From: Pseudomonadota bacterium
GTDB taxonomy: Bacteria > Pseudomonadota > Gammaproteobacteria > Burkholderiales > Methylophilaceae
Length of the DNA: 35,114 bases
Assembly (NCBI GenBank): GCA_029781535.1
Contig: JAKOWL010000234.1
Span: 1-35,114, forward strand
Direction of reading: 5' to 3'
The notes under the pieces are model-generated. The model saw only the letters and a list, made by a program, of their open reading frames with translations. It ran no database searches and was not told the DNA's origin. Positions 1 through 35,114 of the stretch are shown here, one piece after another (the first letter of the stretch is position 1; every line of letters begins with the position of its first letter). A program made the translations under genes and the position numbers.

Positions 1-12
1 GGGAGTATGAAA

Positions 13-444
13 ATGAACTCACAAAAAGTACCACAAAAGGCGTTGGAAGACATCAAGCTCAATGTAAAACTGAAGCTCGCCGCCCTTTGGGCAAGCTTTA
101 TGTTCCTATACATCTATGTAGATTATTTCCACTTATATATGCCGGGTGCACTAGAAGATATGTTAGCAGGCAAGGTGTTTGTATTTGAAATTACTCAAGC
201 ATTTCTTTTGGTAGTGCTCGCTACTGTGACGATTCCGGCTCTAATGATTTTCCTCTCTGTCGCCTTGCCAGCTAAGGTGAATCGCCGGACAAACATAATC
301 GTGGCTACGGTTTATATTCCTTATACATTGTTTAATTTGGTAGGAGAGGCATGGATGCATATGGTGTTTGGCGCTATTGCAGAAGTAGTTCTTCTTCTAC
401 AAGTTATCTGGTATGCATGGAAGTGGCCTAAACAGAAAGCGTGA
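13..444 (+). CDS. DUF6326-like four-helix membrane protein
   Basis: A small integral membrane protein of unknown function. Four hydrophobic stretches are visible, at about residues 22-42, 52-83, 90-110 and 114-134, with short polar loops and a basic C-terminus. The overall look (an N-terminal helix with YVDYFHLY, later a conserved-looking GEAWMH) matches proteins annotated as DUF6326. The start is taken at the ATG at 13, because GGGAG at 1-5 lies seven bases upstream; the ATG at 7 would be almost touching it. The gene sits at the window edge, outside the integrase unit and transcribed in the opposite direction, so whether it is element cargo or chromosomal cannot be told. No function can be assigned; confidence in coding is high, in family moderate. 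Confidence 0.7.
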   Translation: MNSQKVPQKALEDIKLNVKLKLAALWASFMFLYIYVDYFHLYMPGALEDMLAGKVFVFEITQAFLLVVLATVTIPALMIFLSVALPAKVNRRTNIIVATVYIPYTLFNLVGEAWMHMVFGAIAEVVLLLQVIWYAWKWPKQKA

Positions 445-658
445 ACCAATCCCATGTTTTTCGAACTCTTTCTTGCCAGATAAGACCCAGGCTAGAGATT
501 CGAACATCTGGCGGTGCATACGGCACAGCAGATTTCACAGTAACGCACGGACACCTCGCAGCACTCATAGCAGCGATCAGACGCATGCCAGGCTATCATG
601 GAATTGCATGCAGCAGATGAGGCTCTATAACTCGGCAAAGAATGTTGGGACCGCACCC

Positions 659-681
659 ATTGTACGCCATCCGGGGTGAGA
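659..681. repeat. 23-bp direct repeat, copy 1
   Basis: The 23 bases at 659-681, beginning ATTGTACGCCATCC and ending GGGTGAGA, recur exactly at 726-748, with start-to-start spacing of 67 bases. The copies flank the small hairpin at 696-716. Function unknown; a recombinase or plasmid-type binding site is possible. Confidence 0.85.
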
Positions 682-695
682 GAGGGAGCTACAAC

Positions 696-716
696 TGTGC
701 AAGCACCCCTTGCACA
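696..716. repeat. Inverted repeat between the direct repeats
   Basis: TGTGCAAG at 696-703 and its exact complement CTTGCACA at 709-716 enclose a 5-base loop. No T run follows on either strand, so it does not look like a standard terminator. It sits centrally between the two 23-bp direct repeats. Confidence 0.7.
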
Positions 717-725
717 AATTGTATA

Positions 726-748
726 ATTGTACGCCATCCGGGGTGAGA
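726..748. repeat. 23-bp direct repeat, copy 2
   Basis: Exact second copy of the sequence at 659-681. After base 748 the two copies diverge (GAGGG after the first, AATGG after the second), so the repeat is sharply bounded. Confidence 0.85.
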
Positions 749-768
749 AATGGCTAAGATGTTTTCAT

Positions 769-804
769 AATGATTACGCCCTAGAACACGAGAGCGTAAT
801 CATT
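769..804. repeat. 11-bp perfect inverted repeat 3' of the GNAT-like gene
   Basis: AATGATTACGC at 769-779 pairs perfectly with GCGTAATCATT at 794-804 across a 14-base loop. It begins 18 bases beyond the stop of the leftward GNAT-like gene, so it could end that transcript or protect its 3' end, but no T run follows on the minus strand. A protein-binding site is the alternative. Confidence 0.6.
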
Positions 805-822
805 TTCATCTCATGGACTTAT

Positions 823-1314
823 TTACGTTATTTGGTTTGGATGGCGTGGCTTACCTACAAACTCAGGACCATGTGGAGATTCCGTCCAATCAAGTATTAA
901 AGGCCAATCGTTGGGATTCTGCTTGCGCAAGAAGAAGTTTCCCTCGATATATTCTTCAAAAAGCGCATTCCGCCGCAAGGCTGCGAGTAGCTGTTCGTTC
1001 AGAACACATTCAATCACGATGCCATTTTTAGCGAGACTTAGGCACATTTGGCAATAGCGCCAGAACCAACCACGGCGTCTATACTTTTCTGGGACAGTGA
1101 TATTAGCGATGACAAGTACTTCGAGGTGCTCGTTTGGCGGTGGCAAATAACCTTTGCTTGCATAACGCAAATAAACCTTAAAACCATCCCATCTGATGTC
1201 AGAGACTGCTTTGATCTTCCGTTCCCGTCGCACCTTTTCCATAAAAGCAATGGTTTGTGACTCGGCGGAAGGCAACCGCTTAAAGTACCATTTTTCTGAT
1301 TTTTTTGAAGTCAT
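823..1314 (-). CDS. GNAT-fold-like protein coupled to integrase
   Basis: A 163-residue protein of unknown substrate. Residues 62-84 run as a hydrophobic strand ending in VPEKYRRRGWFW, like strand 4 and the acetyl-CoA pyrophosphate loop of GNAT acetyltransferases (R/Q-x-x-G-x-G/A), although the usual second glycine is replaced by bulky residues. A second strand at about 98-104 and a following VLNEQLLAALRR helix fit GNAT motif B. The start codon overlaps the integrase stop as ATGA at 1311-1314, and a strong AAGGAG lies 6-7 bases upstream inside the integrase gene, so the two are one translationally coupled unit. It could modify a protein or small molecule, or be a degenerate non-catalytic GNAT; the sequence does not say which. 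Confidence 0.6.
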   Translation of the reverse strand: MTSKKSEKWYFKRLPSAESQTIAFMEKVRRERKIKAVSDIRWDGFKVYLRYASKGYLPPPNEHLEVLVIANITVPEKYRRRGWFWRYCQMCLSLAKNGIVIECVLNEQLLAALRRNALFEEYIEGNFFLRKQNPNDWPLILDWTESPHGPEFVGKPRHPNQIT

Positions 1315-2555
1315 GCTGTTCTCCTTCCAGGGAACTGCAAAACAATAGCGGTGCTATGGGCATTATTTGCAGCGGTCAGATTTACAACCGCTGAATCCGG
1401 CATGGGGTTGGTTCCAGCGTGAGTGGTTTTCTCGGAATTGCAAATCGGGATTAGGCTGGTATTGCTGCGTAGTTTTTTTGACAGGCGCTCGGCACTAAGG
1501 TGCGTATAGCGCTTTAGGGTACGTAGTTCTTTATGTCCGGTGATCGCGGCAACTTCCATCACATTCAGGCCTTGATCAAAAAATCGCGTGGTCCCTTCGT
1601 GTCGCGCATCATAGAGTCGCACGCCTTTTATTCCTGCTCGTTCTCGTGCCCGTCCAAAGGCCTTTGTTAAAGCGTCCTTGGTGATGGGCCAAACGGATCC
1701 GCTACTGTCCTCGTTACGCATCGAGGCGAGTATTTCTTTAGCATGCGGGGTCAGGGGCACTGCGCGGGACTCACGCTTGTCTTCACGGGGAGATTTGGTG
1801 TCATGCAGAACCACATAACCCTGATCCAAGTGACAGTCTTCCCATTGCAAAGAAACCAGCTCGCCCCGACGCATCGAGGTCTCTATCATAAAGGTCAGTG
1901 CCCGGCCGAGTATGCTGGATCCGCTGTGTTCGGCGATGATAGCTGCCTGCTCATCAGAGATGCTTCGAAACAACTCCGGAGATTTTGAAGGTAACTTGAT
2001 ATGCATAATGGCGTGCCTTGAGAGGTCGATCTCTTCAGCGTATCCAAAATGTTTTAGCGCTCGGCGGAGCATGCCGAGTTCATGGCGGACGGTCTGGGAT
2101 TTGACCGTTCGTCTGATAACGGTTTTTTTATTGCGCAAATAATTCGTCTGTCGCGACTCATGGCTTACTGAACGGCGACTTTCTATGGACCCTAGTCGGT
2201 TTGTCTTGTATTCCTCAAGAAATTTGATGGTGATATCCTTGAGAAGCATATGCCCCATCTCTCTGATGAGCATGCGTGCGCGTGATGATTCCGAATCAGC
2301 GCTGCGCATTTCCGGGATACGTTCCAGCATGTATTTGTCCAGAACCTCACCGAGGGTTATTCTTTCAAGCCGGACGGCTTGCGGGGTAAGGTTGCTCAGG
2401 AATTGCGCATGGAGCAATTCGCCCTGGCGCTTTGCTTCGCGCTCGGTATCGAAGGTCTCGTGGTATGTTGCCTTGCCCAGTAGGGTTTGGAGGTGGGGAA
2501 GCCGGATTCGGACCTGGTAGGTACCGTTGTTGCGCTTCAGAATATCGTAGGCCAT
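1311..2555 (-). CDS. Tyrosine integrase (tRNA-Arg-associated)
   Basis: Site-specific tyrosine recombinase of 414 residues. The N-terminal 60 residues look like an arm-binding domain, about 65-175 like the core-binding (SAM-like) domain, and 195-355 is the catalytic domain. Visible active-site residues are Arg229 (TSMRRGEL), Lys254, Arg318, His341 (GHKELRT) and the nucleophile Tyr350 (LKRYTHL). The first position of the HxxR box is Tyr315 (YDARH) instead of His. About 60 residues beyond the catalytic core form a variable tail. AAGGAG at 2562-2567 lies six bases before the ATG. The gene starts 142 bases from the 3' end of a tRNA-Arg gene and points away from it, the usual arrangement for an element integrated in a tRNA 3' end. 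It overlaps the GNAT-like gene by four bases. Confidence 0.93.
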   Translation of the reverse strand: MAYDILKRNNGTYQVRIRLPHLQTLLGKATYHETFDTEREAKRQGELLHAQFLSNLTPQAVRLERITLGEVLDKYMLERIPEMRSADSESSRARMLIREMGHMLLKDITIKFLEEYKTNRLGSIESRRSVSHESRQTNYLRNKKTVIRRTVKSQTVRHELGMLRRALKHFGYAEEIDLSRHAIMHIKLPSKSPELFRSISDEQAAIIAEHSGSSILGRALTFMIETSMRRGELVSLQWEDCHLDQGYVVLHDTKSPREDKRESRAVPLTPHAKEILASMRNEDSSGSVWPITKDALTKAFGRARERAGIKGVRLYDARHEGTTRFFDQGLNVMEVAAITGHKELRTLKRYTHLSAERLSKKLRSNTSLIPICNSEKTTHAGTNPMPDSAVVNLTAANNAHSTAIVLQFPGRRTA

Positions 2556-2558
2556 TGA

Positions 2559-2585
2559 AGACTCCTTAAAAATGTCAGGGAGTCT
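2559..2585 (-). promoter_or_regulatory. Hairpin sequestering the integrase ribosome binding site
   Basis: On the minus strand AGACTCC (2585-2579) pairs perfectly with GGAGTCT (2565-2559) over a 13-base loop. The second arm contains the GGAG core of the integrase Shine-Dalgarno sequence. Any transcript starting upstream of 2585, for example read-through from the tRNA-Arg promoter, would have this site folded away. That this limits translation is inference. Confidence 0.6.
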
Positions 2586-2620
2586 CGTATAGCTACCAAT
2601 TCGGCAAATTCACCGGAATC

Positions 2621-2641
2621 TTGTAGCAAATTTGTAGCAAA
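2621..2641. repeat. Tandem 10-bp repeats near the attachment site
   Basis: TTGTAGCAAA occurs at 2621-2630 and again at 2632-2641, 11 bases apart, about one helical turn. They lie between the integrase start and the tRNA 3' end, where integrase arm-type or excisionase sites usually are. The role is inferred from position. Confidence 0.55.
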
Positions 2642-2696
2642 AGGCCGGATTTTCCGAAAAAAGTTAGTATGCACTATGCTTAAAAGCAGCATGTAG

Positions 2697-2773
2697 TGGC
2701 GCACCCGGCGGGAGTCGAACCCACGACCTTTGGCTTCGGAAACCAACACTCTATCCAACTGAGCTACGGGCGC
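2697..2773 (-). tRNA. tRNA-Arg(CCG)
   Basis: A complete 77-base cloverleaf on the minus strand. The acceptor stem is GCGCCCG with CGGGTGC, discriminator G, and CCA is encoded. The anticodon loop TTCCGAA gives anticodon CCG, reading CGG arginine codons. The T arm carries GGGTTCGACTCCC. The intact 3' end is the likely integration target of the neighbouring integrase. Confidence 0.96.
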
Positions 2774-2782
2774 ATAGCCTGT

Positions 2783-2788
2783 ATTATA
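2783..2788 (-). promoter_or_regulatory. -10 box of the tRNA-Arg promoter
   Basis: A consensus TATAAT on the minus strand, 9 bases upstream of the tRNA 5' end at 2773. No good -35 is seen at 17 bases; TTGGAA at 2809-2814 is 20 bases away. Placement before a tRNA gene makes it credible. Confidence 0.55.
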
Positions 2789-2839
2789 GCAAATCGCATG
2801 ATGGCATCTTCCAAACTTTTATCAGAAGCGCTAACTCGG

Positions 2840-2845
2840 TATAAT
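2840..2845 (+). promoter_or_regulatory. -10 box upstream of cytochrome c5 gene
   Basis: A consensus TATAAT, 36 bases before the cytochrome start, divergent from the tRNA-Arg promoter. The -35 position holds only TTTTAT at 2817-2822, so recognition of the -35 is weak. Confidence 0.45.
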
Positions 2846-2881
2846 GGCTAAATATTCAATTGTTTATTAAGGGATTTGGGA

Positions 2882-3376
2882 ATGAGTAATAAGGAAGAGG
2901 GATATTCTGGTTCCAGTATGTGGGAGTTGCTGGTGGCAATTCCGGGTACTATCATAGTCATCACGGCGCTCATTGCGTTACTGGCGCATTTTTTTAATAA
3001 TACGCCAGTACCTGAAGATAAGGTTGCTACTAAAAAAGCCGAACAGAATATTGAGCCTGTGGCTACTGTAGAAGTGGCGACTGCCTCGGGTGAGCATGTC
3101 GAGAAGTCTGGTGAAGAAGTTGTAACAGCAGTATGTGGTATGTGTCACGGCGCAGGTTTGATGAATGCACCAAAAATTGGTGATGCTGGACAGTGGGGAC
3201 CACGTATTGCCCAAGGTTATCCAACACTGGTAAAACACGCTACAGATGGTATCCGCAGTATGCCTCCACGCGGCGGTAATGCAGAGTTGACCGATGCTGA
3301 AATAGCAAAGGCGGTTGCATTTATGGCTAACAAGGGCGGGGCAAACTTCGATCCAGCCAGCTTGGCTAAGAAATAA
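2882..3376 (+). CDS. Membrane-anchored cytochrome c5-type protein
   Basis: A monohaem c-type cytochrome acting as an electron carrier on the periplasmic face of the inner membrane. From the ATG at 2882 it is 164 residues. An N-terminal uncleaved-looking helix at about 13-37 is followed by a charged Val/Glu-rich linker to residue 75. The haem site is CGMCH at 85-89, and the Met127 in RSMPPRGG is the expected sixth ligand; the later NAELTDAEIAKAVAFM helix is typical of the cytochrome c5/c555 family. AAGGG at 2869-2873 lies eight bases upstream, supporting ATG 2882 over the TTG at 2876. A strong terminator follows, so it is a single-gene unit. Its redox partners cannot be seen. Confidence 0.9.
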   Translation: MSNKEEGYSGSSMWELLVAIPGTIIVITALIALLAHFFNNTPVPEDKVATKKAEQNIEPVATVEVATASGEHVEKSGEEVVTAVCGMCHGAGLMNAPKIGDAGQWGPRIAQGYPTLVKHATDGIRSMPPRGGNAELTDAEIAKAVAFMANKGGANFDPASLAKK

Positions 3377-3400
3377 TACTTCCGTATTGATGCAATTCTA

Positions 3401-3428
3401 AAGCCGCTTAATTTCAAGCGGCTTTTTT
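3401..3428 (+). terminator. Rho-independent terminator after the cytochrome gene
   Basis: AAGCCGCTT (3401-3409) and AAGCGGCTT (3416-3424) form a 9-bp stem with a 6-base loop, running into six T residues at 3423-3428. Confidence 0.92.
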
Positions 3429-3441
3429 GTTAAGAGAATTT

Positions 3442-4263
3442 ATGGCGACATATGCAATAGGTGATATTCAGGGTTGTTATCATGCCTTTTGTGCATTGCT
3501 GGCAAAGTTTGAATTTGACGAAAAGAAAGACCAACTTTGGCTGGTAGGTGATTTGGTAAACCGTGGAACTGGTTCTCTAGAGGTCTTGCGTTGGTGTTAT
3601 CAGCACAGCAATAGCATCAGAGTTGTGCTGGGCAATCACGATTTGCATACCTTGGTAGTTGCGCACGGTGTTCGGCCTCCGCATCGGAGCGATACGCTGC
3701 AAGCTTTGCTGGATGCGCCTGACAGCGATGAACTGCTAACATGGCTGAGGCACCAGCCACTGATATGGGTTGAGCATGGCTATGCGATGGTGCATGCAGG
3801 GTTGTTGCCCCAATGGACGATACAACAGGCACAAGGCTATGCGCGTGAGGTGGAGGCTACTTTGCAAGGCGATGAATACGAAACGTTCCTAAGGCACATG
3901 TACGGAAATCAGCCAGCTATTTGGAGTGACAGCCTCATGGGTTTGGATCGTTTGCGAATTATTACTAATTCGTTTACCAGACTGAGGATATGCTCACCTG
4001 CAGGCGAGATGGAGTTCAGTTTTAAAGGTGAGTTGCAGGATATCCCAGATGGGTACCTGCCTTGGTTTGATGTGCCTAATCGAATGTCAGCAGACACTAC
4101 AATTGTTTGTGGCCATTGGTCTGCCTTGGGGCTGAAAGTGCGTAAGGATTTGTGTGCGCTGGATACAGGTTGCCTATGGGGCGGTATGTTGACGGCAATG
4201 CGTCTCGAAGATCGGGCGGTTTTTCAGGTAAATCATGATGCAAGGGATAAGTTTGTTAAATAA
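3442..4263 (+). CDS. apaH: Diadenosine tetraphosphatase (symmetrical) ApaH
   Basis: Hydrolyses Ap4A to two ADP, limiting alarmone-like dinucleotides and, in bacteria studied, removing Np4-type RNA caps. At 273 residues it has the family's normal length. Metallophosphatase motifs are GDIQG (7-11), GDLVNRG (36-42) and GNHD (64-67), followed by later His ligands in MVHAGLLPQW and CGHWSALG. The first motif has Gln where E. coli ApaH has His, a variant I recall from other betaproteobacterial ApaH proteins. The ATG at 3442 gives the family start MATYAIGD; the in-frame TTG at 3427 lies inside the preceding terminator region. The end overlaps the convergent olsA-like gene by eight bases. Confidence 0.95.
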   Translation: MATYAIGDIQGCYHAFCALLAKFEFDEKKDQLWLVGDLVNRGTGSLEVLRWCYQHSNSIRVVLGNHDLHTLVVAHGVRPPHRSDTLQALLDAPDSDELLTWLRHQPLIWVEHGYAMVHAGLLPQWTIQQAQGYAREVEATLQGDEYETFLRHMYGNQPAIWSDSLMGLDRLRIITNSFTRLRICSPAGEMEFSFKGELQDIPDGYLPWFDVPNRMSADTTIVCGHWSALGLKVRKDLCALDTGCLWGGMLTAMRLEDRAVFQVNHDARDKFVK

Positions 4264-5023
4264 GCCCTAGATGCTGTTTGATGGCTTGTTGAGCTGTTTT
4301 ATTAATATCCTGCCTGCTTTTATCCTGCGTTGAAATCGCATCCATAAAATGTATTTCCACTTTTGGCGCCGTGATTCGAAGAATGTTGCGAATGGATCCA
4401 ATCAGCGTCGTATCACCTGCATATGCAAGGCGAGTATCGATTTGCTCTGATGAGAGCGGATAGCGTATGGCAACTGGGATAACGTCGGCCTGAGCATTCA
4501 GCGCAGCCTGCATGATACTGCCCTTGAAAGGTAAAAGATGGTTGCCCTCGGTGGTGGTGCCTTCTGGAAAGTAGCAGGCATTGATGCCATCCTGAAGGTG
4601 TTGTTTGAGCTCTTCGATAATCTCCAGCGCACCTTTACGGTCATCCCGGTTGATAAAGATCGTACCCGATTTGGATGCCAGATAGCCAAACACGGGCCAG
4701 TTCCTGATTTCAGACTTTGCGACAAATCGTAAGGGCGATATGCTGTTTAGCGCATGAATATCTACCCAGGAAATATGGTTTGCAACGAACAGATTTCCTG
4801 ATGGTTGTTTGTCAGGCAGTTTTCCTGTTGCGATTACTTGAAGATTGAAACATTTGAGCAGCCCTGCGCACCACCAGCGGGTTAACCGTTGCTTTGCAGA
4901 ATGGCTGCAAATAGGAACCACCGCGAGAGTAAGTGTCAGGCCTACCAGGGTGTGTACTACCACGCGTGTGCCACGGTAAGCCTGAACGACAGGGTGATTT
5001 GTGTTGTTAAAGTTGCTTGGCAA
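4256..5023 (-). CDS. olsA: Lysophospholipid/lyso-ornithine-lipid O-acyltransferase (PlsC family)
   Basis: An inner-membrane acyltransferase of the PlsC/LPLAT superfamily. The HX4D catalytic motif is NHISWVD (His83, Asp88), the substrate site FPEGTTT is at 152-158, and PVAIRY-type motif IV is near 183-188. A hydrophobic N-terminal segment at about 22-40 anchors it. It begins two bases after the stop of an OlsB-like gene, so the natural reading is OlsA, which O-acylates lyso-ornithine lipid; a plain 1-acyl-glycerol-3-phosphate acyltransferase (PlsC) remains possible. The only in-frame start near the family N-terminus is TTG at 5023 without a Shine-Dalgarno, suggesting translational coupling to the upstream gene. 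The gene is convergent with apaH and overlaps it. Confidence 0.82.
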   Translation of the reverse strand: MPSNFNNTNHPVVQAYRGTRVVVHTLVGLTLTLAVVPICSHSAKQRLTRWWCAGLLKCFNLQVIATGKLPDKQPSGNLFVANHISWVDIHALNSISPLRFVAKSEIRNWPVFGYLASKSGTIFINRDDRKGALEIIEELKQHLQDGINACYFPEGTTTEGNHLLPFKGSIMQAALNAQADVIPVAIRYPLSSEQIDTRLAYAGDTTLIGSIRNILRITAPKVEIHFMDAISTQDKSRQDINKTAQQAIKQHLGLI

Positions 5024-5025
5024 AT

Positions 5026-5778
5026 TTATTTCAAGAAATGTGTCGCATATCTTGGGTTTAATCTATCAAGCGGTAACATTACCAGCATATCAGCCGTATT
5101 GAAATAGGGATCCCAAGCTGGAGCTCCACAGATGTAGGCGCCAAGCCTTAAATAACCCTTGAGCAAAGGAGGGCAAGCAGCTTGAAGGTTGCGATTGAGC
5201 AGTGATACAGGCAGTGGATTATGTGGGAATACGCGGTAGTCAACTGGCGCCATGTATTCATCCATGAGTCTGTAATATAGGCTGGTGGCAGTATGTCCAC
5301 CATCATGCATGGGGATGCTTGCGCAGCCAATCATGTATTCCAGACGGTGCATCTGCATGTATTTAGCTAAACCGGCCCATAACATAGTAATGGTGCCGCC
5401 AGTGCGGTAATCTTTATGAACGCAAGCGCGACCTACCTCAACAGTGCGGTCTAACAGGTGTTCGATACGGCTCAGATCGAACTCCCCGGCTGAATAATAG
5501 CCACCAGCTTCGCTTGCTTTGATAGGATTCAACATGCGATATGTGCCAACTACTTGATTGCTATGGCTATCGCGAACCAAAAGGTGATCGCAGAACAAGT
5601 CAAACCCATCTTCATCTAAACTGCCTGTCCCAGAGAGTTGTGCGCCCATTTCTTCCGCAAAAACTTTGTAACGTAGTCGTTGCGCTTCTGCAATCTCTGT
5701 CTGGGTTCTGGCTAACGATAAATACAAGCGGCTTTTGAGTTGGGCTTTTTCTTGAATAATCTCTTGTTTGAGCATCAT
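5026..5778 (-). CDS. olsB: OlsB-like GNAT N-acyltransferase
   Basis: A 250-residue acyltransferase of the OlsB/hemolysin-like family (Acetyltransf_5). In OlsB the reaction moves a 3-hydroxyacyl group from acyl carrier protein to the alpha-amino group of ornithine, the first step of ornithine-lipid synthesis. Visible family features are LRYKVFAEEMGA near residue 35, FDLFCDHLLV, VVGTYRML, the VEVGRACVHKDYR block and MIGCASIPMHDGG. Two adjacent ATGs (5778 and 5775) follow AAAGGAG at 5784-5790; the first is used here. It is followed after two bases by the olsA-like gene, the classic olsBA arrangement. Substrate is inferred from family and context. Confidence 0.83.
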   Translation of the reverse strand: MMLKQEIIQEKAQLKSRLYLSLARTQTEIAEAQRLRYKVFAEEMGAQLSGTGSLDEDGFDLFCDHLLVRDSHSNQVVGTYRMLNPIKASEAGGYYSAGEFDLSRIEHLLDRTVEVGRACVHKDYRTGGTITMLWAGLAKYMQMHRLEYMIGCASIPMHDGGHTATSLYYRLMDEYMAPVDYRVFPHNPLPVSLLNRNLQAACPPLLKGYLRLGAYICGAPAWDPYFNTADMLVMLPLDRLNPRYATHFLK

Positions 5779-5858
5779 CGGTTCTCCTTTAGCTGGCAGC
5801 ATATTAAGCACGCAGCATGACTAGAGCATGACGCTTTTATGAAGATTATGTGACAAGC

Positions 5859-5890
5859 AAAAAAACAGGCAAGCCTTTAGGCTTGCCTGT
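5859..5890 (-). terminator. Rho-independent terminator after the glycine-zipper gene
   Basis: ACAGGCAAGCC (5865-5875) and GGCTTGCCTGT (5880-5890) make an 11-bp stem with a TTTA loop. On the minus strand it runs into six T residues (5864-5859), so it ends the leftward transcript of the lipoprotein gene. Confidence 0.93.
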
Positions 5891-5908
5891 TGTGGGTGTT
5901 TGTGAAAG

Positions 5909-6361
5909 TTAGTGTGTGACGCGGGAAGTGTCACCATTTTCCACTATACGAACTTTATCGCCAGGTTTGAATTCCTCATCCGCTTCCTGAACGATGGCTA
6001 TCAAACCGCCACCATCAAGTTTCACCGTGATTTCAATCGCATCTTTGCGGGTAACAGCTTCTTCGGCAGCAGCACCTGCAACCCCGCCGGCAACTGCACC
6101 AATCACTGCGCCAATTGCACTACCGCGGCCATGGCCAATCGAACTGCCTGCAATGCCACCAACCGCGCCGCCTGCCACTGTGCCGACTGGAGATTTGGTC
6201 CCTTCCAGTTTTACCTGCCGTACACTTTCAACGATGCCGGTTTTCACTGTTTGTACTTTGCGGGCATCTTCACGTTTATACACGCTTCCAGAGTTGGAAC
6301 TTGCGCAAGCTCCTAGTAATATCGCCAAAATTGATATAAATATTATTTTTGTCAGACTCAT
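5909..6361 (-). CDS. Glycine-zipper outer-membrane lipoprotein (SlyB/Pcp-like)
   Basis: A 150-residue lipoprotein. The signal peptide ends in the lipobox LLGAC, giving acylated Cys19 followed by Ala-Ser-Ser, which favours sorting to the outer membrane. The centre, about residues 59-92, is a run of GxxxG repeats (GGAVGGIAGSSIG, GAVIGAVAGG) forming a glycine-zipper membrane hairpin, and the C-terminal 45 residues form a small beta domain (ITVKLDGG, FKPGDKVRIVENG) as in SlyB. The ATG at 6361 is chosen because GGAGG at 6367-6371 sits five bases before it and it starts exactly at a signal peptide. It follows the PfkB kinase gene by 23 bases and ends in a strong terminator. Confidence 0.88.
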   Translation of the reverse strand: MSLTKIIFISILAILLGACASSNSGSVYKREDARKVQTVKTGIVESVRQVKLEGTKSPVGTVAGGAVGGIAGSSIGHGRGSAIGAVIGAVAGGVAGAAAEEAVTRKDAIEITVKLDGGGLIAIVQEADEEFKPGDKVRIVENGDTSRVTH

Positions 6362-6384
6362 GATTTCCTCCGAAAAGATAAACA

Positions 6385-7338
6385 CTAATGCACTTGTTCG
6401 TCAGCTACAACTTGTTTGACCAAGGCTTGTGCATAAACGTTCTCGATTTCTTCGCGAGTCGGTTTATGGTTTTGTCCACCACGGCTGGCGATTTTAATGG
6501 CTCCCATGGTAGATGCCAGTCTTCCACATGTAGGCCAATCCCAGCCTCTGACGATTCCATACAATAAGCCGGCACGGTATGCGTCTCCGCAGCCTGTCGG
6601 GTCTATAATCTTGTCAGCTTTAACGCTCGGGATATCAAAGCGTTGACCATCTGCATAGATGTATGAGCCGTTACCACCTAAGGTCACGATAAGCGCTTTT
6701 ACTTTTGCAGCTAATTCGGTTAGTGTCAGGCCGGTTTTATCCTGAATGATTTGTGATTCGTAGTCATTGACGGCCAGATAATCAGCCATTTCTATAAAAT
6801 ACAATAGTTCCTCACCGTTAAACATGGGCAGGCCTTGCCCCGGGTCAAACATGAACGGGATGCCCAATTCATGACATTCGCGAGCGTGCTGGAACATGCC
6901 ATCTCGCCCGTCTGGCGCGATGATGGCGAGCGCGATTTTATTAGTGTCCTTGACACTGTTCTGGTGCGATTCCACCATTGCGCCGGGGTGGAAGGCAGTA
7001 ATCTGGTTATCATCGGTATCTGTCGTGATAAAGGCCTGAGCCGTATAACTGTTTTGGATGGTCGTGATATGGGTTTCTGCCAAATTGTTTTGTTTCATCC
7101 ATGCTGCGTAAGGCGCAAAGTCCTCACCCACAGTTGCCATGATCAGCGGGTTACCTTCTAGCAGTTGCAGATTATACGCAATGTTACCAGCGGTTCCGCC
7201 AAACTCGCGGCGCATCTCAGGGACATAGAATGCCACACTGAGGGCATGAATTTTATCCGGTAAGATATGGTTCTTGAATTGATCTTGAAACACCATGATG
7301 GTGTCGTAGGCGAGTGAGCCACAAATCAGGATAGACAT
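6385..7338 (-). CDS. PfkB-family carbohydrate/nucleoside kinase
   Basis: A cytoplasmic sugar or nucleoside kinase of the ribokinase/PfkB family, 317 residues. The N-terminal GGTAGNIAYNL (47-57) is the substrate-binding signature, and DPTGCGDAYRAGL near residue 243-255 is the family's anion-hole/catalytic motif, with the Asp of GCGD as general base. The fold and length resemble proteins annotated as adenosine kinase or ribokinase-like in betaproteobacteria, but the motif alone does not give the substrate. No clear ribosome binding site precedes the ATG. It heads a two-gene unit with the glycine-zipper lipoprotein. Confidence is high for the family and low for the substrate. Confidence 0.88.
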   Translation of the reverse strand: MSILICGSLAYDTIMVFQDQFKNHILPDKIHALSVAFYVPEMRREFGGTAGNIAYNLQLLEGNPLIMATVGEDFAPYAAWMKQNNLAETHITTIQNSYTAQAFITTDTDDNQITAFHPGAMVESHQNSVKDTNKIALAIIAPDGRDGMFQHARECHELGIPFMFDPGQGLPMFNGEELLYFIEMADYLAVNDYESQIIQDKTGLTLTELAAKVKALIVTLGGNGSYIYADGQRFDIPSVKADKIIDPTGCGDAYRAGLLYGIVRGWDWPTCGRLASTMGAIKIASRGGQNHKPTREEIENVYAQALVKQVVADEQVH

Positions 7339-7401
7339 AAGGATGCAGAGAAGTTGAAAACGCTATTATCTGGCAAGTATCACCAGAATAGCAAACGAAA
7401 G

Positions 7402-7959
7402 CTATTGTTTGGCAGCACCGCCAATTAGGATTCTTGCGGCTTCCTTGGCGTATTTGATGGCGCCACAGCCACGTTGCATCTGTTCTGCCTGCGCAGCACC
7501 TTCAAACAATAAAGATAATTGCAAAGCCAAGCCACTAGCATCTTTGATGTTGGCATCCAGTGCTAACTGGCAGATGAATTCTCTGAATTCGCTGGATTGC
7601 TGTGATGATAGACGGTGTATTGGGTTATCTTCTTCTGGAAATTCTGCAGATGCTTTAATGAAGCCGATACCATTGAAAGCTGGGGAGCTGATCCATTCTT
7701 CTATGAAATCAAATAATAGTTGAATCTTGTCGGTCGGTTTCTGACCGCTGAGTTTGGTGTTTAACCAATCTTGAAAGTCCTGTTGGCTTTTTTGCAGTAC
7801 AGCCATGATAAGCGCTTCTTTGGTATGGAAATACTTATAAAGCGTCATTTTGGTAGTCCCGGCTACACTTACAATCATATCCACGCCGGTAGAGTTAATA
7901 CCGCGCGTTTTAAAAAGATCCGTCGCAGTGCTTAGAATTTTTTCGCGTAGAACAGACAT
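7402..7959 (-). CDS. TetR-family transcriptional regulator
   Basis: A 185-residue repressor. The first 50 residues form the TetR helix-turn-helix domain (REKILSTATDLFKTRG, then TTKMTLYKYFHTKEALI), and residues 60-185 form the helical ligand and dimerisation domain, with FDFIEEW and a late FEGAAQAEQM typical of the AcrR/YxaF-like group. The ATG at 7959 lies only seven bases after a consensus -10 box on the minus strand, so the mRNA is probably leaderless; no Shine-Dalgarno is present. A palindrome overlapping that -10 suggests self-repression. It lies 41 bases downstream of a gene whose product looks like a TetR ligand domain, and upstream of nothing it obviously controls. Confidence 0.9.
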   Translation of the reverse strand: MSVLREKILSTATDLFKTRGINSTGVDMIVSVAGTTKMTLYKYFHTKEALIMAVLQKSQQDFQDWLNTKLSGQKPTDKIQLLFDFIEEWISSPAFNGIGFIKASAEFPEEDNPIHRLSSQQSSEFREFICQLALDANIKDASGLALQLSLLFEGAAQAEQMQRGCGAIKYAKEAARILIGGAAKQ

Positions 7960-7966
7960 GGTTCAG

Positions 7967-7995
7967 ATTATACTAATCAGTATATTAAAGCGCAA
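7967..7995 (-). promoter_or_regulatory. Promoter of tetR (leaderless)
   Basis: On the minus strand TTGCGC (7995-7990) and TATAAT (7972-7967) are separated by 17 bases. The tetR ATG follows the -10 after seven bases, so transcription would begin at or one base before the start codon. Confidence 0.6.
7969..7984. promoter_or_regulatory. Candidate TetR auto-operator
   Basis: TATACT-AATC-AGTATA is an inverted repeat with 6-base arms and a 4-base centre. It overlaps the -10 box and spacer of the tetR promoter, the right place for repression by its own product. Binding is inferred. Confidence 0.5.
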
Positions 7996-8000
7996 TTAAT

Positions 8001-8759
8001 TTAACCTGTAGAGTTCGCCATCAGCATCGGTGTGTAGTTGCAACGCACCATTTTCAGCAAATCCCGAACAATCCTTTGTTGTTCAGGATCGGTAGAAATT
8101 TGTCCGGAAACAATATTGTCAAAATAAACCTGTTTGTAGGCGTCAGGCAATTGAATCGCTTCGATCAATTGGCAGCTGCCATGGCGCATACGCTCAATTT
8201 CTGCAAATAGCATGGCGGTTTCATTAGGGTTTGCGATTGTGCGTACACGGATAACTTGGGCAGCAGGCGCTGCAGCAAGGGTGTCTGGAGCCGATATGTG
8301 GCTGTCGCCAAAGAAGTAGGCGATAAGACTAATGCCCAGGACAAACGTAGCGGCAATGCCAGATATGTAACGTTTGCCTTCAAAAAAGGAAGGTGTTTTT
8401 CTGGTTTGTGCAATTATCAGGGCATCTACTACAAGCTTTGCATGATGCATGCATGTGGATTCAATGTTTTGAGATTTTTCTTGTATCGCGGCGATAGCTA
8501 TCAGGCATATCTGGTCGGCCAGCAACTGCGGCATTTGCACACCAAGTTGATTGGCTTGCTCTACAATGAATTTTTGCAGACGAGGGTAGGCAGATGATGG
8601 CTTGATAGTGATGTTGGAAACAGCCTCCCCTATGAGGGGCGCATTCAGCCAGTCCTGTAAAATATCAAACAAGGCAAGAATACGGCCTTTAGGCGTGTTG
8701 CTGGCTTTTTGCAGCATATGCAGAAGCCAATCGGAATCAAGTATATTGGTATCAATCAT
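8001..8759 (-). CDS. Membrane protein with TetR-like N-terminal domain lacking HTH
   Basis: A 252-residue protein I do not recognise as a named family. Residues 22-95 (PKGRILALFDILQDWLNAPL, then QLLADQICLIAIAAIQE) look like the ligand-binding half of a TetR regulator: the adjacent TetR has DKIQLLFDFIEEWISSPAF and ALQLSLLFEGAAQ at matching spacing. No DNA-binding domain precedes it. One transmembrane helix lies at about 131-150 (ISGIAATFVLGISLIAYFF), followed by an Ala/Pro linker and a roughly 85-residue polar domain with two cysteines, probably periplasmic given the more basic segment before the helix. It starts directly after the hemJ stop (TAAATG), so it is co-translated with hemJ and tlpA. 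Function unknown; a membrane-anchored ligand sensor is conjecture. Confidence 0.75.
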   Translation of the reverse strand: MIDTNILDSDWLLHMLQKASNTPKGRILALFDILQDWLNAPLIGEAVSNITIKPSSAYPRLQKFIVEQANQLGVQMPQLLADQICLIAIAAIQEKSQNIESTCMHHAKLVVDALIIAQTRKTPSFFEGKRYISGIAATFVLGISLIAYFFGDSHISAPDTLAAAPAAQVIRVRTIANPNETAMLFAEIERMRHGSCQLIEAIQLPDAYKQVYFDNIVSGQISTDPEQQRIVRDLLKMVRCNYTPMLMANSTG

Positions 8760-9170
8760 TTAGAACGGTTTCACTACGACTAAAATAACAACTGCCAATA
8801 AAATCAGCACTGGGATTTCGTTAAACCAGCGATACCATATATGGCTGCGGGAGTTGCGTCCGGCCTGGAACTCTTTCAGCAGCTTGCCGCAATACCAGTG
8901 ATAGATAACTAAACCTAATACCAGTGTGAGTTTTGCATGCATCCAGCCCCCGCTAAATCCATATCCCAGCCATAGCCACAAGCCGAATATGAGGGCCAGT
9001 AAGGCCAAAGGGGTCATAAACCGAAACAGTTTGTATTCCATCATCGACAGGCGGTCATGCGTGGCCGGGTCGTTTACCATTGCATGATTGACAAATAGCC
9101 GGGGTAAATAAAACAATCCTGCAAACCAGCTGGTTACAAAAACAATATGGAACGCTTTAATCCAGAGCAT
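8760..9170 (-). CDS. hemJ: Protoporphyrinogen IX oxidase HemJ
   Basis: An integral membrane enzyme that oxidises protoporphyrinogen IX to protoporphyrin IX, the penultimate haem step. It is 136 residues, the family's usual length, with four predicted helices. Conserved features are His8 in AFHIVFVTSWFAGLFYLPRL, the GGWMHAKLTLVLGL segment with its His and Lys, YHWYCGKLL, and the C-terminal RWFNEIPVLILLAVV. It starts one base after the tlpA-like stop and ends directly before the next gene, so the three are one operon. Older annotations call this family UPF0093 or CopD-like. Confidence 0.88.
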   Translation of the reverse strand: MLWIKAFHIVFVTSWFAGLFYLPRLFVNHAMVNDPATHDRLSMMEYKLFRFMTPLALLALIFGLWLWLGYGFSGGWMHAKLTLVLGLVIYHWYCGKLLKEFQAGRNSRSHIWYRWFNEIPVLILLAVVILVVVKPF

Positions 9171-9171
9171 G

Positions 9172-9666
9172 TCAGCCTAATTCTTTATCCAAGATCGCAT
9201 GTAAACGGGAAAAATCCAGTTTCCCGGTGATGTGCTGGATTCTCTTGCCATTTTTGTCATAAATAAATGTCGTTGGTGTTGCATCCACGTCACCAAATTT
9301 ACCAGAAATTTCGCCAAAACCATCATGCATGATAGGAAACGGGATATCCTTTTCTTTCTGATAATTAACTACCTGGGCAGGTGGGTCGTAGGGCATGGCA
9401 ACAGCAACCACTTCAAAACCCTTGGCTCTATATTTTCTGTAGGTGTCGACCAATTCTGGCATTTCCTTGATGCAACTTGAACAGTCTGTGGCCCAAAAAT
9501 TTATCAGCACGACTTTGTTCCTCAAGTCAGTCATTTGAATCTTGTTGCCGTCCAAGGTCACGAAAGTGACATCTGGCGCATTAGGTTCTTGGGTCAAACT
9601 GTAAATCAGCAAACCAGTTAAGCCTAGCGCGATAAAGCTAAACACGGATTGTTTGATCTTTGACAT
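9172..9666 (-). CDS. TlpA-like thioredoxin-fold protein, periplasmic
   Basis: A membrane-anchored, periplasm-facing thiol-disulfide oxidoreductase of the TlpA/ResA/AhpC-TSA group, 164 residues. An N-terminal helix (about 7-25) anchors it; the thioredoxin fold follows, with the active site WATDCSSC (Cys62, Cys65), and the cis-proline loop ATPTTF near residue 125. Such proteins reduce or protect apocytochromes or copper-site cysteines, but the target is not evident here. The ATG at 9666 places the signal anchor at the N-terminus; an in-frame ATG at 9726 would add a basic 20-residue extension. Neither has a clear ribosome binding site, so the start is uncertain. First gene of the tlpA-hemJ operon. 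Confidence 0.86.
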   Translation of the reverse strand: MSKIKQSVFSFIALGLTGLLIYSLTQEPNAPDVTFVTLDGNKIQMTDLRNKVVLINFWATDCSSCIKEMPELVDTYRKYRAKGFEVVAVAMPYDPPAQVVNYQKEKDIPFPIMHDGFGEISGKFGDVDATPTTFIYDKNGKRIQHITGKLDFSRLHAILDKELG

Positions 9667-9745
9667 GGCCGTGATTTTAACGTTTTTGCGGTTGATGTGG
9701 TTAAATACCCCTAAAAATCTTGTCATTATTTACGTGACGGCCACA

Positions 9746-9754
9746 TGATATAAT
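9746..9754 (+). promoter_or_regulatory. Extended -10 promoter of the DUF3683 gene
   Basis: TGATATAAT is a consensus -10 with the TGn extension, 26 bases before the ATG at 9781. No recognisable -35 is needed with an extended -10 and none is seen. Confidence 0.55.
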
Positions 9755-9780
9755 CTGCTTTTGTTTGTATTTTGTTATCA

Positions 9781-12700
9781 ATGAACGCACCTATACCTGC
9801 AGAAGCATTGCAAGCACAGACTCCTCCTGTTGCCCGCTTGCGTGAGATTCCTTACAACTACACATCATTTTCTGACCGTGAAATCGTCATTCGGTTTCTG
9901 GGGGAAGAGGTTTGGCAGGTGCTGAATGAATTGCGCGCTGAGCGCAAAACCGGACGTAGCGCGCGCATGCTGTTCGAGGTGCTGGGGGACTTGTGGGTGG
10001 TTAGTCGCAATCCGTATCTGCAAGATGATCTTTTGGACAATCCTAAGCGCCGTCAGGCCTTGATTGATGCACTGTATCATCGTATCAGTGCGATTGATGA
10101 ACGCAGTAATAACAATGCCAAAGTACAAAAGCTGGTAGTTGCAGCCAAACAAGCCGTCGAGCGTTTTGCTAATGACTTTAGACAATCCTATGATCTGCGC
10201 AAGAAAGCACTTTCCAAGTTCAGCAAAATCACCCGCAAGGATAATATCCAGTTCGATGGCCTGGCACGTGTATCTCATGTGACGGATGCGACCGACTGGC
10301 GCGTGGAATACCCATTTGTGGTCCTGAATCCTGATGACGAGATGGAAATCGCGCATTTGGTAAAGGCCTGTATAGAGCTAGGCCTGACCGTGATCCCGCG
10401 TGGGGGCGGTACTGGATATACGGGTGGAGCCGTACCACTCACCCCATTGTCCGCAGTAATCAACACCGAAAAGCTGGATAAACATTCTGGTGTAAAAATG
10501 CGTTCCCTGCCAGGGGTTGTACGGCAAGTGCCGGTCATTGAGTGTGGGGCGGGCGTGGTCACACGACGTGCCATGGATGCTGCGAGCGAAGCTGGGCTGG
10601 AGTTTGCTTGTGACCCTACCTCTGCAGATGCATGCTGTATTGGCGGTAACGTAGCGATGAATGCAGGTGGCAAGAAAGCCGTGCTTTGGGGTACCGCGCT
10701 AGACAATCTGGCCAGCTGGCGTATGGTGACACCAGATGCCCAGTGGCTGGAGATCGAGCGTTTAGATCATAATCTGGGCAAGATTCATGATATTGAAACA
10801 GCGCGCTTCAGACTTACGCGTTATGACGTGGACATGAAAACCCAACTGGGTGAGTCTGAGGTTATCGAGATTCCTGGCCCAAGTTTCAGAAAAGTGGGAT
10901 TGGGTAAAGACGTTACTGATAAGTTCTTGAGTGGGTTGCCCGGTGTGCAAAAAGAAGGCTGTGATGGGCTCATCACCAGTGCGACATTTGTCCTGCATCG
11001 TATGCCAAAGCATGTGCGTACTATCGCACTGGAGTTTTTTGGCTATGTGTCGAATGCCGTACCTGCCATTGTAGAAATCAAAGATTATTTGGATACTTTG
11101 GCGAAAAAAGACCCATCGGTAATTCTCGCTGGCTTGGAGCATCTGGATGAACGGTATATCAAGGCGGTAGGCTATGCGACCAAAGCTGCGCGCCAGCAAC
11201 GGCCAAAAATGGTGTTGTTATGTGATATCGCCAGTGATGATGAAGATGCGGTTGGGCAAGCTGCGTCACAGGTAGTGCGTTTGTGCAATGCGCGCGATGG
11301 TGAAGGATTTATCGCGGTTTCTGCAGAGGCGCGCAAGAAGTTCTGGCTCGACCGTGCACGTACCGCTGCGATTGCCAAACATACCAATGCCTTCAAAATC
11401 AATGAAGATGTCGTGATCCCACTGCCAAGGCTGGGCGATTATTCCGATGGAATAGAGCGTATCAATATCGAGCTTTCAATTCATAATAAATTGAAACTGC
11501 TGGACGCGCTTGAAACTTTCTTCACAGGTGATTTGCCATTGCAGGCAGATGACGAAGGTCATGTGGATCCACAGATGATGCAGTCCAAGCAGCAGCTGGC
11601 TTTGCAGCTGGTTCGTGAGCTGCGCAGCAATTGGCGCTTGATTTTAAACAGCCTGGATGCGCCCGTCCATGTGCTTGGCGAATTGGGTAAGGCTTATACC
11701 AAGCATGAAAACGTGTTCCGTGCCGTGCAGGTATATGATTTGCGCGTTTCCTGGAAGCGTGAACTGAAACGTCCCCTGGAAGAGATGTTCAGTGGTCGAG
11801 AATTCCAGAAGGTGCTTAACCGCCTGGATGAGATTCACAAAGTCATCTTGAAAAGCCGTGTGTTCATTGCCTTGCACATGCATGCTGGTGACGGTAACGT
11901 GCATACCAATATCCCAGTCAATTCCGATGATTACGAGATGATGCAGGATGCACATACGGCCGTGGCGCGTGTGATGGCGTTGGCGCGCAGTCTCGACGGG
12001 GTGATATCCGGTGAGCATGGGATTGGCATCACCAAGATGGAGTTTCTGGATAAATCCACCATCGATACATTCGCGGTTTATAAAAGTAAGGTAGACCCGG
12101 ACGGCCACTTCAATAGAGGTAAGCTAATGGCGGGTTCAGGGCTGGATAATGCCTACACGCCGAGCTTCGGCCTGCTGGAGCAAGAGTCCATCATCATGGA
12201 ACAATCGGCAATTGGTGAGATTGCAGACGATATTTCTGACTGTTTGCGTTGCGGTAAATGTAAACCTGTATGCAGTACGCATGTACCACGCGCCAATCTG
12301 CTTTATAGTCCACGCAACAAGATCCTAGCGACTTCATTGCTGATTGAGGCCTTCTTGTACGAAGAACAAACGCGCCGAGGAATTTCTCTACAGCATTTTG
12401 ACGAGTTTAATGATGTGGCTGATCATTGCACGGTTTGCCATCGTTGTGAGAAGCCATGTCCAGTGGATATTGATTTCGGCGACGTTTCTATCAAAATGCG
12501 CAACTTCCTGCGAGAACAAGGCAAGAAAAAATTCAATCCAGGTACTGCAGCCGGAATGGCGTTCTTGAATGCCAAGGATCCGGCTACGATTAAGCTTTTG
12601 CGTGGCAGCATGATAAGTGTTGGCTATAAGGCCATCAACTTTGCTAACGGGCTGGCTAAGCGTTTCGGATTGCTCAAGGATAAGAAGGTACCCCCTGCTA

Positions 12701-13650
12701 CTGTGGGTAAGGCTGAACTCAAGGCGCAGGTCATCCATTTTATCAATCGGCCGATGCCAAAAAAAATGCCGACCAAGACTTCGCGTGCGATGCTTGGGAT
12801 CGAGGATGACACCATGATCCCGGTGATTCGCAATCCGCAAAAAGTCAATGATGATTCGGACGCGGTGTTCTATTTCCCCGGTTGCGGGTCGGAGCGCTTG
12901 TTCTCACAGGTTGGCTTGGCAACGCAGGCCATGTTATATGAAATAGGCGCAATCACGGTGTTGCCTCCCGGCTATTTGTGTTGCGGGTACCCGCAGACTG
13001 CATCGGGTAACCATGATAAAGGCCAAGAGATTACATCAGATAACCGCGTACAGTTCCACCGAGTGGCGAATACGCTTAACTATCTTGATATCAAGACGGT
13101 CATTGTTTCCTGTGGTACCTGCATGGACCAACTGCAGAAGTATGAGTTTGAGAAGATTTTCCCAGGCTGCCGTTTGCTGGATATCCACGAGTATTTGATG
13201 GAGAAAAATGTGAAGCTGGCTGGAGTGACTGGGGTGAAATATATGTATCACGATCCATGTCATACACCAATGAAAACATATGCGCCTATTAAAGTTACTA
13301 ATACGCTGATGGGCCAGGATGTACAGCTCAATGACCGTTGTTGTGGTGAATCAGGTACGTTTGCAGCGGCACGGCCAGATATCGCTACTCAGGTAAAATT
13401 CCGCAAGCAGGAAGAGCTTGAAAAAGGCATGCACAAATTGGGTCTGACGGTTGGCAATCCCGAACAGGAAGTCAAAATCCTTACCTCATGCCCAAGCTGC
13501 CTGCAAGGCTTGTCGCGCTATGGTGATGATACTGGGATTAAAGCCGACTATATCGTGGTCGAGATGGCTAGACACTTGTTGGGCGAAAATTGGCTGCAGA
13601 AATATGTACAAAAAGCCAATAACGGTGGTATCGAGAAGGTGCTGCTGTAG
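9781..13650 (+). CDS. DUF3683 FAD-linked oxidase / Fe-S oxidoreductase fusion
   Basis: A very large (1289 residues) flavin/iron-sulfur dehydrogenase, probably oxidising a 2-hydroxy acid such as D-lactate or D-2-hydroxyglutarate, by analogy with Dld/YdiJ/GlcD. Order of parts: an N-terminal DUF3683-type region (about 1-150); an FAD-binding PCMH domain with [13 protein letters not shown] near 203 and [13 protein letters not shown]; a GlcD-type C-terminal domain with [12 protein letters not shown] near 698 and GEHGIG; a GlpC/HdrD-type ferredoxin pair, [11 protein letters not shown] near 820 and [12 protein letters not shown] near 882; then two cysteine-rich CCG domains (PGCG/LCCG near 1033-1067, DPCH/RCCG near 1158-1186). 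The ATG at 9781 is used; the TTG at 9772 is unlikely. No Shine-Dalgarno is visible. It has its own promoter and heads the rightward group. Confidence 0.9.
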
Positions 13651-13680
13651 CAGTAACTCAACGCAGGAGGCAATAATAAT

Positions 13681-14445
13681 ATGCGTCTAGCTTTAGTATG
13701 GCTGTTTTTGCTTCCGATACAAGCGCTTGCTGCTGTTGAGGCAGGTCATTGGCATCCTGGTATAGGCGATCCAACCTGGATAGGCTGGGTTACAGTGGTG
13801 GCTTATTTTTTGGCAGCATTTTGCGCCGCTCGACAATATAGGAACCACCGTAGGCTAGGTGTGGATGGAAGATTCTGGCTGGCCTTGGTGCTGTTGCTGA
13901 TTTTTCTTGGTATTAACAAGCAGTTGGATCTGCAAAGCTGGTTTACCGAGGCAATGAAGGATGATGCATTGGCAGAAGGCTGGTATGCTTACCGGAGGTA
14001 CTACCAGTTCGCATTCGTTGTTGCAGTGGGGGCTGGCATGGTGCTGCTACTGATATTTCTGCGGTTATATCTTGCCAACAGCTGGCGTCGTTTCAAGCTT
14101 ACCTGGGTGGGGTTGGTGCTGCTAAGCGGTTTTGTCATTATCCGTATGGCCTCATTCCATCATGTCGATCTGTTTATCAATCAGCATGTCATGGGTGTTA
14201 AGCTCAATGCCATGCTTGAACTGTCCGCTTTGTTTTTAATTATCCTGGGTACTTTTCATCATAAGAAACTGGTTCCACCTATTGTTGCAAACACACTTAG
14301 TGTTCGCGACTATGTCGAGATTGCCAAGGAAGGAGACCCAGTCAAATGTCCTAATTGTGGTAAGCCGCCACTATCTAAAACCGTAGATGGCAGACAGTTC
14401 AAGTGTCGAGAATGCGGGCACCGCTATTTTGTCCGAAAGATTTAA
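13681..14445 (+). CDS. Polytopic membrane protein with C-terminal zinc ribbon
   Basis: An unrecognised 254-residue protein. A cleavable-looking signal (LPIQALAAVEA) is followed by about five transmembrane helices (residues 32-52, 66-80, 107-128, 139-157, 178-195). The cytoplasmic-looking tail carries CPNCG and CRECG, 21 residues apart, forming a zinc ribbon like those of transposases and ribosomal proteins, ending in YFVRKI. AGGAGG at 13665-13670 lies ten bases before the ATG, a good ribosome binding site. It follows the DUF3683 gene by 30 bases and precedes pyrD by nine, so it is probably cotranscribed. The ribbon suggests nucleic-acid or protein binding at the membrane; function is unknown. 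Confidence 0.8.
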   Translation: MRLALVWLFLLPIQALAAVEAGHWHPGIGDPTWIGWVTVVAYFLAAFCAARQYRNHRRLGVDGRFWLALVLLLIFLGINKQLDLQSWFTEAMKDDALAEGWYAYRRYYQFAFVVAVGAGMVLLLIFLRLYLANSWRRFKLTWVGLVLLSGFVIIRMASFHHVDLFINQHVMGVKLNAMLELSALFLIILGTFHHKKLVPPIVANTLSVRDYVEIAKEGDPVKCPNCGKPPLSKTVDGRQFKCRECGHRYFVRKI

Positions 14446-14454
14446 AATATCAAT

Positions 14455-15471
14455 ATGAATATTTATTCTTTTACCAGGCCGTTGCTGTTTAAATTCGATG
14501 CCGAGCGAATTCATGACTTAACGCTGAAGGTATTGAAATTCGCTGAGAAGTGTGGATTTCTGTCGATGTGTCTAGCACCGCCTGTATGTAAGTCTCGTAC
14601 GGTGATGGGACTTGTATTCCCTAATCCGGTAGGTTTGGCAGCAGGTTTGGACAAAAATGGTGTGGTGATTGATGGTATGGCCAAGCTAGGGTTCGGGTTC
14701 ATTGAAATCGGTACCGTAACGCCTCGTCCGCAGCCCGGCAATCCCAAACCCAGGTTGTTCCGTGTGCCGGAAGCTCAAGGTGTCATCAATCGTTTTGGAT
14801 TTAATAACCTGGGAGTGGATAAGCTGATTGAGAATGTAAAGGCCTCGCATTACCATGGGATTCTCGGTATCAATATCGGCAAGAATTTTGATACACCGCT
14901 TGAACATGCAGTGGATGATTACCTGATATGTATGCAAAAAGTGTATGCATATGCGAGCTATATCACTGTCAACATATCTTCTCCCAACACAAAGAACTTA
15001 CGGGACTTGCAAGCTGCAGATGCGCTTTCCAACTTGCTTTCGCGATTGAAGTCTGAGCAGAGTATATTGGCTCAGCAACATGGGAAATATGTGCCTTTAG
15101 CCCTGAAGATCGCACCGGATTTAACCAGTGAACAGGTGAGAGAGATTGCGGATTTGCTGATCCAACATCGTATAGATGCTGTTATCGCTACCAACACCAC
15201 TTTGTCGCGTGATGCAGTGAAAGGCATGTCGAATGCAGAAGAAGCAGGAGGATTATCCGGATTGCCTGTAAGAGATGCTTCTACCAGAGTGATTCGTGAA
15301 TTATCTAGCGCATTGCAAGGCCAAGTGCCTATTATCGGCGTAGGCGGTATTTTAAGCGGTACGGATGCCGCGGAAAAGATAGCCGCCGGGGCAAGTCTGG
15401 TGCAGGTGTACAGCGGGCTTATCTACAAAGGGCCACGGCTTGTAAGCGATGTCTGTAAAGCTTTAGGATAA
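14455..15471 (+). CDS. pyrD: Dihydroorotate dehydrogenase, class 2 (quinone)
   Basis: Oxidises dihydroorotate to orotate with electrons passed to quinone, the fourth step of pyrimidine synthesis; a monotopic inner-membrane flavoprotein. The 338-residue length and N-terminal amphipathic helix pair are those of class 2. FMN and substrate motifs are [10 protein letters not shown] (60-69), [15 protein letters not shown] (82-96), NRFGFNN (112-118) and NISSPNT with catalytic Ser175, the same number as in E. coli PyrD. Later IATNTTL and IIGVGGI bind FMN. No strong ribosome binding site precedes the ATG, nine bases after the previous gene. Confidence 0.97.
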
Positions 15472-15513
15472 GCTAGCTTGCTTGTAAGGCACTTCTGGCA
15501 TTGGATTAAGTAC

Positions 15514-16116
15514 ATGACGTTGCCAATCTTATATTCCTATCGCCGCTGCCCATATGCCATGCGTGCCAGGATGGCGCTCAAACTAGCTAATATTCAAGTA
15601 GAGATTCGTGAAGTTTCCTTGCGCGACAAACCTAGCCTTATGTTGCAGGTTTCGCCCAAAGGTACAGTGCCTGTGCTGGTGCTGCCAGATGGCAAGGTAA
15701 TTGATGAAAGTCTGGACATCATGCTGTTCGCATTACTGAACCAACTTTCGGCAGGCCATCTGGATGAGGTTTCCAGAGGATTGATCACAGAAAATGATAC
15801 ATCGTTCAAACGTGCTTTGGACGCTTACAAATATCCAGAACGATATCCGCAGAAATCCCAGATTGGACATCGCGCTGACGGAGAGGTGTTCCTGCAAAAG
15901 CTGGAGGACTTGTTGCAGCAGCATGCATATTTGCTGGGAACTACCGAAAGCTTGGTGGATATGGCGATTTTCCCCTTTGTCCGGCAGTTTGCTGCGGTGG
16001 ATGGCGCCTGGTTTGAGAATGCACATTACGCCAAACTGCGCGCATGGCTAAAAGGTTGGACTGAGAGTGAATTGTTTAACAGCATTATGGAAAAACGACC
16101 AACCTATACTGGATAA
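15514..16116 (+). CDS. Glutathione S-transferase / Grx2-like protein
   Basis: A 200-residue GST-fold protein. The thioredoxin-like N-terminal domain begins LPILYSYRRCPYAMRARMAL, with Cys12 in a CPYA motif as in Grx2 and omega/cysteine-type GSTs; the cis-proline segment KGTVPVLVLPDGKVIDES (glutathione gamma-Glu site) follows. The rest is the all-helical domain. The ATG at 15514 fits the family start; the frame is open further up to a TTG at 15478, but that would add a strange basic leader. It lies 42 bases after pyrD. The substrate is unknown. Confidence 0.86.
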   Translation: MTLPILYSYRRCPYAMRARMALKLANIQVEIREVSLRDKPSLMLQVSPKGTVPVLVLPDGKVIDESLDIMLFALLNQLSAGHLDEVSRGLITENDTSFKRALDAYKYPERYPQKSQIGHRADGEVFLQKLEDLLQQHAYLLGTTESLVDMAIFPFVRQFAAVDGAWFENAHYAKLRAWLKGWTESELFNSIMEKRPTYTG

Positions 16117-16126
16117 GTTGGCCGTT
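16091..16126 (-). terminator. Terminator-like hairpin for clpA
   Basis: On the minus strand AACGGCCAAC (16126-16117) pairs with GTTGGTCGTT (16103-16094), one mismatch in ten, followed by T residues at 16095-16091. It lies 14 bases past the clpA stop and inside the 3' end of the convergent GST gene. Confidence 0.55.
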
Positions 16127-16139
16127 CTCATGGGTGCAA

Positions 16140-18416
16140 TTAAACCGCGGTAGCTAAATCTTCTTCAGATTTCTTGTTGTCGGTACTGAAGATGAGTTTT
16201 ATTTCGTCTTTATCGTCAATGTCTACATGTACGGAGCCACCGTTGGCTAAACGGCCGAACAGGAGCTCATCAGCCAATGCCTTGCGGATGGTGTCTTGAA
16301 TAAGTCTGGCCATCGGGCGCGCGCCCATGAGCGGATCGAAGCCTTTCTTGCCAAGATACGTTTTAAGCGCATCGCTGAAGGTGACATCCACTTTTTTCTC
16401 ATGCAACTGGTCTTCCAGCTGCATCAGGAATTTATCCACTACGCGCAAGATAATCTCTGGAGTCAGTGCGCTGAATGACACAACAGCATCCAGACGGTTA
16501 CGGAATTCCGGGCTGAACAAGCGTTTGATATCAGCCTGTTCGTCGCCTGTTTGTTTGCTGGTGGTAAAGCCCATGCTGGTCTTGCTTAAGGCTTCTGCGC
16601 CAGCGTTGGTCGTCATGATGATGGTGACATTGCGGAAATCCGCCTTGCGGCCATTATTGTCTGTAAGCGTGCCGTGATCCATTACCTGCAGCAGGATATT
16701 GAAGATGTCCGGATGCGCTTTTTCTATCTCATCCAGTAACAGTACGCAATATGGCTGTTTGGTAACTGCTTCAGTCAATAGGCCGCCCTGCTCAAAACCG
16801 ACATAGCCTGGAGGCGCGCCAATCAAGCGGCTTACCGCATGTCGCTCCATGTATTCGCTCATGTCGAAGCGTATCAGCTCGATACCTAAAGTGTAGGCCA
16901 ATTGTTTGGCAACTTCGGTTTTACCAACACCAGTCGGGCCGCTGAACAGGAAGCTGCCAATCGGTTTGTTGGTTTGCCCTAAGCCGCTGCGTGCCATTTT
17001 GACGGCAGAGGCTAGAGCTTCGATAGCTTTGTCCTGACCGAACACTACCGACTTGAGATTACGCTCAAGTGTCTTGAGTGTACTGCGGTCATCACTGTTA
17101 ATGTTTTTGGGTGGAATGCGTGCAATCTTGGCAACGATATCCTCGATCTCTTTGTTAGTAATAACCTTTTTCTGTTTAGACTTAGGCAGGACGCGCTGTG
17201 CTGCACCGGCCTCATCTATCACGTCTATCGCCTTGTCAGGCAGGTGGCGGTCATTGATATATTTGGCCGAGAGCTCTGCAGCAGTCGTCAAAGCGCTGGC
17301 GCTATATTTGATACCATGATGTGCTTCAAAACGGGATTTGAGTCCTTTAAGGATCTCAATCGTCTCTGGAATGCTGGGTTCCGCGACGTCAATCTTCTGG
17401 AAACGGCGAGATAGCGCATGGTCTTTCTCGAAAATGCCGCGATATTCCTGATAAGTAGTTGCGCCGATACATTTCAGTGTGCCATTGGATAAGGCTGGTT
17501 TCAGCAGATTGCTGGCATCCAGCGTACCACCGCTCGCAGCACCGGCGCCAATCAGTGTATGTATCTCGTCGATGAATAGCACGGCTTCTGGTTTTTCAGA
17601 CAATTGTTTGATGACAGCCTTCAGGCGCTGCTCAAAATCACCGCGATATTTGGTTCCTGCCAGTAAAGCACCCATGTCCAATGAGTATACGGTTGCGTTA
17701 GCAAGTATCTCGGGGATGTCTTTTTCGACGATACGTCGTGCCAAGCCTTCTGCAATCGCTGTTTTGCCGACCCCGGCTTCACCTACCAGCAAGGGGTTGT
17801 TCTTGCGGCGGCGGCACAAAGTTTGTACAACACGCTCAAGCTCTGGACCGCGGCCAATAAGCGGATCGATTTTTCCGGCAGCAATCTGGGCATTCAAGTT
17901 GAGGGTGTAGTTTTCTAAAGCGCCAGCAGGCGCTGCCTCAGTCTCAGTCTCGGCTTCTGTTCCTTCTGTCCGGTTATTGCCAGGCACCTTGGCGACTCCA
18001 TGCGAGATGAAATTGACAACATCAAGACGCGTGATACCTTGCTGATGCAGGAAGAATACCGCATGGGAATCTTTTTCGCCGTAAATGGCTACCAGCACGT
18101 TGGCACCGGTGACTTCTTTTTTGCCAGAGGACTGTACATGCAACATGGCACGCTGAATGACGCGCTGAAAACCTAGCGTAGGTTGCGTATCCACTTCTTC
18201 TTCGCCTGCAACCGTTGGAGTGTGTTCCTCAATGTATTGGGTCAGCTCGGCACGCAGTTCTTCGAATTTGGCACCGCATGCGCGTAAGACGTCTGCTGCT
18301 GTCGGGTTATCCAGCATGGCTAGAAGCAAGTGCTCGACAGTGATGAGCTCATGACGCTTCTGCCGTGCATCCATAAATGCCATGTGAAGGCTTACTTCCA
18401 ATTCTTGCGCTATCAT
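16140..18416 (-). CDS. clpA: ATP-dependent Clp protease, ATPase subunit ClpA
   Basis: The AAA+ unfoldase that feeds substrates to ClpP. At 758 residues it matches E. coli ClpA. The N-domain with two Clp repeats covers about 1-145; the first AAA module has Walker A GEAGVGKT near 213 and Walker B VLFIDEIH; the second has GPTGVGKT near 494, Walker B LLLDEIEKAHPD and the sensor-2 arginine in MGARPMARLI. The segment GYVGFEQGG is the pore loop. It follows clpS by 24 bases, the conserved adaptor-ATPase pair. AGGA precedes the ATG closely. Confidence 0.97.
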   Translation of the reverse strand: MIAQELEVSLHMAFMDARQKRHELITVEHLLLAMLDNPTAADVLRACGAKFEELRAELTQYIEEHTPTVAGEEEVDTQPTLGFQRVIQRAMLHVQSSGKKEVTGANVLVAIYGEKDSHAVFFLHQQGITRLDVVNFISHGVAKVPGNNRTEGTEAETETEAAPAGALENYTLNLNAQIAAGKIDPLIGRGPELERVVQTLCRRRKNNPLLVGEAGVGKTAIAEGLARRIVEKDIPEILANATVYSLDMGALLAGTKYRGDFEQRLKAVIKQLSEKPEAVLFIDEIHTLIGAGAASGGTLDASNLLKPALSNGTLKCIGATTYQEYRGIFEKDHALSRRFQKIDVAEPSIPETIEILKGLKSRFEAHHGIKYSASALTTAAELSAKYINDRHLPDKAIDVIDEAGAAQRVLPKSKQKKVITNKEIEDIVAKIARIPPKNINSDDRSTLKTLERNLKSVVFGQDKAIEALASAVKMARSGLGQTNKPIGSFLFSGPTGVGKTEVAKQLAYTLGIELIRFDMSEYMERHAVSRLIGAPPGYVGFEQGGLLTEAVTKQPYCVLLLDEIEKAHPDIFNILLQVMDHGTLTDNNGRKADFRNVTIIMTTNAGAEALSKTSMGFTTSKQTGDEQADIKRLFSPEFRNRLDAVVSFSALTPEIILRVVDKFLMQLEDQLHEKKVDVTFSDALKTYLGKKGFDPLMGARPMARLIQDTIRKALADELLFGRLANGGSVHVDIDDKDEIKLIFSTDNKKSEEDLATAV

Positions 18417-18440
18417 TCCTGTACCTTACTTTCCTATGCC

Positions 18441-18752
18441 TTAAGCTGGCTCAACCATACACTGCAGGGGATGCTGAGATTCCCTTGCATGGTTAAGTAC
18501 CTGATTCATTTTTGTTTCTGCAATGTCCTGAGGATAAACACCGCAGATGCCTACGCCCTCAGTATGTACTTTGAGCATGATTTGTGTCGCTTGTTCACGG
18601 CTTTTGTTAAAAAAACGCTGTATCGTTTCCACTACAAATTCCATAGGAGTGTAATCGTCATTGATTAGCAAAACTTTATACATCGAAGGCAGTTTGGGTT
18701 TAACCTCACTGGGTTTTATCGCAGTGTCACCTGTCGGTCGTATATGGGTCAT
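18441..18752 (-). CDS. clpS: ClpS adaptor protein
   Basis: Delivers N-end-rule substrates to ClpAP and modulates ClpA specificity. The 103-residue protein has the disordered N-terminus followed by the core: [17 protein letters not shown] (the Asn-Asp-Asp of the N-degron pocket), [20 protein letters not shown], and [12 protein letters not shown]. It lies immediately upstream of clpA, as in most proteobacteria. Confidence 0.97.
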
Positions 18753-18846
18753 TTGCTGAATCTCTAATCCTTAATGCTATTTTGAGCCGAACAGAAAAAA
18801 ATTCAAGCACAAATTTAATGGTGAAAACAGTCGTTAATTATGAATT

Positions 18847-20115
18847 TCAAGGAAAGATTTTGACACTTTTCACTACCCTGTCCTGCGTTTGCAGGATTTC
18901 CAGGGTGTGTTCACCGATGCGGAAGCCTGTGCTGGGTTCCGGGATATCCTCGAAATGTTCCAGTACTAGCCCGTTGAGAGTGCGAGGTCCATCCAGCGGC
19001 AGATTCAAACCAAGTTTCTTGTTCAGGTCGCGCAGGCTGCTGCTGCCATCTACGATCCAGCTGCCGTCAGGTTCTTGACGGTAGCTGCTAGCACGACTGG
19101 GGGACTGTGTGGTGAAATCGCCTATGACTTCCTCCAGGATATCTTCCAGTGTCACGAGTCCGCGGAACTCCCCATATTCGTCCACCACTAAAGCGATACG
19201 TTCCTGATTTTCCTGGAATTGCTGTATCTGTGTGTATAACGGTGTGCCGGATGGAATAAAGTAGGGGGCTGCTAAGATATCTTTCAAGTCGTCTTTGGTG
19301 ATATCTGCATTCGCATTAAGGCGCAAGTGATTGATTACCTTGCGGACATGCAGGATGCCGACAATCTCTTCATGGTCGCCATGTCGGACTGGCAGGCGCG
19401 TGTGGTGGCTGTTGGAGATGCGGGCAAGGATTTCGTCAAGTTCGGCATCAAAGTCAATAGCTTCTACTTGTGTATGAGCTGTCATTACATCATCAACGGT
19501 GATTTTTTCCAGCTCGAACAAGTTCAGTAGAATAGTCCGGTGCTTTTTGGGAATATAGTGGCCAGCATCAGTCACAATGGTTTGCAACTCTTCCATGCTG
19601 ACGGCATGCGCAACCTCTTCAAAGTTTGGTTTGATGGAAAATAGCCGGAGAAAGCCGCTGACAAGTAGATTCACAAACCATACAGCAGGATAAAATAGCT
19701 TCAGCAGTGGGTAGAGCATGAAGCTTGAGCGCATGGCCCACTTTTCCGGATTGGCGGCACCTATTACTTTGGGAGATATCTCACCGAACACTAGTATCAA
19801 AAAACTAATCGCCAGGGTGGCGACTGCTAGAACAAAATCACCTTCACCAAAAAGATTGACGCTAATGACCGTCGCAAGTGTAGTTGAGGCAGCAATACAT
19901 AGCGTATTGCCTAGCAATATGACGCCAAGAAGTTTGTCTGTTTTGGAAAGCAGAACCAAGGCCAGACGGGCGCCGCGACTGCCTTCCTTGCTTAGATGAC
20001 GCAGGCGATAACGGTTAGCAGACATCAAGCTGGTTTCGGCTATCGAAAAGAAAGCCGAAATCAGCAGTAAGGTGAACAGAATACCGAATTGGTAGGGAAG
20101 CGGGATATTATCCAA
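18847..20115 (-). CDS. CNNM/CorC-family membrane protein with CBS pair
   Basis: A 422-residue membrane protein of the HlyC/CorC (YfjD/CNNM) family, implicated in Mg2+/Co2+ homeostasis. The DUF21 domain has four helices (about 9-31, 60-80, 94-115, 130-155), with the conserved SAFFSIAETSLMSANRYRLRHL and FGEISPK. Two CBS domains follow (VDDVMTAHTQVEAIDFDAELDEIL and FIPSGTPLYTQIQQFQ...ALVVDEYGEFRGLVTLEDILEEVIGD), and a CorC_HlyC C-terminal domain ends it. The start is TTG at 20115: a stop lies four codons upstream with no ATG or GTG between, and this start matches the YfjD N-terminus. No Shine-Dalgarno is evident. Confidence 0.9.
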   Translation of the reverse strand: MDNIPLPYQFGILFTLLLISAFFSIAETSLMSANRYRLRHLSKEGSRGARLALVLLSKTDKLLGVILLGNTLCIAASTTLATVISVNLFGEGDFVLAVATLAISFLILVFGEISPKVIGAANPEKWAMRSSFMLYPLLKLFYPAVWFVNLLVSGFLRLFSIKPNFEEVAHAVSMEELQTIVTDAGHYIPKKHRTILLNLFELEKITVDDVMTAHTQVEAIDFDAELDEILARISNSHHTRLPVRHGDHEEIVGILHVRKVINHLRLNANADITKDDLKDILAAPYFIPSGTPLYTQIQQFQENQERIALVVDEYGEFRGLVTLEDILEEVIGDFTTQSPSRASSYRQEPDGSWIVDGSSSLRDLNKKLGLNLPLDGPRTLNGLVLEHFEDIPEPSTGFRIGEHTLEILQTQDRVVKSVKIFP

Positions 20116-20188
20116 AAATGTGTACTAGCAAGATAAACACCCTTGCAGTGTACCCTTGAAGCGTTTGCTTATCAATAGAGTGGTATTG

Positions 20189-21130
20189 TTAAGGCATTGT
20201 TTCTGCAGGATTGTTTTCCTTTTTCTGGGTGTCACCAATCAAATTGGCGCGATTGACGCCGAGCCACATCGCAATCGGGCTGGCTACCAGAACGGAGGAG
20301 TAAATCCCGAACAGAATCCCGATGGTGAGGGCTAAGGCAAAGTTATGCAGCACTTCACCACCAAACAGCAGCATGGAGCCAACCATGGTTTGCGTCATGG
20401 CGTGGGTGATAATGGTACGCGACATGGTACGGGTAATCGCATTATCAATTACCTGCACTACAGAGGCTTTGCGCATTTTGCGGAAGTTCTCGCGCACCCT
20501 GTCGAACACCACGACGGATTCGTTGACGGAATAGCCGAGAACAGCCAGCACAGCAGCTAGCACGGTTAGATTGAACTCCCATTGGAAGAAGGCAAAAAAG
20601 CCTAGGATAATCACTACGTCATGCATATTGGCGATGATGGCAGCAACAGCAAAACGCCATTCGAAACGGATGGCCAGATAAGCCATGATACCGGCACATA
20701 CCAGCAACATCGCCAATGCACCGTTGTCATAAAGTTCTTCACCTACCTGAGAGCCTACGCTTTCAACACGTTGTACTGCGGCTTGCGCGTCTGCTGTTTT
20801 CAGTGCCGCACCCACTTTTTCGGAGAGTTGTGCAATCGACATGTCTTTGCGAACAGGCAGGCGAATCAGCACATCGCGGCTGGTGCCGAAGTTCTGCACG
20901 GTGGCATCCTTAAGGCCAATACCATCCATGGCTTTACGGATGCCGTTGATGTCGGCTGTCTGGGGGTAATGAACCTCCATCACTGTACCGCCGGTAAAGT
21001 CCACGCCGTAATTTAGGCCTTTAGACCATAAAAAGAACACAGCCAAAATGAAGGTAACCAGCGAGATAGCCGTAGTGATACGGCCATAACTCATGAAGGG
21101 AATATCTTTTTTGATTCTAAACAGTTCCAT
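20189..21130 (-). CDS. secF: Protein translocase subunit SecF
   Basis: With SecD, uses the proton motive force to assist late stages of Sec export. The 313-residue protein has the first helix, the P1-like periplasmic domain with LNYGVDFTGGTVMEV, and five C-terminal helices including VLGYSVNESVVVFDRVRENFRK (the proton-path D/R region) and the NFALALTIGILFGIYSS segment. It lies 39 bases after secD in the yajC-secD-secF operon. Confidence 0.97.
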   Translation of the reverse strand: MELFRIKKDIPFMSYGRITTAISLVTFILAVFFLWSKGLNYGVDFTGGTVMEVHYPQTADINGIRKAMDGIGLKDATVQNFGTSRDVLIRLPVRKDMSIAQLSEKVGAALKTADAQAAVQRVESVGSQVGEELYDNGALAMLLVCAGIMAYLAIRFEWRFAVAAIIANMHDVVIILGFFAFFQWEFNLTVLAAVLAVLGYSVNESVVVFDRVRENFRKMRKASVVQVIDNAITRTMSRTIITHAMTQTMVGSMLLFGGEVLHNFALALTIGILFGIYSSVLVASPIAMWLGVNRANLIGDTQKKENNPAETMP

Positions 21131-21169
21131 CTGAAAGCGCTTTGTCTGTAATGGTTAATTGAGCGTTAT

Positions 21170-23017
21170 TTATTTGGCTTTATAAATCTGGCCGATAGAG
21201 ATTTTGTCCAGCTTACGGCGATAACCGTAAATCATGTTCACAATCGCGCGGGAAACGAGGACGGCGCTGAACATGGAGGTCAAAATACCCAGCACGTGCA
21301 CTACTGCAAACCCCTTGATGGGGCCAGTGCCGAACATGAACAGTGCCAGGCCGGCAATTAGTGTAGTGACGTTGGAGTCCAGAATCGTATCGAATGCACG
21401 GTCATAACCAGCATGGATACTGGCTTGTGGCGTATTGCCATTACGTAGTTCTTCACGCACGCGCTCGTTGATCAACACGTTGGCATCAATCGCCATCCCC
21501 AATGCCAGGGCGATCGCCGCCAGGCCAGGCAAGGTAAGGGTCGCCTGCAGCATGGACAGGATCGCTACCAGCAACAGCAGGTTAACGCCCAGCGCCAGTA
21601 CAGAAACACCGCCAAATACCATATAATAAACAACCATCATCACGGCAATCGCAGCAAACCCCCATAAGGTCGAATGGACACCACGTTTGATGTTCTCTTC
21701 GCCCATGCTAGGGCCAACGGTACGTTCTTCAATGATTTCCATTGGAGCAGCCAGTGCGCCAGCACGCAATAGCAGGGAAATATCGGTTGCTTCTTGTGGG
21801 GAGTCCATCCCGCTGATCTGTACACGGCCACCACCAATTTCTTCGTTAATGGTTGGCGCGGTAATCACTTCGGCACTGCCTTTTTCAATCAACAGAATTG
21901 CCATGCGTTTGCCTACATTATCACGTGTGACGTTCTTGAAGATGCCTGCGCCGCGGCCATCCAGCGTCACATTCACCACGGAGCGGCCTGTACGGCTATC
22001 CACGCCTGGGCCAGCGTCAGTGATGCGGTCGCCAGTCAATACGACGTTTTTCTTAACCAGGATGCCGCGGCCTTCGCGGTCTTTGTAATACTCATCGCCG
22101 AACGGTACCTTGCCTCCGGCAGCAGCTTCCAAGGTCGCGAAATCGGTTTTTTCTTCATCCACCATGCGGATTTCCAGCGTGGCGGTACGTCCCAAGATCT
22201 CCTTAGCTTTGGCAGTATCCTGAACGCCTGGCAATTGCACCACGATGCGATCCAACCCTTGTTGCTGCACGATAGGTTCGGCTACACCCAGTTCATTGAT
22301 ACGATTATGCAACGTTTGCAAGTTTTGCTTCAGGGCAAATTCCTGAATACGTTTTTGCGAAACCGGCCCTATACTGGAAGTCAGCGTCAATTCCTTGCCG
22401 CTGCCGCCCGTACTCAGCGTCAGGTCTGGAAAGTCCTTGCTTAACACAGAGCGGGCTTTGGTGCGCTCATCTTCGCTTTCAAAGTTCACGACGACTTTTT
22501 GGCCTTCACGCGTAATGCCGAAATAGTTGATTTTCTCGCGACGCAAAGCGCTGCGAAAATCGCCAACGTTGCTCTCAGCCGCCTTGTCGATGGCCGCTTT
22601 CATGTCCACTTGCAGCAAGAAGTGGACGCCGCCTTGCAGGTCAAGACCCTTGTTCATCGGCTTCGCGCCGATGTTCAGCAACCAGCTCGGGGTTTTGGTC
22701 AGCAAGTTCAACGCTACCGTGTAATCCTTACCGAGGTTGTTGACCAGATTATCCTTGGCTTTGAGTTGATCGTCCTGATTGTTGAAACGTACCTTTACGC
22801 CGCTAGGTTCCAGAAAAATACCGTTAAATGGAATGTTGGCCAGTTTCAGCGATGCTTCTACCTTGCCCAGCAACGCATTGTCTGCCTTCAAAGTCGTTTT
22901 TGCGGGGCTGACTTGCACTGCAGGTGATTCGCCAAAAAAATTGGGGATGGTGTAAAGCAGGCCAATCAGTACAACGGCTGCGATCAGAAAATATTTCCAC
23001 TTCGGGTAACGGTTCAT
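21170..23017 (-). CDS. secD: Protein translocase subunit SecD
   Basis: Partner of SecF in the inner membrane. The 615-residue chain has an N-terminal helix, a large periplasmic P1 domain with GLDLQGGVHFLLQVD, and six helices at the C-terminus with ALGMAIDANVLINERVREELRNG, which contains the proton-conducting Asp. The length matches betaproteobacterial and E. coli SecD. It lies 35 bases downstream of yajC; no clear Shine-Dalgarno is seen. Confidence 0.97.
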   Translation of the reverse strand: MNRYPKWKYFLIAAVVLIGLLYTIPNFFGESPAVQVSPAKTTLKADNALLGKVEASLKLANIPFNGIFLEPSGVKVRFNNQDDQLKAKDNLVNNLGKDYTVALNLLTKTPSWLLNIGAKPMNKGLDLQGGVHFLLQVDMKAAIDKAAESNVGDFRSALRREKINYFGITREGQKVVVNFESEDERTKARSVLSKDFPDLTLSTGGSGKELTLTSSIGPVSQKRIQEFALKQNLQTLHNRINELGVAEPIVQQQGLDRIVVQLPGVQDTAKAKEILGRTATLEIRMVDEEKTDFATLEAAAGGKVPFGDEYYKDREGRGILVKKNVVLTGDRITDAGPGVDSRTGRSVVNVTLDGRGAGIFKNVTRDNVGKRMAILLIEKGSAEVITAPTINEEIGGGRVQISGMDSPQEATDISLLLRAGALAAPMEIIEERTVGPSMGEENIKRGVHSTLWGFAAIAVMMVVYYMVFGGVSVLALGVNLLLLVAILSMLQATLTLPGLAAIALALGMAIDANVLINERVREELRNGNTPQASIHAGYDRAFDTILDSNVTTLIAGLALFMFGTGPIKGFAVVHVLGILTSMFSAVLVSRAIVNMIYGYRRKLDKISIGQIYKAK

Positions 23018-23052
23018 GAGTAACGACGCTCTGAGTTTGTTGTTGGTGCTGT

Positions 23053-23370
23053 TTAAATGGATTTGATTGTGCCAGGCGGCAAGAGTGTTTGTACGGTATG
23101 GCGCTGCACGTTCACCACAGTGTTCGCCGCAATCTCTATGCTCACATAGTTGTCGCCTATCTTGGTGACTTTCCCTACGATGCCTGCTGCGGTAGCTACT
23201 TCATCACCTACTTTCAGCGCATCGATCATCGCTTTATGTTGCTTGGCCTGTTTCATTTGCGGACGAATCAGCATGAAATAGAACAGCACGAAAATAACGA
23301 TCATCGGCAAAAAGCTGGCAATCCCGGTGTCTGGTGCGGCACCTGCGGCATAAGCATTGCTAATCCACAT
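23053..23370 (-). CDS. yajC: Sec translocon accessory protein YajC
   Basis: A 105-residue protein with one transmembrane helix (about 19-36, FLPMIVIFVLFYFMLIRPQ) and a cytoplasmic domain with the family signature VGDEVATAAGIVGKVTKI. AAGAGG lies six bases before the ATG. It is the first gene of yajC-secD-secF. Upstream, tgt would be expected but is about 2 kb away. Confidence 0.96.
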   Translation of the reverse strand: MWISNAYAAGAAPDTGIASFLPMIVIFVLFYFMLIRPQMKQAKQHKAMIDALKVGDEVATAAGIVGKVTKIGDNYVSIEIAANTVVNVQRHTVQTLLPPGTIKSI

Positions 23371-23406
23371 AAAAACCTCTTAAAAAACAAAAATGACAAT
23401 CGTGGG

Positions 23407-23415
23407 ATTTTAGCA
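23407..23415 (-). promoter_or_regulatory. Extended -10 for yajC-secDF
   Basis: TGCTAAAAT on the minus strand, 37 bases upstream of yajC. The TGn element supports use without a clear -35; CTGCAA stands at the -35 place. It would give the sec genes their own promoter, in keeping with their separation from tgt. Confidence 0.4.
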
Positions 23416-23564
23416 CATCAGCTAATAGATTGCAGTTTTGAGCATTTGGTTGCAAATCCTTGTCTGCATTTAGTAAAGTAATTTTGCTTGATAACTTTAC
23501 ATTTGCCTTGAATAAGTGATTGAGGTTAATGAGGTTGGCTCAGGCTTGAATTTAATTGTAATCG

Positions 23565-24185
23565 TCATTTGTTAGATGGCCACAAATCGAGGACTTGTTC
23601 TACTAGCAGTAGTAATTCTTCTTTTGTGGCGCCGTTGATGGCTTGTAGCGATAGCCCTTTGTGAATTGTTGATAAATAGATTGCAAGCTTTTCACAATTG
23701 GTTTCAGGTGGCAACTCACCCTCATCTTTAGCAAGCTCAAATCGTTTCTCGAGTTTTTGCTGATGGGTTCTTAAATTAGAGGCAATCTTCTGTTGAATAC
23801 CAATTTTTTGCAGCTCTTCACTCGCAGAACTCATTACAACTAGACAGCCGTGAGGCTCGTCTTTGTAATAAAGCACCTCCACAGAACTTGTAAGTAATTT
23901 TCTGACAAGATCTTTCGTTGTCTTTTCATTAAGCACTTCATTGAAGTATGCCGCTGGGCCAGTCACATAGGTGTTGAGCGCTTCCTTGAAGAGACATTCC
24001 TTATTGCCAAAAGCAGCGAATAAGCTGGGCTTGTTGATATTTAAAGCCTCAGTCAAATCATTTAAAGAGGTATGGTCATAACCTTTACTTCTAAACAAAT
24101 CGAGTGCCATTTTCAGGGCTTCGTCTCTATCAAACTTTCTTGGCCTACCCCGCGGACGTTTTGCAGTAACAGTATTAATCGTCAA
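23565..24185 (-). CDS. TetR-family repressor of the adjacent hydrolase
   Basis: A 206-residue TetR regulator. A basic N-terminal arm (KRPRGRPRKFD) precedes the DNA-binding domain, with helix-turn-helix residues DHTSLNDLTEALNINKPSLFAAFGNKECLFKEAL; the remainder is the helical ligand domain with the LxPHGCLVVMSSA-like segment common in this subgroup. The start is TTG at 24185: the frame closes with TAA four codons upstream without an ATG. It is divergent from the alpha/beta hydrolase gene, with an operator palindrome between them, so it most likely represses that gene and itself. Confidence 0.9.
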   Translation of the reverse strand: MTINTVTAKRPRGRPRKFDRDEALKMALDLFRSKGYDHTSLNDLTEALNINKPSLFAAFGNKECLFKEALNTYVTGPAAYFNEVLNEKTTKDLVRKLLTSSVEVLYYKDEPHGCLVVMSSASEELQKIGIQQKIASNLRTHQQKLEKRFELAKDEGELPPETNCEKLAIYLSTIHKGLSLQAINGATKEELLLLVEQVLDLWPSNK

Positions 24186-24198
24186 TCTCCATAATTAT

Positions 24199-24212
24199 TT
24201 ACCGGATAGTAC
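24199..24212. promoter_or_regulatory. Secondary TetR operator-like site
   Basis: TTACCGGATAGTAC matches 10 of 14 positions of the perfect operator core GTACCGTACGGTAC found at 24256-24269. It lies 14 bases upstream of the tetR start codon, where binding would give autorepression. Confidence 0.4.
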
Positions 24213-24221
24213 AAAAAAATG

Positions 24222-24250
24222 TTGACAGGTGCAATACAAGCGCATAAATT
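24222..24250 (+). promoter_or_regulatory. Promoter of the hydrolase gene
   Basis: A perfect TTGACA -35 (24222-24227), a 17-base spacer and TAAATT (24245-24250) as -10. The operator palindrome begins four bases after the -10. Confidence 0.6.
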
Positions 24251-24253
24251 AAT

Positions 24254-24271
24254 ATGTACCGTACGGTACAT
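24254..24271. promoter_or_regulatory. TetR operator, 18-bp perfect palindrome
   Basis: ATGTACCGTACGGTACAT is its own reverse complement. It covers the expected transcription start of the hydrolase gene and lies between the divergent tetR and hydrolase genes, the standard arrangement for TetR control. Confidence 0.8.
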
Positions 24272-24305
24272 TAATGTATTTTAATCTTAATCTAGGAGAA
24301 ATAAA

Positions 24306-25217
24306 ATGCGTAGACTTAATTTGATTTTCAACAAGGCATTAATATTTAGTTTTCTGATGGGCATGAATGTGGCAAATGTTTCTGCTGCTGATGCAAATGT
24401 TAGCCTAGCTACAGCAGTCAACCAGGCTGTACAAGCTGATGGAATTAAATTTTCTTATAGAAGTTTTGGGAACAAGAATGGTGTCCCTATTGTATTTTTG
24501 CAGCATTTCATAGGTACGATGGACTACTGGGATCCTGCTGTGGTGGATGGTTTAGCCAAATCACATCAAGTAATTGTATTTAACAATACCGGCATGGGGC
24601 ACAGTACAGGAAAAGTGGCCGATAGCATCGAGCAAATGACGAAAGATGCTTATTCATTCATTTCAGCCTTGGGTTATCAACAGGTTGATCTTATAGGTTT
24701 TTCTATGGGTGGGTTTATCGCGCAAGAACTTGCAGCCGCACATCCTGAAAAAATTAGAAAAGTCGTCCTAGTCGGTACTTCTTATAAGGGAGGCGGAGAT
24801 CATCTGATGAAAGTGCTGGATGAAGCGTTTTCAAAAAACCTTCCAGACCCAAGGCTTGATTTGTTCTTTACTCAAAGTGCAAAAAGCCAGCAGGCTGCCA
24901 AGGAGTTTATTGGAAGGGTAAACGTAAGAAAAGATAGAGATCCTGAAATCTCCAAAGAGGATATGAACTCACACGCCAAGGCTTTAATTACTTGGGCAAA
25001 TACACCAGATCCAGAATTTAAATTGCTCAAATCAATTGGGCAGCCAGTACTGGTAGTGGAGGGGTCTAACGATACGATGCTGGATACAGCTAACTCTATT
25101 GAAATGTATAAGCATCTTCCAGATGCACAATTGGTGTTATATCCAGATTCAGGGCATGGTTCACTATTTCAGTACAATTCAGACTTTGTTAATAAAGTGG
25201 CAAGTTTTCTAAATTAG
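24306..25217 (+). CDS. Exported alpha/beta hydrolase
   Basis: A 303-residue alpha/beta-fold hydrolase with a Sec signal peptide (helix about 5-22, cleavage near NVSAADA). The catalytic triad reads Ser133 in GFSMGG, Asp256 in EGSNDTMLD and His284 in DSGHGSLF. The usual HG oxyanion motif appears as QHFIGT, and FNNTGMGHSTG follows, like esterases and haloperoxidase-like or lactone hydrolases. AGGAG at 24294-24298 lies seven bases before the ATG. It is under a TetR operator, which suggests induction by an ester, lactone or similar ligand. The substrate cannot be told. The reading is visibly richer in A/T than the flanking sec and tgt genes. Confidence 0.88.
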   Translation: MRRLNLIFNKALIFSFLMGMNVANVSAADANVSLATAVNQAVQADGIKFSYRSFGNKNGVPIVFLQHFIGTMDYWDPAVVDGLAKSHQVIVFNNTGMGHSTGKVADSIEQMTKDAYSFISALGYQQVDLIGFSMGGFIAQELAAAHPEKIRKVVLVGTSYKGGGDHLMKVLDEAFSKNLPDPRLDLFFTQSAKSQQAAKEFIGRVNVRKDRDPEISKEDMNSHAKALITWANTPDPEFKLLKSIGQPVLVVEGSNDTMLDTANSIEMYKHLPDAQLVLYPDSGHGSLFQYNSDFVNKVASFLN

Positions 25218-25225
25218 CAACTAAA

Positions 25226-25262
25226 TTGATTCGCCAAGAGAATTGTTTTCTTGGCGAATCAA
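25226..25262. terminator. Strong hairpin between hydrolase and tgt
   Basis: A 14-bp perfect stem (TTGATTCGCCAAGA with TCTTGGCGAATCAA) and a 9-base loop, beginning eight bases past the hydrolase stop. It has no T run on either strand, so it may act as a 3' processing or blocking structure instead of a standard terminator. The 160 bases between it and tgt show nothing else. Confidence 0.55.
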
Positions 25263-25426
25263 AAATACACATCATGAAGCTAGGCGCGATGGTTTTTATG
25301 CGTGGCATGATCTAACATACTTTACGCGCGCGTTCATTATCGAAACCATGCCTCTGCAAGGCAATCTGGATAAGGATTCCAGCCCGATGGTCGTGGTAAT
25401 GAAAATTGGAGTAACGATTAAACTGT

Positions 25427-26587
<1,161 letters not shown>

Positions 26588-26634
26588 CTACCCTGTGCTC
26601 AGTTTGTGATGCAGGTTTTGTTATGGCTGTGATT

Positions 26635-26643
26635 TGTTATACT
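26635..26643 (+). promoter_or_regulatory. Extended -10 upstream of pssA
   Basis: TGTTATACT fits TGn-TATAAT with one mismatch and lies 32 bases before the pssA ATG. No good -35 is seen. Confidence 0.4.
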
Positions 26644-26675
26644 AGTTGTAATTAACATAAGGCTTGGTCATTCCA

Positions 26676-27464
26676 ATGATAGAAGAGAAACAACGTCAAA
26701 GTCGGCAAACGGGCGAGAACAGCGGCATTTTGCGTGAAAAGGGCATTTATCTGCTCCCTAATTTGTTTACCTCGGCAGCCTTGTTCTCAGGTTTCTACGC
26801 AATCGTCTCGGCAATGAACTCTAAATTCGAGCTGGCGGCGATAGCGGTTTTTATTGCGATGGTGATGGATGGTCTGGATGGACGGGTAGCCAGGATGACC
26901 AACACACAAAGCGCGTTCGGTGCAGAGTACGATAGCTTGGCTGACATGGTGTCGTTTGGCGTGGCCCCCGCGTTGATCATGTATGAATGGGCGCTGGGAC
27001 CGCTGAAAAAACTGGGCTGGATCGCCGCGTTCATCTATTGTGCTTGTGCCGCATTACGCTTGGCACGGTTCAATACGAAGTTAGATGATCCATTTCAGGA
27101 TAAACGGTATTTCCAAGGGCTGCCCAGCCCGGCAGCTGCAGCGTTACTGGCTGGTTTTGTATGGGTGTCGAATGAGTACAGCATTACCGGGCGTGAAATC
27201 TTTTTTGGGGTCATTCAGATGAAATGGCTGGCCTTTGGTGTGACTGTGTTTGCAGCTGGTTCGATGGTTTCTGACCTGAAATTCTACAGCGGCAAGGATA
27301 TCAACCTGCGTGAGAGCGTGCCGTTTGTAACCGTTCTGGCTATCGTGCTGGGGTTTGTGCTGGTCTCATATAGTCCGCCGGAAGTGCTGTTTACCGTGAT
27401 GCTGGTGTATGCGTTGTCCGGTTACTACATGTGGGTCAAATCCAACATTAAAAAGTCCAACTGA
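26676..27464 (+). CDS. pssA: CDP-diacylglycerol-serine O-phosphatidyltransferase
   Basis: Makes phosphatidylserine from CDP-diacylglycerol and serine, the precursor of phosphatidylethanolamine, in the inner membrane. The 262-residue protein has several helices and the CDP-alcohol phosphatidyltransferase signature DG-x2-AR-x8-G-x3-D-x3-D, visible as DGRVAR...FGAEYDSLAD. The start is taken at ATG 26676; the TTG at 26664 is an alternative with an AAGG too close to it. This is the Bacillus-type (membrane) enzyme, as usual in betaproteobacteria, where pssA often sits next to leuA. Confidence 0.93.
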   Translation: MIEEKQRQSRQTGENSGILREKGIYLLPNLFTSAALFSGFYAIVSAMNSKFELAAIAVFIAMVMDGLDGRVARMTNTQSAFGAEYDSLADMVSFGVAPALIMYEWALGPLKKLGWIAAFIYCACAALRLARFNTKLDDPFQDKRYFQGLPSPAAAALLAGFVWVSNEYSITGREIFFGVIQMKWLAFGVTVFAAGSMVSDLKFYSGKDINLRESVPFVTVLAIVLGFVLVSYSPPEVLFTVMLVYALSGYYMWVKSNIKKSN

Positions 27465-27494
27465 GGCAATTAAAAACTTTCATAGGTTAACTGC

Positions 27495-27523
27495 TTGATA
27501 ATTCTAGCTAAAGCCGCTATATT
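27495..27523 (+). promoter_or_regulatory. Promoter of the leu leader-leuA transcript
   Basis: TTGATA (27495-27500), an exact 17-base spacer, and TATATT (27518-27523). The leader ORF's ATG begins seven bases after the -10, so the expected transcription start is at or next to the A of the ATG. Confidence 0.65.
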
Positions 27524-27530
27524 CTTAACC

Positions 27531-27629
27531 ATGGATTTTCATTCACCAGTTCAAGTTGTCTTCATCTGCACAAGCCTGTTGTTAGGCTTGCGTTCTGCTC
27601 TGCGTCTGCTGCGCGCAAGCGCACACTAA
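27531..27629 (+). CDS. Leucine-rich leader peptide upstream of leuA
   Basis: A 32-codon ORF ending 95 bases before leuA. Seven of its codons are leucine: three in a row (CTG TTG TTA, codons 16-18), then codons 20, 24, 26 and 27, plus three valines and one isoleucine. The middle reads TSLLLGLRSALRLLR. It has no Shine-Dalgarno but sits directly at the predicted transcription start, so a leaderless message is likely. By composition and position it resembles the leader peptides (LeuL type) that sense charged tRNA-Leu. Without an alignment to relatives it remains a strong candidate, not proven. Confidence 0.7.
   Translation: MDFHSPVQVVFICTSLLLGLRSALRLLRASAH
27571..27623 (+). promoter_or_regulatory. 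Alternative RNA pairings inside the leu leader
   Basis: CAAGCCT (27571-27577) pairs perfectly with AGGCTTG (27584-27590). Part of that second arm, GCTTGCG (27586-27592), can instead pair perfectly with CGCAAGC (27614-27620). The third region can also fold locally as TGCGC-GCAA-GCGCA (27610-27623). The pairings exclude one another, as in an attenuator. A strong T-tailed terminator is missing; only a weak GCTGA/TCAGC stem at 27661-27678 followed by A/T-rich sequence is seen. Confidence 0.5.
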
Positions 27630-27724
27630 ACTTAATCCCAATTTACGTACTATTAGGCTCGCTGAAAATTGTCTCAGCAGTTAAAATTTATTATTGAATT
27701 TAAAGCATTGATTTAGGAATTTAC

Positions 27725-29272
27725 ATGGACAACATTATTATTTTTGATACCACGTTGCGCGATGGTGAGCAGAGTCCGGGCGCAGCCATGACCAAAGAAG
27801 AGAAGATTCGTATCGCACGCCAGCTTGAGAGGTTGGGTGTGGATGTGATTGAAGCAGGTTTTGCCGCCGCCAGCCCTGGCGATTTCGACGCTATCCATAC
27901 TATTGCCGGCTTGATCACCAAATCCAAAGTCTGTTCGCTCGCGCGCGCCAGTGAAAACGATGTACGCCGTGCAGGGGAAGCGATACGCCCGGCAATGGAA
28001 CATCCTGAGAAAAATGGCCGTATCCATACCTTTATTGCAACTAGCAAGATCCACATGGAAAACAAGCTCCGCATGACGGAAGACCAGGTGGTGGAGCGTG
28101 CGGTGCAAGCGGTGAAATGGGCGTTAGAGTATACACATGATGTCGAGTTTTCAGCCGAGGATGCGGTACGTTCGGATATCGATTTTCTTGTACGCGTGTT
28201 TGATGCAGTGATTGCGGCAGGTGCCAAGACCATCAATGTGCCGGATACCGTGGGTTACAGCATCCCTGTTGTATGGGGTGAGCGTATGGCGACGTTGATC
28301 AAACGCGTCAAAAACAGCGATAAAGTGGTGTGGAGTACACATTGCCACAACGATTTAGGCATGGCGGTGGCAAACTCCTTGTCTGCGGTGTTGAATGGTG
28401 CGCGTCAGGTGGAATGTACCATCAACGGTTTGGGAGAACGCGCAGGCAACGCCAGTTTGGAAGAGATTGTCATGGCAATCAAGACCCGTCGCGATATCTT
28501 CAATCTCGATACACGCATCGATACTACGCAAATCGTACCGGCGAGCAAGTTGGTATCGACAATCACGGGTTATCCGGTACAGCCTAACAAGGCTATTGTG
28601 GGTGCCAATGCGTTCGCGCATGAAAGCGGTATCCATCAGGATGGCGTCCTCAAGCATCGCGAGACTTACGAAATCATGCGCGCAGAGGATGTGGGTTGGA
28701 ACGCAAACAAACTTACTTTGGGCAAGCTTTCAGGACGCAACGCGTTTCGCACGCGTTTGAAAGAGCTTGGCATTGAATTGGAAAGTGAGGACGCACTTAA
28801 TGCCGCGTTCGCGCGCTTCAAGGATTTGGCCGACAAGAAATCCGAGATATTCGATGAAGACTTGCATGCGTTGGTGAGTGATGAGTTCGTGTCGGAGGCT
28901 GCGGAAACCTATAAATTGGTGTACTTGCAGGTGACCTCGCAAACCGGCGAGACTCCACATGCGTTGGTGACCATTTCCGACAACGGTGCTGAGAAGAAAT
29001 CTGAAGCAGATGGCGGCGGCCCGGTGGATGCGACTTTCAAGGCCATCGAGCATATCGTCAACAGCGGTGCCGAGTTGCAGCTTTATTCAGTCAATAACGT
29101 CACCAGTGGTACGGATTCGCAGGGCGAGGTTACTGTGCGCTTCTCCAAAGGAGGACGTATCGTCAATGGGCAAGGTGCGGATACCGATATCGTGATAGCT
29201 TCTGCCAAAGCGTACTTGAATGGTTTGAACAAGTTGCATGCGAAGTCGCATAAACTGAACCCGCAGGTGTAG
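27725..29272 (+). CDS. leuA: 2-isopropylmalate synthase
   Basis: Condenses acetyl-CoA with 2-oxoisovalerate, the committed step of leucine synthesis. The 515-residue type-1 enzyme has the TIM-barrel start [19 protein letters not shown], the metal site [30 protein letters not shown] and [12 protein letters not shown], followed by the C-terminal leucine-feedback domain from about residue 390. AGGAA lies six bases before the ATG. A Leu-rich leader ORF with its own promoter precedes it. Confidence 0.98.
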
Positions 29273-29278
29273 CGTACT

Positions 29279-30196
29279 GTGCCCCAACGTCATCAATTCA
29301 TATTGATTGTTGGCTGCCTGTTCTGTACCTATTTCATCTGGGGCTCAACTTACCTGGCGATTCGTTTTGGCATTGAAAGCTTCCCGCCATTCTTGATGGC
29401 GGGCTTGCGTTTCACTATCGCTGGTTTGTTGATGTATGGTGCATTGCGGTTATCCGGTGCCCCTAACCCAAGTACAGAACAATGGCGTGCCTCCGGCATG
29501 GTAGGCATATTGTTGCCAGCGATGGGCAATGGCACGGTCTGCTTTGTGCAGCAAACGGTCAGTTCCAGCGTAGCAGCGCTTTCAATTGCCACGGCACCTA
29601 TCTGGATGGCGATCTTTTCGTCATTGTGGGGGCACAAAATCAGCAGGCAAGAGTGGTTAGGTATCGCGATAGGCTTCGCCGGGATTGTATTGTTGAATAC
29701 GCAAGGCAGTTTGTACGGTGATATTTCCAGCGCATTGCTGCTCACGTTTGCAGCTGCAAGCTGGTCATTTGGGTCGGTGTGGGGTAGGTACCTGAACCAG
29801 CCCGCCGGGTTGATGGCGCCAGCGGTACAGATGCTGGTGGGTGGCTTGGTGTTACTGGCAGTAAGCGCTTGGCAGGGGGAGCATTGGCCATCGGAGATAT
29901 CAGCCAAATCTTGGGGTGCAATAATATTCCTGGTGATTCTGGGGTCTCTGATCGCCTATTCTGCCTATCAGTGGTTACTGAAGAACGTGCGCCCGCTGGT
30001 GGCCAGCAGCAATACTTTCGTGAATCCGGTAGTAGCGTTCGCAGTGGGCATCTGGTTTGCCAAAGAAGTGGTGGTGTCCGCGGAATATCTGGCATTGGCG
30101 GTGATTCTGGTTGGGGTGTACCTGATTCTGTCTGCAGGTAGTAAAGCGACTGAAAGTTTTAAATTGACTGGTTTTAAATTCACAAAAGAAAAGTAA
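29279..30196 (+). CDS. EamA-family (DMT) transporter, YedA-like
   Basis: A 305-residue inner-membrane transporter of the drug/metabolite superfamily: ten helices in two EamA repeats, with YFIWGSTYLAIRFGIESFPP at the start of the first and SWSFGSVWGRYL at the start of the second, as in E. coli YedA. The start is GTG at 29279, six bases after the leuA stop, without a ribosome binding site, so it is probably translated by coupling and cotranscribed with leuA. Amino-acid or metabolite export is plausible given the neighbour, but the substrate is unknown. The C-terminal tail is polar. Confidence 0.87.
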   Translation: MPQRHQFILIVGCLFCTYFIWGSTYLAIRFGIESFPPFLMAGLRFTIAGLLMYGALRLSGAPNPSTEQWRASGMVGILLPAMGNGTVCFVQQTVSSSVAALSIATAPIWMAIFSSLWGHKISRQEWLGIAIGFAGIVLLNTQGSLYGDISSALLLTFAAASWSFGSVWGRYLNQPAGLMAPAVQMLVGGLVLLAVSAWQGEHWPSEISAKSWGAIIFLVILGSLIAYSAYQWLLKNVRPLVASSNTFVNPVVAFAVGIWFAKEVVVSAEYLALAVILVGVYLILSAGSKATESFKLTGFKFTKEK

Positions 30197-30197
30197 T

Positions 30198-30872
30198 ATG
30201 GCACTAGAACAAAATTTGGCATTATTTGATTTGGATAACACATTGCTGGCGGGTGACAGTGACTATAACTGGAGCCTGTTCTTGATAGGTGAAGGATTGC
30301 TGGATGAGAAGACGCATCATGACCGCAATGAGCAGTTTTACCTGGATTACAAGAATGGGTGTCTGGATATCATGGCGTTCTTGAAATTCCAGCTGCAGCC
30401 TTTGTCACAGCATCCCAAATCTTTTTTGGACGAATTGCACAAGAAATACATGGAAAAAGTGATTCGTCCCATGATGACGGAAAAGGCTCAGATTTTGGTA
30501 GACAAGCACAAGTCGGAAGGGGATTTGTGCTTGGTGATTACCGCCACGAACAGTTTTGTGACCAAGCCTATCGCGACAGCTTATGGTGTAGAGAACCTGA
30601 TTGGTACAGATCCTGAGATGGTCAATGGTGAATACACCGGGGGTGTTGCAGGAATTCCTAGCTTCCAGCAGGGCAAGGTGACCCGGCTACAACAATGGTT
30701 GGCAGCGCGTGGAAAGAAATTGACCGACTTCGAGACCAGCTACTTCTATAGCGATTCACACAATGATTTGCCATTGATGAACTTGGTGACTAATCCTGTG
30801 GCTGTCGATGCAGACCCTACCCTAATGAAAGTCGCGCAAGAAAAAGGTTGGCCGCAGATCAGCCTGCGCTAG
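30198..30872 (+). CDS. HAD-IB family phosphatase (SerB-like)
   Basis: A 224-residue haloacid-dehalogenase-type phosphatase. The nucleophile and acid/base aspartates are in FDLDNTLL (Asp11, Asp13), motif II is VITATNSF, and motif IV is YSDSHNDLPLM. This is subfamily IB, which holds phosphoserine phosphatase and some histidinol-phosphatases; the substrate cannot be chosen between these. It begins one base after the transporter gene, so leuA, the transporter and this gene are likely one unit. Confidence 0.88.
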   Translation: MALEQNLALFDLDNTLLAGDSDYNWSLFLIGEGLLDEKTHHDRNEQFYLDYKNGCLDIMAFLKFQLQPLSQHPKSFLDELHKKYMEKVIRPMMTEKAQILVDKHKSEGDLCLVITATNSFVTKPIATAYGVENLIGTDPEMVNGEYTGGVAGIPSFQQGKVTRLQQWLAARGKKLTDFETSYFYSDSHNDLPLMNLVTNPVAVDADPTLMKVAQEKGWPQISLR

Positions 30873-30928
30873 TTTTTGATTTTTGGGCTAAGCGATATAC
30901 TGCCATCTAATAACAATAGGAGGCGGGC

Positions 30929-32089
30929 ATGGCAAAGAATATTGTTTTTTGCGCAGACGGTACTTGGAATAATCCGGACGATGTCGATGAAACAGGTTCC
31001 GCAAAAAAAGCTGACCCTCCTTCAAATGTATTTAAGCTGTTCAATCATCTGGAAGGAAGGATGACGGCCAGGACCAAGGTCGAGGATGTCAGCGGGCAAA
31101 TCCTGGAGCGGGAGAAGCGCACTTCAGATCCCATCACGCAAGTAGCCAAATACATCAATGGCGTAGGTAACGCCAGCAATAAGATCCAGCAATTGATTGG
31201 CGGTGGGTTTGGCGCAGGCCTGGTCAAACGCATCGTGCGTGGATATACGTTCATTTCCCGTAATTATCAGCCGGGTGACAAGATACATATCGTCGGATTC
31301 AGTCGTGGCGCTTATACCGCCAGAGCATTAGCCGGTTTGATTTCATCGCAAGGATTGCTGGCCGAGAAGTTTGGGCGTGGTGATGAGGAGTCCTATAGGC
31401 GTGGTGCCCAGGCGTGGTACCAATACCGTAAAATCGGGGCAGAAAAGCGCAATATATTTGCCAGTTTGGCTGAGGCAATGGATGATTTACCTGGATTCAT
31501 CGCCAGCAGTCAGTTGAAAGAAAGTGATTTCATCCGCAATGTACCCATTCAAACGGTCGCAGTGTGGGATACAGTCGGTTCACTTGGCATCCCCGGGTTC
31601 GATGCGAAAAACAAGACGATTGAGGATGCATTCCGTTTTGCTGACGAGGTGCTTAGCAGTAAGGTGGCACAGGGTTTGCACGCCATTGCAATCGATGAAC
31701 AGCGCCTGCTGTTTACACCAACATTATGGAACAGAGCGGAAAACGCGAAGCAGCTGGTTTTTCCGGGTGCGCACTCGGATGTCGGTGGAGGTTACAAAGA
31801 GGCAGGGTTGTCCGATGGAGCGTTGTCGTGGATGATCGAGGAGTTAAAACGGCAGGGAGTACTGTTTGCCGGCACTATTGCTGGTATCAAGCCAGACTCG
31901 CTTGGTCCTGCTCATAAACCCTGGTTGGCGCTGACTACGATTACCGGAGGTTTGGGATTGCGCATATTCAAGACAGATAGTGGAATAGTCGCGCATGGCT
32001 CGGTTGCGTTACGTAAGGCTGCGGATGCGGTGCAGCATAATGTTGGCGAAGCCCCAAAGAAATACGCACCCAGCAACTGGTTGAACTAG
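30929..32089 (+). CDS. DUF2235 alpha/beta hydrolase (Tle-type phospholipase fold)
   Basis: A 386-residue protein of the DUF2235 family. The family opening KNIVFCADGTWNNP is at the N-terminus, the nucleophile elbow is GFSRGAYTAR (Ser125), and the likely Asp and His lie in AVWDTVGSLG and GAHSDVGGGY. The same fold is found in Tle1-type type VI secretion phospholipases, but no vgrG, immunity or T6SS gene is near, so a housekeeping lipase or esterase is as likely. A perfect AGGAGG precedes the ATG. It has no signal peptide. The last four bases overlap the convergent ypjD gene. Confidence 0.86.
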   Translation: MAKNIVFCADGTWNNPDDVDETGSAKKADPPSNVFKLFNHLEGRMTARTKVEDVSGQILEREKRTSDPITQVAKYINGVGNASNKIQQLIGGGFGAGLVKRIVRGYTFISRNYQPGDKIHIVGFSRGAYTARALAGLISSQGLLAEKFGRGDEESYRRGAQAWYQYRKIGAEKRNIFASLAEAMDDLPGFIASSQLKESDFIRNVPIQTVAVWDTVGSLGIPGFDAKNKTIEDAFRFADEVLSSKVAQGLHAIAIDEQRLLFTPTLWNRAENAKQLVFPGAHSDVGGGYKEAGLSDGALSWMIEELKRQGVLFAGTIAGIKPDSLGPAHKPWLALTTITGGLGLRIFKTDSGIVAHGSVALRKAADAVQHNVGEAPKKYAPSNWLN

Positions 32090-32889
32090 CGATTCAAAAG
32101 TACCTGCAGTACAAAGCTGGAACCAACATACGCCAGTAAAAGCAATAAGAAGCCCCCAAGTGTCCAGCGGATGGCGGTACGGCCGCGCCAGCCGTATTTG
32201 AAACGTCCGAAGAGCAGCCATGCATATATCAGCCATGAAGCGATGGAGAAAATGACTTTGTGCGTGAATTGTAGCGGCTTGCCGAATATCTCTTCGCTAA
32301 AAAGCATACCACTGGCCAATGTAATCGTGAGCAGGATGAAGCCGACACCAATGATTTTGAAGAGCAGATCTTCCATCACAATCAATGGCGGGAAGCTGGG
32401 TAATTTGATGATAGTCGGTTTGTTGTGTAAATCACGCTCTGCAATCATCATCAACAAGGAGTGCAAAGCTGCGAACGTGAACAGGCTGTATGCAAGCAAT
32501 GCGATACAGACATGGGCAATGAATAGCCCACCATATGCTTCGATGAGATGGACTTTGTGATAAAAGGCCGGCAACAATGCAAACAATGCGGCAGGTGGCA
32601 GTACAAACGCTTGCAGGCTCTGCAGCTGATGTTTGAGGTTAGCCAGCCAGTAGGTAAGCACCGTCAGCCAGAAAATTGCCGATAAAACATTGGCAAGACC
32701 AAGATTAAAGCCGTTTGCCAGCACATCGTCATATAGCAGCCAGCCATGCAGCAGCAAGCCAAGTGCAATCATCATGGAATGCAGTTTGAGCGATAGTTCC
32801 TCTTGCGGCGTTCTAACCGTACGCCAGAAATCGACTGCGACTGCCAGGTAGATGAATGCTACAACCAGATATAGTATGAAGTGATGCAT
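32086..32889 (-). CDS. ypjD: CcsA-like inner membrane protein YpjD
   Basis: A 267-residue polytopic protein with about eight helices, related to the CcsA/ResC haem-handling cytochrome c assembly proteins. The C-terminal block HKVIFSIASWLIYAWLLFGRF then GWRGRTAIRW is the recognisable family part. It lies divergent from ffh, as in many proteobacteria, which supports the YpjD name. The ATG at 32889 is chosen to start at the first helix; the frame stays open to 32928. No clear ribosome binding site. Its true role is not settled. Confidence 0.85.
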   Translation of the reverse strand: MHHFILYLVVAFIYLAVAVDFWRTVRTPQEELSLKLHSMMIALGLLLHGWLLYDDVLANGFNLGLANVLSAIFWLTVLTYWLANLKHQLQSLQAFVLPPAALFALLPAFYHKVHLIEAYGGLFIAHVCIALLAYSLFTFAALHSLLMMIAERDLHNKPTIIKLPSFPPLIVMEDLLFKIIGVGFILLTITLASGMLFSEEIFGKPLQFTHKVIFSIASWLIYAWLLFGRFKYGWRGRTAIRWTLGGFLLLLLAYVGSSFVLQVLLNR

Positions 32890-32965
32890 GCCGCAATTAT
32901 GGCAAAACTCACGGCAAACGCCTAGCATGATGTAAAATTAAAAAAATTCGTATAGGTAGAAACAC

Positions 32966-34330
32966 ATGTTAGAGAATTTAACCGGACGCTTGCAGGGCGT
33001 CATCAAAAACCTGCGTGGTCACGCACGCCTCACTGAAGAAAATATTACTGACGCGATGCGTGAAGTGCGCATGGCTTTGCTGGAGGCAGACGTTGCCCTA
33101 CCGGTAGTGAAAGATTTCATTACCCGCGTTAAAGAACGTGCGCAAGGTAAGGAAGTCCTCCAAAGCTTGACACCTGGGCAGGCGGTGATTGAGGTGGTCA
33201 ACGATGAGTTGACGGAGCTGATGGGTAAGGCCAATGTGGCTTTGAATCTGGCAGCTGTGCCACCAGCAATCATCCTGATGGCGGGTCTGCAAGGTTCTGG
33301 TAAAACGACCACTTCCGCCAAGCTGGCGAAATTACTCAAGGAACAAAAAAAGAAAGTGTTGCTCGCGAGCGCCGATGTATATCGCCCTGCCGCGATTACC
33401 CAGCTGCAGACGCTAGGTAAACAGCTAGATGTGGATTGCTTTGATAGCGATCCAAAGCAAAAGCCGGCTGAGATTGCGGCGCAGGTGCTGGATTTTGCCA
33501 AGAAAAACTATTATGACGTGGTGATATTCGATACCGCCGGCCGGTTGGGTATTGATGAGGCCATGATGAACGAGATCAAGGCCTTGCACGCTCAGCTCAA
33601 GCCAGTAGAAACGTTGTTTGTTGTGGATGCCATGCAGGGCCAGGATGCTGTCAACACCGCCAAAGCTTTTGGTGATGCCTTGCCGCTGACTGGCGTGGTC
33701 TTGACCAAGCTGGATGGTGATGCGCGAGGAGGTGCAGCACTATCAGTACGCCATGTGACTGGCAAACCTATCAAATTCATCGGGGTCAGTGAGAAAGTGG
33801 ATGGTTTGGAGCCTTTCCACCCGGACCGTATGGCGGGCCGTATCCTAGGCATGGGTGACGTGCTTGGCCTGATTGAAGAAGCGCATAAAAAAGTGGATTT
33901 GGCTGAGGCGCAAAAAGTTGCCGAGAAAATCAAATCTGGCGCCAAGTTTGATTTGGAAGACTTTAAAGCGCAAATGGTGCAAATGCGCAAAATGGGCGGA
34001 ATGGGTGCTTTGATGGATAAGATGCCTGCACAATTGGCAGGAATGGCGCAAAAAGTAAATAACGAAGATGCTGATATAGCATTGCGCCGTATCGAGGGCA
34101 TAATCAACAGCATGACCCCATTAGAAAGACGCAAGCCGGAGTTGATCAAGGCAACCCGTAAGAAACGTATTGCTGCAGGCAGCGGCGTGCAAGTGCAAGA
34201 GGTAAACCGCTTGCTGAATCAATTTGAAGAAACACAGAAGATGATGAAAATGTTCAGCAAAGGCGGTATGGCTAAGATGATGCGAGGGTTGGGTGGGGTG
34301 ATGGGAGGCAAGTTTCCCGGTATGCGCTGA
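32966..34330 (+). CDS. ffh: Signal recognition particle protein Ffh
   Basis: The SRP GTPase that binds signal sequences and 4.5S RNA and docks with FtsY. The 454-residue chain has the N domain (LTGRLQGVIKNLRG...), the G domain with GLQGSGKTTTSAKLA near 108, DTAGR, TKLDGDARGGAAL, and a methionine-rich M domain (MRKMGGMGALMDKMP, then the tail rich in Met and Gly). Normal length. The -10-like TAAAAT at 32933-32938 lies 27 bases before the ATG. Confidence 0.98.
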   Translation: MLENLTGRLQGVIKNLRGHARLTEENITDAMREVRMALLEADVALPVVKDFITRVKERAQGKEVLQSLTPGQAVIEVVNDELTELMGKANVALNLAAVPPAIILMAGLQGSGKTTTSAKLAKLLKEQKKKVLLASADVYRPAAITQLQTLGKQLDVDCFDSDPKQKPAEIAAQVLDFAKKNYYDVVIFDTAGRLGIDEAMMNEIKALHAQLKPVETLFVVDAMQGQDAVNTAKAFGDALPLTGVVLTKLDGDARGGAALSVRHVTGKPIKFIGVSEKVDGLEPFHPDRMAGRILGMGDVLGLIEEAHKKVDLAEAQKVAEKIKSGAKFDLEDFKAQMVQMRKMGGMGALMDKMPAQLAGMAQKVNNEDADIALRRIEGIINSMTPLERRKPELIKATRKKRIAAGSGVQVQEVNRLLNQFEETQKMMKMFSKGGMAKMMRGLGGVMGGKFPGMR

Positions 34331-34332
34331 TA

Positions 34333-34365
34333 AACAAGCAATAAATTTATGGAAAATTGCTTGTT
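34333..34365 (+). terminator. Hairpin after ffh
   Basis: AACAAGCAAT (34333-34342) and ATTGCTTGTT (34356-34365) form a perfect 10-bp stem with a 13-base loop, three bases past the ffh stop. It ends in ACGGG with no T tract, so termination may need another factor. Confidence 0.5.
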
Positions 34366-34370
34366 ACGGG

Positions 34371-34399
34371 TTGACCAATCGACTGCTTTCTAGCATAAT
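34371..34399 (+). promoter_or_regulatory. Promoter of tRNA-Lys
   Basis: TTGACC (34371-34376), a 17-base spacer and CATAAT (34394-34399), 45 bases before the tRNA. Confidence 0.7.
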
Positions 34400-34444
34400 C
34401 GCGGTCTTGCATTTTTGGGCTCGCCCAGTGCAGTAAATCAGAAT

Positions 34445-34520
34445 GGGGTGTTAGCTCAGCTGGTAGAGCAGCGGACTTTTAATCCGTTTGTCGTGGGTTC
34501 GATCCCCGCACACCCTACCA
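34445..34520 (+). tRNA. tRNA-Lys(UUU)
   Basis: A 76-base cloverleaf. The acceptor stem GGGGTGT pairs with ACACCCT (with a G-U first pair), CCA is encoded, the anticodon loop CTTTTAA gives UUU, and the T arm has GGGTTCGATCCC. Confidence 0.96.
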
Positions 34521-34528
34521 AATAAATC

Positions 34529-34561
34529 AAAGGCTTGTGTTTAAAAAACACAAGCCTTTTT
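34529..34561 (+). terminator. Rho-independent terminator of tRNA-Lys
   Basis: AAAGGCTTGTGTTT (34529-34542) and AAACACAAGCCTTT (34546-34559) form a 14-bp stem with a 3-base loop running into T residues at 34557-34561. Confidence 0.92.
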
Positions 34562-34888
34562 CGTTTCATAGTTGTCGTTGCACAGCAGAATTGATTAACG
34601 TAAGCCGCAATTGTCAGTGTTACATAAAGTGTCCGTTGCTTAAGGGCAAAAATCACTTACTCAATGAATTAGCCATTTCTGCTATAGCTCGCCATATTCT
34701 GGAATATAAGCCAAATCCTTTATAACTTAAAGTAATAATGCATTGAATTTATTATAGAATTAATTATTGGCATCAATAGTTTATCTGCGACATACTTATT
34801 ATTAGATAGGTGTTTATTGTGAAATTTATTAATGGCAAAAAATTGCTGTATTAATAACTCTAAACTATTAAGTGGAAATCTGTATCTT
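34562..34888. other. A/T-rich intergenic stretch
   Basis: About 330 bases with no gene I can support. The only structure noticed is an imperfect A/T-rich hairpin at 34826-34857 (TTATTAAT with ATTAATAA, GCAA with TTGC inside), 30 bases before the next gene. Confidence 0.5.
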
Positions 34889-35114
34889 ATGAAAAATTAC
34901 TCTCAAACATTGGTCTATCTTAATAAGATTAAAATTTATTTATTAACAGCAGCTCTTTTGCCATTTTTGACTGCATGTGACCCAGTCAGTTTAACAGCTC
35001 TCGGTGTAGGAAGTTCAACAGGTGTAAACCATGCAATGAACGGGATTGCTTATCGAACCTTTGCATTGTCAACGTCACAAGTTAAGAGAGCCACTATTGC
35101 TGCTCTAGGACGCA
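34889..35114 (+). CDS. DUF3568-type lipoprotein, 3' end outside window
   Basis: An ORF open to the window end; 75 codons are visible. It starts MKNYSQTLVYLNK, has a hydrophobic signal and a lipobox FLTAC (Cys30), then a region LGVGSSTGVNHAMNGIAYRTF and a helix SQVKRATIAALGR that resemble DUF3568 lipoproteins, a small, uncharacterised exported family. A weak GTGGAAA lies about ten bases upstream. Strongly A/T-rich compared with ffh. Partial at the 3' end. Confidence 0.7.
   Translation, partial: MKNYSQTLVYLNKIKIYLLTAALLPFLTACDPVSLTALGVGSSTGVNHAMNGIAYRTFALSTSQVKRATIAALGR

Follow-up and report, generated by a model that had tools for sequence, protein, structure and literature searches.

A short leucine-rich open reading frame precedes leuA in the Methylophilaceae genome studied here. 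Judged by comparison across genomes, this leader ORF most likely senses leucine shortage and switches leuA on, in this genome and in many other betaproteobacteria. Its mRNA very probably begins at, or a few bases from, its own start codon. The whole stretch of DNA that was analysed, 35,114 nucleotides long, is referred to as the window; it comes from a genome of 2.39 Mb in 252 contigs that is 94.7% complete. The features of the locus are collected in Table 1.

Table 1. Features of the leuA leader locus and its surroundings in the window
Feature	Position	Strand	Details
tRNA gene	2700-2773	-	Rfam search of the window
pssA	26664-27464	+	Upstream neighbor, outside the leader unit; gene calling and profile match
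-35 box TTGATA of the leader promoter	27495-27500	+	Sequence read; spacer of relatives
-10 box TATATT of the leader promoter	27518-27523	+	Ends 7 nt upstream of the leader ATG; spacing in relatives
Leucine leader ORF	27531-27629	+	32 codons, 7 Leu; stop TAA at 27627-27629; same-place leaders in relatives
P0 hairpin, CAAGCCTG-TTGT-TAGGCTTG	27571-27590	+	CTG/TTG/TTA Leu codons in and beside the loop
P1 hairpin, TGCGC-GCAA-GCGCA	27610-27623	+	Starts inside the last Leu codon, ends 3 nt before the stop
C-rich, G-poor unstructured tract	27630-27651	+	After the stop; weak in the window (6 C and 1 G in 22 nt)
P2 hairpin	27657-27681	+	Lies after the C tract and before the leuA ribosome site; -7.5 kcal/mol for 27657-27690
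leuA ribosome-binding region, TTTAGGAAT	27712-27720	+	Sequence read; TAGGAA-like element before leuA in many close relatives, by eye
leuA, 2-isopropylmalate synthase	27725-29272	+	NCBIfam NF002087, 888.7 bits (cut-off 729)
tRNA gene	34445-34517	+	Rfam search of the window

The leader ORF and its relatives

The first-pass annotation had described a 32-codon ORF with seven Leu codons, three of them consecutive, ahead of leuA, and had placed its ATG seven bases 3′ of a TTGATA-17-TATATT promoter. Re-translation of 27531-27629 reproduces the ORF exactly: the peptide is MDFHSPVQVVFICTSLLLGLRSALRLLRASAH, followed by the stop, with the consecutive triplet at residues 16-18. The coordinates of the promoter are likewise confirmed, with a spacer of 17 nt between the two boxes and 7 nt (CTTAACC) between TATATT and the ATG at 27531. 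Sigma-70-like matches are not rare in themselves, as 2 were found in 27200-27900 against 1.0 expected. The window promoter stands above chance because it recurs in relatives with the identical distance to the ATG; a chance ORF or a chance promoter is ruled out by this recurrence together with the spacing controls described below. A known Rfam element (T-box, leu leader or others) was rejected as the identity of the locus, since at gathering score the window matched only the two tRNAs and six relatives had no match. Between 27380 and 27780 one sub-threshold match was seen, to a snoRNA model on the opposite strand (E 3.2). A plasmid search with the leader region gave no match, and no leaders were seen by eye before ilvB and leuC in the same genome.

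Leu-rich ORFs were sought upstream of leuA in relatives, as had been proposed, and they recur in Methylophilaceae, in Gallionellaceae-type loci and in 27 other families. For Methylophilaceae, 130 upstream regions (30 loci plus 100 fetched) were read out of 147 genomes with a LeuA match. By rule and by eye, a Leu-rich leader is present in 87 of these regions, covering 21 of 24 genera; one of the 87, L104, was scored in the wrong register. The best -35 box lies at a 17-nt spacer in 71 of the 87. The closest named LeuA records are those of Methylotenera, Methylophilus and other Methylophilaceae. Beyond these, 28 of 30 further loci carry a leader, mostly in Gallionella or Gallionellaceae and also in Thiobacillus, Hydrogenophilales and unclassified bacteria, the typical peptide being MHFSTHIATLHSTFSLLAALLLRGAR before the stop. 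This count covers L177-L211 (35 loci minus 5 Methylophilaceae duplicates) and leaves out L132-L176. The rest of the order was sampled with 120 genomes, of which 113 outside the family had a match and 99 regions were read (12 had only distant matches and 2 lay near a contig end). Leaders were found in 51 of the 99, in 27 of 43 other families. The first motif had missed 20 of the 99 loci; these were later read and are within the 51, outside the spacing, RNA and terminator statistics. The leader-like ORFs of L274, L279 and L303, which have no box or Leu-Arg tail, were not counted. Searches in families f30 and f47 gave 60 loci, from which 35 new leaders were kept. In a set of 146 leaders, Leu is the commonest residue (24.5%).

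The leader is missing from a number of close relatives, and this counts against the mechanism proposed below. It is present in 6 of the 22 genomes of the window's own genus, as peptides that vary much in length and sequence, and absent from the other 16; all 25 genomes of genera g14, g16 and g18 are without it, as are 48 of the 99 regions from the rest of the order. Two further Methylophilaceae genomes have no scored leader, one of them, L017, carrying a leader-like ORF that starts with TTG.

Since length and sequence vary among the leaders of the window's genus, selection on the peptide was measured in other clades. Among 21 distinct 26-codon MHFS leaders, synonymous changes make up 65% of the codon differences, where placing the same changes at random would give 27%; the counts, here and below, are over all sequence pairs, which are not independent. 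Without the last 8 codons the figures are 69% and 25%. Eight MFFNR leaders give 63% against 29% (0.67 against 0.28 without the last 8 codons), and three sets of g7 leaders give 49, 92 and 36% against 21, 31 and 20%. The g20 leaders show hardly any excess (36% against 30%). The synonymous-codon conservation that the first-pass annotation had wished to see in relatives was thus found in MHFS, MFFNR and g7 and barely at all in g20, all of them clades other than the window's. In the first three of these, the comparison supports purifying selection on the leader peptide.

Start of the leader mRNA

For the spacing test, ORFs were picked on peptide criteria alone and the best-scoring promoter was taken from -100 to about +25. 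The 244 regions comprised 239 distinct ones, of which 158 passed the peptide rule and 102 had a single in-frame ATG. In 84 of these 102 leaders the distance from the end of the -10 box to the ATG is 5-10 nt, compared with 2 of 102 leuA ATGs and 40 of 1020 shuffles. Eight of the 18 misses belong to genus g20, and in some cases the wrong ORF had been picked. The mean anti-Shine-Dalgarno duplex energy is 0.02 kcal/mol at the leader ATGs against -4.55 kcal/mol at the leuA ATGs (n = 102), and a Shine-Dalgarno of -5 kcal/mol or better between -20 and -3 precedes only 1 of 102 leader ATGs compared with 45 of 102 for leuA. None was seen by eye upstream of the leader ATG in the window.

These numbers bear on another possibility, that the mRNA is longer, with its start a few bases farther upstream or at another place, and that a normal ribosome translates the ORF from it. 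The -10-to-ATG spacing was also tabulated for 181 leaders preselected for a nearby -10-like box, where it spans 5-10 nt: 6 or 7 nt in 126, 9 nt in 40 and 10 nt in 6. With a transcription start assumed 7 nt after the -10 box, the predicted 5′ UTR would be 0-1 nt in 126 of the 181, the window included, and 3-4 nt in 46. Leaders of the latter type, together with the 18 of 102 whose best promoter lies outside 5-10 nt, are what a longer mRNA would predict. The lack of a leader Shine-Dalgarno and the spacing in the other 84 argue strongly against it, and we regard a longer mRNA as very improbable. Judging by the comparisons, this is very probably a leaderless, translated leucine leader. The earlier claim, that the message probably starts at the AUG and needs no Shine-Dalgarno, agrees with the promoter spacing, and anti-Shine-Dalgarno duplex energies revealed no usable ribosome site upstream of the ATG (n = 102). 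Neither of the two outcomes that the first-pass annotation had named as refuting its reading is seen in the comparison. "Leaderless or nearly so" is the safer wording in view of the 46 leaders that would have a 5′ UTR of 3-4 nt. Since the leaders are related and not independent trials, the number of clades is a better guide than the sequence counts.

The 146 leaders used for most RNA statistics are those among the 158 with a -10-like hexamer 5-11 nt upstream. The 12 dropped include L272 and some real leaders for which the wrong ORF had been chosen (L023, L043, L046, L047). In L272 (family f25), the in-frame codon 7 nt after TATATT is ATC, and the ORF has its sole ATG 28 nt away from the box. 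This ATC may be a lost start, an error or a non-standard start.

Hairpins and the C-rich tract

The P1 hairpin is generally GC-rich; it begins at the final Leu codon and either includes the stop or lies before it. At this place the best hairpin has a mean energy of -7.57 kcal/mol, against -2.23 kcal/mol after shuffling. P1 was identified by an anchored rule in 129 of 146 leaders; most of the 17 misses have LRLAR-like ends, at which the rule picks a wrong Leu as its anchor, and three have a terminator. A single alignment for P1 or P0 was tried and rejected, as the differing loop lengths prevent it from keeping the arms in one register; P1 pairs were instead counted per hairpin. G-C/C-G swaps are seen at two pairs and C-G/T-A at a third, in counts biased towards pairing because the hairpins were chosen for it. 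Genus g20 has another codon in place of the last Arg codon, and the two arms of P1 change in concert (CTGCC..GGCAG), suggesting that the hairpin, and not the Arg residue, is kept. The stop codon lies in the P1 loop in L024, L025 and L094 and after P1 in L002 and L012, while P1 stays put with respect to the C tract and the final Leu codon. In the window's own genome the P1 pattern is seen 4 times, once at the leader, and a reversed control pattern 1 time; the pattern alone is therefore not specific.

Outside f47, 67 of 163 leaders have P0 5-11 nt before the P1-adjacent Leu codon, where codon shuffles would lead one to expect 8.3. The distance peaks at 7-8 nt. There are 46 distinct stem-clade combinations, and the mean over 43 clades is 0.53 against 0.05. 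A Leu codon is in or by the P0 loop in 64 of the 67. By this rule P0 is missing in the other 96 leaders. The window is among these, because the 3′ end of its P0 is 18 nt before the reference Leu codon; the window thus has P0, P1, the C tract and P2, with P0 farther from P1 and a weak C tract. The f47 leaders have P0 in 0 of 17 cases (0.5 expected). Covariation of P0 in one register lends modest support and is not convincing: paired cells amount to 67.2%, compared with 62.5% in shuffles (6 of 500 reach this value), and the score was reached by 154 of 500 shuffles.

The P2 region folds better than shuffled sequences, with group mean z-scores from -1.35 to -1.76 and -1.22 overall. Four of its pairs have changes on both sides among 29 MHFS leaders. 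RNAalifold, applied to these 29 leaders, found P2 and part of P0 and did not find P1.

The stop codon is followed by C-rich, G-poor RNA. In 146 leaders, the first 10 nt contain 47% C and 10% G and the next 10 nt 34% and 8%; 85% of leaders are unfolded (above -0.5 kcal/mol) over the 22 nt that follow the stop. In 141 leaders the tract varies less in position relative to P1 (sd 3.2 nt) than relative to the stop codon (sd 5.7 nt). Such behavior, with the C tract fixed to P1 while the stop codon moves, is what would be expected of an RNA unit, as is the replacement of the last g20 Arg codon along with its matching 3′ arm. Theoretically, P0, P1 and the C tract could then be where an RNA-binding protein docks, with the leader ORF as only a part of the control. 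Leu codons are retained beside both hairpins, however (in 64 of 67 cases for P0 and by definition for P1, which starts at the last Leu codon), and we consider such a protein site rather improbable.

Control of leuA and the off step

No intrinsic terminator was found in window positions 27200-27900. By a loose rule (a fold below -9 kcal/mol and 5 of 8 T), a terminator-like site follows the leader in 18 of 18 f47 leaders, 8 of 21 f30 leaders and 1 of 30 others, and in none of 81 Methylophilaceae and 31 Gallionellaceae-type leaders. A strict rule flags fewer, 2 of 146 leaders and 6 f47 leaders. With their start arranged in the same way, the leaders of f47 and some of those of f30 resemble ordinary attenuators. 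The excess of C over G in the 22 nt is 6.7 in leaders without a terminator (n = 154) against 3.3 in those with one (n = 27; p = 5e-06, the sequences being related), and several f47 leaders keep the C excess despite their terminator. Upstream of trpE in the window's genome (contig C35, L377), a short ORF with three Trp, MQLSWCNSWRWPQ before its stop, was seen by eye, followed by GCGTGTTAACACGCCTTTTT. This ORF and its U-tract terminator look like a classical trp attenuator, and the genome is thus apparently able to make U-tract terminators.

With Leu codons at both hairpins, a probably translated leader and terminators in related families, ribosome-mediated attenuation is the natural reading, and from these comparisons we consider ribosome-mediated control of leuA highly probable. 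It could work as follows. The promoter, with its -10 box 7 nt before the ATG, would produce a leaderless or near-leaderless mRNA opening with the 32-codon Leu-rich ORF, and a ribosome would initiate directly on the 5′ AUG and translate the leader. When charged tRNA-Leu is scarce, the ribosome would slow at the Leu codons, which lie by the P0 loop and immediately before P1. The stalled ribosome would cover P1, often P0, and the RNA beside the C-rich tract, and transcription would continue into leuA. When leucine is ample, the ribosome would finish and depart, P0 and P1 would fold, and the C-rich, G-poor RNA would be exposed. Transcription would then end before leuA, most likely through Rho. Rho is the likeliest off step because a C-rich, G-poor unfolded tract stands in the place of a U-tract terminator; even so, we propose it tentatively, at a little under an even chance. 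If true, ribosome loading on a 5′ AUG would time a Rho-dependent attenuator.

The start site, the leucine response, the direction of the switch and the Rho step are what we infer from the arrangement. Comparative support comes from the recurring ORF, selection in other clades, the spacing, the lack of a Shine-Dalgarno, the hairpins, the C tract and the missing terminator. Several points count against the mechanism: the weak C tract of the window, the short G-poor stretch, which at about 20 nt we regard as short for a self-sufficient Rho site, and the unproven role of P0 and P1 in a Rho model. Taken as a whole, a near-leaderless leucine leader with ribosome-set hairpins and a Rho-type stop before leuA seems to us slightly likelier to be right than wrong.

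The off step could also be that of classical attenuation, in which P0 or P1 would re-pair when the ribosome stalls and P2 or P1 would terminate without a U-tract. Leaders of the same arrangement do precede U-tract terminators in f47 and part of f30. In f30, pairing between the leader RNA and the 5′ arm of the terminator exceeds that in shuffles (mean z -1.60; 4 of 8 at p <= 0.05), and the folding of P2 beyond shuffles is in line with such a role. However, terminator-like sites are absent from the Methylophilaceae and Gallionellaceae-type leaders, the 3′ part of P1 has no excess pairing with downstream RNA (group mean z 0.07, -0.41, 0.13), and none stands out for the P0 arms (group means between -0.90 and 0.33). 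A classical 2:3 antiterminator in the terminator-less type thus gave no signal, in a test of low power that excludes little, as f47 leaders with real terminators reach only z -0.29 (2 of 18 at p <= 0.05). We consider classical attenuation unlikely.

The missing terminator would also suit a leader that acts on the translation or stability of leuA mRNA, for example by hiding its ribosome site. Such hiding has been proposed for the actinobacterial LEU element, whose Leu codons pair with the leuA Shine-Dalgarno in its published description (PMC1262725). In the leaders studied here, leader-to-Shine-Dalgarno pairing is at chance (group mean z -0.08, -0.03, -0.15), and that of the C tract with the Shine-Dalgarno falls slightly short of chance (0.10 to 0.45). 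On this basis the idea of a hidden leuA ribosome site was rejected, and action on translation or stability has, in our opinion, a low probability.

Returning to the Rho-type stop, a broader picture may be drawn from the comparison, with more doubt than attaches to Rho itself. In much of one betaproteobacterial order, leuA may be under a leaderless leucine-sensing leader with hairpins framing the Leu codons, a C tract and a Rho off step; f47 and part of f30 may have exchanged this module for a U-tract terminator, or the change may have gone the other way, the leaderless leader being retained. One leader arrangement, started on its own AUG in many genera, would then be joined to two apparent off switches in related families. 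Two off switches behind one leader type would amount to a natural experiment on the timing of attenuation by leaderless initiation and on the interconversion of intrinsic and probable Rho-dependent termination. The arrangement also provides a simple annotation rule for the small ORF before betaproteobacterial leuA.

Known leaders and other elements before leuA

Attenuation is usually taught with a leader ribosome site and a U-tract terminator. Enterobacterial leuL, a Leu-codon leader before leuA, has both a normal ribosome site and a U-tract terminator. The window locus shares the Leu-codon leader with it, but neither the ribosome site nor the U-tract terminator was found there. E. coli tnaC is a Rho-dependent leader that senses free tryptophan via a stalled peptide. 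In tnaC and in our proposal for the window alike, access of Rho would depend on a ribosome that has reached the end of a short ORF; for the window this would come about through slowing at Leu codons. The C-rich, G-poor, unstructured RNA after the stop that characterizes a tnaC-like leader is found in the leader group and is weak in the window. A literature search by title and the start of abstracts found no description of a betaproteobacterial leuA leader, which may be mentioned in the work of Vitreschak et al. 2004, reportedly on proteobacterial attenuators. A word search of PMC2965389 found no occurrence of leuA or leu.

Leaderless leader peptides have already been published for other bacteria, going by excerpts of the papers below, and the betaproteobacterial leuA case was not found described. 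In Streptomyces lividans, LeuL1 is described as a leaderless leucine leader peptide before leuA without a typical Rho-independent terminator (PMC8079986), like the arrangement predicted for the window. It differs in having 15 residues with four consecutive Leu and in belonging to another phylum, and excerpts of its description do not mention P0, P1 or the C tract (PMC8079986). The trpL/rnTrpL attenuator RNA of Sinorhizobium meliloti also starts at the ATG, but concerns tryptophan, with a 14-residue peptide, in an alphaproteobacterium (PMC7298713). Corynebacterium diphtheriae has a leaderless branched-chain amino acid leader peptide as well, before ilvB, and the same study was unable to assign a start site to its leu leader (PMC5784534). 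The LEU element is the nearest known system in function, as it combines a Leu-codon leader before leuA with conserved RNA structure and an unclear mode of regulation (PMC1262725); the pairing of its Leu codons with the Shine-Dalgarno sets it apart. In the same source, tna is named as a Rho-dependent precedent (PMC1262725). We judge the hairpins and the missing terminator, neither of which appears in the first-pass annotation, to be a more unusual part of the window arrangement than its leaderlessness.

Some other elements were noticed upstream of leuA. In examples from the window's own genus, g1, that have no leader (L038, L040, L042, L051, L052, L058, L065, L082 and L092), pssA is followed by a terminator-like hairpin, and most of them show a TGGTCA-17-TAAAAT-like candidate promoter, identified by eye, immediately before leuA. 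In many close relatives a TAAAAT/TAGAAT box follows P2 (27682-27687 in the window), and a similar box was seen by eye before leuA in genomes without the leader. This box may be a second leuA promoter.
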